A stretch of 64,000 bases of DNA from Kofleriaceae bacterium (GTDB lineage Bacteria; Myxococcota_A; Polyangia; Haliangiales; Haliangiaceae). Shown in pieces: positions 1 through 64,000 of the stretch. The translations under genes and the position numbers were made by a program. The notes beneath the pieces are model-generated. The model made no database searches and was not told where the DNA came from. It saw only the letters and a program-made list of their open reading frames with translations. Position 1 is the first letter of the stretch; the number at the start of each line of letters is the position of its first letter. Location of the stretch: positions 1-64,000 of the forward strand of contig JAGPCY010000005.1 in assembly GCA_018057825.1 (NCBI GenBank), in the 5' to 3' direction.

Positions 1-70
1 CGACCCGATCCCGACCCCGACCCCGACCCCGATCCCGACCCCGACCCCGACCCCGAGTCCGTCCCCGACC
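1..70. repeat. Hexanucleotide array, GANNCC type (array 1)
   Basis: Tandem six-base units, mainly GACCCC with GATCCC, GAGTCC and GTCCCC variants. The array continues off the left edge of the window and ends a few bases from the argG stop codon. It shares the CCGANN pattern with six other arrays in the window, although here the variable bases are mostly CC or TC rather than RC. No gene is seen in it. Confidence 0.75.
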
Positions 71-76
71 CGGGTA

Positions 77-1429
77 CTAGCGCGGCTCGCCGGCGCCGAG
101 GAGGCCGCCGACGTCGGTGGCCGGGCCGCCGGCGCCCAGGCGGCGCAGGCTGTCGAGGTGGTGCAGGAGCAGCGCGCGGTTGTCGCCGACCGACAGGTTC
201 TGCAGCTCGAGGGCGCCGATGCGATCCTCGGGCGTGAAGGCCGGCTCGTCGACGCGCTCCATCGACAGCTTGTCCGGGGCGTAGGCCATGTGCTCGGCGC
301 GGGTATCGACGATCGTATAGTCGTCGCCGCGCCGCAGCTCGAAGGTCACCGACCCGGTCACCGCCGGCGCGACCCAACGGGTCAGGCCGTCCTTGAGCAG
401 GCAGGCCTCGGGGTCGTACCACCGGCCCTCGTACAAGAGCCGGCCCAGGCGTCGGCCCAGGGTGGCGTAGAGCTCGAGGGTGTTCTCGTTGTGGATCGCC
501 GACAGCAGGCGCTCGTAGGCCAGGTGGAGGAGCGCCATGCCGGGCGCCTCGTAGCAGCCGCGGCTCTTGGCGTCGATCACCCGGTTCTCGATCTGATCGC
601 TCATGCCCAGGCCGTGGCGGCCGCCGAGCTGATTGGCGGTGGCGAACAGCTCGTAGCGCGACGCGAAGCGCGCGCCGTTGATGGTCACCGGCACGCCTTG
701 TTCGAAGCCGACCGTGATCTCCTCGGTCGCGATCGCCACCTCGGGGCGCCACGGCGCCACGCCCATGATCGGGTTGACGATCCGCATGCCGGTGTCGAGG
801 CGCTCGAGGTCCTTGGCCTCGTGGGTCGCGCCCAGGAGGTTGGCGTCGGTCGAGTAGGCCTTCTCGGTGCCCATCTTGTAGGGCTTGCCGATCCGCGCCA
901 GGTACTCGGACATCTCGGTGCGGCCGCCGAACGCGCGCACGAACGCGCCGTCGAGCCACGGCTTGTAGATCTTGAGGGTCGGATCGACCAGCGCGCCGTA
1001 GCGGTAGAAGCGCTGGATGTCGTTGCCCTTGTGGGTCGACCCGTCGCCGAAGACGTGGACGTCGTCGTCCATCATGGCGCGGACGATCGCGGTGGTGGTG
1101 ACCGCGCGGCCGAGCGGCGTGGTGTTGAAGTAGGTCTTGCCGGCGGTCCGCAGGTGGAACGCGCCGCACTGGATCGCGATCAGGCCCTCGCGGACCAGGG
1201 CGTCCTTGCAGTCGAGGAGGCGGGCGGCGCGGGCGCCGTGCTCGAGGGCGATCGGCGGGATGTCGGCCGGGTTGGCCTCGTCGGGCTGGGCCAGATCGGC
1301 GGTGTAGGCGTAGACCTCCTGGCCCTGCTCGGCCAGCCAGGCCACCGCGCAGCGGGTGTCGAGGCCTCCCGAGAACGCGATGCCCAGGCGAGTGCCGGCG
1401 GGCGGCAGCGATCGGTAGATACGGCTCAT
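77..1429 (-). CDS. argG: Argininosuccinate synthase, E. coli-type long form
   Basis: Condenses citrulline and aspartate with ATP to argininosuccinate, the penultimate step of arginine biosynthesis, in the cytoplasm. The 450-residue protein carries the N-terminal ATP pyrophosphatase P-loop SGGLDT (about residues 20-25), the [11 protein letters not shown] segment (about 126-136) and a C-terminal oligomerisation tail. Its length matches the longer E. coli ArgG subfamily rather than the roughly 400-residue common form. The start is the ATG at 1429, with no strong Shine-Dalgarno sequence. argC and argB lie 30 kb away in the window, so the arginine pathway is dispersed. Family assignment is firm. 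Confidence 0.95.
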
Positions 1430-1460
1430 GGCCCGGGCGTACCACGCGCGCCGGCGCCGA

Positions 1461-1940
1461 TCAGAGCCGGCGCTGCCAGAAGCCGACGTCGTGCCAGGCG
1501 TCGAACTTCCAGCCGACCTCGCGGAACACGCCGACCGCGGTGAACCCGGCGCCCTCGAACAGCGCGACCGAGGCCGGGTTGGGCAGGGCGATCCCGGCGA
1601 TCGCCAGATGGAAGCCGGCCGCGGTCAGGCGGTCGAGGAGGGTCGCCACCAAGGCTCGGCCACGCCCGCGCCCGCGGACGTCGGGCGCCAGGTACACGCC
1701 GACCTCGGTCGAGCGATCGTACGCGGCGCGGGCGCGGAAGCGATCGCTCTTGGCGTAGCCGACCACGGCGCCGCCGTCGTCGTCGACCAACCAGACCTGG
1801 CGGCCGCGGGCCTCCCAGGCCGCGGTCAGCTCGTCGACGGTCGGCGGCTGGTAGGCGAAGTGGATCGCGGTGTGCGCGACGTAGTGCGCGGTGATGGCGG
1901 CGATGGCCGGCAGGTCGTCGACGACGGCGTCGCGGATCAT
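1461..1940 (-). CDS. GNAT N-acetyltransferase, phosphinothricin-acetyltransferase-like
   Basis: Acetyl-CoA-dependent N-acetyltransferase of about 159 residues. The start chosen is the ATG at 1940, where the protein begins MIRDAV as PAT/Bar-like enzymes do; a longer reading frame upstream would run into the divergent promoter. The acetyl-CoA loop [16 protein letters not shown] is visible, as is the family C-terminus with [13 protein letters not shown] followed by [15 protein letters not shown]. The family acetylates phosphinothricin, methionine sulfone or related small amines; the actual substrate is not readable from sequence. It lies 31 bp upstream of argG on the same strand, so co-transcription with argG is possible. 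Confidence 0.88.
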
Positions 1941-1950
1941 GGCGCGACCT

Positions 1951-1978
1951 TGGCACGGACCGCGCCCCCGTGGCACGG
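1951..1978. promoter_or_regulatory. Direct repeat TGGCACGG x2, 20 bp apart, in a divergent promoter
   Basis: TGGCACGG occurs at 1951-1958 and again at 1971-1978, so both copies lie on the same DNA face, between the divergently transcribed GNAT gene (start 1940) and zinc-ribbon gene (start 1985). Operator function is an inference. The first copy also resembles a sigma-54 -24 element but has no good -12 element. Confidence 0.25.
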
Positions 1979-1984
1979 TCGGGC

Positions 1985-2182
1985 ATGGCCGACCTCGCCG
2001 CGCCCGGCTGCCCGCATCGCGAGCGGGTCGACGGCGTGTGTCTGGCGTGTGGCGACTGCGAGCACGACGTCATCTTGAACGGCGCGTGTCTGGCGTGCGG
2101 CTCGACCGCGATCGATCCGATCGCGCGCTCGCCGCGGCCCGAGCTGGTGCCGGCCGCGGCCCTGGTGCGCCGGCCGCGCTGA
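1985..2182 (+). CDS. Small zinc-ribbon-like cysteine-rich protein
   Basis: A predicted 65-residue protein with a regular metal-ligand pattern: Cys9, Cys19, Cys22, Cys25, His27, Cys35 and Cys38, arranged as two CxxC knuckles (CLAC and CLAC) around CGDCEH. Such spacing fits one or two bound zinc ions. I do not recognise the family and assign no function. The first good ATG after the divergent promoter is at 1985; an in-frame start 15 bp upstream is possible. No clear ribosome binding site is present. The ordered cysteines argue that the frame is real, but the gene is short and the background is GC-rich. Confidence 0.55.
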   Translation: MADLAAPGCPHRERVDGVCLACGDCEHDVILNGACLACGSTAIDPIARSPRPELVPAAALVRRPR

Positions 2183-2196
2183 CGGTGCGGGTCGCG

Positions 2197-3465
2197 CTAC
2201 GATCGCAGGTAGCGCGCCAGGACCCGGGTCATCGCCGCCGGATCGGCCGCGCCCGCCAGCTCGCGGGCCGAGTGCATGCTGAGCATCGGGTTGCCGACGT
2301 CGACGGTGGCGATGCCCAGGAGCGTCGAGGTGATCGGGCCGATCGTCGAGCCGCACGGCAGGTCGGTGCGGTGGGCGTAGTGCTGGACCGGCACGCCCTC
2401 GGCCCGGCACAGCTCGGCGAACCACGCCGCGGTGGCCGGCGTGGTGGCGTAGCGCTGCTGGCTGTTGGTCTTGATCACTGGGCCGCCATTTAGGACCGGC
2501 TTGTGGCGCGGCTCGTGGCGGCCGGCGTAGTTGGGGTGGACGGCGTGGGCCATGTCGGCCGACACGCAGGTCGAGCGCGCGCAGGCCTGGTGGAAGCGCT
2601 CGCGGTCGCCGATCAGGCGCTCGAGCACCCGGGGCAAGACCGCGCTGCCGGCGCCGGCGGCGCTGGCGCTGCCGACCTCCTCGTGATCGAACAAGGCGAT
2701 CACCGGGATGCCGGCCGGCGGGCCGGCCGCGGCCTCGACCAGGGCCGCGGTCGCGGCGTGGGCCATGGCCAGGTTGTCGAGACGGGCCGAGAAGATGAAC
2801 TCGCCGGCCGGCCCGCCCTGGGTCGGCGCGGTCAGATCGTAGAGCGACAGCTCGCTGGCGACGATCGCGCTCGCGGCGACCCCGGCGGCCTCGGCGAGGA
2901 GCGCGGCCAGGCCCGGCCCGCCGGCCAGCCCGAAGATCGGCGCGAGGTGATCCTGGCGGTTGAGCACCAGGCCCTTGTCGTTGACCTCGCGATCGAGGTG
3001 GATCGCGAGCTGTGGCACCCGCGCGATGGGACGATCGAGGCGGACCAGGTGGCTGGCGAGCGCGCCGTCGTCGCCGCGGACCAGGAGCCGGCCGGCCAGC
3101 CCAAGATCGCGATCGAGCCACGAGTTGAGCAACGCGCCGCCGTAGACCTCGACCCCGAGTTGGGCGTAGCCCTCGACGGTGTACTCGGGGTTGGGCTTGA
3201 GCCGGAGGTTGGGGCTGTCGGTGTGGGCGCCGACCAGGCGGAACCCGGTGCGGGCGGGCTTGTCGGGGAGGACGAAGCCGAACAGGTTGGTGTCGCTGGT
3301 GGTCAGGTAGTAGCGCCCGGGCGCCAGGTCGTCCCAGCGATCGGCCTCGGCCAGCGGGCGGAAGCCGGCGGCGCCCAGGCGGCGCGCGGCCTCGGCGACG
3401 GCGTGGAAGGGCGTCGGGGACGCGTGGAGGTAGGCCAGCAGATCGGCGAGGACGGCGTCGGTCAC
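2197..3465 (-). CDS. apeB: M18 family aminopeptidase (aspartyl aminopeptidase type)
   Basis: Zinc metallo-aminopeptidase that removes N-terminal acidic residues from peptides; members form cytoplasmic dodecamers. The 422-residue length is normal for the family. Visible signature segments are GAHTDSP (about residues 78-84, metal ligand His), SWLDRDLGLAGR (about 115-126), the FDHEEVGS catalytic/metal segment (about 260-267) and the C-terminal GSTIGPITSTLLGI plus MHSARE. The start is a GTG at 3465. It is co-directional with and 31 bp downstream of the GT-C gene at 3497, but the functions look unrelated. The symbol follows the bacterial M18 homologue; the subfamily (apeA versus apeB) is not certain. 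Confidence 0.9.
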   Translation of the reverse strand: MTDAVLADLLAYLHASPTPFHAVAEAARRLGAAGFRPLAEADRWDDLAPGRYYLTTSDTNLFGFVLPDKPARTGFRLVGAHTDSPNLRLKPNPEYTVEGYAQLGVEVYGGALLNSWLDRDLGLAGRLLVRGDDGALASHLVRLDRPIARVPQLAIHLDREVNDKGLVLNRQDHLAPIFGLAGGPGLAALLAEAAGVAASAIVASELSLYDLTAPTQGGPAGEFIFSARLDNLAMAHAATAALVEAAAGPPAGIPVIALFDHEEVGSASAAGAGSAVLPRVLERLIGDRERFHQACARSTCVSADMAHAVHPNYAGRHEPRHKPVLNGGPVIKTNSQQRYATTPATAAWFAELCRAEGVPVQHYAHRTDLPCGSTIGPITSTLLGIATVDVGNPMLSMHSARELAGAADPAAMTRVLARYLRS

Positions 3466-3496
3466 GGCCGGATTAGCCCAGACCGCGGGAGCGAGG

Positions 3497-4876
3497 TCAA
3501 TGCGCGACCACGGTGCCGTAGGCGTTGCCGCCGGTGCGGTAGTAGCGACCGTCGCGGGCGAAGGTCCACGCGCCCCACAGGTTGATGACCACGCCGAGGG
3601 CGATCAGGCTGCGCAGGACGTGGCCAAGCGGCCGGCCGCCGACCGCCAACAGGCAGATGAGCAAGAGCGTGTAGTCGAGGCTGAAGCGGTAGCCGAACTG
3701 GACCCAGCCCGAGTTCTGGTAGAAGAACGTCGGCACCGCGACGCACGCGGTCGTGATCCACAGCGCGCGGTGGATGCCGGGGCGGGCCGCCGGCCACAGG
3801 AGCAGGAGCAAGGCCGGCGTGGTCACCCACAGCGCCAGGCCGTGGCCAGAGATCTGCACCCACGGGCCGCGGTCGGGGAACTCGGGGAGCAGCGTGAAGG
3901 CCACCGCCAGGTTGCGCGCCAGGTACTGGTAGCTGAACAGCCCGTGGGCCTCGATCTGCGCCTGCTGCCGGACGTGCAGGTACGAGTGGCCGAACTCGGT
4001 GGCGGCGTCGAAGCGGGCGTGGTTGTAGGCGGCGGCGACCGCGGCGATCACGATCACCGGCGCGGCGAAGCGGGCCAGGCGCAGGACCACCGCCCGGGCC
4101 GCGGCCCGATCGGCGCGCAGCGCGGTTAGGCCACCGCCGACGCAGATCGCCTCGAGGACGAACAGCGGGAACAGGAACGCCATCGGCGCCCGCGTGATGG
4201 CCGCGGCGCCCAGGGCCAGGCCGGCGATCACCGGTCGGTGGGCGCCGATCGCGGCCCAGGTGTAGATCGTCGCGGTCAGGACCCCGAGGACGTGGGCGGT
4301 GAACCAGACCCGGCCCTGGACCGACGCGAAGAACAGGACGGTGCCAAAGCCAAGCGCGATGGTCAGCCAGACGTCGTCGGTGGCGGTGCGGGTCGACTGC
4401 CCGGCGGCCGCCAGGCGTCGCAGGGTCGCGAAGGCCAGCGGCAAGATCAGCGCCGCGCACAGGACCGTCGGCAGGGTGTCGTTGCCGGCGCGCCCGCCCA
4501 GCGCCGCCCCCGGCAGCATGATCACCGACGGCAGCGGTGGGAAGGACACGTAGTAGGTGTGGCCGCGGCTGGCGGTCACCTCGGCCAGCGCGACCTCGGC
4601 GCCGCCGGTGGTGCGGAACACCGGTCGGCTCTGCAGGCGGCGGCCGCGCAGGGTCCGGCCGTCGCGGGTGACCACGGTCTCGACCCGGGCCCAGTCGTCG
4701 CCCTTGGTCGGCGCCGGGGTAATGCTGGCCCGGCCGTGGAGCCAGGCGTCGGCCTGGTAGACGAAGTGCGGATCGCTCGACTGCCGCCACAGCCGGTCGC
4801 CAGCGACCGCGCCGTACCCGACCAGTCCGACGACGAACAGGATCAGGTGGATCGCGTAGCGGCGGATCGCGGTCAC
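3497..4876 (-). CDS. Integral-membrane GT-C type glycosyltransferase (ArnT/PMT-like)
   Basis: A polytopic membrane protein of about 459 residues, with roughly ten hydrophobic segments separated by short Arg-rich loops, ending in a short soluble tail. The N-terminal segment is followed by a long periplasmic loop (about residues 30-110), then SFPPLPSVIMLP and alternating helices. This layout is typical of polyprenyl-phosphate-sugar-dependent GT-C transferases, but the catalytic Asp pair is not obvious. The start is a GTG at 4876, chosen over an upstream in-frame start at 4954 because that would cross the divergent gene and because a -10 box sits 8 nt upstream. It belongs to the 3.5-16 kb glycan island. 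Confidence 0.7.
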   Translation of the reverse strand: MTAIRRYAIHLILFVVGLVGYGAVAGDRLWRQSSDPHFVYQADAWLHGRASITPAPTKGDDWARVETVVTRDGRTLRGRRLQSRPVFRTTGGAEVALAEVTASRGHTYYVSFPPLPSVIMLPGAALGGRAGNDTLPTVLCAALILPLAFATLRRLAAAGQSTRTATDDVWLTIALGFGTVLFFASVQGRVWFTAHVLGVLTATIYTWAAIGAHRPVIAGLALGAAAITRAPMAFLFPLFVLEAICVGGGLTALRADRAAARAVVLRLARFAAPVIVIAAVAAAYNHARFDAATEFGHSYLHVRQQAQIEAHGLFSYQYLARNLAVAFTLLPEFPDRGPWVQISGHGLALWVTTPALLLLLWPAARPGIHRALWITTACVAVPTFFYQNSGWVQFGYRFSLDYTLLLICLLAVGGRPLGHVLRSLIALGVVINLWGAWTFARDGRYYRTGGNAYGTVVAH

Positions 4877-4884
4877 GCGCGCGC

Positions 4885-4890
4885 ACTGTA
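4885..4890 (-). promoter_or_regulatory. -10 box TACAGT, 8 nt before GTG of the 3497-4876 gene
   Basis: On the minus strand TACAGT is followed by 8 nt and then the GTG at 4876, so the transcript would start at or near the start codon. No convincing -35 element is visible. Confidence 0.5.
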
Positions 4891-4912
4891 CACGACCGCG
4901 CGCCGGCCGGTG

Positions 4913-4918
4913 TAGAGT
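4913..4918 (+). promoter_or_regulatory. -10 box TAGAGT, 8 nt before GTG of the 4927 gene
   Basis: TAGAGT is followed by 8 nt and then the GTG at 4927. It lies back-to-back with the minus-strand box at 4885-4890, so two leaderless-type promoters share a 50-bp divergent region. Confidence 0.5.
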
Positions 4919-4926
4919 CCGCGGCG

Positions 4927-5739
4927 GTGCCACCGCTCGTCGCGCGCTTCGCACGCCTGGCCCCGGCGATCGCGCTGTGTCTGCTGGCGGCGTGGAGCGC
5001 GGTCCGCACCGTCGGCGCCGGCCGCCGGGTCCCCGACGACGCCGCCTGGGCGGCGGCCGCGACCCGGGTGCGCGCGGCCCTGACCGGCGGCGAGCTGATC
5101 GTGTTCGCGCCGGCGTGGATCGAGCCGGTCGGCCGCCTGCACCTGGGCGATCGCCTCGACCTGGCGGCCGCCGGGCGTCTCGACGCCGCCCGGTTCGCGA
5201 CGATCTGGGAGCTGTCGATCCGCGGCGCCCGCGCCCCCGAGACCCGCGGCCTGACTGCGGCGGAGAGCTTCACGATCGGCGGCGTCACCGCGCGCCGCTA
5301 CCGGCAGCGCGCCGCCGTCGTCGTCACCGACTTCGCGGCCCGCCTGACCGAGACGTCGATCACCGGCGAGCGCGCCCGCGGGCCGACCGCGGTCCTGGCC
5401 GAGGTCGGCTTCACGCCGCGGCGCTGCGTGCAGGTCGTGCCGCAGCCCGATCGCGAGGTCGGGTTGACCTTTCGCGACGTCGAGCTCGGGACCGAGCTGG
5501 CGATCGGCGTGGGCCTGGCCGACGTGTTCACCCGCCGCGATGTCCGCAATCCGGGCGAGCTGGCGGTCGCGGTCGATGGCGTCGAGCTGGCGCGCTGGCG
5601 CTTCGGCGTCGACGACGGGTGGACCGTGCGCACCGTGGTGACCCGCCCCGGCCGCGGCACCGTCACCTTCACCGCCCGCGCGGTCGGGCTAGGCGCGTCG
5701 AACCGGCTGGTGTGCTTCGCCGCCGAGGCCCGGCGATGA
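4927..5739 (+). CDS. Membrane-anchored protein of unknown function
   Basis: A 270-residue protein with one N-terminal hydrophobic segment (about residues 9-30) acting as signal anchor or signal peptide, then a soluble, presumably periplasmic domain rich in beta-strand patterns; the C-terminal half (about 170-260) reads like a jelly-roll or immunoglobulin-like fold. I do not recognise the family. It starts with GTG at 4927 and its stop overlaps the next gene's ATG (ATGA at 5736-5739), so the two are translationally coupled; the likely role is an accessory to the GT-C transferase encoded downstream. That role is inferred from context only. Confidence 0.7.
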   Translation: MPPLVARFARLAPAIALCLLAAWSAVRTVGAGRRVPDDAAWAAAATRVRAALTGGELIVFAPAWIEPVGRLHLGDRLDLAAAGRLDAARFATIWELSIRGARAPETRGLTAAESFTIGGVTARRYRQRAAVVVTDFAARLTETSITGERARGPTAVLAEVGFTPRRCVQVVPQPDREVGLTFRDVELGTELAIGVGLADVFTRRDVRNPGELAVAVDGVELARWRFGVDDGWTVRTVVTRPGRGTVTFTARAVGLGASNRLVCFAAEARR

Positions 5740-7424
5740 CCGCGCGCGGCCTGCGTCGGCTGACCGCGGCCGCGCTGTGCGCGCTGACGATGGCGGTCGC
5801 GCTGTGGTCGCAGCGCGACGTCGGCCTGGCCCGCGACGAGCTGGTCTACATGGGCGCCGGCGACGGCTACGCCCGGTGGTGGATCGACGCCGTCGACGAC
5901 TGGGGCGCGGCCACCAGCAAGGCCAAGATCACGGCCGCCTTCGGGGGCCCGGGGCCGACCGATCACAACCGCGAGCACCCGCCGCTCATGAAGACCCTGT
6001 TCGGGTTCTCGAAGCGGCTGCTCCACGATCGCCTCGAGGTCGCCAGCCCGACGACCGCGTACCGCGCGCCCAGCGCGCTCCTGCACGGCATCTTGATCGC
6101 GATCGTCTTTCTGTGGGCCGCCGCGGTGTGGGGCTTCGCCGAGGGCTTGATCGCGGCGCTCCTGACCCTGGCGTTGCCGCGGGCGCTCTTCCACGCTGGC
6201 CTGGCCGCCTTCGACGGGCCGATCGCGACCTTGTGGGTCGCGACCCTGTACTGCTACTGGCGGGCGCTGGCGAGCTGGCGGTGGGCGCCGATCGCCGGCG
6301 TCGTGTGGGGCCTGGCCCTGGCCACCAAGCACAACGCGCTGCTCTTGCCGCTGGTGATCGCGCCGCACTTCGTCTGGGTGGTCGCGGCCGACGCCGTGAC
6401 CCGGGCGCGCGCGATGCCAGGGCGAGGCGCCGCGGCCCTCGGGCGCGCGCTCTTGGCCCGGCTGTATCTGCCGCCAGCGCTGATCGTCCTCGGGCCGCTG
6501 ACCCTGTTCGCGCTGTGGCCGTGGCTGTGGCTCGATCCGATCGATCACGTCCGCGCCTGGCTCGAGTTCCACCTGCGCCACGTCCACTACAACTTCGAGT
6601 ACCTCGGCGAGAACTGGAACCACCCGCCGTTTCCCTGGCACGTCGCGCTGGTCACGACCGCCCTGACGGTGCCGGCCGCGACCCTGGCCGCGGCGGCCCT
6701 CGGCCTGGGCGTCCGCGTGCGCGGCTGGTGGTCGACCCCGGCGGCGGCGCGGGCCGGCGATCCCGCGCTCCTCCTCGCGCTGTCGGTGGCGGCGTCGATG
6801 GGGCCGTTCTTCCTCGGCTCGACGCCGATCTTCGGCGCCGAGAAGCACTGGGAGGCGGCGATCCCGTCGCTGTGCGTGGCGGCCGGGATCGGCGTGGTGT
6901 GGGCGGCGCGGCGCGCGGCGGCGGGGCTCGGCCAGCGCTGGTCGACGGTCCGGGCCGGCGTCCTCGAGGTGGCGGCGATCGCGGTGGTCGGCGGCGCGGT
7001 GGTGGCGAGCGCTGGCGCCGAGACCCTCCACGCTCGACCCTACGCGCTCACCTCGTACAACGCCGTGGCCGGCGGTGCGCCGGGCGGCGCCGACCTCGGC
7101 ATGAACCGGCAGTTCTGGGGCTACGCCGCGCGCGGCGTCCTCGCGTTCCTGGCCAGCCAGCCGCCGGGGCGGGTCTACAGCCACGACGCCAGCCCGGCCT
7201 GGGGCGCGTACCAGCGCGATCGCCTGTTGCCGCCCGGGCGCGGCGACGCCGGGCCCGAGGACGCCGGGGTCGCGGCCTCGCGCTACGCCCTGGTGATCCA
7301 CGAGCGCCACTTCAACCGCCACGACTACATGATCTGGGCGAGCTACGGGACGGTGGCGCCGGTGTTCGTGCTGCGCCACGACGGCGTGCCCATCGTCAGC
7401 GTCTACCGCCGGCCCGAGCGCTAG
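5736..7424 (+). CDS. Integral-membrane GT-C type glycosyltransferase (PMT/ArnT-like)
   Basis: A 562-residue polytopic membrane protein. After TM1 comes a periplasmic loop with ARDELVYMGAG and EHPPLMK, the acidic and HPP motifs common in first loops of GT-C transferases that use polyprenyl-phosphate sugars. About ten further helices follow, then a soluble C-terminal part ending VSVYRRPER. The ATG at 5736 overlaps the stop of the upstream gene by four bases. The acceptor (lipid, glycan or protein) cannot be read from sequence. It is very close in design to the products at 12267 and 14099, implying several sugar-transfer steps encoded in this island. Confidence 0.78.
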   Translation: MTARGLRRLTAAALCALTMAVALWSQRDVGLARDELVYMGAGDGYARWWIDAVDDWGAATSKAKITAAFGGPGPTDHNREHPPLMKTLFGFSKRLLHDRLEVASPTTAYRAPSALLHGILIAIVFLWAAAVWGFAEGLIAALLTLALPRALFHAGLAAFDGPIATLWVATLYCYWRALASWRWAPIAGVVWGLALATKHNALLLPLVIAPHFVWVVAADAVTRARAMPGRGAAALGRALLARLYLPPALIVLGPLTLFALWPWLWLDPIDHVRAWLEFHLRHVHYNFEYLGENWNHPPFPWHVALVTTALTVPAATLAAAALGLGVRVRGWWSTPAAARAGDPALLLALSVAASMGPFFLGSTPIFGAEKHWEAAIPSLCVAAGIGVVWAARRAAAGLGQRWSTVRAGVLEVAAIAVVGGAVVASAGAETLHARPYALTSYNAVAGGAPGGADLGMNRQFWGYAARGVLAFLASQPPGRVYSHDASPAWGAYQRDRLLPPGRGDAGPEDAGVAASRYALVIHERHFNRHDYMIWASYGTVAPVFVLRHDGVPIVSVYRRPER

Positions 7425-7451
7425 CGGCCGGCGGCCGGCCCCGTCGACTGG

Positions 7452-9485
7452 CTACGGCCCGCCCGGGCCGATCCAGATCTCGTCGAGGTTCAGGTGGCCC
7501 CAGCTCGCGTTCGACTCATCGACCGCGGCGATCGTCGCGGTCTGCCCGAGCAGATCGGGGACGTACCAGCTCACGTCGGTGAAGCGCTCCGACGGGGGCG
7601 TCGGCGGCGACGCGGTCCGCACCGGCTTGCCGTCGATGCGCAGCTCGATCCGCAGGCCGGGATCGCCGCCGCCGCCGCCCACGCGCATGCGGATCGTGTC
7701 GGCGTCGATCGTGAACGGGGCCGAGATCAACGTGCCGGTGGCGGCGTCGCCGCCGTGCATCGAGGTCGCGAACCACCGGCCGCCGAAGCGGCGGACCAGG
7801 CCCTGGCCGGGGACCTCCTTGCGCTCGGGGGCGTTGCCCCAGGCCGAGCCGAGCAAGGTCCAGCCGGCGAAGGACGCGCCCTCGAAGTCGAACAGCACCC
7901 GCCACCCCGCCGGCAGGGCGGCGCGCCCGGCCGGGACCCAGATCGAGTCGGGCACGATCTTGGCCCCGGTGTAGAGCCGCGGCCGGGCGGTGCGCGGCAC
8001 GAGATCGTCGGCGCGGTAGTAGCGGGTCAGCGGCCCGAGCTCGAGGTGCAGGTCGCGGTTGGCCAGGATGATCGCCGAGAACTCGCGGCCGCGCAGGGCC
8101 TCCTCGAGGCCGAGCACCGGGCGCGGCTTGCGCGCGGTCACGTCCTTCACGCCCATGCGGTGGACGTACATCGGCTTGCCGGCCAGGTGCGCGTACCACG
8201 GGTGCGACGGGATCCACACCCGGCCCGGCAGGGCGCGGATGGTCGCGATCAGCTCGTCGCCGGCCCGGCGATCGGCGGCGGTCGGGATGAAGGTCCGCGG
8301 GTTCCAGCGCGCCGACCACAGCTGGACGCCGAGGACGATCGCGGCGACCGCGGTCGCGGCGTGGGCGGCGGCCCGCGGCCAGGTCCGGGTCGGGAAGGGG
8401 CGGCCGTCGTCGCGGAGGAGCTCTTGCCCCGAGGCCAGGATCGCCGGGATCGCCAGCCCGGCGGCGATGCCGCCGTGGAGGAAGGCCGGCATGTAGGCGT
8501 TGAAGTGCGCGAACTCGGTGCCCCAGGCGATCGCGCCGACCACGGTCGAGACCGCGTAGACGTAGGTCCAGATGAGCAGCGCCTTGGCGGGGCCGGGCAG
8601 GCGGCGCCGCACGATCGCGCACGCCAGCACCACCACCAGCCCGACGGCGATGAGCGCGGTCGCCCAGGTGAAGCGGGTGAGGATCAGCTCGAACGATCGA
8701 TCGAAGCGATCGCGGTTCCAGTCGTGGGCCTGGTGGATCTCGTAGGCGTAGGTCCAGAACCAGCCGCCGGTGGTGCGCTGGAGCAAGGCCGCGCCGCCGA
8801 GGCCGACCACGCCGACCGCGGCGACATAGGTCGCGGCCCGCCGCCAGTTGAGCACCAGGATGAGCGGCCCGGCGGCCAGCGCGTAGATCACGCCGGTCTG
8901 CTTGGCGAAGAACGACAGGCCCAGGAGCGCGCCGGCGATCGCGATCCGGCGGTGGCCAGCGAAGCCCTCGGCGGCTCGGGCCCAGCGAGTCACCGCGACC
9001 AGACCGCCGGTCGCGATCAACAGGAACAACGTGTCGGCGCGCACCAGATCGTACCAGCCCTCCATGAACGGATAGGCGGCGGCGAACAGGCCCAGCCCGA
9101 GGAGCGCCCCGGCGATCGCGGCGCCGCGATGGCGCGGCGACCAGGCCACGGCGTTGCCGAGGGTCAGGCCGGCCAGCCCGACGAGCGCGAGGATCGAGAT
9201 CAGCCGTCCGAGCTGGTACGACAGCCCGGTGACCTCGCCGATCAGGGCCAAGAGGCCCGGGTAGAGCGGCGTATACAGGAACGAGATGTAGTCGACCGAC
9301 GGCGGACCGTAGATGCCGTCGCCGTTGGCGATGCGGGCGGCGCCGTGCAGCACGCCGCCCTCCATCCACTCGAGGTCGTAGGGGTACGGGAAGCGGGCGG
9401 CGACCGCCCACACCAGGAGGCCGATCTGCCACAGCCCCGGCATCGCCAGGAGCGACCAGAAGCCGGCGCGCAACCAGGTCGGCAT
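7452..9485 (-). CDS. GT-C type membrane glycosyltransferase with C-terminal jelly-roll domain
   Basis: 677 residues: an N-terminal polytopic region (about residues 8-410, roughly ten helices) followed by a soluble C-terminal region. The last ~150 residues (WTLLGSAWG, ATGTLISAPFTI, MRVGGGGGDPGL, WGHLNLDEIWIG) have the repeating pattern of jelly-roll carbohydrate-binding modules found at the ends of secreted GH32-type enzymes. The fusion suggests an enzyme that transfers a sugar and binds glycan outside the membrane; this is an inference. The ATG at 9485 is chosen because it lies two bases past the stop of the upstream gene and starts MPTWLRAGF, directly before TM1. Co-transcribed with the 9488-12169 gene. 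Confidence 0.75.
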   Translation of the reverse strand: MPTWLRAGFWSLLAMPGLWQIGLLVWAVAARFPYPYDLEWMEGGVLHGAARIANGDGIYGPPSVDYISFLYTPLYPGLLALIGEVTGLSYQLGRLISILALVGLAGLTLGNAVAWSPRHRGAAIAGALLGLGLFAAAYPFMEGWYDLVRADTLFLLIATGGLVAVTRWARAAEGFAGHRRIAIAGALLGLSFFAKQTGVIYALAAGPLILVLNWRRAATYVAAVGVVGLGGAALLQRTTGGWFWTYAYEIHQAHDWNRDRFDRSFELILTRFTWATALIAVGLVVVLACAIVRRRLPGPAKALLIWTYVYAVSTVVGAIAWGTEFAHFNAYMPAFLHGGIAAGLAIPAILASGQELLRDDGRPFPTRTWPRAAAHAATAVAAIVLGVQLWSARWNPRTFIPTAADRRAGDELIATIRALPGRVWIPSHPWYAHLAGKPMYVHRMGVKDVTARKPRPVLGLEEALRGREFSAIILANRDLHLELGPLTRYYRADDLVPRTARPRLYTGAKIVPDSIWVPAGRAALPAGWRVLFDFEGASFAGWTLLGSAWGNAPERKEVPGQGLVRRFGGRWFATSMHGGDAATGTLISAPFTIDADTIRMRVGGGGGDPGLRIELRIDGKPVRTASPPTPPSERFTDVSWYVPDLLGQTATIAAVDESNASWGHLNLDEIWIGPGGP

Positions 9486-9487
9486 GG

Positions 9488-12169
<2,682 letters not shown>

Positions 12170-12178
12170 CGACCGCGG

Positions 12179-12184
12179 AAGCTA
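12179..12184 (-). promoter_or_regulatory. -10 box TAGCTT, 9 nt before ATG of the sulfatase-like gene
   Basis: On the minus strand TAGCTT, then 9 nt, then the ATG at 12169. It fits the leaderless pattern seen across the window. No clear -35 element. Confidence 0.4.
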
Positions 12185-12266
12185 ACCGGAGCCGGCCCCG
12201 GTGTCGACCGGCCGTGACCGCGAGGTCGACTTGCATCGCCGGGCGCGAAAAGGGAGGCTCGGCCCG

Positions 12267-14102
12267 ATGTCGCTTCGGACTGCGCCGCCGCCGCCGGGCC
12301 CCCGGTGGGCCGGACCGTGGGCCGAGGTCGCCCGCTTCGCGCCCCTGGCCCTGGCCGCGCTGGTCCTGGTCTGGCACGCCCAGCAATACGACTTCGTCAC
12401 CGACGACGCGTACATCTCGTTCGTGTTCGCGCGCAACCTCGCCGAGCACGGCGCCCTGGTGTTCAACCTCGGCGATCCGGTCGAGGGCTACACCAACTTC
12501 TTGTGGACCTTCGGCCTGGGGCTCCTGATGGTGGTGGGCATCCCGCCCGAGCTGGCGTCGCGGATCGCCGGGGTCGGCTTTGGCCTGGGCGTCCTGGCGA
12601 TGAGCTTCCGCCTCGCCGAGCGGCTCCTCGGGCGTGGCCACCCGCTGGCGGCGTTGCCCGCGCTGCTCCTGGCGTCGTCGAGCGGCTTCGCCTGCTGGTC
12701 GTCGGGTGGCCTCGAGACCCAGCTCTACACCTTCCTCATCATGGTCGCCCTCGACGGCTACCTGGCGGCCGCGGACGGCGACGAGGCCGGTGGCCTGCGG
12801 CGGATGGCGATCGCCCTGGCGCTGGCGGCGATGACCCGGCCCGAGGGCCTGCTGATCGCCGGGCTCATCGTCGTGCACCGGCTCGCGAGCAACCTGCTTC
12901 TCGACCGCCGCCTGGCGCCGCGCCGCACCGAGTGGCTGGCCGCCGGGTGGTTCCTGGCGCTGTGGGCGCCGTGGTTCGCGTGGCGCGCCTGGTACTACGG
13001 CTGGCCGTTCCCCAACACGTACTACGTCAAGGCCGCGGGCGCGGCGGCGCCGGGCTACGACGCCAAGATGCGGGCCAACGGCTGGCACTACGTCGGCCGC
13101 TGGTTCACCCAGACCGGCCTGGCCTGGGCCGCGCCGCTGGCCGTCGTCGGGCTGATCGCGCGGCCGGCGCACCGGGTGCGCTTCGCCTTCGTCAGCCTGA
13201 CCGCGCTGATCGCCGTCGTCTACCTCCGCTACGTCGTCGGCGTCGGCGGCGACTTCATGGGCCTCCACCGCTTCATCATGCCGCTGTTCCCGCTGGCCGC
13301 CCTGGCGCTCACCCTCGGCCTGGTCAACCTGGGGGCCGCGGTCCGGCTGCCCGGCGGCGTCGCCCGGGTCGCGATCGGCGCCGGCCTGGCGATCGCGATC
13401 GGCGCCGCGATCGCGCGGACCCAGGTCGCGCCCGGCCAGCGCGAGCTGGTGTTGCCCTGGCTGGCCGCTGGCCTGGTGATCGCCGGCGCCGGGGTGGTCG
13501 CCGCGCGCGGCCTCGTGCCGACGCTGCCGCGGTCGCTGACGATCGCGATCGCCGTCGCCGGCGGCCTGGCCGTCCTGGTCCCCTTCGCCCTCCGCCAGCG
13601 CGAGCTGACCCGGCGGTCGCTGGCGACCGGCAACTACGCCAACGATCGCGGCATCGACACCCCGGCCTTCCTGCGCGCCTACACCGGCGATCGCGCGAAG
13701 ATCGGCAAGGCCCTGGCGCCGTGTGTCCGCCCCGATGATTTTGCCATCTTCGGCGGTGTCGGCGCTTTGCCGTATTACGCTCGGCTGCGCGGGATCGACG
13801 TCTTTGGCCTGGTGTCGTCGCGGGTCGCCCACGAGGTGCCGCGCACCAACCCGCGGGCCGGCCACAACAAGTGGGGCCCCGACGCGCTCATGGCCGAGCA
13901 CCAGCCGACGATCGTGCTGTCCTGCTACGACCTGCGGAAGAGCCCCGGGGTCGCGCCGCTCGGCCACTGCGCCGGCGCGTGGCAGGCCCGCGGCTTCGAG
14001 CGGGTCAGCCTGCGGGTCCCCGGCCTGGTCGAGCGCGGCGAGCATCTGACGTTCCTGGTCCGGCGCGATCGCAACTTCTCGTGTCCCGGGCTCGTGCGAT
14101 GA
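12267..14102 (+). CDS. AftB-like polytopic glycosyltransferase
   Basis: A 611-residue membrane protein. The first outside loop has [18 protein letters not shown] and [10 protein letters not shown], the signature of the family that includes the mycobacterial terminal arabinofuranosyltransferase AftB; the DD pair is the likely catalytic or sugar-phosphate-binding site. About ten to twelve TM helices follow, then a short periplasmic tail. The ATG at 12267 is chosen over a GTG at 12201 because GGGAGG lies about 10 nt upstream (12252-12257). It begins a three-gene plus-strand unit with four-base overlaps. The donor is probably a polyprenyl-phosphate sugar. The family is known from cell-wall arabinan, but the sugar here is unknown. 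Confidence 0.8.
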
Positions 14103-16141
14103 CCGGTCGCGCGATGGCGGTGCGGGCCGCGATCGCCGTGGTCCTGTCGGTGCTGGTGCTGGTCGTGCGCGCCGCCTGGGTGACGCCGCCCCTCGCGCAG
14201 CTCCGCGTCGACGCCAGCGTGCCGAGCGATCCGCCGGGCACGCTCGCCCGGGTCGGCGGCCTGCACCTGCCGCGCGGCGGCCCCTACGTCCTGGGCTTCG
14301 CCGCCCAAGGCGTCGCCGAGCTCACCGTCGACGGCCAGCGCCCGCTGCGCGGCCGCGGCGTGGTGACGACCCGCGTGGTCTTGCCGGCCGGGGCGGTCGG
14401 CCTACGGTTCGCGGCGCCGCCGGGGGCGCGCCTGATCTGGCATCCGCCGGGGCGGCGCGGCGACCCCGAGTACGTCCCGGCGTCGTCCTTGGCGCCGACC
14501 GTGGCCGTGGCCGCGACGCGGTCCAACCCCGGCACCGCCCGCGGCGACGCCCTCGCGGCCTGGGCGATCGTCGCGATCGTCGTCGGCGCGATCGGCCTGG
14601 GACGGCGGGCCCGCCCGACGCTGCCGCCGGCCGCGCCGATCGACGGGCCGGCGCGCTGGCGTCGACGCTTGACCTCGCCGACCGGGGTCGCCCTGGCGGT
14701 GTTCGCGCTGGCCGCGGCGGTGCGGCTGTGGGATCTGGGGGCCGCCGGCCAGACCTGGGACGAGGACACCTACTGGTCGGCCGGCCGCAACTACGTCCAG
14801 AACCTGGTGCGCGGCGACCTCGACGCCCTGGCCTGGCGGTGGAACTACGAGCACCCGCCGATCACCAAGTACCTGGCCGGTCTAGGCGGGCTGGCCGACG
14901 ACGACTTCGCCGGGGCGCGCGCGCTGTCGGCCCTGGTCATGGCGGCGGCGTGCGCGGTGCTCGTGCTGATCGGCCGGCGCCTGGTCGACCTGCGGGTCGG
15001 CGCGCTGGCCGGGGTGATCGCGGCCCTGGCGCCCCACCTGATCGCCCACGGTCAGATCGTCGGCCACGAGGCGCCGTCGGTGGCGGCCTGGGTGCTGGCG
15101 CTGTGGGCGTCGCTGCGGGTGTGGGACGCCGGCGACCGCGGGCGGCCGGTCTACGCGCGGATGGCGCTGGTCGGCGCCATCCTCGGGCTGGCGATCATGA
15201 CCCGGTTCGTCAACGGCCTGGCCGCGCCGGCGATCGGCGTGACCATCCTCGTCACCGCGCCTCCGGGGGCCCGGGCGCGCGCCGTGGGGCTGGGCCTGGC
15301 GATCATCCCCGCGGTCGCGATCGCCACCGCGATCGCGGTGTGGCCGCGGCTGTGGTCAGCGCCGATCGATCATCTGGTCGAGGCCTGGGACAAGCTCAAG
15401 GGCACCCACTCCGGCGAGCCGTTCTTCGGTCAGATCACCGCGACCCCGCCGCGCTGGTACTTCCTGGCCTACCTCGGCGCGACCACGCCGGTGGTGATCC
15501 TCGTCCTGGCGCTGGGCGGCGCGATCGGGTGGGCGCGGCGCTCGCGGCGCGACCTGGCGATCATCCTCGTGTGGCTCCTCGCGCCGCTGGGTGTGATGCT
15601 GTCGCCGGTGCGCCAGGACGGCATCCGCTACGTCTTGCCGATCGTCGCCCTCCTCGCGCTGCCGGCCTCGGTCGGGCTGGTCGCCGCCGCCGATCGGCTG
15701 GCGATCATGACCCGGCCGGTCGCGCGGCAGGTGGTCCCGGCGGTGGTCGCGCTGTACCTGCTGGTCACCATCGCGCGGGTGCATCCGTACTACCTCGACT
15801 ACTACAACGAGGCGGTCGGCGGCCCGGCCGGCGTCGCCCGGGCCCGACGCTTCGAGGTCGCGTGGTGGGGCGAGGGGCTCGATCGCGCGATCGCCTACGT
15901 CAACCGCCACGCCGCGGTCGGCGATCGCGTGCACCGCGATTGCGTCGAGCCGACCCACCTGACCTGGTTCCGCGGCGACCTGTGGGAGCCGGTCCGCGAT
16001 CCGCGGGCCGCGCAGTGGATCGTCCACTATCAGCCGAGCTGGCGGCCGTGCCCGATCCCGCCCGACGCGGTCCGGGTCTACCGGGTCGCGGTCGCCGGGG
16101 CGCCCCTGGCCGACGTCTACCGCCGAGGAGGACCGCCATGA
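14099..16141 (+). CDS. PMT-family-like membrane glycosyltransferase with N-terminal beta domain
   Basis: 680 residues. TM1 (about residues 8-26) is followed by a beta-rich soluble insert (about 30-150), a second TM, and then the GT-C core: TWDEDTYWSAGRNY (about 220-233, with the acidic pair), EHPPITKYLAG, and about ten helices. The C-terminal 100 residues (from YYNEAVGGPAG) are soluble. The ordering resembles dolichyl-phosphate-mannose-type O-mannosyltransferases (PMT/GT39) and ArnT. The ATG at 14099 overlaps the stop of the preceding gene (ATGA), which rules out the long in-frame extension upstream. Likely works with the AftB-like protein on the same surface glycan or glycoprotein. Confidence 0.8.
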   Translation: MTGRAMAVRAAIAVVLSVLVLVVRAAWVTPPLAQLRVDASVPSDPPGTLARVGGLHLPRGGPYVLGFAAQGVAELTVDGQRPLRGRGVVTTRVVLPAGAVGLRFAAPPGARLIWHPPGRRGDPEYVPASSLAPTVAVAATRSNPGTARGDALAAWAIVAIVVGAIGLGRRARPTLPPAAPIDGPARWRRRLTSPTGVALAVFALAAAVRLWDLGAAGQTWDEDTYWSAGRNYVQNLVRGDLDALAWRWNYEHPPITKYLAGLGGLADDDFAGARALSALVMAAACAVLVLIGRRLVDLRVGALAGVIAALAPHLIAHGQIVGHEAPSVAAWVLALWASLRVWDAGDRGRPVYARMALVGAILGLAIMTRFVNGLAAPAIGVTILVTAPPGARARAVGLGLAIIPAVAIATAIAVWPRLWSAPIDHLVEAWDKLKGTHSGEPFFGQITATPPRWYFLAYLGATTPVVILVLALGGAIGWARRSRRDLAIILVWLLAPLGVMLSPVRQDGIRYVLPIVALLALPASVGLVAAADRLAIMTRPVARQVVPAVVALYLLVTIARVHPYYLDYYNEAVGGPAGVARARRFEVAWWGEGLDRAIAYVNRHAAVGDRVHRDCVEPTHLTWFRGDLWEPVRDPRAAQWIVHYQPSWRPCPIPPDAVRVYRVAVAGAPLADVYRRGGPP

Positions 16142-16758
16142 ACCCCCGCCGCCTGGCGATCTACGCCGAGGCCGATCGCCTGACCGCGGCGGTCGCCGAC
16201 GCCACCGGCCTGGCCTGCCCGACCGGATGTGGCGCGTGCTGCGTCCGCACGCCGCCTCACGTCAGCGTCGCCGACGTCGCGCCCCTGGCCCGCGCCGCGA
16301 TCGCGGCCGGCGAGGGCGAGGCGTTGCACGCTCGGGCGACCGCGCTGGGCGCCGGGCCGTGCGCGCTGTTCGCGCCCGGCCAGCTCCCCGGGGGCTGCAC
16401 GGTCTACGCCATCCGGCCGATCATCTGCCGGCTGTTCGCCTTCGCCGCGGTCCGCGACAAGCGCGGCGCGCCCGAGCTGGCGATCTGCCGCGAGCACAGC
16501 GCCGCCGATCCCGGTGCCCGCGGCCGGGTCGACGCCTACCTCTCGGCTGGCGGCGAGGTCGCGATGTTCGCCGACCTGCAGTCCGAGGCCCACGAGCCCG
16601 ACGACGGTCCGGCCGCGCTCGTGCCGATCAACCACGCCCTGGTCGCCGCCCTCGAGCGCGAGCTCTTGCGCGCGCGCTACGGCAGCGGCGCGAACAGCGC
16701 CTGCCAGGACGGCTCCATCGCCGAGCCGAGCGAATCGAGCGAGTCGTCCTCGGCCTGA
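16138..16758 (+). CDS. YkgJ-type cysteine-cluster (CxxCxxCC) metal-chelating protein
   Basis: 206 residues with the family's N-terminal Cys cluster CPTGCGACC (about residues 27-35) and the downstream IRPIICRLF segment (about 101-109), ligands for a zinc or iron centre. The usual YkgJ domain ends near residue 150; the C-terminal tail (ending EPSESSESSSA) is low-complexity. The ATG at 16138 overlaps the preceding stop by four bases, so it is translationally coupled to the transferase genes. Its last 82 bases overlap the end of the convergent gene at 16677-17222. Function in the glycan operon is unknown; related proteins are often annotated as metal chaperones or oxidoreductase partners. Confidence 0.85.
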   Translation: MNPRRLAIYAEADRLTAAVADATGLACPTGCGACCVRTPPHVSVADVAPLARAAIAAGEGEALHARATALGAGPCALFAPGQLPGGCTVYAIRPIICRLFAFAAVRDKRGAPELAICREHSAADPGARGRVDAYLSAGGEVAMFADLQSEAHEPDDGPAALVPINHALVAALERELLRARYGSGANSACQDGSIAEPSESSESSSA

Positions 16759-17222
16759 GGCTTGGGCTGCGGCTTGGCGGCGTCGGCCGCGACCCGGTGG
16801 CCGGTGACGTTCCACGACTGGGTGCAGAAGGCCTTGTTCGAGAGGTAGTACTCGGCGACCAGCACGCCCGAGAGAACCTCGTCGGTGTTGTCGGTGCCGG
16901 TGACCGAGCCGGCCAGCGAGAACCGGCCGTCGAGGCCCTGGATCGAGGTCCGTCCGATCTTCGAGGTCGCCTTGACCCGGCCGCCCTTGGCGGCGCTGCC
17001 GGTCATGACCGGCATGCGCTCGATGTCGACGGTGATCGCGTTGCCCTTGCGCTTGGCGATCTCGACCTTGCCGGTGGTCAGGACCATGCCGGTGTCCTGG
17101 CAGTTGGTCGTGACCTCCTTGTAGAGGACCGACCAGGTGCCGGCGACGGCGCGCGCGTGGTCGTTGTCGGCGGAGGCGGTCATCGGGACGGCCAGGGCGG
17201 CGAGCACGAGCAGGGTGCGCAT
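16677..17222 (-). CDS. Secreted protein of unknown function
   Basis: A 181-residue protein with a classic signal peptide (MRTLLVLAALAVPMTASA) and cleavage near ASA-DN. The mature part is beta-rich, with two cysteines (in TTNCQDTG and KAFCTQSW) that could form a disulfide. The alternation GTWSVLYKE ... GLDGRFSLAGSVTG ... VLVAEYYLS hints at a lipocalin-like barrel, which I cannot confirm. The ATG at 17222 is chosen over 17234 because AGGGAA precedes it by about 6 nt. The C-terminal 27 codons overlap the convergent YkgJ gene; the tail sequence is Asp/Ser/Pro-rich and probably unstructured. Confidence 0.7.
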   Translation of the reverse strand: MRTLLVLAALAVPMTASADNDHARAVAGTWSVLYKEVTTNCQDTGMVLTTGKVEIAKRKGNAITVDIERMPVMTGSAAKGGRVKATSKIGRTSIQGLDGRFSLAGSVTGTDNTDEVLSGVLVAEYYLSNKAFCTQSWNVTGHRVAADAAKPQPKPQAEDDSLDSLGSAMEPSWQALFAPLP

Positions 17223-17360
17223 GGGTTCCCTCATGAGACGGGGCGCGGCCGGGCGTGATTCAACGCACCGTTCGCCCGCTGACGATCGCCCAGGTCGAGG
17301 CCAAAGGCGAGGCAGAATCGCAGGTTGTCGGATGTAGGCGGCGGTGGCCGGACGCCCACG

Positions 17361-20300
17361 TCACGGCGCGGCGGCGGTGGTCGGCGCGTCGCGATAGACC
17401 ACGGTCGTCGACATCGTCTTCACGTCGGCGCTCTCGCGGGCGACGATCGTGATCACGTTCGAGCCCGGCCACAGCGGGATCTCGCCCGACAGCGCGAGCG
17501 TCCTCGGATCGGCGCCGCCGCGGTTCGAGCGGTACAGCACCTTGCGGGTCTGGATCTTGGCGGCGCTGTTGGCGACGAAGACGTAGACGTCCTCGACGTG
17601 GGTGTCGTCGGTCACCGTCCCGGTCAAGGTCAGGCGCGCGGCGGTGGTGTCGTGGGTCGGCGTCGACACCCGGATGGTCGGCGGCGTGACCTGGTAGCGC
17701 GCGGTCACCGAGCCGCCCGGCTTGCCGCCCGAGCGGCCGATCGCCCGGGTCGCGACGAAGCCCGGGGCGCCGTCGTCGAGCTCGACCTTGGTCCACGGGC
17801 CGACCGTGCCGAGCACCTTCCACCGCGTGCCGCGGGCCGCGGTCGCGATCACCGCGGCGTCGGCCGACGCGCCCTCTCGCAGCTCGGTGTTGTTGGCCTT
17901 GGCCTCGACCACGCCGCCGGCCGCGACCACCGCGGCGCCGCTCGACATGACCGGGAACTTCAGCTTCTCGCCCGACTGCGCGCCGACCTGGGCGTCGTAG
18001 ATCACCAGCTCAATGTCCGCGGTGTCGCCGACCAGATCGGGCTGCACCGTGAACGCGAACTCGACGGTCTTCTCGCCGCCCGCCGGCAGCTCGCCGATCT
18101 CCATGCGCGAGCTGTCGAGGACGACGCCGTCGCCGCTGGCGTTGCGCAGGACCGCGGTGGTCTCGGTGGCCGGGCCGTCGCCGGTGTTGCGGACGCTGAC
18201 CCGCATGCGGTGGCGCTCGCGCCGCTGCAAGAGGCCGTCGCCGTTGCCCTCGTCGATGAGCTGGTGGCGGTAGGCGAAGGTCGGCCGCGGCGCGGCCTCG
18301 ATCGCGACCGACACCGGCGGCACCGGCGCGGTCGCGCCCCGGGCCTCGGCCAGGTCGAAGGTCAGGCGATCGACCCGGCGGATCGCGTCCTTGGGCACCT
18401 CGACCCAGGTCGTGAAGGTGCGGGTCTGGCCCGGGGCGACCTTGCCGATCACCAGCTCGTCGTCGTCGAAGATGCCGTCGTCGGCGTGGGTCCGCAGGTG
18501 GACGCGGTAGGCCGGGCCGGCGCCGCTGTTGGTCACGGTCGCGGTCATCGCCACCTTGGCGCCGGGCGCCAGCGGGCCGGGCTGATCGAGGGCGACGGTG
18601 GCGGTCAGCTTGGCCGGCGGCTCCGCGGTGGCCGGCGGCGCCGACCAGTCGACCCCGAGCTTGCCCAGGGCCGCGCCCAGCTTGGCCTCCTCGGCGACCC
18701 GGCGCTTGGTGATGAGCGCGCGCGCCGCCTTGATCATGGCCGGCCGATCGTCGGCGCCGGCCTCGACCAGGAGGTCGCGGGCCAAGACGGTCTCGAAGTC
18801 CATGACGATGTCGTCGTCCGGATCGTCGTCGTCGGTCGGCGGCGGCGCGTCGGCCGGCCGATCCTTGGGCTTCTCGTAGAGGAACGGCAGCTCGTAGCTC
18901 GGCTGGTCGGTGTCCTTGGCGAAGCTCGAGGTCAGGTGGGCGTCGAGATCCTTCTCGCCCCACGAGCGGGTCGGCGGCAACAGCCGGAGGAAGTCCTCGG
19001 GGCCGTCGTTGTCGGCCGGCACGAACTGCCGCGCCAGGGCGACGTCGGGGACGATCCCGACCCCCTGGATCGAGCGGTCGCCCGGGGTCAGGTACTGCTC
19101 GACCGTGAGCTTGAGCGTCGTGCCGTCGCGGTCGTTGCGGTAGAGCTGCTGGACCGAGCCCTTGCCGAAGCTGCGGGTGCCGACGATCAGCGCGCGGTCG
19201 AGGTTCTTGAGCGCGCCGGCGACGATCTCGGAGGCCGAGGCCGAGCCGCTGTTGATCAAGACGACCACCGGGAAGTTGGTCTCGGCGTCGCCGCGCTCGG
19301 CCCGGCGCGGCTTGCGCTGGCCGCCCTTGACGGTGGTCACGATCGTGCCGCGGTCGACGAACAGATCGGCGGTCGTGACCGCCTGGTCGAGCAGCCCACC
19401 CGGGTTGCCGCGTAGATCGAGGATGATGCCGGTGGCGCCGCCGGCCCGCAGCTCGGTCAGCGCCCGGTCGGTCTCGGCGCCGGTCGAGCCCTGGAAGTTG
19501 GAGATCTTGATCAGGCCAACTCCGCCGTCGAGGAGCTTGGCCCGCACCGACTCGCTCGAGATCTCGGCGCGGATCAGATCGAAGCGCATGGGATCGGCGA
19601 CGCCCTTGCGGCTGATCCACAGGGTCACCGGGGTCTCGGGCTTGCCGCGCATGCGATCGACCGCCTCGTCGCTGGTCAACACGTCGGTCGACTGGTGGTC
19701 GATCTTGACGATGTGATCGCCGGCCTTGATCCCGGCCCGGCCGGCCGGGGTGTTCTTCATCGGCCGCACCACCATCAGCTTGCGGTCGATCATCCGGATC
19801 ACGATGCCCAGGCCGCCGAACTTGCCGCTGGTCGAGGCGTCGAGCTCGCGCGCGGCCTCGGGATCCATCAGCACCGAGTGCGGGTCGAGGGTCTCGAGCA
19901 TGCCGTTGACCGCGGCGTACTCGACCGCGGCCAGGTCGGCGCCCGGGTTCATGTTGGGCTCGACGAACGCGAAGATCTGCTTGAGCGTCTTGGCCAGGCG
20001 CCACGGCGAGTCGACGTCGGCGGTCGAGAAGGTCTGGCGCTTGTCGTTGACGACCACGGTCAGGCGATCGGCGGCCTCATCGGGCTCGACCAGCACCTCG
20101 GGGATGTTGAGCTGCACCGAGTCGAGGGCCTGATACAGCATCTTCTTGGGATCGATTCGCGAGGGATCGACGTAGGCCTCCTTGATCCGGATCAGGGTCA
20201 GGTGGAAGGCCTTCAGCTCCGACAGATCGTGGCGCGGCACCGCGGCGGTGCCGGGGGCCGCCCAGGCCGACGGCGTCGAGAACGCCACCCCGCTCACCCC

Positions 20301-20390
20301 TTCGTGGACCCGCTTGCCGACGGTCAACACCAGCGCGAGCGCGGCGGCGGTGACGACCAAGATCACGTGCAGCGACAGGCGACGGCGCAT
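17361..20390 (-). CDS. CtpA/Prc-type S41 tail-specific protease with CARDB-like, SH3 and Ig-like C-terminal domains
   Basis: A 1009-residue periplasmic protease. Order: signal anchor (about residues 7-26), Prc N-terminal region, PDZ (about 175-260, IDRKLMVVRPMKNTPAGRAG), S41 core with the catalytic Ser in NSGSASASE and the Lys about 25 residues later in GTRSFGKGSVQ, then two CARDB-like beta repeats, a bacterial SH3 domain (ELREGASADA ... GAPGFVATRAIGR) and a final Ig-like domain. Classical Ctp proteases end soon after S41 (about 400-500 residues), so the ~500-residue adhesive tail is unusual and suggests binding to peptidoglycan or a partner. The ATG at 20390 starts MRRRLSLHV just before the membrane segment and is preceded by a -10 box. 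It is divergent from the sigma factor gene. Confidence 0.9.
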   Translation of the reverse strand: MRRRLSLHVILVVTAAALALVLTVGKRVHEGVSGVAFSTPSAWAAPGTAAVPRHDLSELKAFHLTLIRIKEAYVDPSRIDPKKMLYQALDSVQLNIPEVLVEPDEAADRLTVVVNDKRQTFSTADVDSPWRLAKTLKQIFAFVEPNMNPGADLAAVEYAAVNGMLETLDPHSVLMDPEAARELDASTSGKFGGLGIVIRMIDRKLMVVRPMKNTPAGRAGIKAGDHIVKIDHQSTDVLTSDEAVDRMRGKPETPVTLWISRKGVADPMRFDLIRAEISSESVRAKLLDGGVGLIKISNFQGSTGAETDRALTELRAGGATGIILDLRGNPGGLLDQAVTTADLFVDRGTIVTTVKGGQRKPRRAERGDAETNFPVVVLINSGSASASEIVAGALKNLDRALIVGTRSFGKGSVQQLYRNDRDGTTLKLTVEQYLTPGDRSIQGVGIVPDVALARQFVPADNDGPEDFLRLLPPTRSWGEKDLDAHLTSSFAKDTDQPSYELPFLYEKPKDRPADAPPPTDDDDPDDDIVMDFETVLARDLLVEAGADDRPAMIKAARALITKRRVAEEAKLGAALGKLGVDWSAPPATAEPPAKLTATVALDQPGPLAPGAKVAMTATVTNSGAGPAYRVHLRTHADDGIFDDDELVIGKVAPGQTRTFTTWVEVPKDAIRRVDRLTFDLAEARGATAPVPPVSVAIEAAPRPTFAYRHQLIDEGNGDGLLQRRERHRMRVSVRNTGDGPATETTAVLRNASGDGVVLDSSRMEIGELPAGGEKTVEFAFTVQPDLVGDTADIELVIYDAQVGAQSGEKLKFPVMSSGAAVVAAGGVVEAKANNTELREGASADAAVIATAARGTRWKVLGTVGPWTKVELDDGAPGFVATRAIGRSGGKPGGSVTARYQVTPPTIRVSTPTHDTTAARLTLTGTVTDDTHVEDVYVFVANSAAKIQTRKVLYRSNRGGADPRTLALSGEIPLWPGSNVITIVARESADVKTMSTTVVYRDAPTTAAAP

Positions 20391-20396
20391 TGTCTC

Positions 20397-20402
20397 AGTA
20401 TA
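20397..20402 (-). promoter_or_regulatory. -10 box TATACT, 6 nt before ATG of the CtpA gene
   Basis: On the minus strand TATACT, then 6 nt, then the ATG at 20390. An ATGGCA hexamer 17 nt further upstream (20420-20425) matches four of six bases of a -35 box. Confidence 0.5.
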
Positions 20403-20457
20403 AGCGGCGGCCGACGCTCTGCCATTCCCGCCGCGGTCGGCGCGGTGTGCCGACGTG

Positions 20458-20463
20458 TAGTAT
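20458..20463 (+). promoter_or_regulatory. -10 box TAGTAT, 9 nt before ATG of rpoH
   Basis: TAGTAT, then 9 nt, then the ATG at 20473, suggesting a leaderless or nearly leaderless sigma-factor mRNA. No clear -35 element. Confidence 0.45.
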
Positions 20464-20472
20464 GGTGCGGCC

Positions 20473-21630
<1,158 letters not shown>

Positions 21631-21635
21631 ACGCC

Positions 21636-22487
21636 ATGGCGCCCGGCACGCTGTGGGTGGTCGCGACCCCGATCGGCAACCTCGACGATCTGTCGCCGCG
21701 GGCGGCCCAGGCCCTGCGCGACGCCGAGGTGATCGCCGCCGAGGACACCCGCCGGGTCGCGATCCTCCTCGATCATCTCGGCTGCGGCGGCGGCCGCGAC
21801 GTCCGCTCGACCTTCGACGGCAACGAGGCGGCGCGGGCCGAGGAGCTGGCCGGGGTGCTGGCGGCGGGGCGCTCGGTCGCGCTGGTGTCCGACGCCGGCA
21901 CGCCGGGGGTGTCGGACCCGGGCGCCCGCGTGGTGCGCGCCGCGATCGCGGTCGGCGCGCCGGTGGTGGTCATCCCTGGGCCGGTCGCGGCGATCGCGGC
22001 GCTGGTGGCCAGCGGCCTGCCCACCGATCGGTTCCTGTTCCTCGGCTTTCCACCGCGCGACGCCGGACCGCGCGCCGAGCTGGCCGGATCGCTCGTGGGC
22101 GAGCGCGCGACCATGTTGTTCTACGAGGCGCCGGATCGGGTCGGCGCGACCCTGGCGACCCTGGCCGCGGCCTGGGGCGACGACCGCGCGGCGTGTGTGT
22201 CGCGCGAGCTGACCAAGCGCTACGAGGAGCACCTCCGCGGCACCCTGGGCGAGCTGGCGGCGCGGTTCGCCGACGTCCCGCCTCGCGGCGAGTGCGTGAT
22301 CGCGGTGGCCGGCGCGACCGCCGAGGTGCGGGCGCCGGTCGACGTCGACGCCGAGGTCCGCGCGCTCTTGGCGACCGGCCTGGGTCCCAAGGACGTGGCC
22401 CAGCGGCTGGTGGTCAAGACCGGACGGCCGCGCCGCGAGCTGTACCAGCTCGCGCTCGCCCTGGCCCGCGAGGTCGCGCCGCGGTGA
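21636..22487 (+). CDS. rsmI: 16S rRNA (cytidine-1402-2'-O)-methyltransferase
   Basis: SAM-dependent tetrapyrrole-methylase-fold enzyme that 2'-O-methylates C1402 in the ribosomal P site. The protein (283 residues) has [17 protein letters not shown] at the start, AEDTRR (about 35-40), [12 protein letters not shown] (about 85-96) and [11 protein letters not shown] (about 112-122), and ends with the usual short RsmI C-terminal domain (about 235-283). The ATG at 21636 gives the typical N-terminus; a GTG at 21627 that overlaps the rpoH stop would add three residues and is an alternative. Tightly packed with rpoH upstream and the M16 peptidase gene downstream. Confidence 0.93.
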
Positions 22488-23806
22488 TGCCCCCGAGCAC
22501 CAGCGCGCCGATCACCTGGGACGGCGAGCTGCCGCGGCTGGCGGTCGAGCGCTTCACCCTGGCCTCGGGCCTCGAGGTCGTGGTCCACACCGATCGCGCG
22601 AGCCCGATGGTCGCGGTGTGGATGGGCTATCGGGTCGGCAGCTCCGACGAGGGCGACGGCGACAGCGGCTTCGCCCACCTGTTCGAGCACATGTTCAAGA
22701 ACTCGCTGCACCTGGGCGGGCGCCACCACTACCAGATCCTGCGCGAGGCCGGCGCGATCGACGCCAACGCCCAGACCGGCACCGATCGCACCGTGTACCA
22801 CGAGACCGTGCCGCAGCCGGCGCTGGCCACCGCGCTGTGGCTCGAGGCCGATCGCATGGGCTACTTCCTGCCGGCCCTCGACGACGAGCGCCTGCGCGCG
22901 CAGATCGCGGTGGTGCGCAGCGAACGGCGCCAGCGCTACGAGAACGCGCCCTACGGCCCCGAGCGCTTCGCGGTGGCCGAGGCCCTGTACCCCGACGGCC
23001 ACCCGCTGCGCTACCTGACGATCGGCCGCCACCAGGACATCGCGGCGGCGACCGTCGCGCGGTGCGCGCAGTTCTACCGGACCTGGTACGTGCCGGCCAA
23101 CGCCACCCTGGTCCTGGCCGGCGACGTCGACGCCGCCGAGGCCGAGGTCGCGTGCGCGCGCTGGTTCGGCTCGTTCCCGCCGTCGGTGCGTCCGTCGCGC
23201 CGGACCTGGCCGACGCCGATCGTCACCGGCCGACCGCGCCAGGTCGTCGGCGATCCGCTGGCCGCCCTGGGGCGGGTCCGGCGGGCGTGGATCGGCCCGG
23301 TCGCCGACAGCGATGACGCCGCGGCCCTCGAGGCGCTGGCGATCGCCTGGGCCCTGCCGGGCTCGGGGCGGCTGTGGCGAGCCCTGGTCCACGAGCGGCG
23401 CTGGGCCCAGCGGGTCGGCGTCGGGGTCACCGCCGGGCGGCTCGGCGGCGAGGTCCACGTCACCGTCGATCTGGCGCCGGGCGCCGATCCGGCAGCGGTC
23501 GGCGCGATCCTCGATCAGGCGCTGGCCGCGGTCCACGCTGGCGACGTCGATCCGCGGGCGGTGGCGCGGGCGACCCGACGCCGCGAGGCCGCGCTCCTGT
23601 GGCGCCTCGACGGGCTGGCGCGGCGGGCGTCGTTACTCCTGACCGCCGAGCTGACCTCCGGTGGCCCCGACGGGATCGCCCTGGCGATCGCCCGGGCCCG
23701 GCGCGTCGACGCGGTGGCGGTGGCGGCGGCGGCGCGACGCTGGCTCGACCCCGACCGCATGGTCGAGGTGGTCACCGAGCCGCGGCGCCTTGTCGCGAGC
23801 GCTTGA
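22487..23806 (+). CDS. M16 family zinc peptidase (processing-peptidase-like, single unit)
   Basis: A 439-residue protein with the inverted zinc motif HLFEH at residues 64-68 and the distal Glu in the VVRSERRQRYEN segment (about 144-155), so it should be catalytically competent. The N- and C-terminal M16 halves are both present; the length equals the beta-subunit class of mitochondrial or bacterial processing peptidases. There is no signal peptide at the chosen ATG (22487), which shares its A with the TGA of rsmI (TGATG). Many myxobacterial M16 peptidases come in pairs with an inactive partner; no partner is adjacent here. Confidence 0.88.
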   Translation: MPPSTSAPITWDGELPRLAVERFTLASGLEVVVHTDRASPMVAVWMGYRVGSSDEGDGDSGFAHLFEHMFKNSLHLGGRHHYQILREAGAIDANAQTGTDRTVYHETVPQPALATALWLEADRMGYFLPALDDERLRAQIAVVRSERRQRYENAPYGPERFAVAEALYPDGHPLRYLTIGRHQDIAAATVARCAQFYRTWYVPANATLVLAGDVDAAEAEVACARWFGSFPPSVRPSRRTWPTPIVTGRPRQVVGDPLAALGRVRRAWIGPVADSDDAAALEALAIAWALPGSGRLWRALVHERRWAQRVGVGVTAGRLGGEVHVTVDLAPGADPAAVGAILDQALAAVHAGDVDPRAVARATRRREAALLWRLDGLARRASLLLTAELTSGGPDGIALAIARARRVDAVAVAAAARRWLDPDRMVEVVTEPRRLVASA

Positions 23807-23824
23807 CGTGGGCGGCCCGCGATC

Positions 23825-23830
23825 TACCGT
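23825..23830 (+). promoter_or_regulatory. -10 box TACCGT, 6 nt before ATG of the copper chaperone gene
   Basis: TACCGT, then 6 nt, then the ATG at 23837. I looked for a CueR-like dyad upstream and saw none that is convincing. Confidence 0.4.
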
Positions 23831-23836
23831 CGGGCT

Positions 23837-24037
23837 ATGACCGAGTTCGCGCTGGCCATCGACGGCATGCACTGCGGCGCCTGCGTGCGGCGGGTCCAGG
23901 CCGCGCTGGCCAAGACCCCCGGCCTGGTGGTCGAGGTGGTCGAGGTCGGGCGGGCGCGCGGCAAGCTCGCCGGCGGCACCGTCGACGCCGCGATCGCCGC
24001 GGTCACCGCCGCCGGCTACCCGGCGCGCGTCGAGTAG
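23837..24037 (+). CDS. copZ: CopZ-like copper chaperone (HMA domain)
   Basis: A 66-residue stand-alone heavy-metal-associated domain with the copper ligands in GMHCGAC (residues 10-16). The family binds Cu(I) through the two cysteines and hands it to a P-type ATPase; the ATPase gene follows two bases after the stop codon, which supports that role directly. The loop 5 Tyr of copper-specific HMA domains is present in AGYPARVE. The symbol is used by homology of domain and context; other soft metals are possible. Confidence 0.85.
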   Translation: MTEFALAIDGMHCGACVRRVQAALAKTPGLVVEVVEVGRARGKLAGGTVDAAIAAVTAAGYPARVE

Positions 24038-24039
24038 CG

Positions 24040-26292
24040 ATGGCCGATCCGACGCCGATCACGCTCCCGATCGGCGGCATGACCTGCGCGGCCTGCCAGA
24101 GCCACGTCGAGAAGGCCCTGCGCGGTCGCCCCGGGGTCCACGACGTCACGGTCAACCTGGTGACTCGGTCCGCCCACCTGACGATCGATCCTGCGATGGC
24201 CGACGTCGCCGCGCTGGTCGCCGCGGTCGACGACGCCGGCTACCACGCCGAGGCGCCGCTGCCCGACGACGACGTGATCGCCCGCCAGCTCGCCGACGAT
24301 CGCGAGCGCCGGCGCGAGGTCCGGGGCTGGGCGGTGCGCGCCGCGGTCAGCCTGGTGGCCATGGGCGGCGTCATGATCGCGGCGGCGCCGCTGCCCCACG
24401 GCCACGATCGCCTGGCCCACGCGCTGGCGCCGCCGATGACCAACGCGGCGCGCGCCCTCGCGCCCGGGCTGTGGGCGATCGCGCCGACCACGCTGGCGAT
24501 CGCGCTCCTCGTCGTGACCGCGGCGATCGCCGGGCTCGCCGGGTGGCCGATCTGGCGCGCCGGGGTCGCGTCGCTGGTCCGCCGGGCCCCGGCGATGGAC
24601 GCGCTGGTGACCCTGGGCGCCGCCGCGGCGATGGCGATCTCGGTGGCCTACGTCGCCGGCGCGGGCGGCGGCTTCTACGCCGAGGGCGTCCTCGGCATCC
24701 TCGGCTTCGTCGCGGTCGGGCGGGCGATCGAGGCCGCGGCGCGCCGACGCACCACCAGCGCCCTCGACGCGCTGGCCCGGTTGGTCGCGCCGCGCGCCCG
24801 GATCGTCGACGACGATGGCGGTGAGCGCGAGCTGGCGACCGCCGACCTGCGCCGCGGAGACCTCTTGGTGATCCGGCCCGGCGAGCGGATCGCCGCCGAC
24901 GCGGTGATCGAGGCCGGGGCCACCGAGGTCGACGAGGGCCTGGTCACCGGCGAGGCGGTGCCGGTGCCGCGCGGCGTCGGGCAGCGGATCTTGGCCGGCA
25001 CGATCAACGGTCCGGGCGCGGTGCGGGCCAAGGTGGAGGCCGCCGCCGGCGCCAGCACCGTGGCCAAGATGATCGCCGCGGTCCGCGCCGCCCAGGGCGG
25101 TCGCGCGCCGACCCAGCGCCTGGCCGATCAGGTGAGCGCGGTCTTCGTGCCGATCGCGATCGGCCTCGCGCTGGCCACCGCGGTCGGTTGGTTGCTCGCC
25201 GGCGCCGACGGCGCGGTCGCCCTCGAGCGCGCCGCCACGGTGCTGGTGATCGCGTGCCCGTGCGCGCTTGGCCTCGCGGTCCCGACCGCGGTCATGGTGG
25301 CGTCGGGGCGCGCGGCCCGGCGCGGCGCGCTGATCAAGGAGCCGGCGGTGCTCGAGCGCCTGGCGGCGATCGAGCGGGTGGTCTTCGACAAGACCGGAAC
25401 CCTGACGGCGGGCGCGCCGACCGTGATCGCGATCGAGGCGGAGGCCGACGCGCTGGCCGCGGCCGCCGCGGTCGAGGCCGGCAGTGAACATCCGCTGGCG
25501 CGCGCGGTCGTCGCCGAGGCCCGGGCCCGCGGGCTGGTGGTCGGCGCCGCCGAGGACGTGGTCGCCGTGCCCGGCGCCGGGGTGCGCGGGCGGGTCGGCG
25601 GACGCGCGGTCGCGGTCGGTACGCCGGCGCTGATCGCCGCGGCCGGCGGCGCGGCCGGCGCGGCCGCCGCGCTGGCCGATCGCCTGGCGGCCGACGGCGC
25701 CACCCCGATGCTGATCGCGATCGACGGCGCGCTGGTCGGCGGGCTGGCGGTACGCGATCCGGTGCGCCCGGACGCCACCGCCGCGGTCGCGGCGCTGACC
25801 CGGCGCGGCCTCGCGGTCGCCTTGATCAGCGGCGATCGCGCCGAGGCGGTCGCGCGGGTCGCCCGCGAGGTCGGGATCACCGACGTCGCCGCGGCGATCG
25901 ATCCGGCCGGCAAGCTCGAGCGGGTCCGGGCCGTGCCCCACACGCTCATGGTCGGCGACGGCTACAACGACGCGCCGGCCCTGGCCGCGGCGGCGGTCGG
26001 GGTCGCCCTCGGCACCGGCGTCGACGTCGCCGCGGCGGCCGCCGACGTGACCCTGGTCCGGCCGTCGCTGACGGTGGTAGACGAGCTGGTCGGCATCGGC
26101 CGGGCCGCGGTCCGGGCGATGCGGATCAACCTGGCCTGGGCCTTCGCGTACAACCTCGCGGCGCTGCCCTTGGCGGCCGGGCTCCTGGCCGGCTGGGGCC
26201 TGGTGGTGTCGCCGATGGTGGCGTCGATGCTGATGGCGATGTCGTCGGTGTCGGTGGTCGCGTCGAGCCTGGTGTTCGCGAGCCGGCGGTAG
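24040..26292 (+). CDS. copA: Copper-exporting P1B-type ATPase
   Basis: A 750-residue ATPase. One HMA domain with GMTCAAC (Cys16, Cys19), then two N-terminal helices, the A-domain with LVTGEAVPV (TGE), the membrane copper site CPC in [18 protein letters not shown], the phosphorylation site DKTGTLT, the N-domain [11 protein letters not shown] (HP motif), and [10 protein letters not shown]. The CPC motif plus the last-helix pattern [15 protein letters not shown] (the NY...MSxxS class of P1B-1) indicates Cu(I). The start ATG at 24040 lies two bases after the chaperone stop. Membrane-embedded; exports copper from the cytoplasm. A hexanucleotide array begins five bases past its stop. Confidence 0.94.
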
Positions 26293-26296
26293 GGGT

Positions 26297-26496
26297 GACG
26301 GAGGCGGAGGCCGAGACCGAGACCGAGGCGGAGACCGAGGCGGAGACCGAGGCGGAGACCGAGGCCGAGACCGAGGCGGAGGCCGAGACCGAGACCGAGG
26401 CAGAGACCGAGGCGGAGACCGAGACCGAGGCGGAGGCCGACACCGAGACCGAGGCGGAGACCGAGACCGAGACCGAGGCGGAGACCGAGACCGAGG
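26297..26496 (+). repeat. Hexanucleotide array GAGRCC/GAGGCG (array 2)
   Basis: About 33 tandem six-base units, GAGACC, GAGGCC and GAGGCG, with one GACACC variant, starting five bases after the copA stop codon. Read in one frame it gives Glu-Ala/Glu-Thr repeats without a stop, but it lacks a ribosome binding site and is not credible as a gene. It separates copA from the nhaA promoter. Confidence 0.85.
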
Positions 26497-26540
26497 ATGA
26501 GCATCGCCCGCGTGGGCTTGCCGCTCGCGCAGGGCGTGGA

Positions 26541-26546
26541 TAGAGT
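26541..26546 (+). promoter_or_regulatory. Candidate -10 box TAGAGT for nhaA
   Basis: TAGAGT lies 80 bp before the nhaA ATG, so unlike most genes here the transcript would have a leader of roughly 70 nt, which contains a perfect palindrome (26572-26588) and a strong GAGGAG ribosome binding site (26615-26620). Confidence 0.35.
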
Positions 26547-26571
26547 GACGGCCACACCGGGAGAAGAGCGG

Positions 26572-26588
26572 CTCGATCGACGATCGAG
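26572..26588. promoter_or_regulatory. 17-bp perfect palindrome in the nhaA leader
   Basis: CTCGATCG-A-CGATCGAG, with eight-base arms around one central base, located between the candidate nhaA -10 box and the start codon. It could be an operator or an RNA hairpin in the leader. No known regulator site is recognised. Confidence 0.4.
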
Positions 26589-26626
26589 TGGACGGACGGT
26601 GCCCCCCCTGACCCGAGGAGCACGTC

Positions 26627-28015
26627 ATGGCCGGTCCCCCGAGTTCTCTGCCCCCCGAGGCGCGTCGCCCGGTCGTTCGGGTCGTCCGCGCCCTGGCGCG
26701 CCCGGTCGAGCGGTTCCTCGCGATCGAGGCCGCCAGCGGCATCGTGCTGTTGATCGCCGCGGCGATCGCGCTTCTGTGGGCCAACTCGCCGGCTGGCGAC
26801 GCCTACCACGACCTGTGGCACACCCAGGTCGCCGTGGGCTTCGGCGAGCACGTGGTGTCGGCGTCGCTGCACTACGTCGTCAACGACATCTTCATGGCGA
26901 TCTTCTTCTTCGTGGTCGGCCTCGAGATCCGCCGCGAGCTCCACGGCGGTGAGCTGTCCGAGCTGCGCCGCGCCGCCCTGCCGATCGTCGCCGCGCTGGG
27001 TGGGATGATGGTGCCAGCCCTGACCTACGTCGCGCTGGCGCCGGCCGAGGCCCGGGCGGGCTGGGGCGTGCCGATGGCCACCGACATCGCGTTCGCGGTC
27101 GGGGTCCTGGCGCTCCTCGGCAAGCGCGTGCCGCCGGCCCTGCGCATCTTGCTCCTCGCCGTCGCGATCATCGACGACATCGGCGCGATCATCGTGATCG
27201 CGGTGTTCTACTCGTCGGGGCTGTCGGGGCAGGGCTTCGCGATGGCCGGCCTGGGCATCGCGGCGATCCTGGTACTGCAGGCCCTGGGCGTGCGTCGGGC
27301 CCTGGCCTACGTGCCGGCCGGCGCGCTGGTGTGGATCGGCGTCGCCAAGGCCGGCGTCCACCCGACGATCGCCGGGGTCATCATCGGGCTCCTGACGCCG
27401 GCCCGGGCCTGGTACGGCGTGCCCCGGTTCCTCGAGGAGAGCCGCCGGCAACTGGCGACCATCGAGGCCGGCGGTGGTCACGGCCACGAGCTCGACCAGC
27501 CGATGGCCGAGCTGGCGCGTGCCCACCGCGAGGCCACGCCGCCGGTCGAGCGCATCCTCCACATCCTTCACCCCTGGGTCGCGTACCTGATCATGCCGGT
27601 GTTCGCGCTGGCCAACGCCGGCGTGGTCCTCGACGGCCTCGATCTCGGCGCCGCGCCCGGCGCGTTCTTCGGCGTCGTGGCCGGGCTGGTGATCGGCAAG
27701 CCCCTCGGCGTCCTGGCGGCCTGCGCGCTGGCGCTCCGCCTCGGCGTCGCGCAGCTCCCGCGCGGCGTCGACATCCGTGGCCTGGTGGTGGTCGGCATGG
27801 TCGCCGGCGTCGGCTTCACGATGGCGCTGTTCATCGCCGCGCTGGCGTTCCCGGCCGACCCGACGCTCCACGGCGTCGCCAAGCTCGGCGTGCTGGTGGC
27901 CTCGGCGATCGCGGCGATCGGGGCCTTCGCCTACGGGCGCCTGGCCTTGCCGGCGGCACCGTCGGCGGGCGCCGCCGCGACCGCCCACGAGGCCGAGGCC
28001 TCAACCCAGGCGTGA
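26627..28015 (+). CDS. nhaA: NhaA-type Na+/H+ antiporter
   Basis: A 462-residue, roughly twelve-helix inner-membrane antiporter that exchanges Na+ (or Li+) for protons in pH and salt homeostasis. Diagnostic segments: FFFVVGLEIRREL (about residues 90-102), PMATDIAFAVGVLALLG (about 145-161) and the ion-binding Asp pair in VAIIDDIGAI (about 180-185). The loop of about 60 residues with GGGHGHELDQ is longer than in E. coli. The ATG at 26627 is preceded by GAGGAG. The last five codons overlap the end of the convergent hemerythrin gene. A gene like this fits a salt-tolerant lifestyle but does not prove it. Confidence 0.94.
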   Translation: MAGPPSSLPPEARRPVVRVVRALARPVERFLAIEAASGIVLLIAAAIALLWANSPAGDAYHDLWHTQVAVGFGEHVVSASLHYVVNDIFMAIFFFVVGLEIRRELHGGELSELRRAALPIVAALGGMMVPALTYVALAPAEARAGWGVPMATDIAFAVGVLALLGKRVPPALRILLLAVAIIDDIGAIIVIAVFYSSGLSGQGFAMAGLGIAAILVLQALGVRRALAYVPAGALVWIGVAKAGVHPTIAGVIIGLLTPARAWYGVPRFLEESRRQLATIEAGGGHGHELDQPMAELARAHREATPPVERILHILHPWVAYLIMPVFALANAGVVLDGLDLGAAPGAFFGVVAGLVIGKPLGVLAACALALRLGVAQLPRGVDIRGLVVVGMVAGVGFTMALFIAALAFPADPTLHGVAKLGVLVASAIAAIGAFAYGRLALPAAPSAGAAATAHEAEASTQA

Positions 28016-28567
28016 GCCACCACCGCCACCACCGCCGCGCCCACCACCGCCACCACGCCCGCCGCCGCCGCCGCGCCGCGCGTCGAGGGCGGCCAGGAGC
28101 TCGCCGTCCTTCGCCGTGAGGACGCCGGCGTGGCTGGCGAACAGCGCGTCCTCGCGGCCAGCGTGGGCGCGGTAGCGCGCGGCCGCGTCGCGGACCGCGG
28201 CCGCGAAGGTCGCCGCGGTCGCCTGGTCGGGCACCCGCTCGTGCCAGGCCGCGATCTGCTCGGCCAGGGCCGCGAAGCTCGCGATCAGCGCCGGGTGCTC
28301 GGCGGTCAACGCCGCCAGGTCGGCGACCGCCGCCGGCGCCGCGGTCGCCAGGGCCGGGAACACCAGCTCGTCCTCGTCGCCGAAGTGGCGCGGCGCCGAG
28401 CGCGTGAGGAAGCCGATCGCGTCGATCGCCTCCTCGACGTCGGTCATGCCGCCGACCCCGGAGGCCAGGCGCTCGCCGGCGCCGAGCAGGCCATCGAGGC
28501 GCTCGTCGTGCCGGCGGTGAGCGCGATCGAGCTGGGCAAATGCGGTCGCTGGTCGCACGCGATCCAT
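28001..28567 (-). CDS. Hemerythrin HHE-domain protein with glycine-rich tail
   Basis: A 188-residue all-helical protein with the ligand series of a hemerythrin-like di-iron site: His-bearing helices with [11 protein letters not shown] (about 17-27), [15 protein letters not shown] (about 59-73), [10 protein letters not shown] (about 89-98) and [12 protein letters not shown] (about 131-142). Such cytoplasmic proteins bind oxygen or act in redox and nitrosative stress. The last ~22 residues are nearly pure glycine with a few arginines, an unusual tail. It overlaps the nhaA 3' end by 15 bp. The start ATG at 28567 is the only good one and there is no clear ribosome binding site. Confidence 0.83.
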
Positions 28568-28600
28568 GCCGTGATTGCACCACAGCCTCGGCGCGCCAGC

Positions 28601-28606
28601 TACACT
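28601..28606 (+). promoter_or_regulatory. -10 box TACACT, 9 nt before ATG of trxB
   Basis: TACACT, then 9 nt, then the ATG at 28616; a clear example of the leaderless pattern. A TTGCAC hexamer at 28575-28580 is a possible -35, but its spacer of 20 nt is long. Confidence 0.5.
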
Positions 28607-28615
28607 GCACGCGCC

Positions 28616-29560
28616 ATGGCTTCACCCGTCGTCATCATCGGCAGCGGCCCCGCCGCTCACACCGCCGCGATCTACGCCGCCCGCGCCAACCTCGAGCCGA
28701 TCCTGTTCGAGGGCTGGATGGCCGGGGGCATCGCCGCCGGCGGTCAGCTCACCACCACCACCGACGTCGAGAACTTCCCCGGCTTCCCCGAGGGCATCGG
28801 TGGCCCCGAGCTGACCGACCGGTTCCGCGCCCAGTCGGCGCGCTTCGGCACCGTGATCCACACCGAGACCGTCACCCGGGTCGATCTGTCGAAGCGTCCG
28901 TTCACCTACGCGACCGACGAGCGCGAGGGCCAGGCCCAGACCCTGATCATCGCCACCGGCGCGACCGCCAAGCGCGACGACATCCCCGGCACCCGCGACG
29001 GCGAGCTGTGGCAGAAGGGGGTGTCGGCGTGCGCGGTGTGCGACGGCGCGCTGCCGATGTTCCGCGGCAAGCCGCTGTTCGTGATCGGCGGCGGCGACTC
29101 GGCGATGGAGGAGGCCGGCTTCCTCACCAAGTTCGCGTCCAAGGTCTACCTGGTCCACCGCCGCGACGAGCTGCGGGCGTCGAAGATCATGCAGGACCGC
29201 GCGCGCGCGAACGCCAAGATCGAGTTCCTGCTGTCGCACCAGGTCACCGCGGTCACCGGCGGCAACGTCGTGCAACAGGTCGCGGTCCGCGATCTCAAGA
29301 CCGGCGGCGAGCGGACGATCGACGCGGCCGGGCTGTTCTTCGCGATCGGCCACAAGCCCAACTCGGACTTCCTGGGCGGGCAGCTCGCCCTCGACGACGC
29401 CGGCTACATCGTGACGACGCCGGGCTCGACGGCGACCAGCGTGCCCGGCGTGTTCGCCGCCGGCGACGTCCAGGACAAGAAGTTCCGCCAGGCCATCACC
29501 GCGGCCGGCTCGGGCTGCATGGCGGCGCTCGAGGCCGAGCACTTTCTGGCGGCGCACTGA
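28616..29560 (+). CDS. trxB: Thioredoxin-disulfide reductase
   Basis: A 314-residue FAD/NADPH flavoprotein that reduces thioredoxin. FAD-binding [15 protein letters not shown] at residues 10-24, redox-active CAVC (Cys139, Cys142), NADPH-binding [10 protein letters not shown] (about 159-168), and the C-terminal FAD motif VFAAGDVQD. The usual bacterial form is about 310-320 residues, so this is full length. The ATG at 28616 starts exactly where the family begins and is preceded by a -10 box. A hexanucleotide array follows the stop after ten bases. Confidence 0.95.
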
Positions 29561-29570
29561 GGGCGAGGGC

Positions 29571-29797
29571 GGAGGCGGAGACCGAGGCGGAGGCGGAGGC
29601 CGAGGCCGAGACCGAGGCGGAGGCCGAGACCGAGACCGAGGCCGAGGCGGAGGCCGAGACCGAGACGGAGGCCGAGACCGAGGCCGAGACCGAGACCGAG
29701 ACCGAGGCCGAGACCGAGACCGAGACCGAGGCCGAGACCGAACCCGAGGCCGAGTCCGAGGCCGAGACCGAGGCGGAGGCCGAGTGGAGTCCGAGTG
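29571..29797 (+). repeat. Hexanucleotide array GAGRCC (array 3) between convergent genes
   Basis: About 37 six-base units, mostly GAGACC and GAGGCC with GAGGCG, GAACCC and GAGTCC variants, filling the whole gap between trxB (stop 29560) and the convergent M20 gene (stop 29805). No other structure is seen in this interval. Confidence 0.85.
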
Positions 29798-29804
29798 AGA
29801 GGTG

Positions 29805-30971
29805 CTAGCGGGGCCAGGTGGCGAGGAGGCGGACCAGGGCCCGGGTGCGCTGGGCCAGGGTCGGGACCTCGATGTACTCGTCGTGGGTGTGGAAGCCCTT
29901 GCCGCGCGGGCCGAGGGCGTCGATGGCCGGCACGCCGATCGCGCTGACGGTGTTGGCGTCGGAGCCGCCACCCTGGAGCGGGGCCTCGCCGCCGCCGAGG
30001 CCCTCGGCGCGGGCGCAGGCCTCGTAGCGCGCCAGGAGCGCCCGCGACGCCTCGCTCGGCTCGAGAGGGGCGCGGCGGATGCCGCCGGTCAGGCGCGTGG
30101 TGGTCCCCAGGTCGGCGTCGATCGCGGCGGCCGCGGCGGTCAGCGTCTCGAGGAGCGCGTGGCCATCGACCGCGCGCACGTAGCGGAAGTCGAGCTCGGC
30201 GTGGGCGTGCTCGGGCACGGTGTTGGCGCTGGTGCCGCCGGCGGCCAGGCCGACGTTGACCGTGACGCCGCGATCCCAGTCGGTCTGGCGCTGCGCGACG
30301 TCGATCATCCGGGCCACCGCCCACAGCGCGTTGCGCCCGTCCCGGAGGTTGTTGCCGGCGTGGGCGGCCCGGCCGGTGACCTCGACGCGGATCTTGCCGG
30401 TGCCCTTGCGAGCGACGACGATCTGATCGGTCGCGCGGCCCGACTCGAACACCAGGGCCGCGCCCGCGCCGCGGGCCAGCTCCTCGAGCAGCGGCCGCGA
30501 GTGGTTCGAGCCGGTCTCCTCGTCGGCCACCGAGCACAAGGCCAGCGGCAGGTCGACCAGCGCGCCCAGGTCGGCCAGGGCCGCCAGCGCGGTCCGGATC
30601 GTCGCCAGGCCGCCCTTCATGTCGAGGACGCCGGGGCCGCGCAGGCGGTCGCCGTCGCGCTCCCAGACCTCGAAGGTCCCGGGCGGAAACACCGTGTCGT
30701 GGTGGCCGATCATGACCACCCGGGCCTCCGGCGCGGCGCGCGCCCAGGCCGGCGTGGTCCACACCAGGTGATCGCCGACGCCATCGCCGGCGAGCCGACG
30801 CGCGGTCAGGCCGGGCAGGGCGAAGCCGGCGAGCAGCTCGTCGGCGACCTGATTACAGCCGGCGACGTTGCCGGTGTACGAGTTGATCTTCACCCAGCGC
30901 TCGAGCAACGGCAGGAGCTCCGCGGCGCGGGCGTCGGCGGCGGCCAGCGCGCGGTCGACGAGGTCGGTCAT
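29805..30971 (-). CDS. M20 family metallopeptidase (carboxypeptidase G2-like)
   Basis: A 388-residue di-zinc peptidase. Ligands and catalytic residues lie in [11 protein letters not shown] (about residues 80-90), [11 protein letters not shown] (about 102-112), ADEETGS (about 139-145, general base Glu) and the C-terminal HTHDEYI. The dimerisation domain lies in the middle (about 185-290). The GHxDTVF/DMKGG combination is typical of the glutamate carboxypeptidase branch; related M20 enzymes deacetylate acetylornithine, and the divergent neighbour is argC, so an ArgE-like role is worth considering but is not shown. The ATG at 30971 is preceded by a -10 box. There is no signal peptide, so it is probably cytoplasmic. 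Confidence 0.87.
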
Positions 30972-30979
30972 CGCGCGCC

Positions 30980-30985
30980 AAGGTA
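30980..30985 (-). promoter_or_regulatory. -10 box TACCTT, 8 nt before ATG of the M20 gene
   Basis: On the minus strand TACCTT, then 8 nt, then the ATG at 30971. It shares a 57-bp divergent region with the argC promoter. Confidence 0.45.
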
Positions 30986-31013
30986 GCACCTCGACCGCCG
31001 TCGGCGGCGCTGG

Positions 31014-31019
31014 TACAAC
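31014..31019 (+). promoter_or_regulatory. -10-like box TACAAC, 9 nt before ATG of argC
   Basis: TACAAC, then 9 nt, then the ATG at 31029; the last base deviates from TAnnnT. No arginine-repressor-like dyad was recognised. Confidence 0.35.
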
Positions 31020-31028
31020 GCCGCCACC

Positions 31029-32087
31029 ATGGCTCGCAGGTTCAAGGCCGCCATCATCGGCGGCAGCGGTTACGGCGCCGGCGAGATGCTGCGCCGCCTT
31101 CTGTTCCACCCCGAGGTCGAGATCGCGCGGGTCGCGTCGATCGATCACGTCGGCAAGCCGGTGTGGCACGCCCACCCGCACCTCACCGGCCTCACCGACC
31201 TGGTGTTCGAGGACCTCGCCCCCAAGGACGCGGCCGCCGGCTGCGACGTCGCGCTCCTGGCCCTGCCGCACAAGGTCACCGCGGCCAAGGTCCCGGAGCT
31301 TCTCGCCCTGGGCGTGAAGATCGTCGACATGTCCGGCGACTTCCGGCTGACCGACGCCGCGACCTACCAGAAGTTCTACGGCAACGCGCACCCGCACCCC
31401 GAGCTCCTCGGCACCTTCGTCTACGGCCTGCCCGAGCTCAACCGCGAGCAGATCAAGGCGTCGTCGCGGATCGCCTCGCCGGGCTGCTTCGCGACCACGA
31501 TCGAGCTGGCGCTCCTGCCGCTGGCCAAGGCCGGGCTCCTGAGCGGCGCCACCGCCCACGTCGTCGGCATCACCGGTTCGTCGGGCTCGGGGGCCGCGCC
31601 CCAGGAGGGCACGCACCACCCGGTGCGCGCGGTCAACCTGAAGACCTACAAGCCCCTGGTCCACCAGCACACTCCGGAGATCCTCGAGACGCTGGCCGCG
31701 GCCGGCGCCACCGACGTCGCGCTGCGCTTCACGCCGGTGTCGGCGCCGCTATCGCGCGGCATCTTCGTCACGGTCTACCTCGAGCTGCCGGCCGAGGCCG
31801 TCGACGAGCGACGCCTGGCGGCGCTCTACGACGACGCCTACCGCCACGAGCCCTTCGTGCGCCGGCCCACCACCCGCCTGCCCGAGGTCGCGGCGGTGTC
31901 GGGCTCGAACTACGCCGAGGTCGGCTTCGCGGTCGGCGAGCCGGCCGGCGCGACCCGCACGGTCGTGTGCTTCGCCGCCACCGACAACCTGATCAAGGGC
32001 GGCGCCGGTCAGGCGATCCAGAACATGAACCTGGTGCTCGGCCTCGACGAGCGCCTCGGCCTGCAGGACCCCGGGGGCTGGCCGTGA
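31029..32087 (+). CDS. argC: N-acetyl-gamma-glutamyl-phosphate reductase
   Basis: NADPH-dependent reductase of the third arginine-biosynthesis step. 352 residues: NADP-binding [14 protein letters not shown] (about 11-24), the catalytic Cys in SPGCFAT (about 154-160), [12 protein letters not shown] (about 180-191) and the catalytic His region in [13 protein letters not shown]. The length matches the standard form. Its stop overlaps the argB start (GTGA at 32084-32087), so argCB is a translationally coupled operon. Confidence 0.95.
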
Positions 32088-32911
32088 CCGCGGCCCGGCC
32101 GATCGTCGTCAAGCTCGGCGGCGAGGTGGTCGGCGGCCCGGTCGGCGCCGCGGTCGCCGCCGACGTCGCCGCGCTGGTCGCCGGCGGCGCGCGGGTGGTC
32201 GTAGTGCACGGCGGCGGCCCCCAGGCCACGTCGCTGCAGAAGGCCCTGGGGATCGAGGCCAAGATCGTCGGCGGCCGGCGCATCACCGACGCCGCGACCC
32301 TCGACGTCATGAAGATGGTCGTGGCCGGCAAGGTCAACGTCGATCTGTGTGGCCAGCTCATGGCTGCCGGCGCCCGCCCGGTCGGCCTCCACGGCGCGTC
32401 GAGCGGCGTGGTGCGCGGCGTCAAGCGGCCGCCGCGGGTGGTGTCGGGCGGTGGTCCCGACCCCATCGACTTCGGCCTGGTCGGCGACATCACCGGCTTC
32501 GATCACGCGCTCCTCGAGCTGTTGCTCGACGCCGGGCACGTGCCGGTCCTGGCGTGTCTGGCCGCCGACGCCAGCGGTCAGGTCTACAACGTCAACGCCG
32601 ACATCGTCGCCAACCAGGTCGCCAGCGCGCTCGGCGCCGCCCACCTGATGCTGGTCACCTCGGCCCCCGGGGTCCTCCGCGACGTGAAGGATCCGTCCTC
32701 GCGCCTGCGCACGCTCACCGTGGCCGAGGCCCGGGCCGCGATCGCCGACGGCACCGTCACGGGCGGCATGATCCCCAAGCTCGAAGAGTCGATCGCCGCG
32801 CTGGGCGACGGCCGGGTCGGCGCCCTGCACATCGTGGGCGAGGTCGGCCCCGGCGACCTGCGGCGCGAGCTCGCCGAGCCGGGCGCCCTCGGCACCGCGC
32901 TCCTGCCCTGA
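32084..32911 (+). CDS. argB: Acetylglutamate kinase
   Basis: Phosphorylates N-acetylglutamate in arginine biosynthesis, supplying the substrate of ArgC; usually the arginine-feedback-regulated step. 275 residues: VVKLGGEV (about 7-14), VVVHGGGPQ (about 38-46), GGRRITDAATL (about 62-72), NVNADIVA (about 168-175) and GGMIPKLE (about 227-234). The GTG start at 32084 overlaps the argC stop by four bases. The longer loop in VKRPPRVVSGGGPDP is retained in an otherwise normal kinase. I see no N-terminal extension of the type found in arginine-sensitive hexameric kinases, so feedback control is uncertain. Confidence 0.94.
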   Translation: MTAARPIVVKLGGEVVGGPVGAAVAADVAALVAGGARVVVVHGGGPQATSLQKALGIEAKIVGGRRITDAATLDVMKMVVAGKVNVDLCGQLMAAGARPVGLHGASSGVVRGVKRPPRVVSGGGPDPIDFGLVGDITGFDHALLELLLDAGHVPVLACLAADASGQVYNVNADIVANQVASALGAAHLMLVTSAPGVLRDVKDPSSRLRTLTVAEARAAIADGTVTGGMIPKLEESIAALGDGRVGALHIVGEVGPGDLRRELAEPGALGTALLP

Positions 32912-32972
32912 GGGCCCGCGAACGAACCACGCGGCCGAGCTCGCGGCCGCTACCCACGCCCGCCGCCCGCGC

Positions 32973-33893
32973 TCAGATGAACGCCAGCCAGTGGTCGTGC
33001 TTGGTGTCCGAGCCCTTCACGATCTGGAAGAAGGTGTCCTGCAGGCCCTTGGTGATCGGCCACTCGCCGCGGCCGATCCGCCGGTGATCGATGTCGCGCA
33101 CCGGGGTGATCTCGGCGGCGGTGCCGGTCAGGAAGACCTCGTCGGCGGTGTACAGCTCGTCGCGGGCGATCATGTCCTCGACGACCTCGACGCCGCGCTC
33201 GCGCAGGAGCTGGATCGCGGTGTCGCGGGTGATGCCCGCCAGGATGGCGGCCGAGGTCGGCGGGGTGCGGACCACGCCGTTCTTCACGACGAAGATGTTC
33301 TCGCCGGTGCCTTCGGCGACGTAGCCCTGAGGGTCGAGCATGAGGGCCTCGTCGAAGCCGCTCTTGAGCGCCATGCGCTTGGCCAGGACCGAGGTCACGT
33401 ACTGACCGCAGATCTTGCCCTTGTTCATGACCGCGTTGCCGTTGGACCGGGTGAAGCCCGAGACCATGCACTTGATGCCCTTGCGCATGCCGTCGTCGCC
33501 CAGGTAGGCGCCCCACTCGAAGGCCGCGATCATCGACCGCACCGGCGGCTCGAAGGAGCCGAGGCCGAGCGCGCCGGAGCCCAGGTAGATCAGCGGCCGC
33601 AGGTAGGCGAAGGCCATCTTGTTGGCGCGCAGCACGTCGGCGCAGCCGGTCATGATCTGCTCGCGGCTAAACGGCACGTCCATCGTGCAGATCAGCGCCG
33701 AGTCGAACAGCCGATCGATGTGCTCGCGCAGGCGGAAGATCGCGGTCTTGCCGTCGGCCCGCTGGTAGGCGCGGATCCCCTCGAAGGTGCCGACGCCGTA
33801 GTGCATCGTGTGCGCCAGCATGTGATCGACGGCGTCGTCCCAGGAGACGAGCTTGCCGTCGAGCCAGATCGAGTCGACCTTCTTGATGCCCAT
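32973..33893 (-). CDS. ilvE: Branched-chain amino acid aminotransferase
   Basis: PLP fold-type IV transaminase for leucine, isoleucine and valine. 306 residues: LDGKLVSWDDAVDHMLAHTMHYG at the N-terminus, FEGIRAY (about 38-44), the PLP Lys in the YVTSVLAKRMAL segment (about 164-175), AEGTGENIFVV (about 192-202), GITRDTAIQL (about 219-228) and FLTGTAAEITPV (about 253-264). Full length. The ATG at 33893 is used; upstream on the minus strand a TAAGCA box is present but weak. It faces dnaJ across a 184-bp divergent region. Confidence 0.94.
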   Translation of the reverse strand: MGIKKVDSIWLDGKLVSWDDAVDHMLAHTMHYGVGTFEGIRAYQRADGKTAIFRLREHIDRLFDSALICTMDVPFSREQIMTGCADVLRANKMAFAYLRPLIYLGSGALGLGSFEPPVRSMIAAFEWGAYLGDDGMRKGIKCMVSGFTRSNGNAVMNKGKICGQYVTSVLAKRMALKSGFDEALMLDPQGYVAEGTGENIFVVKNGVVRTPPTSAAILAGITRDTAIQLLRERGVEVVEDMIARDELYTADEVFLTGTAAEITPVRDIDHRRIGRGEWPITKGLQDTFFQIVKGSDTKHDHWLAFI

Positions 33894-33996
33894 GTCGGCT
33901 GCTTACCAACCTCGAGGGGATGGATCAAGGCGACCGACCGATACAGATCCGTCGACGATCGGGCGGACTTTCCGTCGCGGCGCGTCATGCGCAGAC

Positions 33997-34057
33997 GGTT
34001 ACGCACGCGAAGCCGGTCACGCACGCCATTGACAGCGGTCACCACGCGTCTTACCAA
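33997..34057 (+). promoter_or_regulatory. Candidate dnaJ promoter with three direct repeats GGTYACgCACGC
   Basis: GGTTACGCACGC (33997-34008), GGTCACGCACGC (34015-34026) and GGTCACCACGCG (34037-34048) are spaced 18 and 22 bp apart. They flank a TTGACA hexamer (34029-34034), with a weak -10 candidate TACCAA 17 bp later (34052-34057). This looks like an activator or repressor binding array over the promoter. It is not the CIRCE dyad TTAGCACTC-N9-GAGTGCTAA. The rest of the 33894-34077 gap shows nothing else. Confidence 0.4.
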
Positions 34058-34077
34058 AGGCGCGGTTTTCCAACGCC

Positions 34078-35190
34078 ATGCGCGACCTCTATGAAGTTCT
34101 CGGCGTCGCCAAAGACGCCAGCGCCTCCGACATCAAGAAGGCGTACCACCGGTTGGCCAAGCAGTACCACCCGGACCTCAACCCCGGCGACAAGGCCGCG
34201 GAGGAGAAGTTCAAAGAAGCGGCCAACGCCTACCAGGTGCTGTCCGACGAGGAGCAGCGCGCGCGCTACGATCGGTTCGGGCCCGACGCGTTGCGCGCCG
34301 GCGGCGGTGGGCCGGGCGGCACGGGCTTCAACTCAGTCGAGGACATCTTCTCGGCCTTCGGCGACATGTTCGGCGACTTCTTCGGCGGTCGGACGTCGGG
34401 GGGGCGCCGCACCGCGCGGGGGGCCGACCTGCGGGTCGACCTCAAGCTGTCGTTCGCCGAGGCGGTGTGGGGCACCAACAAGGAGCTGAAGGTCGCGCGC
34501 GACGTGCCGTGTGGCACGTGTCAGGGCTCGGGGGCGCGCGCCGGCACCAAGCCCGAGACCTGCTCGTCGTGCAACGGCCGCGGCCAGGTGGTGCACAGCC
34601 AGGGCTTCTTCATGGTCCAGAGCGTGTGCCCGCGCTGCCGCGGTGAGGGCAAGGTCGTGCGCGAGGCGTGCGTCGAGTGCAACGGCCGCCGGGTGCAGAG
34701 CGAGACCTCGACCCTGGCGGTGACCGTGCCGCCCGGCGTCGACGACGGCCAGACCTTGCGCCTGGCCGGCAAGGGCGAGGTCGCGCCCGGCGGCGGCACG
34801 CCCGGGCACCTCTATGTCGTCCTCCACGTGGTCGGCGACGAGCGCTTCCAGCGCGACGGCGAGGACATCCTCACCGAGGTCCCGGTCAGCTTCGTCAAGG
34901 CCGCCCTCGGCGGCGAGGTCGAGGTGCCGGTGCTCGACGACAACTGCGAAGGCACGACCACCGTCGAGATCCGCCCCGGCACCCAGCCCGGCGATCACGT
35001 CGTGCGCAAGGGCGCCGGGGTGCCGCGCATCGGCAAGACCGGGCGCGGCGATCAGGTCGTGCGGTGGAAGGTCGAGATCCCGACCAAGCTGTCGGGCAAG
35101 GCCAACGAGCTTCTGCGCGAGCTGGCGGTCGAGCTGGGCGAGGACGTGAAGGGCAAGAAGGGCGGTCTGTTCTCGCGGCTGAAGAAGTAG
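34078..35190 (+). CDS. dnaJ: Chaperone protein DnaJ (type I Hsp40)
   Basis: Hsp70 co-chaperone that delivers substrates and stimulates the DnaK ATPase. 370 residues: J-domain 1-70 with HPD at 31-33, Gly/Phe-rich linker (about 75-115), the zinc-binding cysteine-rich domain with four repeats (CGTCQGSG, CSSCNGRG, CPRCRGEG, CVECNGRR; about 143-205), then two beta domains with VTVPPGVDDGQTLRL and the C-terminal dimerisation segment. The fourth zinc repeat ends GRR rather than GxG, a common variant. dnaK and grpE are not adjacent. Confidence 0.95.
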   Translation: MRDLYEVLGVAKDASASDIKKAYHRLAKQYHPDLNPGDKAAEEKFKEAANAYQVLSDEEQRARYDRFGPDALRAGGGGPGGTGFNSVEDIFSAFGDMFGDFFGGRTSGGRRTARGADLRVDLKLSFAEAVWGTNKELKVARDVPCGTCQGSGARAGTKPETCSSCNGRGQVVHSQGFFMVQSVCPRCRGEGKVVREACVECNGRRVQSETSTLAVTVPPGVDDGQTLRLAGKGEVAPGGGTPGHLYVVLHVVGDERFQRDGEDILTEVPVSFVKAALGGEVEVPVLDDNCEGTTTVEIRPGTQPGDHVVRKGAGVPRIGKTGRGDQVVRWKVEIPTKLSGKANELLRELAVELGEDVKGKKGGLFSRLKK

Positions 35191-35191
35191 C

Positions 35192-35227
35192 GGGCGCGGC
35201 GGGCGCGGCGGGCGCGGCGGGCGCGGT
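35192..35227. repeat. Four tandem 9-bp repeats GGGCGCGGC after dnaJ
   Basis: Four head-to-tail copies (35192-35200, 35201-35209, 35210-35218, 35219-35227; last base differs) start one base after the dnaJ stop. They lead into the upstream region of the peptide genes. No hairpin or T-tract terminator is seen. Confidence 0.8.
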
Positions 35228-35333
35228 GTGCGGGGCTCCCGACGGCGGACGGGGCCCCAGGTTGTCGACCGCGGGTAGCGCGGCCCCACCCTGGGCGCGT
35301 GACGTAAGTGGCGAGAACGACCACCGGCGCGGG

Positions 35334-35350
35334 CTGGCATGGCGGCTGCA
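35334..35350 (+). promoter_or_regulatory. Candidate sigma-54 (-24/-12) promoter of the GG-peptide genes
   Basis: CTGGCATGGCGGCTGCA matches the sigma-54 consensus YTGGCACGRNNNTTGCW at 13 of the 14 constrained or semi-constrained positions except C7 to T and T13 to C (two mismatches in total), with the essential GG and GC dinucleotides 12 bp apart. Transcription would start near 35361, about 60 nt upstream of the first peptide ATG (35424), leaving room for the AAAGG ribosome binding site seen about 8 nt before it. The rest of the 35228-35423 gap shows nothing else recognisable. Confidence 0.5.
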
Positions 35351-35423
35351 CTAGGGCTCGAGGGTCCGGGGCGCTCCATGCGTCCCCCCGAATCCCCCCG
35401 CTCTCCCCGCGAAAGGTCCTCCC

Positions 35424-35675
35424 ATGTCGAACTTCACCGCGATCGATCTCGATGTCCTCGGCTCTGTCACCGGCGGCGCCGGCGACGCGCCCAACACCGC
35501 CCGCACCAAGGTCGACGGCAACATCGGCGTGACCTACAAGGACACCAAGGTCGGGGTCCAGGGCGGCTACGAGACGAGCACCGCGCGCACCAACCCGGCC
35601 GAGTGCGCGGCCCAGGTCCGCGCCGCCGGCGGCGACGCGGCCCAGATCCTCGACTGCTTCAAGTCGGCCAAGTAG
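35424..35675 (+). CDS. Double-glycine-leader peptide 1 (two-cysteine core)
   Basis: An 83-residue precursor. The leader ends VTGG at residues 15-18 and has the spacing of peptidase-C39-cleaved leaders: Ile at -12, Leu at -7, Val at -4, Gly-Gly at -2/-1. The predicted core (residues 19-83) has an N-terminal Asn/Thr/Gly-rich part with alternating beta-like sequence (GNIGVTYK, KVGVQGGYE) and a C-terminal helix-like part with Cys61 and Cys78, probably one disulfide. AAAGG precedes the ATG. About three quarters of residues match peptide 2. The family is not recognised; a secreted bacteriocin-like, signalling or adhesive peptide are all possible. The paralogy and leader pattern make the gene itself credible. 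Confidence 0.75.
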   Translation: MSNFTAIDLDVLGSVTGGAGDAPNTARTKVDGNIGVTYKDTKVGVQGGYETSTARTNPAECAAQVRAAGGDAAQILDCFKSAK

Positions 35676-35718
35676 CCCACGCCCGCGCTCCACGCCACCT
35701 CCACCACCGAGGTCTTCC

Positions 35719-35973
35719 ATGTCGAACTTCGCTGCGATCGAGCTGTCCGCCCTCGAGGCCGTCACCGGCGGCAACGGTGCCGCGCCCAACCAGACCACCA
35801 CCAAGGCCACCGGCAACCTCGGCGTGACCTACAAGGGCACGCAGGTCGGCGTCCAGGGCGGCTACGAGTCGAGCACCACCCGGACCAACCCGGCCGAGTG
35901 CGCGGCCCAGGTCCGCGCCGCTGGCGGCTCGCCGTCCCAGATCCTCGACTGCTTCAAGCCCCAGGGGCAGTGA
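35719..35973 (+). CDS. Double-glycine-leader peptide 2 (paralogue of peptide 1)
   Basis: An 84-residue precursor beginning MSNFAAIELSALEAVTGG, again with Ile -12, Leu -7, Val -4 and Gly-Gly at -2/-1. The core differs from peptide 1 mainly in residues 19-42 and at the extreme C-terminus, while residues 43-70 are almost identical (26 of 28), including NPAECAAQVRAAGG; Cys61 and Cys78 are conserved. A GAGG ribosome binding site lies before the ATG. The 43-bp gap to peptide 1 and 7-bp gap to peptide 3 imply one transcript. Conservation concentrated in the C-terminal half points to a functional fold there. Confidence 0.75.
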   Translation: MSNFAAIELSALEAVTGGNGAAPNQTTTKATGNLGVTYKGTQVGVQGGYESSTTRTNPAECAAQVRAAGGSPSQILDCFKPQGQ

Positions 35974-35980
35974 GCCGGCC

Positions 35981-36235
35981 ATGGAGATCATCCCCCTCGA
36001 CCTGCTCGCCGCCGTCGTCGGTGGCGCCGGTGAGAACGTGACCAAGACCGAGGTCTCGGGCAGCGTCCTCGGCCAGCGCGCCACCGTCCGCACCGAGACC
36101 CGCGTCCCCGACAGCGCGGCCTGCCGCGCCGAGATCAAGCAGGCCTGCGACGACACCAACCGCGGCTGGCTCGGCGTCGATCGCGCCGCCGCCGGCCAGT
36201 GCTTCCTGAACAACATCCCGAACTGCCCCAAATAG
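35981..36235 (+). CDS. Double-glycine-leader peptide 3 (four-cysteine core)
   Basis: An 84-residue precursor with a shorter leader, MEIIPLDLLAAVVGG; Ile -12, Leu -7, Val -4 and Gly-Gly at -2/-1 are kept. The core is diverged, but the order is the same: a beta-like N-terminal part (TKTEVSGSVLGQRATVRTETR) is followed by a C-terminal part in which Cys48 and Cys74-Phe75 correspond to Cys61 and Cys78-Phe79 of peptides 1 and 2. Extra Cys56 and Cys82 would allow a second disulfide. It begins seven bases after peptide 2 with no clear ribosome binding site, so coupled translation is likely. Confidence 0.7.
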   Translation: MEIIPLDLLAAVVGGAGENVTKTEVSGSVLGQRATVRTETRVPDSAACRAEIKQACDDTNRGWLGVDRAAAGQCFLNNIPNCPK

Positions 36236-36249
36236 GCCCCACCGCCCCT

Positions 36250-36415
<166 letters not shown>

Positions 36416-36534
36416 AACCGCGCGCGTCTCGGCGGCCTGCGCTGGAACCCCACCGCTCGAGGTCATGGCGCGGGGTCTCCCGACCCTCACGCAGCACCAC
36501 CAGCGCCCCAGCGGGGCGCGTCTCGGGTGGGGGA

Positions 36535-36591
36535 CCCGCCGGGGACCTGGCCCCGGCGGGGGAGGGTTTGGTGACAAACCCTCCCAAAAAA
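36535..36591. repeat. Double-hairpin element, copy A
   Basis: Two adjacent perfect 10-bp stems. Stem 1 is CCCGCCGGGG (36535-36544), loop ACCTGG, CCCCGGCGGG (36551-36560). Stem 2 is GGGAGGGTTT (36560-36569), loop GGTGAC, AAACCCTCCC (36576-36585), followed by six A. A GCGTCTCGGG box precedes it. Copy B repeats this architecture 89 bp later with different stem sequences but the same GGTGAC loop. Confidence 0.8.
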
Positions 36592-36623
36592 GCGGACCGG
36601 AGGGACGCGTCTCGGAGAGGAGG

Positions 36624-36679
36624 CTCGCCAGGGCTTCGCCCTGGCGAGGAGAGGTCTGGTGACAGACCTCTCCAGAAAA
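36624..36679. repeat. Double-hairpin element, copy B
   Basis: Stem 1 is CTCGCCAGGGC (36624-36634), loop TTC, and its complement (36638-36648). Stem 2 is GGAGAGGTCT (36648-36657), loop GGTGAC, AGACCTCTCC (36664-36673), then AGAAAA. A GCGTCTCGGA box precedes it, as in copy A. It ends one base before the stop codon of the minus-strand gene at 36681. Neither direction has the T-tract of a standard rho-independent terminator after the stem. Confidence 0.8.
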
Positions 36680-36680
36680 T

Positions 36681-37616
36681 TCAGTTCATCTCCGCCCGCT
36701 CCGCCAGGACCTCGAGCACCTCGTCGACGAAGTCGTCGGGCGGGACGAACTCGTAGTGCTCGTCGGTCTCGCGGGTCGGCAGCGTGCGCAGGGTGTCGTC
36801 GCGCCACCAGTACAGGTTGGGCGTGATCGCCCCCGGCCCCTCGCCGTGGAGGTTGGCCGCCATCACCACCATCGCGTCGAGGGCGCGCAGGCTGTTGGCG
36901 TCGCCGATGACGTGCCACAGGAGGGTGTGGCGGTTGGGCACCGCGGCGATCACGCCGAGCGGCGCGTCGTCGGTGACGAAGTCGCGCAGGAGCAAGAGGT
37001 TCGACGCCACGAAGTAGCTGTCGCCGGTCATCGCCCGCACCATCGCGCCGCCGCCGACGTCGACCTCTTCGATCGGCGCCCGCTCGGTGCGCCGCTGGTT
37101 GGCCAGGGCCTGGTAGTACAGCTCCTCGGGCGACACGCCCCAGCGCGGCACGGTCTCGCCGGTGACCGTGACGACGTTCGACGGCAGGTCGTAGCAGAGG
37201 ACCGCGGTCAGATCGTCGGCGACGTCGTGGAGCACGAAGTGGTCGGTGCCCGGCGTGAACGTGTCGCGCGCGTACAGGCGCAAGCGGAGCAGCGGCCGGG
37301 CGGCGTTGAGATCGCCGCCGAGCTGCGCGGCGAGCGCGCGATCGCCGCGACCGGCGACCAGGGCGTCGAAGTGCGAGGCGATGACCTCGGGGTAGCTGCC
37401 GGGCGTCGAGGCGTGGCAGAGCTGCGCCAGGTTGGTCAAGCCTAGGGCCTCGTCCTCGTCGGAGCCCCAGCGTCCCCACAGGACGCCGTCGTCGACGCGG
37501 TACGGGCTGCCGCGCCGGACCAGCTCGGCGACGAGGGCCACCGCGAAGTCGCGCCACTCGCCGTCGGTCATGAACTTGGCCCAGGCCGGCCGCGCGTCGG
37601 GATCGAGGTCGGTCAC
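36681..37616 (-). CDS. Conserved-looking protein of unknown function
   Basis: A 311-residue soluble protein with no signal peptide or TM helix, acidic overall, with mixed alpha/beta pattern. Segments such as TAVLCYDLPSNVVTVTGETVPRWGVSPEELYYQALANQ and the later VPNRHTLLWHVIGDAN faintly recall the DUF1444/YtpQ family, whose function is not known; I give this low weight. The GTG start at 37616 has GAGG about 5 nt upstream. It is 33 bp downstream of sixA on the same strand and may be co-transcribed. Confidence 0.7.
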   Translation of the reverse strand: MTDLDPDARPAWAKFMTDGEWRDFAVALVAELVRRGSPYRVDDGVLWGRWGSDEDEALGLTNLAQLCHASTPGSYPEVIASHFDALVAGRGDRALAAQLGGDLNAARPLLRLRLYARDTFTPGTDHFVLHDVADDLTAVLCYDLPSNVVTVTGETVPRWGVSPEELYYQALANQRRTERAPIEEVDVGGGAMVRAMTGDSYFVASNLLLLRDFVTDDAPLGVIAAVPNRHTLLWHVIGDANSLRALDAMVVMAANLHGEGPGAITPNLYWWRDDTLRTLPTRETDEHYEFVPPDDFVDEVLEVLAERAEMN

Positions 37617-37649
37617 GCGACCTCGCGGCAGCCGTCGGCCCGGCGCGGA

Positions 37650-38120
37650 TCAATCGAGGAACAAGGCATGGACCGCCATGAGATCGGGGCGAGCGGTGAA
37701 CACCGGCGCGCCCCGGTCGAGGGCGGCGCACTGGCCGGTGCGGAACGACGGAAACGCCGGGCGGCCGGTGACCAGCGCGCCGAGCATCGAGATCGTCGGC
37801 TCGTGGCCGACCACGGCGACCGCGCGGCCGCGGCCGGGCAGGGCGTCGACCACCACCCGCGGGTGGCAGCCGGGCGCCAGGCCGGGCTCGACCTCGACGA
37901 AGCCGAGGAAGTCGAGGCCGGCGGCGACCAGCTCGGCGGTCTGGACCGCGCGCGGCAACGGCGAGGTGATGACGGCGTCGAGCTCGACCCGCTGCTCGCG
38001 CAGGAGGCGGGCCAGACCGCGGGCGGCCTCGCGCCCACGCGCCGACAGCCAGCGCGCGGCGTCGCTGCCGGCGACGTCCTCGGGCACCGCGTCGGCGTGC
38101 CGGATCAGGTAGAGCAACAA
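37650..38120 (-). CDS. sixA: SixA-type phosphohistidine phosphatase
   Basis: A 156-residue minimal histidine-phosphatase-superfamily (phosphoglycerate-mutase-like) protein. The catalytic RHADA is at residues 7-11, VITSPLPRAVQTAEL (about 49-63) and the second His in VVGHEPTISML (about 103-113). SixA removes phosphate from histidine, e.g. on HPt domains or the PTSNtr NPr protein. The start is TTG at 38120, supported by GGAG a few bases upstream; no ATG in frame fits. It sits between the lytic transglycosylase gene and the unknown gene at 36681, all on the minus strand with short gaps. Confidence 0.85.
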   Translation of the reverse strand: MLLYLIRHADAVPEDVAGSDAARWLSARGREAARGLARLLREQRVELDAVITSPLPRAVQTAELVAAGLDFLGFVEVEPGLAPGCHPRVVVDALPGRGRAVAVVGHEPTISMLGALVTGRPAFPSFRTGQCAALDRGAPVFTARPDLMAVHALFLD

Positions 38121-38172
38121 GCTCCTCGAGCATCCCGTGGGGGCCGGGCGCTGTCAACGCGCCGGCCGACGG

Positions 38173-40560
38173 TCACGGCGCCGGGATGAGCTCGGGCGGG
38201 ATCGGGTTGGGCATGGTCGGGACGCCGCCGCCGTCGAGCCAGGTGTAGACGAAGTAGCTGGCCAGCACGCGCTTGGAGTAGTTGCGGGCCTGATCGTCGA
38301 CGATGGCCTCGATGAACTCGTCGGCTGGCCAGGTGCCGCGCAGCCGCATCCACCGCCGGACCGCGCCCTCGCCGGCGTTGTACGACGGCGGCACGAGGTG
38401 GATGAAGCCCTTCCAGTTGGCGACCAGGAAGCCGAGGAAGCGGGCGCCGATCGTGACGTTCTTCTCCGGGTCGCGCAGGTTCTCGGGCGTCGGCGCGATG
38501 CCGGTGCCCTTGGCGAACCGGGTCGCGGTCGAGTTGATCATCTGGGTCAGGCCGATCGCGTTGGCGTAGGACTCGAGGGTCGGCGTGAAGGCGCTCTCCT
38601 CGCGGACGATGCCCTGGAGCAGCGCCACCGGCGCGCCGTTCTTGCTCGCGTGGGTCGCCAGCAGGTCGCGGTAGGCCGGCGGGTAGGCGATGCGCCAGCG
38701 CGCGGCGTTGGCGCCCACCGGCCAGGTCCGCTTGTAGTCGAGGATGTGCCAGCGGGTCGGCCAGTGCGACGACGGATAGCGTCCCGCGCGATCGTAGAGC
38801 CAGGCCATCGCCCACAGCTTCTCGATCCGATCGGGGTCGTCGACCCGCTTCTTGTCGGTCGGCGGATCGAGGCCGAGGAGGCGCAGCTCGGCCTCGGCCG
38901 GGTCGCCCAGGCCCAGGCGGATGAAGGCGACCGCGCGCGCGAACCCGGCGGTGGCGTACTCGGGTCGCGGCTTCCACTGGAAGGCCGGCGCGGTCGGATC
39001 GAAGCCGGCGGGCGCCGTGGTCAGCTCGCTGAGCAGGGCGGTGAAGCGCGCCGGGTCGGCCTCGCGGATGCGGTTGAGCGCGAGCATCGCGTAGTACGTG
39101 ACCGGGTAGGTGCGGACCGCGTCCTCCCAGGCCGCCACGGCGGCGGCGCGCTGACCGCGGCGGGCCTCGGCCCGGCCGATCCAGTACTGCGGCTGGCCCT
39201 CGGCCCAGTAGTTGTCGTCGATCGGCGCGGCGGCGATCTGCTGCCGCCAGTAGGCGATCGCGCGGGCGTCGTCGCCGGCCCGGAAGGCGCGCCAGCCGAG
39301 CCGCCACAGGGCCTCGGCCCGCATGTCGCCGGCCGGGAACCGCTTGGGCAGATCCTCGAGGGTCGCGGTGACCTTGGCGTCGTCGCCCAGGTCGGCGTAC
39401 TCCTCGGCCGAGCGCAGGAGCGCGTCGTCGGCGTAGCTGTGGTTGGGATCGACCGCGGCGGCGGCGCGGTAGCGCTCGATCGCGGTGCGATGATCGCCAT
39501 TGAACGCCAGCGAGCGGCCGGCCTGGTAGTAGGCGCGGATCGTGAGGTCCTTGTCGCCGGCGGCCTCGCACAGGGCGACCGCCTCGTCGAAGCGCGGCGC
39601 CGCGGCCTTGCGATCGCGAGCCTTGAACAGGCTCTGGGCCCGGTGGTACGCGGCGACGCAGCGATCGGCCGCGGCGGCGTCGGCCGCGCTCAACGCGTCG
39701 GCGTAGGCGGCCTCGGACTCGGCGTTGCGCATGGCGTCGAACAGCGCCTTGGCGCGCGTCAGGCGCTCGGCCGCGGTCAGCGGCGGCAGCGGCCCGGTCT
39801 TGGCCAGCGCGGTCAGCCGGGCCGAGGCCTTGGTCGCCCACGACGACAGCGGATCGTCGACGGTGATCGCGCGGTACAGCGCCGCCGCCTCGGGGCCGGT
39901 CGCGCCGCTGGCCTCGAGGGCCTCGGCCTGGCGGAACCGCGCCTCGCTCTTGCGGATGCCCTTGGGGCGGCGCGCCAGGTAGTCGCCGTAGTGGGCGGCG
40001 ATCGCGGCCTGATCGCCGGCGCCGCGCAACAGATCGCCGACCAGGAGCTCGGCGTCGGCGCCGACGATGCTGGCCGGATCGACCGCGCGGGCGCGGGCCA
40101 GGGCGGCGCCGCCGTCGCGGGCGAAGTAGCGGCTGCGGGCCTCGTGGTAGTTCAGGTAGTCGGCCAGCTCGGGCAGGAGCGCGCGGGCGCCGGCGAAGGC
40201 GTCGGCCGCCTGGGCCCACTGCTTGCGCTCGGCCATCGCGACCCCTGCCAGGAGCAGGGCGCGTCCACGCTGCAGCGGATCGGTCTGGGTCAGGGCCAGG
40301 GCCGAGAACCCGACCGCGGCGGCCGCCCAGTCCTCGCGGACCAGGGCGGCGGCGGCCGGCTCGCCGGCGAAGTACGGGCGGCCCAGCTCCTCGGTCAGCG
40401 CGGCGGTCGGCGGCCCGGGGGGCGCATCGATCGCGGCGTCGACCGGCCCGGCGTCGGCGGCGCCGGCGCTCGGCCCCGGGGTGCTGGTGCGGTGACGCTG
40501 GGCGTCGTCGCTGCCGCAGGCGACCGACGCGAGGACGACGAGGAGCGCGGTCGGCTTCAT
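38173..40560 (-). CDS. slt: Slt70-like soluble lytic transglycosylase
   Basis: A 795-residue periplasmic or envelope murein hydrolase that cleaves the MurNAc-GlcNAc bond to 1,6-anhydro products. The N-terminus (MKPTALLVVLASVACGSD) looks like a lipoprotein signal, though the lipobox is imperfect. A long superhelical TPR-like region follows (about 60-590), then the SLT domain (about 630-790) with the catalytic Glu in GIVREESAF, GLTQMINSTA, and PPSYNAGEGAVRRW. It closely follows the Slt70 plan. It is the first gene of a minus-strand run with sixA and the 36681 gene. Confidence 0.9.
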   Translation of the reverse strand: MKPTALLVVLASVACGSDDAQRHRTSTPGPSAGAADAGPVDAAIDAPPGPPTAALTEELGRPYFAGEPAAAALVREDWAAAAVGFSALALTQTDPLQRGRALLLAGVAMAERKQWAQAADAFAGARALLPELADYLNYHEARSRYFARDGGAALARARAVDPASIVGADAELLVGDLLRGAGDQAAIAAHYGDYLARRPKGIRKSEARFRQAEALEASGATGPEAAALYRAITVDDPLSSWATKASARLTALAKTGPLPPLTAAERLTRAKALFDAMRNAESEAAYADALSAADAAAADRCVAAYHRAQSLFKARDRKAAAPRFDEAVALCEAAGDKDLTIRAYYQAGRSLAFNGDHRTAIERYRAAAAVDPNHSYADDALLRSAEEYADLGDDAKVTATLEDLPKRFPAGDMRAEALWRLGWRAFRAGDDARAIAYWRQQIAAAPIDDNYWAEGQPQYWIGRAEARRGQRAAAVAAWEDAVRTYPVTYYAMLALNRIREADPARFTALLSELTTAPAGFDPTAPAFQWKPRPEYATAGFARAVAFIRLGLGDPAEAELRLLGLDPPTDKKRVDDPDRIEKLWAMAWLYDRAGRYPSSHWPTRWHILDYKRTWPVGANAARWRIAYPPAYRDLLATHASKNGAPVALLQGIVREESAFTPTLESYANAIGLTQMINSTATRFAKGTGIAPTPENLRDPEKNVTIGARFLGFLVANWKGFIHLVPPSYNAGEGAVRRWMRLRGTWPADEFIEAIVDDQARNYSKRVLASYFVYTWLDGGGVPTMPNPIPPELIPAP

Positions 40561-40566
40561 GAGCGG

Positions 40567-40572
40567 ACCCTA
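40567..40572 (-). promoter_or_regulatory. -10 box TAGGGT, 6 nt before ATG of slt
   Basis: On the minus strand TAGGGT, then 6 nt, then the ATG at 40560. Confidence 0.4.
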
Positions 40573-40629
40573 ACAACGGCGATCGGCAGCGGCAAATTCC
40601 CCGTCGCCGTCGGCGCCCGCGCGACGCGG

Positions 40630-41331
40630 TCAGCGATGGCCGCGGCCGTGCCCGCGACCGCGGCCCCGACCGCCGTCGCGGCCGTCGCGATCGTCGTCGC
40701 GCGCGTCGAGGCCCCAGACCTCGACCTGGGCGCGACCGCCGCCCGGCAGGTTGCCGTAGCGGAAGTGGACCTTGTCGATCTTCCGGGCGCCGCCGGGCAG
40801 ATCGATCACCCGGCTCTGCGTGCCCGGGCCAAAGACGTGGCGCAGGTTGGGCGAGAACGTCGTGCCATCGCCAAACTCGAACACCACGTCGAACACCTCG
40901 AGGGCCGAGTGCTCGACGACGATGGCGACCGCGCGGTAGCGGTCGCGCTTGCCGCGGACCTTGATGTGATCGCGATCGACCCGGCCCTCGACCCAGCGCT
41001 CGCCGAGCTTGTCCCAGTCGCTCGAGCGGTCGAACGCGCGATCCGAGCGATCATCGGCGCGCTCGCCGGGGCGGACCGGCGGCGCGGGCTGGACGACCGG
41101 CGGCGGCGGCCCGACAACCGGAGGCGGCGGCGGCGGTTGCGGCGGCGGGGCTGGCTGGATCACCGGCGGCGGTGGCGGCGGCCCGGGCTGCGGCGGCGGC
41201 TGCGGCTGCGGCTGCGGCTGTGGTCCCGCGGCGACGTAGACCGGTCCGGGGGCCGGATCGGGAGTGGCGGCGATGCACGCCGAGGTGGCGATCGCGGCGA
41301 GGCCGGCGACGAGGGAGGCGAGGGTGCGCAT
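40630..41331 (-). CDS. Envelope protein: signal peptide, proline/glutamine linker, DUF2541-like beta domain
   Basis: A 233-residue exported protein. Signal peptide with MRTLASLVAGLAAIATSAC (possible lipoprotein cysteine at 19), then a roughly 60-residue Pro/Gln/Gly-rich linker (about 30-90) suited to crossing peptidoglycan, then a beta-sandwich-like domain (about 100-205) with WDKLGERWVEGRVDRDHIKV and RVIDLPGGARKI, a pattern I associate with DUF2541-type proteins, and finally an Arg/Gly/Asp tail ([18 protein letters not shown]). Function unknown. It is preceded by a -10 box. Confidence 0.75.
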   Translation of the reverse strand: MRTLASLVAGLAAIATSACIAATPDPAPGPVYVAAGPQPQPQPQPPPQPGPPPPPPVIQPAPPPQPPPPPPVVGPPPPVVQPAPPVRPGERADDRSDRAFDRSSDWDKLGERWVEGRVDRDHIKVRGKRDRYRAVAIVVEHSALEVFDVVFEFGDGTTFSPNLRHVFGPGTQSRVIDLPGGARKIDKVHFRYGNLPGGGRAQVEVWGLDARDDDRDGRDGGRGRGRGHGRGHR

Positions 41332-41337
41332 GGCGGC

Positions 41338-41343
41338 AGTGTA
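41338..41343 (-). promoter_or_regulatory. -10 box TACACT, 6 nt before ATG of the 40630-41331 gene
   Basis: On the minus strand TACACT, then 6 nt, then the ATG at 41331. Same hexamer as the trxB promoter. Confidence 0.45.
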
Positions 41344-41411
41344 GCTCGGGGACCTCCGATCGCGGGCCTCGGCAACTTGCTGAGGCCGCGGCGCCGGCGC
41401 ACCATCGCGTG

Positions 41412-41735
41412 ATGAGGACCGGCATCGCCCGCACCACCGATGATCTCTTGATCGAGGTCGAGTTCGAGGATCACGTCGCCGAGCGCTGCTCCTCGGCCGA
41501 CTCGGCCAAGAAGATCGGCGTGGCCTACGCCGGCCTCCAGGGCGTGCTCGAGAAGATCGCGCAGCCGTTCATCGCCACGTATCGCACGCTGTCGACCAAC
41601 GTCGAGCTGGCCGAGGCCGAGATCAAGCTCGGCCTCGCGTTCGAGGCCGAGGGCGGCATCATCCTGGTCAAGTCCAAGGGCAGCGCCAACCTCGAGGTCA
41701 CGTTGAAGCTGCGTCCGGTCAAGCCGCAGTCCTAG
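41412..41735 (+). CDS. Trypsin-co-occurring domain 1 (Trypco1, CU044_2847-type) protein
   Basis: A 107-residue, single-domain soluble protein: a beta hairpin (TDDLLIEVEFED), a helical middle (GLQGVLEKIAQPFIATYRTL) and a C-terminal strand pair (ELAEAEIKLGLAFEAEGGI, then LEVTLKLRPV). This is the layout of the small domain named for its co-occurrence with trypsin-like proteases in bacterial conflict systems. The protease gene begins immediately after its stop codon with no gap, which strongly supports the assignment. The likely role is a regulator or sensor that holds or recruits the protease. The ATG at 41412 has no evident ribosome binding site. Confidence 0.8.
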   Translation: MRTGIARTTDDLLIEVEFEDHVAERCSSADSAKKIGVAYAGLQGVLEKIAQPFIATYRTLSTNVELAEAEIKLGLAFEAEGGIILVKSKGSANLEVTLKLRPVKPQS

Positions 41736-43217
41736 ATGACCGACTGGACTCGCCACGTCGTCCTCTTGTCGAGCGCCAACGGCAAGGCGCACGGCTCCGG
41801 CTTCGTCGTCCGCCGGGCCGGCGCGGTCGCCCACGTCGTGACCTGCGCCCACGTGGTCGCCGATCTCGGCGACGGCCTCGAGGCCAACGGTCGCCCGGCC
41901 AAGGTGCTGTGGGACGGCACCAAGAGCGGCATCGACCTCGCGGTGATCGCCGCCGAGGGGCTGACCGAGGAGCCGCTCACGCTCAGCCGGCGCGCTGCGG
42001 TCGGCGACGCGGTGGTCGCGGTCGGCTTCACCCAGGTCGATCGCGGCCGGCGCGCGACCGCCCGTGCCGCGACGATCCGCGAGGCCACCCAGCTCACCTA
42101 CGACCCCGCCGCGGTCGTCAAGAAGCACGCCGGCTGGCTCTTGGCGCTCGACGGCGAGGCGGTCACCGACGGGTTCTCGGGTGGGCCTGTGGTCGCGGCC
42201 GACACCGGCCTGGTGATCGGCGTGCTCGGGCTGCGCGGCGCCGACACCGCCGACGCGATCGCGATCGGCAACCTGGCGGCCTGGGCCGACGCGCCGCCGG
42301 CGGTGAGCGGCGTCGGCGAGCAGCTCGAGGCGTGGCGGCGGAGCGACCGCTGGGTCCGCCTCGCGGCCCTGGCGCTGGCGGCGCTCCTGGTCGCGACCGT
42401 GGGCGCGTTGATCGTGGTGATGGCCGGCCGCGACGAGCGGCCGATCACGATCGAGACGCCGCGGATCTGGAACGGCTCGGTCTTCGCCAGCACCGGCGCG
42501 CCGCCCGAGCTGGTGTGGGTGCCGGCGGTCGGCGGGTGGCAGCTCTCGCTGAACCGCTTCCGCGCCGGCGATCGGCTCTGTCTCGAGCCGCGCGGTCTGG
42601 CCGCGGTGGCCGCCCCCGACGTCCTCAACCTGGGCGGGGCGCTGCGCGGGCTCCTGGTCAAGCACGCCGCCGCCGGTGGGCCCCTGGCGCAGCTCCGGCG
42701 CTCGGTACCGGCGCCGGTCTTGACCGACGCCAACCGATTTCGGTTCGGCTGGGTCGGGCCCGAGGGTGGACCCGGCGCCGACCCGGTGCTCGACGGCTGT
42801 CGGCTGCGCCCCGACGTCGACTGGGGGGCGCTCCTCGGGACCGAGCTGACCGACCTCGGCTACAGCGATCTCCCGCTGCGCGACCCGGTGGCGGTCCTGG
42901 CCGAGGATCGCCGCGCGGTCGACGACCTCCGGGTCCTCGGGGCGCGGCGCGAGTGGGTGATGACCGCCGACGGCCACCTGGCCTTCGTGGTCAACGACGC
43001 GGTCGTGACCGATCGCTTCGCGCCGGCGCGGCCGCTGTGCACCGACGCCACCCGGGCGCGGGCCGCCGCCGAGCGAGCCCTGGCCGCCGATCTCGCGCAC
43101 AACCTGGCGGTCCAGCCCCCGGCCCTGGCCGCCTACGGCGACAACGCCGGCGGCTTCATGGTCGCGATCCGTCGCGGCGCGTGCCCGGCGGCGTCGACGA
43201 TGCGCACCCGGCCGTAG
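41736..43217 (+). CDS. Trypsin-like serine protease with one TM helix and unknown C-terminal domain
   Basis: 493 residues. An N-terminal S1-type domain (about 1-185) with an intact triad: His39 in TCAHVV, Asp67 in GIDLAV, Ser148 in GFSGGPVV. One TM helix (about 207-230), then a roughly 260-residue C-terminal domain with a few cysteines that I do not recognise. There is no signal peptide, so by position the protease domain is predicted cytoplasmic and the C-terminal domain outside, the reverse of DegP-like proteases. With the adjacent Trypco1 gene this suggests that an envelope sensor triggers cytoplasmic proteolysis. The start ATG directly follows the upstream TAG. Confidence 0.85.
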   Translation: MTDWTRHVVLLSSANGKAHGSGFVVRRAGAVAHVVTCAHVVADLGDGLEANGRPAKVLWDGTKSGIDLAVIAAEGLTEEPLTLSRRAAVGDAVVAVGFTQVDRGRRATARAATIREATQLTYDPAAVVKKHAGWLLALDGEAVTDGFSGGPVVAADTGLVIGVLGLRGADTADAIAIGNLAAWADAPPAVSGVGEQLEAWRRSDRWVRLAALALAALLVATVGALIVVMAGRDERPITIETPRIWNGSVFASTGAPPELVWVPAVGGWQLSLNRFRAGDRLCLEPRGLAAVAAPDVLNLGGALRGLLVKHAAAGGPLAQLRRSVPAPVLTDANRFRFGWVGPEGGPGADPVLDGCRLRPDVDWGALLGTELTDLGYSDLPLRDPVAVLAEDRRAVDDLRVLGARREWVMTADGHLAFVVNDAVVTDRFAPARPLCTDATRARAAAERALAADLAHNLAVQPPALAAYGDNAGGFMVAIRRGACPAASTMRTRP

Positions 43218-43233
43218 CCCGCCGCCCGGTCGC

Positions 43234-43707
43234 TCACCAGGGCAGCGACGGCAGGCCGCCGGCGATCGAGCCCTGATGGCGGAGATCGACGGTGAGGTCG
43301 CCGAGCTGGGTCGAGAAGTGCAGCCGCACCGCGAGCTGGTAGTCGCGCGCCCCGCGGGCCAGCGCCGCGGCCGCCGCGGCGGCGTTGGCCAGGTCGATGC
43401 GCAGCGCGGTAGTCACCGGCGCGCTGCCCATGGCCGGGATCGTGGTCTGGGCGGCGACGCGGCCGCTGACCGCGGCGGCGCCGGCGATCGCCAGCTCCCA
43501 GTCGATGCCGGTGAGCGGCAGGCCGAAGCTGTTGGGGTTGGAGACGTCGAGAGCCAGCTCGCCCTCGAGGGCGGTCAGCGACGCGATCGAGATCGAGGCG
43601 CCGCGGACCACCGCGGTCGGCTTCTCGACCGGTCGGGTCAAGAAGCAGGCGGACAGGGGCGCGAGGAGGACGAGGAGGAAGGCGAGTCGACGCAGCGGCG
43701 CGGGCAT
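43234..43707 (-). CDS. LEA14-like (WHy domain) lipoprotein
   Basis: A 157-residue lipoprotein: signal sequence with lipobox LSAC (lipidated Cys21), then one LEA type 2/WHy beta-sandwich domain with LELDVSNPNSFGLPLTGIDWEL-like strands (the NPN motif at about 57-59) and a second strand set ending LGDLTVDLRHQGSI. Such bacterial proteins sit in the envelope and are linked to desiccation or stress tolerance in other organisms. It is convergent with the trypsin gene, with a 16-bp gap. Confidence 0.85.
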   Translation of the reverse strand: MPAPLRRLAFLLVLLAPLSACFLTRPVEKPTAVVRGASISIASLTALEGELALDVSNPNSFGLPLTGIDWELAIAGAAAVSGRVAAQTTIPAMGSAPVTTALRIDLANAAAAAAALARGARDYQLAVRLHFSTQLGDLTVDLRHQGSIAGGLPSLPW

Positions 43708-43787
43708 GTCCCGGGCCTGAGCAAGGCGCGGGCCGCCGCGTCGGCGCCGGGGTTTCGCCGGCTTCGCGGGGCCGGCTGGGCCGAGCG

Positions 43788-43805
43788 CGTGAACGCGGCT
43801 TCACG
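43788..43805. promoter_or_regulatory. Dyad CGTGAA-N6-TTCACG upstream of ruvC
   Basis: An 18-bp perfect inverted repeat centred about 65 bp upstream of the ruvC -10 box. ruvCAB genes are often SOS-controlled, and this may be an operator, but it does not match the LexA boxes I know. The rest of the 43708-43875 gap shows only a GC-rich palindromic stretch. Confidence 0.35.
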
Positions 43806-43861
43806 ACCGCGGCGGCGGTGCGTCGGTCGGCGGCTGTCGCCCGGGTGTCAGATCGCTCGCG

Positions 43862-43867
43862 TACCTT
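43862..43867 (+). promoter_or_regulatory. -10 box TACCTT, 8 nt before GTG of ruvC
   Basis: TACCTT, then 8 nt, then the GTG at 43876. Confidence 0.45.
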
Positions 43868-43875
43868 CCGCGGCC

Positions 43876-44400
43876 GTGCGCATCCTCGGCATCGATCCCG
43901 GCAGCCGCGTGTGCGGCTACGGCGCCATCGCGGTCGAGGGCGCGGTGCTGCGCTACCTCGAGTGTGGCGTCGTGACCGCGCCTGCCGATCACCCGGCCGA
44001 GGCTCGCCTGGGCGAGATCGCCCGCGGCCTGGGCGAGGTGGTCGACGAGCTGGCCCCCGCGGTGGTGGCGATCGAGGACGTGTTCGCCCGCATCAACCTG
44101 CGCTCGGCCCTGGCCCTGGCCCAGGCCCGCGGCATGGCCCTGGCCGTGGTCGGCCTGCGCGGCCTGCCGGTGGCGTCGTACCCGGCGCCCCAGGTGAAGA
44201 AGATGATCACCGGGGGTGGCCGGGCGGGCAAAGAGCAGGTCGCGCGCATGGTGGCCGCGCTGGTCGGCCTGCGGACGCCACCGCGCGCCGACGCCGGCGA
44301 CGCCCTCGCCCTGGCGATCGCCCACGCCCGGACCCTGGCGGCGGAGGCCGCCGCGCCGCGGGTGGTGTCGGCGGTGCGGACGGCACCGGAGGCCCGATGA
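43876..44400 (+). CDS. ruvC: Crossover junction endodeoxyribonuclease RuvC
   Basis: Holliday junction resolvase, RNase H fold. 174 residues with the four acidic catalytic positions visible: Asp7 in ILGIDPGSR, the Glu in AIEDVF (about 70), and the Asp pair in DAGDALALAIAHA (about 139-142). Normal length. The GTG at 43876 is chosen because it gives the conserved V/MRILGIDPG start. Its stop overlaps the ruvA ATG (ATGA). First gene of ruvCAB. Confidence 0.95.
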   Translation: MRILGIDPGSRVCGYGAIAVEGAVLRYLECGVVTAPADHPAEARLGEIARGLGEVVDELAPAVVAIEDVFARINLRSALALAQARGMALAVVGLRGLPVASYPAPQVKKMITGGGRAGKEQVARMVAALVGLRTPPRADAGDALALAIAHARTLAAEAAAPRVVSAVRTAPEAR

Positions 44401-45026
44401 TCGGTCAGCTCCGCGGCACGCTGGCAGCGCGTCTGCCCAACAACCACGTCATCGTCGACTGTGGCGGGGTCGGCTACGAGGTCGCGTGCTCGGGCTACAC
44501 CCTGGCCGCGCTGCCCGAGGTCGACGCGCCGGTGACCCTGCGGGTGTTCACCCACGCCCAGGAGAACAAGATCGCGCTCTACGGCTTCTTCACCACCGCC
44601 GAGCGCGAGCTGTTCGACTACCTGATCACGGTGAAGAACGTCGGGCCGTCGACCGCGATGGCGATCCTGTCAGGTGGCGCCGAGCCGCGGGCGATCGCCG
44701 AGCTGATCGCCAAGGAGGACACCGCCGGCCTGACCAAGATCAAGGGCGTCGGCAAGAAGACCGCCGAGCTCCTGGTGGTCGAGCTGCGCGAGAAGTGTGA
44801 GCTGTTGCTCCTGTCGTGGAACGCCGCCGGCGGCCCGCGCCCGGTGGCCGCAGTGGCCGGCGCGCGCCGCGGTCGCCACCCGATGCTCGACGAGGTCGCC
44901 GCGGCCCTGGTCGGCCTGGGCTGGAAGCCCCTCGAGGCGGAGGCCGCGGTCGGCGAGCTCGCGGTCGGTCCCGGGATCACCCTCGAGATGCTGGTGCGGG
45001 CCGCGCTCCGCAACATGCCGCGGTAG
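44397..45026 (+). CDS. ruvA: Holliday junction branch migration protein RuvA
   Basis: Tetrameric Holliday-junction-binding subunit that recruits RuvB. 209 residues: domain I OB-fold ([29 protein letters not shown]), the [12 protein letters not shown] segment, tandem helix-hairpin-helix motifs ([13 protein letters not shown] and [13 protein letters not shown]), and domain III (about 160-209), which contacts RuvB. The start overlaps ruvC by four bases. Confidence 0.95.
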
Positions 45027-45037
45027 GCTGCCTCGCG

Positions 45038-46114
<1,077 letters not shown>

Positions 46115-46118
46115 GGAC

Positions 46119-46320
<202 letters not shown>

Positions 46321-46365
46321 GGGGCGACGGGCGTAACCGCGGCCGGGGCACGGGCGTCCCAGCCT

Positions 46366-47643
46366 GTGTCACTCGTTCGACTCACGCGCTGCGCGGGCGT
46401 CCTCGGCGTCGCAGTGACCGCGGCGTGGCCGCGGGCCGCGACCGCCGAGTCGCTGGCGGAGCTCCTGGCTGCGGGGCGTCGCAGCGGCCTCGAGCTCGCC
46501 GAGGCGCGGGCGAGCGCCGACGTCGCGGCGGCGGCGGTCGACGTGGCCCGCGCGCCGCTGTGGCCGACCCTCGAGGTCGGCCTGGGCTACGCCTTGAACC
46601 AGGACCCGGCGTCGTTTCCGCTCGGCACCGAGACCATCACGATCGTGCCGCGCCATCAGCTCGACGCCCGGGTGGCCCTGACCGTGCCGCTCTACGATCC
46701 GAGCGCGCGCGCCGCGGTCGCGGTCGCGGTCGCCGACCGCGCGGTCGCCACCGCCCAGCTCGCGGTGGCCGAGCGGGCCAGCGATCGCGTCATCGTCCGC
46801 GCGTACTACGCCTGGGTCGGCGGCGCCGCCGCGGAGGCCGCGGCGGTCAACGCGCGGGCGGTCGCGGTCGACAACCTGGCGGTGGTCGAGCGCCGGGCCG
46901 CGGCCCAGCTCGCGTCGCCGGTCGACGTCGCCCGGGCCCAGGCCGCGATCGCCGACGCCGACGCCACGGTCGCTAGCGCCCGGCTGGTGGTCGCCAACGC
47001 GGTCCGACAGCTCGCCACCGCCACCGGCGCGCCGCCGGTCGGGCCGCCGCCGGCGCTGCCCGTCGATACCGCCGCCGAGGCGCCGCTGGCCTCGTGGCTG
47101 GCCGGCGCCGTCGCTGAGCCGGAGCTGGCCGCGGCCCAAGCCCGACGGGCCGCCGCCGGGGCCCGCACCGCCGCCGCGCGCGCCGCGTGGTGGCCGAGCC
47201 TGGTCGCCACCGCGACCGAGCGGGTCACGACCGCGACCGGCTTTGGCGAGCCGGCCTCCGGCGCGATCGGGCTCGAGCTGCGCTGGCGCTACGGTCTGGC
47301 GACGCCGCGCCAGGTCGGGGTCGCGCGCGCCACCGCCGGGCTCGAGGCGTCCCGGGTCGCGCGGGCCGAGCAGGCGGCGCGCGATCGCGTGATCGACGCC
47401 TGGCATCAGGTCGAGGCTCGCCGCGCGACCGCGCTGGCGGCCGTCGCCCGGGTCGAGGCCACCCGGGTCGGCGCGGCGGTCGCCCGCGAGCGGTTCGCCG
47501 CCGGGACCGGCACCCAGCTCGACGTCAGCCTGGCGCAGCGCGACGCGCTGGCCGCCGAGCTCGCGGTGGTGTCGGCCCAGGCCGAGCTGGCCGCCGATCG
47601 CGCGCTCCTGCGGCTGGCCGCCGGTCGTGAGGTCGCGCCGTGA
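46366..47643 (+). CDS. TolC-like outer membrane efflux protein
   Basis: A 425-residue protein with an N-terminal signal peptide (VSLVRLTRCAGVLGVAVTAAWPRAATA, cleavage near ATA-E) and the long Ala-rich amphipathic helices of the outer-membrane efflux family. The two-fold repeat is visible: LWPTLEVGLGYALN in the first half and WWPSLVATATERV in the second mark the strand-leading segments, and AAGTGTQLDVSLAQRDAL-type text (about 380) marks the end of the last helix. The start GTG at 46366 is selected for the signal peptide, but nearby alternatives exist. Its stop overlaps the start of the permease gene, beginning a four-gene coupled operon. Confidence 0.82.
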   Translation: MSLVRLTRCAGVLGVAVTAAWPRAATAESLAELLAAGRRSGLELAEARASADVAAAAVDVARAPLWPTLEVGLGYALNQDPASFPLGTETITIVPRHQLDARVALTVPLYDPSARAAVAVAVADRAVATAQLAVAERASDRVIVRAYYAWVGGAAAEAAAVNARAVAVDNLAVVERRAAAQLASPVDVARAQAAIADADATVASARLVVANAVRQLATATGAPPVGPPPALPVDTAAEAPLASWLAGAVAEPELAAAQARRAAAGARTAAARAAWWPSLVATATERVTTATGFGEPASGAIGLELRWRYGLATPRQVGVARATAGLEASRVARAEQAARDRVIDAWHQVEARRATALAAVARVEATRVGAAVARERFAAGTGTQLDVSLAQRDALAAELAVVSAQAELAADRALLRLAAGREVAP

Positions 47644-48821
47644 CCACCGACGTCGCGGCCCGGGTCGCGGCGGCGCGCGGCGGCCGCCTGCGCCGCGTGC
47701 GGGTCACGCTGCGCGTCGCGCTGCGCATGATGCTGCACGACAAGTCCAAGCTGGTCGGCACGACCTTGGGCGTGGTGTTCGCGGTCGTGCTGGCCGCGCA
47801 GCAGCTCGGCGTGTTGTTCGGCCTCCTGCAGAAGAACACGATGTTCGTCGACAACGCCGGCGCCGACCTGTGGCTGGTGCCACCGGGCACGACCCAGGCC
47901 AGCCCCGGGCAGCGCATGTCGACCGCGCTCCTCGATCAGGCCCGGGCCACGCCCGGCGTGGCATCGGCCTCGGCGCTGATCATGGTCGGCACCTCGGTCA
48001 GCAAGCCCGGCGGCGGCAGCGAGGCGATCACGCTGGTCGGCTTCGAGCTGGCCACCGCGCTCGGCGGGCCGTGGAACGTGGTGGCCGGCGACGTCGCCGC
48101 CCTGGCCGGCCCCGACGCGGTCTTCTTCGAGGACGCCCAGCGCGAGAACTTCGGCGGGCTCAACCTGGGCAGCGTGCGCGAGGTCGGCGGTCAGCAGGTG
48201 CGCGCGGTCGGCTTCACCTGGGGCCTGCAGCCGTTCGGCCCACCGTACGCGTTCGCCGACCTCGACCTGGCCCGCGAGCTGGGCGACGTGCCGACCGACG
48301 AGCTTTCGTTCGTCCTGATCAAGCTCGCGCCGGGCGTCGATCGCGCCGCGGTCGCCGCCGACCTGGCCCGGCGTTGCCCGACCGCGACCGTGCTGACCGC
48401 CGACGGCTTCCACGACGCGATCGTGAACGCGCTCCTGCGCGAGCAGCTCGGCATCACCTTCGGCACCTCGACCGCGTTCGGGTTGATCATCGGCTTCATC
48501 ATCGTCGCCTTGTCGATGTTCTCGGCGGTGATCGACAACCTGCGCGAGTTCGGCACGCTCAAGGCCATCGGCCTCACGTCGTGGGATCTGGCGCTCATGC
48601 TGCTCGTGCAGTCGCTGGTCTATGCGCTGATCGGCAGCCTGATCGGGCTGGGCTTGGTCGGGCTCATGTCGGCCGGGATCCGCTCGGCCAACCTGGTCGT
48701 GATCGTGCCGACCCCGCTCATCATCGCCACCCCGATCATCATGTCGGGGCTGTGCATGTTGGCCTCGGTGCTGGCGATGCGCCGGGTCCGTCGCCTCGAG
48801 CCGGGCATGGTGTTCCGGTGA
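47640..48821 (+). CDS. DevC-like ABC transporter permease (FtsX/MacB fold)
   Basis: A 393-residue inner-membrane permease with one TM near the N-terminus (about residues 38-60), a large periplasmic domain (about 62-270) and three C-terminal TMs (about 280-385). The segment KSKLVGTTLGVVFAVVLAAQQ and the C-terminal half (DNLREFGTLKAIGLTSWDL) are typical of DevC and related MacB-type permeases without a fused ATPase. The DevBCA system exports envelope glycolipid through TolC in cyanobacteria; related exporters handle other lipids or peptides. GTG start overlapping the upstream stop by four bases. Confidence 0.85.
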   Translation: MTTDVAARVAAARGGRLRRVRVTLRVALRMMLHDKSKLVGTTLGVVFAVVLAAQQLGVLFGLLQKNTMFVDNAGADLWLVPPGTTQASPGQRMSTALLDQARATPGVASASALIMVGTSVSKPGGGSEAITLVGFELATALGGPWNVVAGDVAALAGPDAVFFEDAQRENFGGLNLGSVREVGGQQVRAVGFTWGLQPFGPPYAFADLDLARELGDVPTDELSFVLIKLAPGVDRAAVAADLARRCPTATVLTADGFHDAIVNALLREQLGITFGTSTAFGLIIGFIIVALSMFSAVIDNLREFGTLKAIGLTSWDLALMLLVQSLVYALIGSLIGLGLVGLMSAGIRSANLVVIVPTPLIIATPIIMSGLCMLASVLAMRRVRRLEPGMVFR

Positions 48822-49528
48822 GCGCGCTGGCGATCGACGTCCGCGGCGTCGGCAAGGTGTTCGGCGCCGGGCCGCTGGCCTACCGCGCCCTCGATCAGGT
48901 CGACCTCCAGGTCGCGCCCGGCGAGCTGGTCATGCTGGTCGGGCCCTCGGGCTCGGGCAAGACCACGCTCCTGTCGATCATCGGCTGCGTCCTCACCGCG
49001 ACCGAGGGCCAGCTCGCGCTGTTCGGCACCCGGGTCGACGATCGCCGCGAGCGCGAGCTGCCGGTCCTGCGCCGGGCCTTGATCGGCTTCGTCTTCCAGG
49101 GCCACAACCTGATCGCGGCGCTGTCGTCCGAAGACAACGTCCGCCTCGTCCTCGAGAGCCGCGGCCTGTCGGCGCGCGCGGCCAAGGCCGAGGCGCGGGC
49201 CCTGCTCGCCGCGGTCGGGCTGGCCGACAAGTTCGCCCGGCGCCCGGCGGAGCTGTCGGGCGGCCAACGCCAGCGGGTGGCGATCGCGCGGGCCCTGGCC
49301 GGCGCGCCGCCCTTGGTCCTGGCTGACGAGCCGACCGCCGCCCTCGACGCCCACGCCGGCCTCGAGGTCACCGAGCTGATGCTGCGGCTGTGCCGCGAGC
49401 GCGGCACCACCGTGGTCGTGGTCACCCACGACAACCGCATCTTTCACCTGGCCGATCGCATCGTCCACATCGAGGACGGCCGCATCGTCGACGGCCGCCT
49501 CGCCGGAGCCTCGGGAGCCTCGTCATGA
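48818..49528 (+). CDS. DevA/MacB-like ABC transporter ATP-binding protein
   Basis: A 236-residue ATPase: Walker A GPSGSGKTT (about 42-50), Q-loop FVFQGHNL, signature LSGGQRQRVAIARAL (about 145-159), Walker B LVLADEPTAALD (about 166-177) and H-loop VVTHDNRIF. The length and the FGTRVDD insert fit the LolD/DevA/MacB subfamily, whose members power outward transport by mechanotransmission rather than carrying substrate through the membrane. GTG start, overlapping the permease stop by four bases. Confidence 0.9.
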   Translation: MSALAIDVRGVGKVFGAGPLAYRALDQVDLQVAPGELVMLVGPSGSGKTTLLSIIGCVLTATEGQLALFGTRVDDRRERELPVLRRALIGFVFQGHNLIAALSSEDNVRLVLESRGLSARAAKAEARALLAAVGLADKFARRPAELSGGQRQRVAIARALAGAPPLVLADEPTAALDAHAGLEVTELMLRLCRERGTTVVVVTHDNRIFHLADRIVHIEDGRIVDGRLAGASGASS

Positions 49529-50628
49529 GCTGGTTGCGCCGTCGCTGGTACCTGCCGATGGTCGTCGGCTTCTTCGCGCTGATGAGCTGGCAGCTCGGCC
49601 GGCTGGTGACCCAGGCCGATCCGACCCAGCCCAACGCCGCCGACGTCGCCGCCGCGCGCCGGGTGGTCGCGCCGCCGGCCGGCGCGGCCGACGTCCGCGA
49701 GCCGCTGCCCCCGGCGGGCGTGGTGGCCGGCAACGGCGTGGTCGAGCCGGCCGCCCCCGAGACTCGCCTGGGCGCCGCGGCGCCGGGCCGGGTCGCGCGG
49801 GTGCTCGCCGTCGAGGGCGCGACGGTCGCCGCTGGCGCGCCGCTCGTCGAGTTCGATCAGGAGGTCGAGCGAGCGGCCCTGGCCGCGGCCGCCGCCGACG
49901 TCGACGCCGCCGCGGCCCAGCTCGCGCGCGCGGTCCGCGGCAGCCGGTCCGAGGACATCCGCGCCGCGCTGGCCGACGCCGACAGCGCCAAGGCCCGGGC
50001 CGAGCTGGCCCGCGGCGTGGCCGATCGCCTGGCCGCGGCCGGCGCCGGCGGCGGCGCCACCGCCGACGAGGTCGAGCGCGCCCGCCGCCAGGCCGAGATC
50101 GACGCCGCCGCCGCCCGCGCCGCCGAGGCCCGACGGTCGGCGGTGGTCGCCGGGTCGCGTCGCGAGGACGTCCAGCTCGCCCGCGCCCAGCTCGCCGCCG
50201 CCGAGGCCCGGCGGGCCCAGGCCCAGGCCGCCCTCGAGCGCCTGACCGTGCGCGCGCCCCTGGCCGCGACGGTCCTGCAGGTGAAGTACCGCGCCGGCGA
50301 GTACTACCAGCCGGGCGGCGAGCCGCTGGTGGTCCTGGGCGATCTGTCGGCGCTGCGGATCCGCATGGACGTCGACGAGCGCGATCTGGCCAAGGTCGCG
50401 GTCGGCCAGGCCGCGACCCTTCGGGTCAGCGCCGAGCCGGACCGCCGCTACCAGGGGCGGGTCGTCGAGGTCGGTCTCCGCATGGGCCGCAAGAACCTGC
50501 GCACCGATGATCCCGTCGAGCGCAACGACGCCAAGGTGCTCGAGGTCGTGATCGCGGTCGAGGCGCCCGCTGGCTTGGTGGTCGGTCAGCGCGTGGTCTG
50601 CTACCTCGCCGCGCCCGCGCGCCCGTGA
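49525..50628 (+). CDS. DevB-like membrane fusion protein (HlyD family)
   Basis: A 367-residue periplasmic adaptor with an N-terminal anchor helix (about 9-28), a biotinyl-lipoyl-like half (VVEPAAPETRLGAAAPGRVARVLAVEGATVAAG), a long Ala-rich coiled-coil hairpin (about 115-245) with the DevB-style segments GSRSEDIRAA and GSRREDVQLA, then the second lipoyl half and beta-barrel (APLAATVLQVKYRAGEYYQPG, about 250-285). It would link the permease to the TolC-like protein. The ATG overlaps the upstream stop, so the order is TolC, DevC, DevA, DevB. Confidence 0.87.
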   Translation: MSWLRRRWYLPMVVGFFALMSWQLGRLVTQADPTQPNAADVAAARRVVAPPAGAADVREPLPPAGVVAGNGVVEPAAPETRLGAAAPGRVARVLAVEGATVAAGAPLVEFDQEVERAALAAAAADVDAAAAQLARAVRGSRSEDIRAALADADSAKARAELARGVADRLAAAGAGGGATADEVERARRQAEIDAAAARAAEARRSAVVAGSRREDVQLARAQLAAAEARRAQAQAALERLTVRAPLAATVLQVKYRAGEYYQPGGEPLVVLGDLSALRIRMDVDERDLAKVAVGQAATLRVSAEPDRRYQGRVVEVGLRMGRKNLRTDDPVERNDAKVLEVVIAVEAPAGLVVGQRVVCYLAAPARP

Positions 50629-50654
50629 CCTGGCGCGCGTGGTAAGCGATCGCC

Positions 50655-52280
50655 ATGCACGACGGCACGGTCTCGCTCCCCGCTCCCGGCAACGAACCGG
50701 TCCTGGCCTACGCCCCGGGCAGCCCCGAGCGGGCCCGCCTGACCGCCGCCCTCGACGCGATGGCCGGCGAGTGCCCCGAGATCCCGGCGGTCATCGGCGG
50801 CCAGCGGGTCACCACCGGCCGGTTGATCGACGTGGTCATGCCCCACGCCCACCGCCACGTCGTGGCGCGGTTCCACGCCTGCGACAGCGGCGACGTCGAG
50901 CGGGCGATCCGCGCCGCCGGCGACGCCCGTCGCGAGTGGGAGACCATGCGCTGGGAGGCCCGGGCCGCGGTGTTCCTGCGCGCCGCCGAGCTCCTGGCCG
51001 GACCGTGGCGCATGCGGATCAACGCCGCGACCATGCTCGGCCAGAGCAAGACCTGCCACCAGGCCGAGATCGACAGCGCCTGTGAGCTCATCGACTTTCT
51101 GCGCTGGAACGTCCACTTCGCGGCCAAGCTGTACGCCGAGCAGCCGGTGTCGGGGCCGGGCATGTGGAACCAGAGCGAGCTGCGGCCCCTCGAGGGCTTC
51201 ACCTTCGCGCTGACGCCGTTCAACTTCACCGCGATCGCCGGCAATCTGCCGTGCGCGCCGGCGCTCATGGGCAACACCGTGGTGTGGAAGCCGTCGGAGA
51301 ACCAGATGCTGGCGGCCTGGCACACCATGCTGCTGCTCGAGGAGGCCGGCCTGCCGCCCGGCGTGATCAACCTGGTGCCCGGGCTCGGCCACGAGCTGGC
51401 GCCGGCGGCGGTCGCCCACCGCGACCTGGCCGCGATCCACTTCACCGGGTCGACCGCGATCTTCCGGTCGCTGTGGAAGCAGGTCGCCGGCAACCTCGAG
51501 CACTACAAGAGCTTCCCCCGCCTGGTCGGCGAGACCGGCGGCAAGGACTTCATCGTCGCCCACCCGTCGGCCGATCCGGCGGCGCTGGCCACCGCGATCG
51601 TCCGCGGCAGCTTCGAGTACCAGGGCCAGAAGTGCTCGGCGGCGTCGCGGGTCTACGTCGCGGCCAGCGTGTGGAAGGCGATGGTCGATCGCCTGGTCGC
51701 CGACACCGAGGGCCTGCGCATGGGCGACGTCCGCGACTACGGCAACTTCGTCGGCGCGGTGATCAAGCAGGCGGCCTTCGATCGCCACCGCGCCGCCATC
51801 GAGTCGGCCCGCGTCACCCCGGGCATGCAGGTCCTGGTCGGCGGCCAGTGCGACGATCGCGACGGCTACTTCGTGCGCCCGACCGTGCTCACTACCGAGG
51901 ATCCGATGGTGGCGCACATGCAGGACGAGTTCTTCGGACCGATCGTGACCATCCACGTCTATCCCGATCACGCCTGGGACGAGGTGTTGAGCCTGGTCGA
52001 TCGGACCTCGCCTTACGCGCTGACCGGCGCGGTGTTCGCGCGCGAGCGCACCGCTCTGGTCGAGGCCACGACGCGCCTGCGCCACGCCGCCGGCAACTTC
52101 TACCTGAACGACAAACCGACCGGCGCGGTGGTCGGACAGCAGCCCTTCGGCGGCGCCCGGGCCTCCGGCACCGACGACAAGGCCGGCTCGGCGCTGAACC
52201 TCCTGCGCTTCACCGCGGCCCGCACGATCAAGGAGACCTTCGTGCCGCCGACCGACTACCGCTACCCGTTTTTGGCCTGA
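50655..52280 (+). CDS. pruA: L-glutamate gamma-semialdehyde (P5C) dehydrogenase
   Basis: NAD-dependent aldehyde dehydrogenase of proline catabolism that oxidises glutamate semialdehyde to glutamate. 541 residues, the length of the stand-alone ALDH4-type enzyme. Visible are FTFALTPFNFTAIAGNLPCAPALMGNTVVWKPSE (about 180-213, oxyanion Asn and NAD site), IHFTGSTAIF (about 258-267), ETGGKDF (about 292-298), the catalytic Cys in QGQKCSA (about 322-328) and EEFFGP-type QDEFFGPIVTIHVY (about 421-434). There is no PutA domain upstream; a stand-alone proline dehydrogenase should be elsewhere. Confidence 0.94.
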   Translation: MHDGTVSLPAPGNEPVLAYAPGSPERARLTAALDAMAGECPEIPAVIGGQRVTTGRLIDVVMPHAHRHVVARFHACDSGDVERAIRAAGDARREWETMRWEARAAVFLRAAELLAGPWRMRINAATMLGQSKTCHQAEIDSACELIDFLRWNVHFAAKLYAEQPVSGPGMWNQSELRPLEGFTFALTPFNFTAIAGNLPCAPALMGNTVVWKPSENQMLAAWHTMLLLEEAGLPPGVINLVPGLGHELAPAAVAHRDLAAIHFTGSTAIFRSLWKQVAGNLEHYKSFPRLVGETGGKDFIVAHPSADPAALATAIVRGSFEYQGQKCSAASRVYVAASVWKAMVDRLVADTEGLRMGDVRDYGNFVGAVIKQAAFDRHRAAIESARVTPGMQVLVGGQCDDRDGYFVRPTVLTTEDPMVAHMQDEFFGPIVTIHVYPDHAWDEVLSLVDRTSPYALTGAVFARERTALVEATTRLRHAAGNFYLNDKPTGAVVGQQPFGGARASGTDDKAGSALNLLRFTAARTIKETFVPPTDYRYPFLA

Positions 52281-52393
52281 GCCGGGGTGGTCGCATGCGA
52301 CGGGCGCTGCGACCGCCGCGCCCCGGTCGCACGGGCGGCCTTACCGCGTCCTACGCGGCGTGGTGAGGGCTCGCGGCTGGTCTCGGACGTGCT

Positions 52394-52399
52394 TACGCT
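52394..52399 (+). promoter_or_regulatory. -10 box TACGCT, 8 nt before ATG of the 52408 gene
   Basis: TACGCT, then 8 nt, then the ATG at 52408. Confidence 0.45.
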
Positions 52400-52407
52400 C
52401 TCCGGCG

Positions 52408-55224
52408 ATGAAGGGATCTCGGCTCGCCGTCCTCGCGCTCGCCTTGGCCGCCGTCGGGGCGCTCGGCTGGTATCTGTTCGGACGCGGGGACGGTCGGGCG
52501 CCGCGCCCGGCCGCGGGCGGTCCGCCGTCGCCTGGCGCGGTCGCGGCCAAGCCGCCGGCCGGGGGCGCGGCGGCCCCCAGCGGGCCCGGGCCGTCGCTGT
52601 CGCGCGGCACCGATCCCGACGGCCCGCTCCTGCTCGAGGGCCAGGTCCTCGACGAGCGCGACCAGCCGGTGGCCGGCGCCGAGGTGTGGATCTCGTCGTC
52701 GCCGCCGCGCACCGCGACCTCGGAGGCCGACGGCACCTTCACGTTCGACAAGCTGCTCGGCCGGACCTACGCGGTCGGCGCGCGCGCCGGCGAGCTGGTC
52801 GGCGGGCCGGTCCAGACCCGGGTCACGGCCGAGGCCGAGCCGGTCGTCATCCGCCTGCGCGCGGGCGCGACCGTGATCGTCACGGTGCGCGACGCCGAGC
52901 GCGACCGTCCCGTGGCCGACGCCACGGTCACCCTCGAGCGCACCAGCCGGCAGACCGCCACCAGCGGCGCCGACGGCGTCGCGCGCCTCACCGGGATCGG
53001 CGATGGCTGGGTGGTCGTGACCGCGACCGCCCCCGGCTACGCCCTGGGCAGCGCCTACGCGGTGATCGGCAAGAGCCAGCGCACCGTCGAGCTGACCCTG
53101 GCCTTGCGGGCCGGGGTGGCGGTCAGCGGCGTGGTCGTCGACGACGCGGGTGCGCCGATCGCCGGGGCCAAGGTCTGGCCGAAGAACGCGTCGACCTGGG
53201 AGCTCGTCGACGGTGAGGACCACGCGGTCACCTCCGACGCCAAGGGCGCCTTCACGATCGCCGCGGTGGCGCCCGGCTCGTATCGGCTGGTCGCCCTGGA
53301 CGAGGTCCACGCCCGCGGCCAGAGCGAGCTGGTGACGGTGACCGCCGGCCAGCCGACCACCGGCGTGCGCATCGTCTTGCCGGCGGCCGGGCGAATCAGC
53401 GGCGTGGTGGTCGACGGCGCCGGCGCCCCGTCGCCCTACGCGACGGTCCGGGTCAGCGGCACGACGTGGTCCGCCGACATGGTCAATCATCAGGTCGCGG
53501 CCGACGATCGCGGGCAGTTCGTGGTCGACGGGATGCCGCGGCAGGCGCTGCGCATCCGCGCCGAGTCCGAGCAGGCCGCGTCGACCGCGGTCGCGGTCGA
53601 TCTGACCGGGGTCGCCGAGCGCAAGGACCTGCGCCTGGTGCTCGATCAGACCGGCACGATCAGCGGCGTGGTGGTCGACAGCGCCGGTCAGCCGGTGCCC
53701 GAGGCCTCGGTGACCGCGGTGCCAGACTTCCTGGCCGACGATCGGCGCGGTGACGATCTGATCCTGGCGTCGTCGACCGCGGCCACCACCGACGGCGGCG
53801 GTCGCTTCGTCTTGCGCGGCCTCGAGGACGGCAGCTACCGGTTGTCGGCGTCGCGGGCCGGCCACGGCGAGCGCCAGGCCTGGGGCGGCGACGCCACCCC
53901 GGTGCGCACCGGCGCCACCGACGTTCGCCTGGTGCTGCCGACGCCCGGGGGCGTGCGCGGCACGATCGTCCTCGCCGGCGGCGGTGCGCCCGAGCTGGCG
54001 GTGGTCGCCGCCGGGTGGGAGCACCGGGTCACGACCAAGGACGGCGACTTCGAGCTGACCGGCATGAACCCGGGGCCCTACGATCTGCGGGTGACCGGGG
54101 CCGACTTCGCGGAGGTCGGCAGAGGCGATGTGATCGTCAAGGCCGGCGAGATCGTTGACGTCGGCAAGATCACGGTCACCGCGGGGCGGCGCGCGAGCGG
54201 TCGCGTCGTCGACGACAAGGGCGCGCCGGTCGCCGGGGCCAAGGTCCTGGTCGGCAAGATGCTGTTCGGCGACGGCGCCGCGACCGCCGCCGATCCCAAC
54301 GACAGCGCCGGCCAGGCCGGGCTGCGCACCGCGACCACGAGCGACGACGGCAGCTTCGTGGTCCGGGGCCTGGGCAAGGACCGCGCGATCTTGCTCGCCG
54401 AGCACCCGGAGCGGGGGCGCTCGGTCTCCCTCGAGGTGCCGCCCGGCACCGCCGACGTGAGCGGTCTGGTCGTCAAGCTGCGCGGCTTCGGCAAGGTCAC
54501 CGGCCGGGTCACCCGCAAGGGCGAGCCGGTCGGCGGCGCCACCATCAACGCCGCGCCGGCCGGCTCGTCGGGCCAGGCGGTGTTCGTCCAGGCCGGCGCC
54601 GACGGCACCTTCGTCCTCGACAAGGTCCCGGCGGGCCCGACCGCGATCCAGGCCATGCGCACCCAGATGATGTCGGCCACCTCGGCGTCGCGGACGATCA
54701 CCGTGGTCGCCGGCGAGACCGTCGACGGCTCGATCGACATGCCGGCGGGCGACGTCAACCTCCTGGCCAAGGTCGAGCCCAAGCCGGGCGCCACGATCAA
54801 CGCCGCGACGATGATGCTGTTTCGGGGCGCGTTCGCGGCGGACAACGCCCGCCACCTGATGGACGCCTACCTGTCGGCCCGGGGGACCGACGGCGCCGCC
54901 GGCATGGAGAACTGGCTCGGCACGCCGACCTTCCCGACCTTCCGCGAGCTGGTCCCCGGTCGGTACACGCTGTGTGCCATCCCGATCACTGGCAACATCT
55001 TCGACCAGCAGTTCAGTCAGCGGATCCAGGCCAACTTCGAGCTCCTGGCCGCGGTGTGCAGCGCGGTCACGGTCACCCCGAGCCCGACCGAGCAGACCAA
55101 GGTCATGGTGTTGCCGGAGATGAACCCGCTGCCGCCGCCCGCCGGCGAGGGCGTCGACGCCGGGGCCGCGGTCGACGGCGGCGCGGTCGGCCCCGACGCG
55201 GCTGGCCCCGACGCCGGGCCGTGA
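52408..55224 (+). CDS. Large envelope protein of carboxypeptidase-regulatory-like (CarboxypepD_reg) repeats
   Basis: A 938-residue protein: N-terminal signal anchor (MKGSRLAVLALALAAVGALGWYLF), a Pro/Ala/Gly linker (about 30-70), then about nine tandem beta-sandwich repeats of roughly 85-95 residues. Each shows the family rhythm of a V-V-D-x-x-G-x-P-V-x-G-A strand turn (for example VVDDAGAPIAGAKV and VVDSAGQPVPEASV), a D-G-x-F strand and a Y-x-L/V-x-A ending. A final alpha/beta part with two or three cysteines ends in an Ala/Asp/Gly-rich tail. This is a prealbumin-like scaffold on the cell surface; no catalytic domain is seen. Likely a structural or adhesive protein. Confidence 0.85.
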   Translation: MKGSRLAVLALALAAVGALGWYLFGRGDGRAPRPAAGGPPSPGAVAAKPPAGGAAAPSGPGPSLSRGTDPDGPLLLEGQVLDERDQPVAGAEVWISSSPPRTATSEADGTFTFDKLLGRTYAVGARAGELVGGPVQTRVTAEAEPVVIRLRAGATVIVTVRDAERDRPVADATVTLERTSRQTATSGADGVARLTGIGDGWVVVTATAPGYALGSAYAVIGKSQRTVELTLALRAGVAVSGVVVDDAGAPIAGAKVWPKNASTWELVDGEDHAVTSDAKGAFTIAAVAPGSYRLVALDEVHARGQSELVTVTAGQPTTGVRIVLPAAGRISGVVVDGAGAPSPYATVRVSGTTWSADMVNHQVAADDRGQFVVDGMPRQALRIRAESEQAASTAVAVDLTGVAERKDLRLVLDQTGTISGVVVDSAGQPVPEASVTAVPDFLADDRRGDDLILASSTAATTDGGGRFVLRGLEDGSYRLSASRAGHGERQAWGGDATPVRTGATDVRLVLPTPGGVRGTIVLAGGGAPELAVVAAGWEHRVTTKDGDFELTGMNPGPYDLRVTGADFAEVGRGDVIVKAGEIVDVGKITVTAGRRASGRVVDDKGAPVAGAKVLVGKMLFGDGAATAADPNDSAGQAGLRTATTSDDGSFVVRGLGKDRAILLAEHPERGRSVSLEVPPGTADVSGLVVKLRGFGKVTGRVTRKGEPVGGATINAAPAGSSGQAVFVQAGADGTFVLDKVPAGPTAIQAMRTQMMSATSASRTITVVAGETVDGSIDMPAGDVNLLAKVEPKPGATINAATMMLFRGAFAADNARHLMDAYLSARGTDGAAGMENWLGTPTFPTFRELVPGRYTLCAIPITGNIFDQQFSQRIQANFELLAAVCSAVTVTPSPTEQTKVMVLPEMNPLPPPAGEGVDAGAAVDGGAVGPDAAGPDAGP

Positions 55225-55239
55225 TCCCGCCGGCCCCGA

Positions 55240-55437
55240 TCACCCCGCGGCGCGCACGAAGCTGACGAAGGCCATCGCCGGTCGGCGCGACGACTCGGTC
55301 ACGACGAAGCGGATGCCGTCGAAGGACCAGCCGGCGCCGACCTCGCGGTTGACCACCTCCTCGAGGGTCTCGGCGGTGACCGGCGCGACCTCGACGAACT
55401 TGTAGACCACCGCGGGTCCGGTCGGCGCCCCGGTCAC
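55240..55437 (-). CDS. Small DUF4177-like protein
   Basis: A 65-residue protein with the compact beta-alpha-beta-beta pattern of DUF4177: YKFVEVAPVTAETLEEVVNREVGAGWSFDGIRFVV followed by a last strand AMAFVSFVRA. Function of the family is unknown. The GTG start at 55437 overlaps the stop of the upstream ceramidase-like gene by four bases (GTGA), so the two are translationally coupled. It is separated by 15 bp from the convergent repeat-protein gene. Confidence 0.7.
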   Translation of the reverse strand: MTGAPTGPAVVYKFVEVAPVTAETLEEVVNREVGAGWSFDGIRFVVTESSRRPAMAFVSFVRAAG

Positions 55438-57152
55438 GGCCGCCACGCCACCAGGTCGAGCAGCGGATGGACGACGTGGCGCTCGACGTCGGGGCCAAGC
55501 GAGTAGGTCTCCTCGTAGTGATCGCCGTCGGCCTCGTCGAGATACGGCGAGGTCGTCGACAGCACGTAGTTGTAGCGCGGCACGATGTAGCCGCAGTAGT
55601 CCATGGCCAGGCCGGCCACCAGCGGGTAGCGCACGCCGGGGTTGGCCAGCATCAGGTCGCGCAGGTACGGCGGCAGCGGCGCGGTCGACAGGTCGGGGCT
55701 GTTGGGCTTGTCGGCGTCGAGGAGCGGCCAGCCCCAGCTCCACGAGCCGTCGTAGCCGCCGACCCACAGCTCGGGGTGGAGCTCGCCCGGCACGGTGATG
55801 AGCGCGAGCGGGCCGACCTGGAGGTAGGTCGCGCGCATCGGGATCCACGGCTCGTTGCCGACGTCGACCGGCTGGGCGGGGTCCCAGCCGGCCAGCGGGT
55901 GTGGGGCCAGGAGGTTCAGGAGAAAGGCCGCCTGGAAGCCGGTGTTGTCGATCCGGGCGTGGAAGCGCGCGGTCCGGTACGACAGCGGCAGCTCGGTCAC
56001 GGTCTCGGCCTCGTCGCGCAAGATCTCGAGGGCGCGCCGGCCGACGTTGACCCCCAGGGCCTCCTCCTTGGGATGCCCCGAGGCGGTGATCGGGGTGCCG
56101 TCGCGGCCCGGCACCGGGGCGTCGCGGATCGAGCCGATCTGCCCGCCCAGGGCGCCCTGGACGTAGACCGTGACGCCGCCGATGCCATCGATCGGCGCGA
56201 GCCAACCCGCGGGCACGCCGTCCTCGATCACCTCGCGCACGTGGTGGATGAAGTGGGCCGACACCATCAGGTTGTTCGGCCCGAACGCCGACATCTCCGG
56301 GTGGTCGGCCCAGTTGACGACGGTGGCGATGGTCTGGTTCGGCGGGGCTGCGCGGACGAAGCGCGCCACGGTCAGGGTCGGGTCGAAGATCACCGGGTCG
56401 CGGATGTCCTTGTTCCAGTGATCGGTGCGGCTGGTCGGATCGCCGGGGACGTTCAGGAGGAGCGTCTTGGCGATCTCGAGCCGGGCGGGCGCGGTGGTCG
56501 CGGCGGCGGCGAGCACGGCGTCGACGGCGGCGTCGCGCAGCCGCTGGTTGAAGACCGGGTTGTAGCCGGTGGTCAGGGCCTGCGGGCCCCACAGGCCGAT
56601 CGTATCGACGGCGTCATGGGCGTGGGTCGCGCCGACCACGACGTGATCGATCCCGGCCGCGACCACCCGCGGATCGGTGCGGATGGCGTCGATGTCGCCC
56701 AGGAGGAGGCCGATCGCATCGCAGTAGACCAGCGCGACCTTGGTGTCGCCCTGGGCGAACACCACCGCCCGGGCCTCGAGGTCCGACATCACGCCGTTGG
56801 CGGCCCGGCCGCCGCCGAACAGCCAGAACGCGTCGAAGCGTCCGTCGCCGTCGGCGTCGACGTAGGGCTCGTTCGCCTCCCACTCGCCGTTGCCGTTCTC
56901 GTCGGTCCAGGTCTCGGTGATGTTCGGCGTGAACACCCGCGCGGCCGCGCCGACCGCGAGCTGACCGTCGCCGGCCGACGCGCAGTGGGCGGCGCCGGGG
57001 CAGACGTCGTCGGGCTCGTCGAAGCCCTCGAGGCGGGCGTCGATCCCGGCGTCGGCGGCGGCCGGCCCATCGTCACCGCCGCAGGCGCCGAGCGCGGCGA
57101 GGGCGACCAGCGAGACGAGCGTGACGGACGAGCGAGCCCCCGAGGTGCGCAT
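55434..57152 (-). CDS. Neutral/alkaline ceramidase-like lipoprotein
   Basis: 572 residues from the ATG at 57152, which gives a clean lipoprotein signal ([24 protein letters not shown]). The mature part opens with an Asp-rich calcium-loop-like stretch ([24 protein letters not shown]-type, about 85-110), then a neutral-ceramidase-type domain: [27 protein letters not shown], the metal ligand motif [13 protein letters not shown] (about 183-195), [10 protein letters not shown] (about 280-289) and [13 protein letters not shown]. The family hydrolyses ceramide, a sphingolipid, or related N-acyl substrates; several myxobacteria make sphingolipids. The longer start at 57182 is possible. Confidence 0.8.
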
Positions 57153-57235
57153 GCCCCGGCGTACCGCGGCCGGGCCGGTCATGTAAACCGCGAACCGCGA
57201 CCGGCGCGGTCAGGCGCGCGGTGCGCCCGCGCGGG

Positions 57236-57886
57236 TCAGGCTCCGGTGCCGACCGGGCAGGCCACCCCGGTGCCGCCCAGGCCGCAGTAGCCGTCAGGGT
57301 GCTTGTGCAGGTACTGCTGGTGATCGTCCTCGGCGTAGTAGAACGGCGGCGCGCTCAGGATCTCGGTGGTGATCGGCCCGAAGCCGGCGGCGGCCAGGCG
57401 CGGGGCGAAGGCGTCCTTGGTCGCGCGCGCGGCCGCGCCCTGAGCGTCGTCGAAGACGTAGATCCCCGAGCGGTACTGCGTGCCGACGTCGTTGCCCTGG
57501 CGCATGCCCTGGGTCGGATCGTGGCTGTCCCAGAACACGCCGAGGAGCGTCCGGTAGTCGACCTGGGCCGGGTCGAAGACCACCAGCACGACCTCGTTGT
57601 GGCCGGTCAGCCCCGAGCACACCTCGCGATAGGTCGGGTTCGGCGTCAGGCCGCCGGCGTAGCCGACCGCGGTGGTCCACACCCCGGCGGTGCGCCAGAA
57701 CTTCCGTTCGGCGCCCCAGAAGCAGCCGAGGCCGAACATCGCCCGGGCCAGGTGCGCCGGAAACGGCGGGGTAATGGGGTTGCCGAGGACGGCGTGGCGC
57801 GCCGCGACCGGCATCGACGCAGCGCGGCCGGGCAGGGCCTCGGCGGCGGTCGGCAGGCGCAGCTTGGCGGGATCGACAAAGCGCAT
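57236..57886 (-). CDS. msrA: Peptide-methionine (S)-S-oxide reductase
   Basis: Repairs oxidised methionine. 216 residues; the catalytic Cys55 lies in [10 protein letters not shown], with TAVGYAGG (about 76-83), [12 protein letters not shown] (about 97-108), [23 protein letters not shown] (about 121-143) and, near the C-terminus, [14 protein letters not shown] with resolving cysteines. The N-terminal ~48 residues before the MsrA core are as in the longer E. coli form. The ATG at 57886 is preceded by a -10 box. Divergent from the FMN reductase gene, so the pair may share redox-stress control. Confidence 0.94.
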
Positions 57887-57891
57887 GTGCG

Positions 57892-57897
57892 AGTCTA
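57892..57897 (-). promoter_or_regulatory. -10 box TAGACT, 5 nt before ATG of msrA
   Basis: On the minus strand TAGACT, then 5 nt, then the ATG at 57886. Confidence 0.4.
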
Positions 57898-57932
57898 GCG
57901 CCCAAACCCGCGGGCGCCCCGCCGACGAGTAG

Positions 57933-57938
57933 TACAGT
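57933..57938 (+). promoter_or_regulatory. -10 box TACAGT, 8 nt before ATG of the FMN reductase gene
   Basis: TACAGT, then 8 nt, then the ATG at 57947. The same hexamer and spacing as at 4885-4890. Confidence 0.5.
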
Positions 57939-57946
57939 CGCCGGCG

Positions 57947-58492
57947 ATGAAGCTCCTCGGCCTGGCCGGTAGCATCCGCAAGGGGTCCCACAACCGCGCG
58001 CTCTTGGCCGCGGTCGGCGAGTGCCTGCCCGAGGGCGCGACCCTCACGATCTTCGATCGCCTGGCCGAGCTGCCGACCTTCGATCCGGACCTGACCGCGG
58101 ACCCTGAGCCGGTGGTGGCGTGGAAGGACGCGCTGCGCGCCGTCGACGGCCTGGTGATCGCCACCCCCGAGTACAACTACTCGGTGCCGGGCGTGTTGAA
58201 GAACGCGATCGACTGGGCCTCGCGGCCGCCGCCGACCTCGCCCTTGCGCGGCAAGCCAGTCGGGATCGTCAGCGCCGCGGCCGGCATGAGCGGCGGCATG
58301 CGCGCGCAGTACCACCTGCGGCAGATCCTGGTCTTCACCGACTCGCCGGCGCTGCTCCAGCCCGAGGTCTTCGTGGCCAAGCCCTCGGAGCGCTTCGTCG
58401 ACGGCAAGCTCACCGACGAGCCGACCCGCGAGCACCTGCGGCGCTTCGGTATCGCGCTCGTCGATTGGGTCGGCCGCCTGTCTCGGCGCTAG
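57947..58492 (+). CDS. NADPH-dependent FMN reductase (ChrR/YieF-like)
   Basis: A 181-residue flavodoxin-fold protein: [14 protein letters not shown] (residues 5-18) binds FMN phosphate, and [20 protein letters not shown] (about 72-91) is the family signature. Such enzymes reduce quinones, chromate or azo compounds by two-electron transfer and protect against oxidative stress. Cytoplasmic. Divergent from msrA with 60 bp between the start codons. A hexanucleotide array starts three bases after the stop. Confidence 0.9.
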
Positions 58493-58494
58493 CA

Positions 58495-58631
58495 CTCCGC
58501 CTCGGCCTCGGTCTCGGCCTCGGCCTCGGTCTCGGTCTCGGTCTCGCTCTCGGTCTCGGTCTCCGCCTCGGTCTCGGTCTCGGCCTCGGCCTCGGCCTCG
58601 GTCTCGGTCTCGGCCTCGGCCTCGGTCTCCG
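58495..58631 (-). repeat. Hexanucleotide array, reverse orientation (array 6) between convergent genes
   Basis: About 22 units reading GCCTCG, GTCTCG and GTCTCC on the plus strand (CGAGRC on the minus strand). It fills nearly the whole gap between the FMN reductase stop (58492) and the stop of the convergent gene at 58644. Confidence 0.85.
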
Positions 58632-58643
58632 CCCCTCCCGCCC

Positions 58644-58901
58644 CTAACCGACCAGCGTGTATCCCAGGAACGCCACCGCCGCCGTGGCCGCGAAGACGAC
58701 GAGGTGTAGTCCCAGGCCTGGCGTGCGCTCGACCGGGGCCGCGGCGACCGCGGGCTGCAGCGCCGCGAGCTGGGCCCGGGCCTCCTCCAGGCGCGCGTCC
58801 TGGGCGGTGCGGGCGACCCGCTGGCGCTCGAGCTCGGCGATCTCGCGGATCAGGGAGTCGGCGCGGTCGGCGTGGGCGTCGGAGTCAGCGCGGTAGCTCA
58901 T
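58644..58901 (-). CDS. Small tail-anchored coiled-coil protein
   Basis: An 85-residue protein: residues about 8-52 form a continuous charged heptad-like coiled coil ([20 protein letters not shown]...), followed by a short Pro/Ala linker and a single C-terminal TM helix (about 64-83, [19 protein letters not shown]). The topology is that of a tail-anchored membrane protein. The ATG at 58901 overlaps the stop of the VWA gene by four bases. The VWA protein ends in a coiled coil too, so the two may interact; that is an inference. Confidence 0.7.
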
Positions 58902-60178
58902 AGCTTCCATCCCTTCCGGGCCGCCGGCTTGGCGGTCGACTTCAGGAGCTCGCTGCCGAGGGACGGCGCGTCGGGCGACTGCTTGGCCTCCTCGGCGGCG
59001 ATGAAGGCCGCGCGCTCGGCCTCGAGCTTGGCGATCTTGGCCTTGATCGCGGCCCGCTCCGCGGCCTTGGCGGCGACGTACTGTTGCTTGTCGGCGAGCG
59101 GCTTGCCGCGCAGCTCGGCCGGCAGCTCGTCGTCGGCGGCGCGCTCGAGGAACGTGGCGTCGCCCTCGAGGGCGTCGACCAGATCCCACTCGCGGTTCTT
59201 GTAGGCGCCCTTGGCCTTCAGCTTCGAGCGCTCGACCGCGACCTTGGCGCCCAGGCGTGCGCTCGAGGCGTCGGCCTCGGCCTGGCGCGCCATCGCCGCC
59301 TGGCCGCCGGCGCCGTAGGCGACGTAGGTGCGGTTCAGCTCGCTGCCCAGCCGGAGGATCTCGGCGTCCTGGGGGGCGGCGATGTGGCGGGCGACGCGGT
59401 CCTGGTCGATGTTGGTCAGGTCGCTGCCGGCCAGGCGCGCGCCGTCGGTCCAGCTCGCGTCGGCGCCGCCGCAGTGGATGAGCTGCACGTCGACGTCGTG
59501 GTCGCGAGCCATCGCCATCGCCGCCGCCGGCGTCACCGGGCCCTGACCGAAGCCCTCGTTGCCGGCGATGAAGACCAAGCGCAGGGCGTTGGGATCCTTC
59601 GACCACGCCAGGTCGCGGACCGCGACCGTGATGGCCTGGCCGGCGTACTCCTCGCCGCCGTTGGTGACCAGGCCGTGGAGGGCCTCGGACACCCGATCGA
59701 GATCGCTGGTGAGCGGCAGGACCTGGCGGATGTAGCCGTCGCTCGGCGACAGGCGCGAGTTGCCGTACTCGTAGAGCGCGAGCTCGACCTTGACCCCGCG
59801 GACCTTGCCGTCGACCACCCGGGTCATGCCGCCCATGCGCTCGACGATGCCCCACAGGTGCGACCGGGCCTGGTTGATGAGGCCGTCCATGCTGCTCGAG
59901 GTGTCGAGCAGGAGCGCGATCTGGACGGTGTCGACGACGGTGTCGCGGACCGGGGCTGGGGTTGGCCGCGCGGGCTCGAGCCCCGCCGGCGCCGGCGCGG
60001 TCGGCGCGGTCGGCGCGGTGGCCGAGAGGGTCGAGTCGCGGTGGTGGCGGTGGGCCGCATAGGCCACCCCGACCGCGCCGCCGAGCGCGGCGACCGCGAT
60101 CAGGCTGTTGCGGCCGAGCCAGCGGGATAGGAACCAGCGACGGGGCGTGGGCACGGGACCTCCGGGAATGGCGGACAT
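58898..60178 (-). CDS. Membrane-anchored von Willebrand factor A domain protein
   Basis: 426 residues from the ATG at 60178. One N-terminal TM (about 24-43), a Thr/Ala/Pro linker, then a VWA domain (about 85-270) with an intact MIDAS start DTSSSM and the later Thr/Asp positions (GGEEYAGQAI, IHCGGADASWTDG). After the VWA domain the text NTYVAYGAGGQAAMARQAEADASS matches the pattern of VWA proteins found beside tellurite/TerY-like and MoxR modules, but none of these lie adjacent here. A Lys/Glu/Ala coiled coil (about 350-405) ends the protein. A GTG at 60190 would add four residues and cannot be excluded. Confidence 0.82.
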   Translation of the reverse strand: MSAIPGGPVPTPRRWFLSRWLGRNSLIAVAALGGAVGVAYAAHRHHRDSTLSATAPTAPTAPAPAGLEPARPTPAPVRDTVVDTVQIALLLDTSSSMDGLINQARSHLWGIVERMGGMTRVVDGKVRGVKVELALYEYGNSRLSPSDGYIRQVLPLTSDLDRVSEALHGLVTNGGEEYAGQAITVAVRDLAWSKDPNALRLVFIAGNEGFGQGPVTPAAAMAMARDHDVDVQLIHCGGADASWTDGARLAGSDLTNIDQDRVARHIAAPQDAEILRLGSELNRTYVAYGAGGQAAMARQAEADASSARLGAKVAVERSKLKAKGAYKNREWDLVDALEGDATFLERAADDELPAELRGKPLADKQQYVAAKAAERAAIKAKIAKLEAERAAFIAAEEAKQSPDAPSLGSELLKSTAKPAARKGWKL

Positions 60179-60245
60179 GGGGCTGTCCACGCACCGCGGC
60201 GGCAGACGATCTGCCGCGGGTGTAAGGGCCGTGTCAGGACGACGG

Positions 60246-60463
60246 GAGGCGGAGACCGAGGCCGAGACCGAGACCGAGGCCGAGACCGAGGCCGAGACCG
60301 AGGCCGAGGCCGAGGCCGAGACCGAGACCGAGGCCGAGGTGGAGACCGAGTCCGAGACCGAGGCCGAGACCGAGGCCGAGGCCGAGGCCGAGACCGAGAC
60401 CGAGGCCGAGGTGGAGACCGAGTCCGAGGTGGAGACCGAGACCGAGGCGGAGACGAGGCCGAA
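60246..60463 (+). repeat. Hexanucleotide array GAGRCC (array 7) with an internal 72-bp duplication
   Basis: About 36 six-base units ending two bases before the stop codon of the FHA regulator gene. The rare unit pair GAGGTGGAG occurs at 60336 and again at 60408, exactly 72 bp (12 units) apart and within an otherwise matching block, so a 12-unit segment has been duplicated. No promoter for the downstream VWA gene is recognised between the array and 60190. Confidence 0.85.
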
Positions 60464-60465
60464 CC

Positions 60466-61731
60466 CTAGGCACCGCGCAGCCCATGCTTGCGCAGGAGCT
60501 TGCTCAGGTGGACCCGGTCCATGCCGGCCAGCCGTGCTGCCGCCGAGACGTTGCCATCGGCACGGGTCAGGACGTCGCGCAGGTAGTTGACCTCGAAGGC
60601 GTCCATGGCCGCGGTCTTGGCGGTCCGGAACGTCGGCGCGTCGGCTGCCGGTGCCTCGGTCTGCTGCAGCACCGCGAGCTGCTCGACCCGGTTGCGCAGT
60701 TCACGGACGTTGCCGGGCCAACGCCCGGCGACCATCTCGGGCAGAAGCTCGGGGGGGCACCGCGCGTCAGGATCAGCGACGAACCGCGACCAGAACAGAT
60801 CGGCGAGGACCGGCACGTCGTCGAGTCGCTCGCGCAGTGGCGGGACGGTGACCGCGACGCCGTGCAGGCGGTAATACAGGTCCTCGCGGAATGAGCCGTG
60901 ATTGAGCTCGCCGCCCAGATCGCGATTGCTCGCCGCGATCACCCGCACCGGGCGGGCGCGATCGCCGGCCGGGCGCGACTCGTTGCGATCGAGCTCGCGC
61001 ACCAGGGTCGCCTGCTGGTCGCGCGACAGGTCGCCGACCTCGTCGAGGAACAGCGTGCCGCCGTGGGCTGCCACGAACGCGCCACCGCGCCCGGCCCCGG
61101 CGTCGGCCGTCGCCGCCCGATCCGGCCCGAAGGGCTCGGGCGACCCGGCGCGGTGCCCTAGCGCCCCACAATCGAAGACCACGAACGGCCCGTCGCGCCG
61201 CGGGCTGGCGTCGTGGATGGCCTGCGCGCACAGGTCCTTGCCGACCCCTGACTCGCCGAGCAGGAGGACGTTGACGTCGGCGGCCGCGACCTGAGCGAGC
61301 TGGGCGAACAGGCGGCGGGCCGCGATGCTGCGGCCGTGCAGCGGCCCGTAGCTGCCGGCCGGGGCCAGCGGCAGCTCGGTGCGCCCGCGGCTGCGCTCGA
61401 TCCGCAGGCGGCTGCTGCCGAGCTCGATCGACTCACCGGGCTCGACGAAGGCTGCGACCACGCCGCGGCGCTCGACCCGCGTGCCGTTGGTGCTCCCCAG
61501 GTCGGTCACCAGCACGCCGCGCTCGGTCACCCGCACGCTGGCGTGGAGCCGAGACACCGCGGGATCGGTCATGACCAACCCGGCCGCGGGGGAGGTCCCG
61601 ATCAGGATCTCGTCGCGGTCGAGGCGACACGCACGGCCGCGGTCTGGACCGCGCAGCACGACCAGCCGGAGGTCGGGCACCGCGAGATGGCTGGCCTCGG
61701 CGTCCAGGGTCAGGGTGATCGTGTCGCTCAC
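60466..61731 (-). CDS. FHA-domain AAA+ Fis-type transcriptional regulator lacking GAFTGA
   Basis: 421 residues from the GTG at 61731. FHA domain (about 42-110; SRLHASV and DLGSTNGT bind phosphothreonine), AAA+ domain with Walker A GESGVGKD (159-166), Walker B GTLFLDEVGDL (225-235), FREDLYYRLHG and GNVRELRN (340-347), then a Fis-type HTH (about 393-418). The sigma-54 contact loop GAFTGA is missing: the expected position reads AATADA (206-211). So it may not activate sigma-54 in the usual way. It is divergent from the Ser/Thr kinase gene 45 bp away, which could supply the phosphothreonine read by the FHA domain. Confidence 0.85.
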   Translation of the reverse strand: MSDTITLTLDAEASHLAVPDLRLVVLRGPDRGRACRLDRDEILIGTSPAAGLVMTDPAVSRLHASVRVTERGVLVTDLGSTNGTRVERRGVVAAFVEPGESIELGSSRLRIERSRGRTELPLAPAGSYGPLHGRSIAARRLFAQLAQVAAADVNVLLLGESGVGKDLCAQAIHDASPRRDGPFVVFDCGALGHRAGSPEPFGPDRAATADAGAGRGGAFVAAHGGTLFLDEVGDLSRDQQATLVRELDRNESRPAGDRARPVRVIAASNRDLGGELNHGSFREDLYYRLHGVAVTVPPLRERLDDVPVLADLFWSRFVADPDARCPPELLPEMVAGRWPGNVRELRNRVEQLAVLQQTEAPAADAPTFRTAKTAAMDAFEVNYLRDVLTRADGNVSAAARLAGMDRVHLSKLLRKHGLRGA

Positions 61732-61738
61732 CCGGCAG

Positions 61739-61744
61739 GTTTTA
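61739..61744 (-). promoter_or_regulatory. -10-like box TAAAAC, 7 nt before GTG of the FHA regulator
   Basis: On the minus strand TAAAAC, then 7 nt, then the GTG at 61731. The last base deviates from TAnnnT. Confidence 0.35.
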
Positions 61745-61762
61745 CCAGACGACCGCACCGGC

Positions 61763-61768
61763 TAAACT
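61763..61768 (+). promoter_or_regulatory. -10 box TAAACT, 8 nt before GTG of the kinase gene
   Basis: TAAACT, then 8 nt, then the GTG at 61777. Only 18 bp separate it from the opposing box at 61739-61744. Confidence 0.5.
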
Positions 61769-61776
61769 GTCGCGCC

Positions 61777-62841
61777 GTGAGCGCCGCGACCCGGTTTGGA
61801 CGATTCCTCCTGCGCGAGCGCCGCGCCACCGGAGGCATGGGCGAGGTGTGGCGCGCGACCCTCGACGGTCCGCGCGGGTTCTCGCAGCCAGTCATCATCA
61901 AGCGCATCCGGCCCGACCTGCGTGACGACGCCGCGATCGCCGCCATGTTCGCCGCCGAGGCCCGGGCCTACGCCCGGCTCGACCACCCGAGCATCGTCAA
62001 GGTCTTCGAGTTCGGCGAGGTCGATGGTGAACCGTACCTGGCGATGGAGCTGGTCGATGGCTGGACCCTGGCCGAGGTCATGGCCGCGTTCCAGCGCGCC
62101 GGGCGCGCGGTGCCGATCGGCCTGGCCTGTCACGTCGGCGCGTGTGTCGCCGATGCGCTCGACCACGCCCACGCCCTGGCCGACGATGGTGGCCACCCCT
62201 ACGGTCTGGTCCACCGCGACATCAGCCCGACCAACGTCATGGTGACCCGCCATGGCGCGGTCAAGGTCCTCGACTTCGGCGCCCACGCCGCGGTCGACCG
62301 CGACGTCGACGACTCCGGCCTGGTGCGCGGCACCCCGGCGTACATGTCCCCCGAGCAGGCCGACGGCCGCTCGGTCGACGCCCGCAGCGACGTGTTCTCT
62401 CTCGGCGTGGTGCTGTACGAAGCCCTGACGTCGACACGGCTGTTCGCCGGCGCCGACGACCGCGACACGCTGCGGCAGGTCCGGGAGGCCAGCGTCCCGC
62501 CGATCGAGCGCGCGGATCTGGAGCCGGCGCTGGGCCAGCTCGTCGCGCAGATGCTGGCGCGGGTGCCGGCCGATCGGCCGCGGTCGTGCGCGGCGATCGC
62601 CCGGGTGCTGCGCGACCGGGCGCGCCGCGAGCACGTCGACGACGCGGCGGTGCGCCAGACCTTGTCCCAGCTCGGCCTCGATCGCCTGCCGGGACGGGCC
62701 GCGACCCAGCTCTTGCTCCCCGATCGCCGACGTAGCCGCCGCGGCTGGTGGCTGGCGCTGGCGTTGACCGCCGGCGCGGCTGCGCCCTACGCGTGCACCG
62801 CGCCGCCGCGCACGATCCTGTTCACGTCGCCGGGTCGTTAG
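61777..62841 (+). CDS. Eukaryote-like Ser/Thr protein kinase with C-terminal TM segment
   Basis: A 354-residue kinase: glycine loop ATGGMGEVW (about 17-25), ATP-binding Lys42 in IIKRI, catalytic HRDISPTN (146-153), DFG at 166-168, the APE-equivalent MSPEQADGR and the DVFSLGVVLYEAL segment. The kinase appears catalytically complete. After residue ~270 come a linker and a short hydrophobic stretch (about 326-343). HRDISPTN rather than HRDLKPSN is typical of myxobacterial kinases. It is divergent from the FHA regulator gene, which gives a plausible kinase-reader pair. The last 20 bp overlap the end of the convergent gene. Confidence 0.9.
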   Translation: MSAATRFGRFLLRERRATGGMGEVWRATLDGPRGFSQPVIIKRIRPDLRDDAAIAAMFAAEARAYARLDHPSIVKVFEFGEVDGEPYLAMELVDGWTLAEVMAAFQRAGRAVPIGLACHVGACVADALDHAHALADDGGHPYGLVHRDISPTNVMVTRHGAVKVLDFGAHAAVDRDVDDSGLVRGTPAYMSPEQADGRSVDARSDVFSLGVVLYEALTSTRLFAGADDRDTLRQVREASVPPIERADLEPALGQLVAQMLARVPADRPRSCAAIARVLRDRARREHVDDAAVRQTLSQLGLDRLPGRAATQLLLPDRRRSRRGWWLALALTAGAAAPYACTAPPRTILFTSPGR

Positions 62842-63622
62842 CGCTGGTCGCCAGGGCGATGCCGGCCGCCGCGGCGCCGATCGTGGCCAGACCGCGAAAC
62901 CCCTCGGCTAGCACGCGCAGCTCCTCGCCGTAGCCCGGGACCCGTCCGCTGATCGAGAACGTCGCGTCGTAGCAGAGCCAGCCGGCGAGCGACCAGGTCA
63001 GGAGCGTCCAGGCTTGGCTGACCGGGGCATCGCCCAGCGCGAGCGCGGTCAAGAGCGCCGGCGCGATCAAGGAGATCGTGACCGCGTCCCCCAGGGCGTT
63101 CGTCAGGCCCATGAGCGGCTTGGGGCCGCCCTCGGTCACCGCCGCGCTGCCCTCGAGCCACAGGGTCGGCATCGTGATGGCGATGGCGACGCCGATCGCG
63201 ATCGCCCGCAGCGCGCTCCGGCTGGCTGCGGTCCCGGGCAGCGGTAGGCCGCTGGCCGCCCCGGTCCGCGCCATCACCCAGGCCCCGCTGGCCGCCAGGC
63301 CGTTGGCCGCGACCATCAGGACCAGCTCGATCCACCGCGCCGCGGTGGTGTCGACGTCGATGACGAGGTTGCGGTGCAGCACCGCGTCCCGGACCACCAG
63401 GATGGCGTACGCGCCGGCGAACCGGCCGAAGCTGCGGAACATCCGCGTCCCAGGCGGGAACGCCAGCGCCCCGACCAGGCAGCCGAACAGGGCGACCACC
63501 TTGAGCCCGCGGATCGTCGCGTCGATGATCGGCCACCGCTCGGCGGGCGCGACGCTGAGGGCCAGGGCGATCACGCCGGCGAACGCCGCGAATGGCGCGG
63601 CGAACAGGAGCGAGCGGCGCAT
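62822..63622 (-). CDS. Polytopic membrane protein of unknown function
   Basis: A 266-residue protein with about seven to eight hydrophobic segments (starting MRRSLLFAAPFAAFAGVIALALS) and short loops. No catalytic motif or family is recognised; the short cytoplasmic loops contain Arg. It overlaps the 3' end of the kinase gene by 20 bp and is preceded by a good -10 box. A role with the kinase is possible only by position. Confidence 0.7.
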   Translation of the reverse strand: MRRSLLFAAPFAAFAGVIALALSVAPAERWPIIDATIRGLKVVALFGCLVGALAFPPGTRMFRSFGRFAGAYAILVVRDAVLHRNLVIDVDTTAARWIELVLMVAANGLAASGAWVMARTGAASGLPLPGTAASRSALRAIAIGVAIAITMPTLWLEGSAAVTEGGPKPLMGLTNALGDAVTISLIAPALLTALALGDAPVSQAWTLLTWSLAGWLCYDATFSISGRVPGYGEELRVLAEGFRGLATIGAAAAGIALATSANDPAT

Positions 63623-63631
63623 GGGCCGCGC

Positions 63632-63637
63632 AGTATA
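63632..63637 (-). promoter_or_regulatory. -10 box TATACT, 9 nt before ATG of the membrane protein gene
   Basis: On the minus strand TATACT, then 9 nt, then the ATG at 63622. Same hexamer as the CtpA promoter. Confidence 0.5.
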
Positions 63638-63691
63638 GACGCGCGGCGCGGTCGTTGGCCTCTCTGGGGTGAACCTGGTTCGTCGATCGCC

Positions 63692-64000
63692 TCACGGGCC
63701 GGCCGACACGGGCCAGTCGTCGGCGTCCCAGGACAAGGTCGAGATGCGCAAGGTCGGGCGCCCGCCCTGGGTGGCATCGTAGGCGTGGTAGAGGTTGACG
63801 TCGCCCAGCGGGGTCGAGAGGACGGCGTTGTGGCCCGGGCCCCGCCAGCGGCTGTCGCCGGCCACGAGGAGCGTGCCGCCGCCCGATAGCAGCGGTACCC
63901 CGGCGCGGTCGACGTAGGGGCCCGTGATCGCGGTCGCGCGGCCGACCAACTGCTTGTAGGTGCTGTTCACGCCACTACAGCAGACGTCGACCGACTCGAA
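63692..64000 (-). CDS. C-terminal fragment of a GH43 endo-1,5-alpha-L-arabinanase-like enzyme
   Basis: About 102 residues of the C-terminus; the frame is open to the right edge, so the gene continues outside the window. The visible end reads SVDVCCSGVNSTYKQLVGRA, then ITGPYVDRAG, GGGTLLVAGDSRWRGPGHNAVL, LYHAYDATQGGRPTLRI and LSWDADDWP, which is the blade-five ending of arabinan-active GH43 beta-propellers, including the GPGH histidine that coordinates the central metal. The family cuts alpha-1,5-arabinan. Signal peptide and catalytic acids cannot be seen. Confidence 0.85.
   Translation of the reverse strand, partial: FESVDVCCSGVNSTYKQLVGRATAITGPYVDRAGVPLLSGGGTLLVAGDSRWRGPGHNAVLSTPLGDVNLYHAYDATQGGRPTLRISTLSWDADDWPVSAGP

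What the first reader, a model, noticed from the sequence alone, without database searches (positions are those of the whole stretch)
35334..36235. Three tandem double-glycine-leader peptides behind a candidate sigma-54 promoter, with no dedicated exporter nearby
Seen: three adjacent genes of 83, 84 and 84 codons. All three leaders keep Ile -12, Leu -7, Val -4 and Gly-Gly at -2/-1. Cores share a beta-like N-half and a cysteine-bearing C-half (C...CF); peptide 3 has two extra cysteines. CTGGCATGGCGGCTGCA at 35334-35350 fits a -24/-12 promoter. Known: such leaders are normally cut and exported by C39-peptidase ABC transporters. Inference: a secreted peptide set (bacteriocin-like, kin-recognition or developmental signal), switched on by a sigma-54 activator, exported in trans.
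Basis: partly seen in the sequence, partly recalled or inferred. Interest (0 to 1): 0.75.

Follow-up and report, generated by a model that had tools for sequence, protein, structure and literature searches.

The report
Scattered secreted-peptide regulon with one exporter
Three small genes that look like secreted peptides appear to belong to a scattered set of such genes in one bacterium, apparently switched on by the same kind of genetic switch and sent out through a single shared export pump elsewhere in the genome; what the peptides do once outside is not known.

Summary
In detail: three tandem 83/84/84-codon genes with double-glycine leaders (Ile -12, Leu -7, Val -4, GG) lie behind a good -24/-12 site. 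The genome (8.9 Mb, 99.7% complete) holds one C39-peptidase ABC exporter, on another contig, with a complete catalytic triad, HlyD and TolC partners, an FHA-type sigma-54 activator in the same gene row, and its own GG peptides. A leader model finds GG-leader genes at five more loci. All six loci with upstream DNA carry a -24/-12 site; four of the six also have GTCGAC 68-71 bp further upstream. That promoter-plus-GTCGAC pattern, searched without the leader, led to an eighth GG locus that the leader model had missed. Leader, promoter and exporter-activator cluster recur in a congener and a second genus; the dyad recurs clearly in a few of their promoters. The mature cores of the window peptides had no credible homologue in 317 class genomes, and the operon's slot is nearly empty in two congeners. 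Best reading: accessory members of a sigma-54-controlled secreted-peptide regulon exported in trans. This rests on sequence, not experiment; the peptides' role (antagonism, biofilm, signal) is open.

The parts
35260..35282 (.). candidate activator-binding site (UAS) GGTTGTCGACCGCGGGTAGCGCG; its GTCGAC starts at 35264, 71 bp upstream of the -24 element
   Evidence: dyad shared with C26, C14 and other GG loci; leave-one-out score 20.3 bits
35334..35350 (+). sigma-54-type -24/-12 promoter CTGGCATGGCGGCTGCA
   Evidence: expected start of transcription about 35361 (inference)
35424..35675 (+). GG-leader peptide 1, 83 aa; cleavage after residue 18 would give a 65-aa core with 2 Cys (CX16CF)
35719..35973 (+). 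GG-leader peptide 2, 84 aa; 66-aa core with 2 Cys; tandem duplicate of gene 1 (71% identical, dS about 0.22, dN/dS about 0.83)
35981..36235 (+). GG-leader peptide 3, 84 aa; 69-aa core with 4 Cys in the spacing CX7C-X17-CX7C

Best explanation
The three genes are an accessory operon of a genome-wide secreted-peptide regulon. An FHA-domain sigma-54 activator encoded in the exporter's gene row (probably switched by a Ser/Thr kinase) binds a dyad about 70 bp upstream of the -24/-12 promoters and turns on the scattered GG-leader genes, together with parts of the export cluster. The one C39 ABC exporter in the genome (with HlyD and TolC partners) recognises the -12/-7/-4/GG leader, cuts after GG and sends the 65-69 residue cores out in trans. 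The cores of the window peptides are predicted, with low to middling confidence, to be a beta-hairpin followed by a disulphide-stapled helical hairpin. Shown by sequence: genes, leaders, single exporter, promoters and shared dyad, activator close to the exporter in relatives. Inferred: transcription, binding of this particular activator, the kinase step, cleavage, export, disulphides, and the role outside the cell (my first guess is competition or recognition among relatives).
For: Single C39 exporter in a 99.69%-complete genome, aligning over nearly its full length with solved PCATs, with Cys/His/Asp aligned to the triad of LahT (triad residues from PMC6363468 passages). Its cluster holds HlyD, TolC-like, an FHA+Sigma54_activat+HTH_8 activator (GSFTGA loop) and three GG peptides; in its 20 kb there are 6 -24/-12 matches against 1.3 expected. 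rpoN present. The leader model finds 6 more GG genes at 5 loci; 6 of 6 loci with upstream DNA have a -24/-12 site. Relatives: of 25 loci returned by the leader search, 23 could be parsed, and 17 of 23 have a site scoring 6 or more within 150 bp; 4 of the 6 misses are later genes of arrays. GTCGAC starts at -72 to -68 from the -24 box in 6 of 10 promoters. Pattern GTCGAC-N(56-74)-TGGYAYN7GCW: 14 matches against 1 for the reversed control, 7 of the 14 at this regulon, one of them (C26) leading to a new GG gene. A PWM from own sites alone finds sites at -67 to -83 above the 99% background level in 4 of 16 relatives' promoters. Activator orthologue (69-88% identical) beside the exporter cluster in 7 of 9 orthologous clusters fetched; the contig ends first in the other 2.
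Against: No expression, binding, cleavage or secretion data. Site scores for C63a (6.5) and C47 (6.0) are modest, and 4 of 27 first-in-array GG genes have no site at 6 or more, among them the exporter-linked genes of G003 and G022 C433. The dyad is above the 99% background in only 4 of 16 relatives' promoters, and its leave-one-out score is weak for C20 (10.0) and C63a (13.1). Dyad-like matches also occur away from any -24/-12 site: 56 of 68 matches at 13 bits or more. The other 7 of the 14 pattern matches are not known members. No core homologue was found, so nothing independent shows that the cores are under selection; dN/dS between copies 1 and 2 is near 0.8. That the linked activator is the one that binds the dyad is inference; other FHA activators exist.
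Confidence: 0.8

Rival explanations
1. Role: the window peptides are narrow-spectrum bacteriocin-like toxins or kin-recognition weapons aimed at close relatives.
For: Operon is variable between species: no credible core homologue in 317 class genomes, and the slot between dnaJ and the convergent gene is nearly empty in G005 and G001. Tandem, diverging copies. Other peptides of the same regulon are Gly-rich (31-34%) and hydrophobic, like pore formers, and the C63 pair encloses a 66-aa ORF with a strong hydrophobic segment, as an immunity gene would have.
Against: No immunity-like ORF in or next to the window operon. The window cores are hydrophilic (GRAVY -0.47 to -0.62) and weakly charged. Pfam Bacteriocin_IIc is far below its cut-off (15.4 against 27.1 bits).
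Confidence: 0.45
2. Role: matrix, biofilm or developmental components or signals, as for the EbfG proteins exported by PteB in Synechococcus elongatus.
For: Published precedent of four small GG proteins and a C39 transporter needed for biofilm (PMC4997328, abstract and passages). Sigma-54 and FHA activators are typical of developmental control in myxobacteria (recalled). In this genome the same -24/-12 pattern stands before two pilin-like genes. The helical GG family of the exporter cluster recurs in relatives, which fits a conserved social role for that family.
Against: The window family itself is not conserved, unlike what one expects of a structural matrix component.
Confidence: 0.35
3. The three genes are real but respond to another activator, or the -24/-12 site is a chance match; the peptides are exported by the C39 pump but are not co-regulated with it.
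For: A -24/-12 match at the loose threshold is expected about 7 times per 64 kb window. Other FHA activators exist in relatives, for example a 55%-identical one near a GG gene of G003.
Against: Fisher tests 15 of 26 versus 22 of 509 (score 7 or more) and 22 of 26 versus 41 of 509 (6 or more), P about 9e-13 and 9e-19; identical 16-base dyad GTCGACCGCGGGTAGC at the window and at C26.
Confidence: 0.12
4. The GG motifs are chance; the peptides are cytoplasmic or not expressed.
For: No core homologues; no expression data.
Against: Three adjacent genes share the leader rule; the other two window leaders and the three exporter-linked leaders are 50-65% identical to that of peptide 1, and a model of these six finds unlinked GG genes that were not in it, the best at E 2e-7. 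Codon-position composition is that of genes.
Confidence: 0.04

Closest known systems
EbfG1-4 and PteB of Synechococcus elongatus (PMC4997328; abstract and passages read)
   Same: Set of small GG-motif secreted proteins in one operon, matured and exported by a C39 transporter in a Gram-negative bacterium
   Different: Here the precursors are scattered over eight loci with several unlike cores, and share a sigma-54-type promoter and often an upstream dyad; in a passage read there the mechanism regulating the genes was called unknown. The window cores carry paired cysteines
Peptidase-containing ABC transporters (PCAT/AMS): LahT, PCAT1, ComA (PMC6363468, PMC6959990; passages read)
   Same: C39 catalytic triad, leader hydrophobics at -12, -7, -4 and GG; the exporter residue aligned with LahT Ile137, which packs on Val -4, is Val here
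   Different: Here with HlyD and TolC partners, as one exporter that apparently serves many unlinked substrates
Sigma-54/EBP control of natural-product genes in Myxococcus xanthus (PMC7910581; abstract and passages read)
   Same: Sigma-54 promoters with activator sites upstream that control natural-product genes in a myxobacterium
   Different: Those are NRPS/PKS genes under Nla28; in that text 'bacteriocin' and 'leader' do not occur and 'RiPP' matched only an author's name
Cyanobacterial bacteriocin gene clusters with C39 ABC transporter and HlyD (PMC3140520; passages read)
   Same: GG precursors, C39 ABC transporter plus HlyD, many diverse precursors
   Different: No sigma-54 regulon in the passages read; NHLP and N11P are other precursor families

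Membership tests
Double-glycine (PCAT-exported) peptides | Short precursor with hydrophobic -12, -7, -4 and GG at -2/-1 | tested here: met
   leader rule from PMC6363468 and PMC6959990 passages
Double-glycine (PCAT-exported) peptides | C39-peptidase ABC exporter with intact catalytic triad in the same genome | tested here: met
   (Cys39, His112, Asp128 of the exporter align with LahT Cys27, His101, Asp117)
Double-glycine (PCAT-exported) peptides | Cleavage after GG and export | not testable with these tools
   needs mass spectrometry and a C39 mutant
Sigma-54-dependent operon | -24/-12 element with GG and GC 10 bp apart, upstream of the gene | tested here: met
Sigma-54-dependent operon | rpoN in the genome | tested here: met
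   one Sigma54_DBD match, E 9.3e-65, C44:10505-10981
Sigma-54-dependent operon | Upstream activator site and a cognate activator | tested here: inconclusive
   Shared dyad found and an FHA activator linked to the exporter; binding not tested
Sigma-54-dependent operon | Transcription depends on RpoN | not testable with these tools
   no expression data
Pfam PF10439 Bacteriocin_IIc | Score above the curated cut-off of 27.1 bits | tested here: not met
   15.4 and 14.3 bits for peptides 1 and 2; not listed for peptide 3
NCBIfam NF038167 CTB family bacteriocin | Score above the curated cut-off of 32 bits | tested here: not met
   14.4 bits for peptide 2; no family listed for peptides 1 and 3
Class II bacteriocin or microcin (functional) | Cognate immunity gene beside the structural gene | tested here: not met
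   no gene-like ORF (by codon-position GC, 45 aa or more) on the + strand between 36236 and the convergent gene at 36681; the C63 pair does have a candidate
Class II bacteriocin or microcin (functional) | Killing or growth inhibition | not testable with these tools
   needs a bench assay
Disulphide-stapled helical hairpin (alpha-hairpinin or CHCH-like) | Two antiparallel helices with paired Cys on each | tested here: inconclusive
   AF2 model of peptide 3, single sequence, mean pLDDT 69.7, helices 45-59 and 68-81; weak fold matches only, best Z 3.8 (rmsd 4.9 over 49), Jug r 2 hairpin Z 3.1 (rmsd 2.2 over 36)

The most novel reading that the evidence does not exclude
A modular, evolvable secretome: one conserved kinase-FHA activator-sigma-54 switch and one conserved C39/HlyD/TolC exporter serve an open set of peptide genes. 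Any small gene that acquires the standard leader plus the dyad and -24/-12 promoter joins the arsenal, so each species carries its own scattered repertoire (here at least four core types, by eye, at eight loci), used for recognition or competition among social relatives. The window operon would be a species-specific arrival with a new disulphide-stapled fold.
Probability: 0.4. Interest if true: 0.78.

Novelty: new variant of a known kind. Interest (0 to 1): 0.64.

Why it matters
GG-leader peptides are usually sought next to their exporter. Here exporter, activator and promoter logic link genes that lie on different contigs, so orphan GG peptides can be assigned to a pump and a switch by sequence alone; the promoter-plus-GTCGAC search already led to a locus that the leader model had missed. 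It gives a directly testable route to ribosomal secreted peptides in a group better known for NRPS/PKS products (recalled), and suggests how a bacterium could keep one secretion switch while its peptide repertoire turns over between species. The nine literature searches listed no description of a sigma-54-controlled GG-peptide regulon; the library is open-access only and several of the lists were capped.

Tried and rejected
Core homologues: one-sequence and three-sequence scans of genome contigs found none. In the own genome plus 94 relatives three weak hits appeared (E 4.5e-4, 1.3e-3, 2.1e-3; the best with a stop inside); in 317 class genomes the only match besides the own genome was that same best one (there at most 17 candidates per listed genome were scored, so sensitivity was limited). 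Phages and plasmids (peptide 1 only) and viral contigs gave none. A possible distant core relative in G003 (L174:9981-) aligned only over the leader and first residues, probability 25%, so no homology is claimed.

Fold searches: the model of peptide 1 (pLDDT 57) gave no Foldseek match with E at or below 0.001; peptide 3 gave only weak Z values in a second look at Foldseek's list; a sequence search of solved structures with the three peptides gave only VDAC matches at E 0.14 or worse.

My first combined promoter pattern had the GC element one base out of register: 10 matches, none at a GG gene's promoter; I kept it as an accidental negative control. The sigma-54 score is an ad hoc consensus count from a recalled consensus (TGGCACG-N4-TTGCW), not a trained model.

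The sample behind the Fisher tests: 27 first-in-array genes were scored, picked with my own regular expression from loci fetched for the leader and exporter searches; C26 was left out of the test because it was found by its promoter. Left out before the count: C44 (contig end, almost no upstream DNA), later genes of arrays, duplicate views of the same genes (L190, L191), and three GG-type hits with another leader style (two in L201, one in L204) that would have scored 7.0, 6.0 and 6.0. C63b was kept although it follows C63a. Because this sample was hand-picked, I repeated the test on the relatives' loci that itself returned: 25 loci, 23 parsed (L119 and L127 gave no parse), 17 of 23 at 6 or more and 8 of 23 at 7 or more; the seven genes not in the first sample all score 6 or more. 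Of the 43 matches listed, those without a returned locus were covered only where I had fetched the region. The null set of 509 ORF starts comes from loci over 5 kb and contains overlapping loci and some regulon genes. The leader model hits at C63b (E 0.002), C47 (0.005) and C44 (0.26) were weak and accepted after reading the sequences; the other weak matches there (E 0.2 or more) were not followed. E values of the window and C14 leaders, and of the twelve own leaders, are for members of the model and prove nothing. The leader model is not complete: G029 had no match, yet two GG genes lie in L203.

The -73 to -67 interval used for the binomial figure (6 of 9 promoters, P 3e-10) was chosen after seeing the data, and the tenth promoter (C14:14071) was left out of that figure; I do not rely on it.

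Sigma-70 promoters and terminators: none found in 35180-36750. RiPP tailoring enzymes: nothing recognised by eye among neighbouring ORFs, not tested formally.

Full report
What is there. Three adjacent + strand genes lie between dnaJ (34078-35190) and a convergent gene (36681-37616): 35424-35675, 35719-35973 and 35981-36235. All three precursors have Ile -12, Leu -7, Val -4 and GG. [quoted passage not shown] Genes 1 and 2 are a tandem duplicate (295 bp period; dS about 0.22, dN about 0.18). Peptide 3 is more distant (39% identity) and carries four cysteines in the spacing CX7C-X17-CX7C.

The exporter is elsewhere, and is the only one found. A Peptidase_C39 search of the whole genome (8,892,834 bases, 99.69% complete) gives one match, on contig C14; the window is on contig C20. 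The 744-aa protein has C39, ABC membrane and ATPase domains, aligns from residue 30 to 734 with the solved bacteriocin transporter 4ry2 and similarly with ComA, and keeps the triad (Cys39, His112, Asp128 aligned with LahT Cys27, His101, Asp117). Around it are an HlyD-like partner, a second membrane-fusion protein, a divergent TolC-like protein, a protein with a weak Receptor L domain match, two proteins without Pfam match that look outer-membrane-like by eye, and three GG-leader peptides of another core type. Behind the exporter and the second membrane-fusion gene, on the same strand, lies an activator with FHA, Sigma54_activat and HTH_8 domains and a GSFTGA loop. A Ser/Thr kinase gene lies about 2.3 kb from the activator; kinases 58-61% identical lie 2.5-5 kb from the activator in G026 and G022 as well.

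A leader model built from the three window leaders and the three C14 leaders finds six further GG-leader genes at five loci: C43, C20:174 kb, C63 (two genes), C47 and, weakly (E 0.26), C44 at a contig end. Their cores are, by eye, of different kinds: a helical family (C14, C20, C43), Gly-rich hydrophobic cores (C63, C47, later C26), a Pro-rich one (C44) and the window's cysteine family.

The promoter logic. The strict pattern TGGCAYRN4YTGCW occurs 29 times in the genome, with 20 for the reversed control. So a single match means little, although two stand before pilin-like genes, a class often under sigma-54 (recalled). But all six GG loci with upstream DNA have a -24/-12 site, at scores 6.0-7.5, and the 20 kb around the exporter hold 6 such matches against 1.3 expected, while the 64 kb window holds 7 against 7.0. 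Over own and related genomes 16 of 27 first-in-array GG genes have a site scoring 7 or more, and 23 of 27 one scoring 6 or more, within 150 bp, against 22 and 41 of 509 other ORFs. Without C26 the Fisher P values are 9e-13 and 9e-19. On the less hand-picked set, the 25 relatives' loci returned by the leader search, 23 parsed, 17 of 23 score 6 or more and 8 of 23 score 7 or more; of the 6 misses 4 are later genes of arrays and 2 are the first peptide genes of the exporter clusters of G003 and G022. rpoN is present.

A second element came out on inspection: GTCGAC starting 68-72 bp upstream of the -24 element at 6 of 10 promoters, part of a dyad like GTCGACCGCGGGTAGC. The combined pattern GTCGAC-N(56-74)-TGGYAYN7GCW has 14 matches in the genome and 1 in the reversed control. 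Seven of the 14 belong to the regulon: the window, three promoters in the C14 cluster, C47, C63, and C26. C26 was not in the leader model's lists; its promoter stands 85 bp upstream of a 78-aa GG-leader gene, whose -4 residue is Ala. For the other seven matches, the loci of two (L184, L185) were scanned and showed no such gene; five were not followed. A weight matrix from own sites only, applied to 16 promoters of relatives, gives 19.0, 18.0, 18.0 and 17.1 bits at -67, -83, -76 and -83 (two in G003, one each in G022 and G029), where the 99% level of random 200-bp stretches is 14.1; the other 12 lie below that level. Against this: the matrix also has matches without a promoter nearby (56 of 68 at 13 bits or more), so the dyad alone is not diagnostic.

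Conservation. Orthologous export clusters (exporter 59-89% identical) were seen in 9 of the relatives whose clusters I fetched. In 7 of them the FHA activator (69-88% identical) lies next to the second membrane-fusion gene behind the exporter; in the other 2 the contig ends first. GG-leader genes were found in 9 of 56 genomes searched, and a C39 domain in 43 of 56, both counting the own genome. In contrast the window cores have no credible match: 317 class genomes (one weak hit with a stop inside), two scans of genome contigs, viral contigs, phages and plasmids. The dnaJ gene was found in 6 of 7 genus genomes, the own one included, and its surroundings were read in four relatives. In G005 and G001 it is separated from the convergent gene by only some 50 and under 20 bp; in G003 the slot holds about 5 kb of other, repeat-rich DNA; in G002 the contig ends about 1.2 kb beyond dnaJ and the convergent gene was not found. 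The operon therefore looks like an accessory gain, or a repeated loss in relatives.

Structure. AF2 models have low to middling confidence (pLDDT 57 for peptide 1 with three sequences, 70 for peptide 3 alone) but agree on a beta-hairpin followed by two helices; in peptide 3 the ten-residue means from residue 41 on are 72-90. The cysteines fall on or next to the two helices, which suggests a disulphide-stapled helical hairpin (inference). Fold comparison gives only weak matches, one of them to the walnut Jug r 2 hairpin (Z 3.1).

How it most likely works. Signal, probably through a Ser/Thr kinase (inferred from gene neighbourhood), to the FHA activator; binding at the dyad; sigma-54 transcription of scattered GG genes and parts of the export cluster; leader recognition, cleavage and export by the C39/HlyD/TolC system; oxidation of the window cores outside. 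The steps shown by sequence are genes, leaders, exporter, promoters, shared dyad and linkage; the rest is inference. For the role, antagonism or kin recognition (0.45) and biofilm, development or signalling (0.35) both remain open. The precedent EbfG/PteB (PMC4997328, abstract and passages) shows that GG peptides in a Gram-negative bacterium need not be toxins.

Relation to the known. As precursors they meet the tested features of PCAT-exported GG peptides; they do not meet the Pfam and NCBIfam bacteriocin cut-offs. Sigma-54 control of natural products is known for NRPS/PKS genes of Myxococcus xanthus (PMC7910581, abstract and passages). My literature searches listed no sigma-54-controlled GG-peptide regulon, with the limits of an open-access library, capped lists and my search terms. 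I rate it a new variant of a known kind. That the organism is a myxobacterium-like member of the Myxococcota is my inference from gene content, not a tool result.

Noticed in passing
window 26301-26492, 29572-29739, 36312-36389, 46119-46316, 58495-58632, 60246-60407: Degenerate GAGACC/GAGGCC (CTCGGT) hexanucleotide arrays recur across the window, one shortly after the third peptide gene; a similar array lies upstream of the C14 13101 promoter.
   Followed up: partly
L071 9723-9923 (-): A 66-aa ORF with a strong hydrophobic segment lies between the two Gly-rich GG peptides at C63: candidate immunity gene.
   Followed up: partly
L214 5214-10169 (genome G003): In the congener G003 the dnaJ slot holds about 5 kb with 14 copies of the palindrome CCCACGTGGG, which is absent from seven other fetched G003 loci.
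   Followed up: no
L016, L033, L034 (contigs C3, C42, C51): Three identical -24/-12 matches stand before near-identical ORFs starting MSLPRQVLPGRFLMINRRCVQREL, close to contig ends: probably one repeated element.
   Followed up: no
L035, L036 (C58:58339 and 61209): Sigma-54-like sites before two pilin-like genes (FTLVELM and FTLIELM starts), a plausible internal positive control.
   Followed up: no
L073 9958 (-), end of contig C44: A Pro-rich GG-leader peptide cut off from its promoter by the contig end; a peptide that looks similar by eye is in G003 (L172:9560).
   Followed up: no
L174 13488-14867 and 9981 (-): In G003 a second FHA-type sigma-54 activator (55% identical) lies about 3.5 kb from a cysteine-containing GG peptide.
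   Followed up: partly
L204 4145 (+), L201 8447 (-) and 8990 (+): Other C39 clusters of relatives have GG peptides with a different leader style, some Cys-rich, which look like separate systems.
   Followed up: no

Follow-up and report, generated by a model that had tools for sequence, protein, structure and literature searches.

A Trypco1 gene paired with a trypsin-like protease that carries a membrane helix and a predicted LecA-type lectin fold in a Kofleriaceae bacterium

A Trypco1 gene and the gene of a putative membrane protease form a two-gene unit at 41412–43217 in the genome of a Kofleriaceae bacterium (assembly GCA_018057825.1); the window analyzed here is the first 64,000 nucleotides of contig JAGPCY010000005.1, forward strand. 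Judged from sequence, the pair appears to be a rare variant of the Trypco-trypsin conflict module, in which the new part is a membrane helix followed by a domain of predicted LecA fold. There is about an even chance that the pair works as a membrane-anchored receptor-protease unit, gated by the lectin domain and acting with Trypco1. The anatomy and topology of this unit are well supported, while its triggering and output are what we infer. The features of the locus are as follows.

41412–41735, + strand: Trypco1 gene, 107 aa, the small partner (PF19493 and NF041216)
41736–43217, + strand: membrane protease gene, 493 aa (open frame with Trypsin_2; homologue in a sister species)
41736–42317, + strand: trypsin-like protease domain, predicted cytoplasmic, approximately residues 1–194 (Trypsin_2; triad His39/Asp67/Ser148)
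42351–42428, + strand: single membrane-spanning helix, approximately residues 206–231 (the only hydropathy peak)
42441–43214, + strand: predicted periplasmic domain with a divergent LecA/PA-IL lectin fold and two insertions (profiles and model)
43234–43707, − strand: LEA-2 lipoprotein-like gene outside the unit, convergent, forming the downstream boundary (PF03168, 49.1 bits)
40630–41331, − strand: proline-rich lipoprotein-like gene outside the unit, divergent, forming the upstream boundary (ORF list)

The coordinates, strand, and frame of both genes given in a preliminary description held when the reading frames were checked. That description had called the genes fused back-to-back; there is no gap between them, but because the TAG stop codon of Trypco1 directly precedes the ATG of the protease gene, they are adjacent genes rather than a fusion. 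Chance reading frames are excluded because both genes have gene-like G+C contents at the three codon positions (0.61/0.41/0.95 for Trypco1 and 0.78/0.56/0.95 for the protease gene) and are conserved as a pair. The gene before the pair runs the opposite way and the gene after it is convergent, which sets the pair apart as a two-gene unit of its own. The product of the upstream gene (40630–41331) matched no Pfam family; by eye, its N-terminus resembles that of the sister-species gene at the corresponding place, beyond one extra gene. Farther neighbors encode a transglycosylase (SLT), a His-phosphatase, RuvC, RuvA, RuvB, and an FtsX-type permease, and a check of the neighboring genes revealed no MoxR, vWA, VMAP, STAND, or MBL-nuclease partner adjoining the pair. 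The statement that no NTPase, VWA, or MoxR gene is adjacent thus stands for MoxR and VWA, with the housekeeping gene ruvB, which starts approximately 1.8 kb downstream, as the one NTPase exception. Of the suggestion that the pair is a stripped two-component version of a larger system, the self-contained two-gene character without MoxR, vWA, VMAP, or STAND in cis is borne out, but there is no evidence of loss from a larger system. A sigma-70 promoter scan at the pair found none and is uninformative at the G+C of this DNA. Just past ruvB, the window contains approximately 31 tandem copies of the hexamer GAGACC (46131–46318).

The small partner matches the Trypco1 family (PF19493, 41.2 bits, E 2.5e-10, cut-off 24.6, profile positions 9–95 of 98) and NCBIfam NF041216 (CU044_2847, 42.3 bits, cut-off 23). 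The 493-aa protein is, by its sequence, an S1-type trypsin-like serine protease, since its Trypsin_2 match (PF13365, residues 20–163, full model covered) lies above the cut-off (48.6 bits against 27.6) and its catalytic triad is intact, as had been noted: His39 lies in TCAHV, Asp67 in IDLAV, and Ser148 in GFSGGP, and these motifs are identical in the sister species. In sequence, the protease domain resembles defense-system trypsins modeled in PADLOC (RT-Protease_XI, 3.9e-11; LmuA, 8.6e-6), and it has weak sequence similarity to DegS/HtrA. Neither protein matched a caspase, cyclase, or EACC1 family in Pfam searches to E 10. The absence of a signal peptide and the presence of one membrane helix were likewise confirmed: the N-terminus lacks a hydrophobic stretch, and a single strongly hydrophobic stretch spans approximately residues 206–231, where hydropathy rises to 2.7 over 19 residues, the sole peak in both homologues. 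A MASE1 match in this region (E 0.048, below cut-off) was rejected as a hydrophobic-segment match.

The domain that follows the helix had been described as unrecognized; it indeed matched no Pfam family (hmmscan), but profiles and a structural model make it assignable to the LecA/PA-IL fold. The pattern GD..C.EP.G, GPEG, GALL, VND, DNxGxF in this domain recalls LecA-type lectins. A generic LecA-like consensus of our own, searched in 144 genomes of the class, yielded 19 domains, 12 of which were aligned to build a profile; the motifs GPEG…GALL…VND…DNxGxF align with these myxococcal lectin-like domains. Against the PDB, this profile matches PllA (3.7e-10) and PA-IL/LecA (9.8e-7), and among the ORFs of the neighborhood it finds the window protein in three collinear pieces (E 0.005). 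Aligned to the lectin-like profile with hhalign, the two-row C-terminal alignment scores 23.2 (P 0.006); none of 600 full column shuffles scored as high (maximum 21.5), but when local composition was preserved, 2 of 300 shuffles did so, which makes the assignment a modest one on sequence evidence. The two-row profile alone gave no matches in a PDB sequence search. AlphaFold given only the two true homologues produced an unusable model (pLDDT 38.7) for which a fold search is meaningless. With eight lectin-like rows added, the core reaches a pLDDT of 85–96 and superimposes on LecA with Z 14.3 and an rmsd of 2.4 Å over 115 of 120 residues, against Z of approximately 7 for unrelated rows, in a model that depends on the alignment supplied. 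Taken together, profiles and model indicate that the C-terminal domain very probably adopts a divergent form of the LecA/PA-IL-type lectin fold, interrupted by two large insertions; confidence is held short of certainty because the added lectin-like rows could bias the model.

In this alignment-dependent model, the domain shares the fold of the LecA/PA-IL/PllA lectins (PDB 1l7l and 5odu, Z 12–14), and the ND…DN motif is kept, as are the N-D and D-N positions at the ends of the loop. The domain differs from LecA in its low structural-alignment identity (approximately 24%), its two insertions, its four cysteines, its membrane tether, and the absence of a PF07828 match. One insertion, approximately 47 residues long, sits in the loop bounded by the VND and DN motifs, which in LecA flank the calcium and sugar site. 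PF07828 (PA-IL proper) does not match the window protein in hmmscan to E 10, and a strict search at E 1e-3 found none in the genome, with the controls silent as well. More generally, the Pfam PA-IL model barely sees LecA-like relatives (3 of 12 at E below 1). Exported Myxococcota proteins with a LecA-like domain (L066, L067, L068, L075, L077, L082, and L083) make up a widespread, unrecognized lectin-fold family; a C2 domain preceding the LecA-like domain is Pfam-confirmed only in L066.

The C-terminal domain is probably periplasmic and the protease cytoplasmic, because no export signal precedes the protease, the sampled relatives of the C-terminal domain are all exported or anchored, and four cysteines are kept. 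In each of the 12 relatives, the domain is preceded by a signal peptide, a lipobox, or a membrane helix (nine by script, three by eye). The four cysteines of the C-terminal domain (C282, C355, C435, and C483) are kept in the sister species and the two protease domains share only Cys37, a pattern that fits disulfides outside and none inside. The helix is flanked by positive charges on both sides, and the positive-inside rule does not decide. The layout proposed at first, with the protease before and a sensor-like domain after the single helix, is upheld, and profiles and model give the outer domain a ligand-binding (lectin) fold. Its description as an inverted topology, which rests on predicted sides, is fair relative to two comparisons. 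DegS/HtrA shares the one-helix anchor and the S1-type protease, but the DegS protease is periplasmic with a PDZ sensor, whereas the protease here is predicted to lie inside and no PDZ match accompanies it. In another myxobacterium, a single protein (L128:7314-8741; G136 contig C18) comprises a membrane helix, a trypsin-like protease, and a LecA-like domain; because the protease follows the helix in this protein, it shares a side of the membrane with the lectin domain, presumably the outer one.

Full-length relatives were sought in 95 near relatives, in the class (317 genomes), and in the phylum (377 genomes drawn), overlapping sets that amount to approximately 600 Myxococcota genomes; the class and phylum scans evaluated only a small number of candidates in each genome and may have missed distant full-length relatives. 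One other full-length copy was found, in a sister species of the same genus (G003, a public MAG named Myxococcales bacterium; contig JAEUJY010000162.1). There the gene order is kept and the stop and start codons overlap as GTGA. Homologues that always lack Trypco1 had been named beforehand as contradicting a functional pair, and this sole homologue keeps Trypco1. The protease gene products are 64% identical over their full length and the catalytic triad is kept; identity is 85% for Trypco1, 85% for the protease domain, and approximately 51% for the C-terminal domain. The corresponding dN/dS values, for two members only and thus statistically thin, are approximately 0.37, 0.35, and 0.80. A constant enzyme pair with a variable outer domain is the pattern that exposure of this domain to changing ligands would be expected to produce. 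The LEA-2 gene and ruvCAB adjoin the pair in the sister species too, where an extra DUF4344 metallopeptidase gene lies upstream. Other members of the genus have the LEA-2 gene but different neighbors, and a clean empty site is not readable; in another species of the genus, Trypco1 occurs unaccompanied by a protease partner. The viral contigs, phages, and plasmids searched contained no relatives of the protease, and relatives of the window Trypco1 and of two other Trypco1 proteins were absent from the plasmids searched. In the sister species, contig C79 encodes a trypsin-like domain, 35% identical to that of the window, fused to a UvrD-like helicase (L038:2775-4805); this fusion lies in a lower-G+C stretch with protein-kinase-like and restriction-like genes that looks like a defense island.

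Of the 377 Myxococcota genomes sampled, 37 carry Trypco1. Besides the two pairs described here, a trypsin-like gene lies near Trypco1 in one case, on the far side of another gene, in our own HMM and motif scans, which miss very divergent trypsins such as the one on contig C5 of the window genome. Many Myxococcota Trypco1 genes thus have no detectable trypsin neighbor, some of them in recurring neighborhoods. Since this holds for most myxococcal Trypco1 genes, Trypco1 may have a wider role, with uses that, on this genomic distribution, probably go beyond trypsins. The contig C5 locus (G000, L057:2295-13348) encodes Trypco2, the divergent trypsin, a MoxR-like AAA ATPase, and a 1788-aa metallophosphatase/NB-ARC/TPR protein, with genes for a ThsB-like TIR protein, a caspase, and a TIR protein on the opposite strand.

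Trypco1 and Trypco2 were named as neighbors of conflict-system trypsins (Kaur et al., 2020, PMC7159879). The pairing of Trypco with trypsin is common to the window pair and the MoxR-vWA (VMAP) ternary systems (PMC7159879), but the pair has no MoxR, vWA, VMAP-C, or conflict-type NTPase in cis, and its protease is linked, by way of a membrane helix, to a domain of predicted lectin fold rather than to VMAP-C. It falls outside these systems: its neighbors are SLT, His-phosphatase, LEA-2, ruvCAB, and FtsX genes, and VMAP-C was not found in the genome. The EACC1-caspase System 4 (PMC7159879) consists of a small 5′ gene and a 3′ gene with an N-terminal peptidase and a variable C-terminal domain, in part with membrane helices and sometimes with an outside ligand-binding (PBP) domain. 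This two-gene membrane layout is alike, but no domain is in common: Trypco1 takes the place of EACC1, trypsin that of the caspase, and the LecA fold that of PBP, and the small partner EACC1 spans the membrane whereas the membrane protein here is not the small partner. With Trypco1 as its 5′ gene and a trypsin as its 3′ gene, the pair is not a member of that system. Trypsin-MBL nuclease pairs in Hachiman, AVAST, Lamassu, and DRT (PMC12799240) likewise have an upstream partner and a sensor fusion that begins with a trypsin-like domain, but the partner here is Trypco1 rather than an MBL nuclease and the sensor lies across the membrane; membership fails because Trypco1 is the upstream gene, and the gene before it (40630–41331) has no Pfam match. 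The open-licence PMC literature searched yielded no paper on a Trypco1-trypsin protein that has both a membrane helix and a LecA-fold domain.

If the pair is a lectin-gated receptor-protease unit, its periplasmic domain would bind a glycan or glycan-like ligand from the cell's own damaged envelope or from phage, predator, prey, or competitor material. Binding might cluster or reorient the protein or shift the helix, which would activate the cytoplasmic protease. Trypco1 would be a co-made regulator or substrate adaptor that keeps the protease off or presents its target, and the protease would cut a cytoplasmic target encoded elsewhere in the genome, leading to a stress, dormancy, or self-killing response. 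The unit would thus work like conflict-system protease modules, but with the trigger outside the membrane. The neighborhood of the pair contains no effector or substrate gene, which counts against this reading. Lectin-fold sensors are used in conflict systems, with the sensor inside the cell (PMC8195603), and trypsin-like domains can be switched on by oligomerization of a fused sensor, again inside the cell (PMC12799240). A narrower version can be advanced only tentatively: as a pattern-recognition receptor, the periplasmic lectin would sense foreign or damaged glycans and switch on the Trypco1-restrained protease, an NTP-free immune-like or self-killing trigger of a new layout, built on one membrane protein. 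The link to immunity would rest, by analogy, on the relatives of the Trypco-trypsin module.

The main rival is a sensor of envelope quality, in which the lectin-fold domain would monitor periplasmic glycans or lipoproteins of the cell itself and the protease would trim a regulator, DegS-like logic turned inside out. In both species the pair has a stable chromosomal place beside ruvCAB and the LEA-2 lipoprotein gene, which accords with such a sensor, as does the absence of mobile-element or defense-island genes adjoining the pair. Exported proteins ending in LecA-like domains are, moreover, common in the class, which indicates that the fold serves ordinary envelope work. However, the pair occurs in only two species of the genus and so is not a core envelope function, and in other settings Trypco1 is associated with conflict-system proteases (PMC7159879), which leaves this reading a serious but unlikely one.

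Less probable still is that the C-terminal domain is an anchor or effector rather than a sensor, for example one that tethers the protease to the cell wall or is set free by self-cleavage. Domains of the LecA type may do no more than bind, and in the L128 protein the lectin-like domain and the protease share one side of the membrane, the arrangement expected of a targeting module; here, however, a helix parts the C-terminal domain from the protease, and that domain evolves much faster than the enzyme. It is quite improbable that the pair is a trans-acting subunit feeding the Trypco2-trypsin-MoxR-NB-ARC locus with its TIR and caspase genes, or another system elsewhere in the genome: although the contig C5 locus belongs to the same genome, it has its own trypsin and Trypco2 and lies on a different contig, Trypco1 and Trypco2 are described as mutually exclusive neighbors (PMC7159879), and a search of the genome for the VMAP-C domain gave no match.

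Since 2020, Trypco1 has been known only through its gene neighbors. In this unit it stands alone with a protease, free of NTPase machinery, so that an assay with just two genes could test its role. Should the lectin domain prove to gate the protease from across the membrane, the pair would be a simple bacterial parallel to lectin immune receptors, and Trypco-trypsin modules would be able to respond to signals outside the cell.
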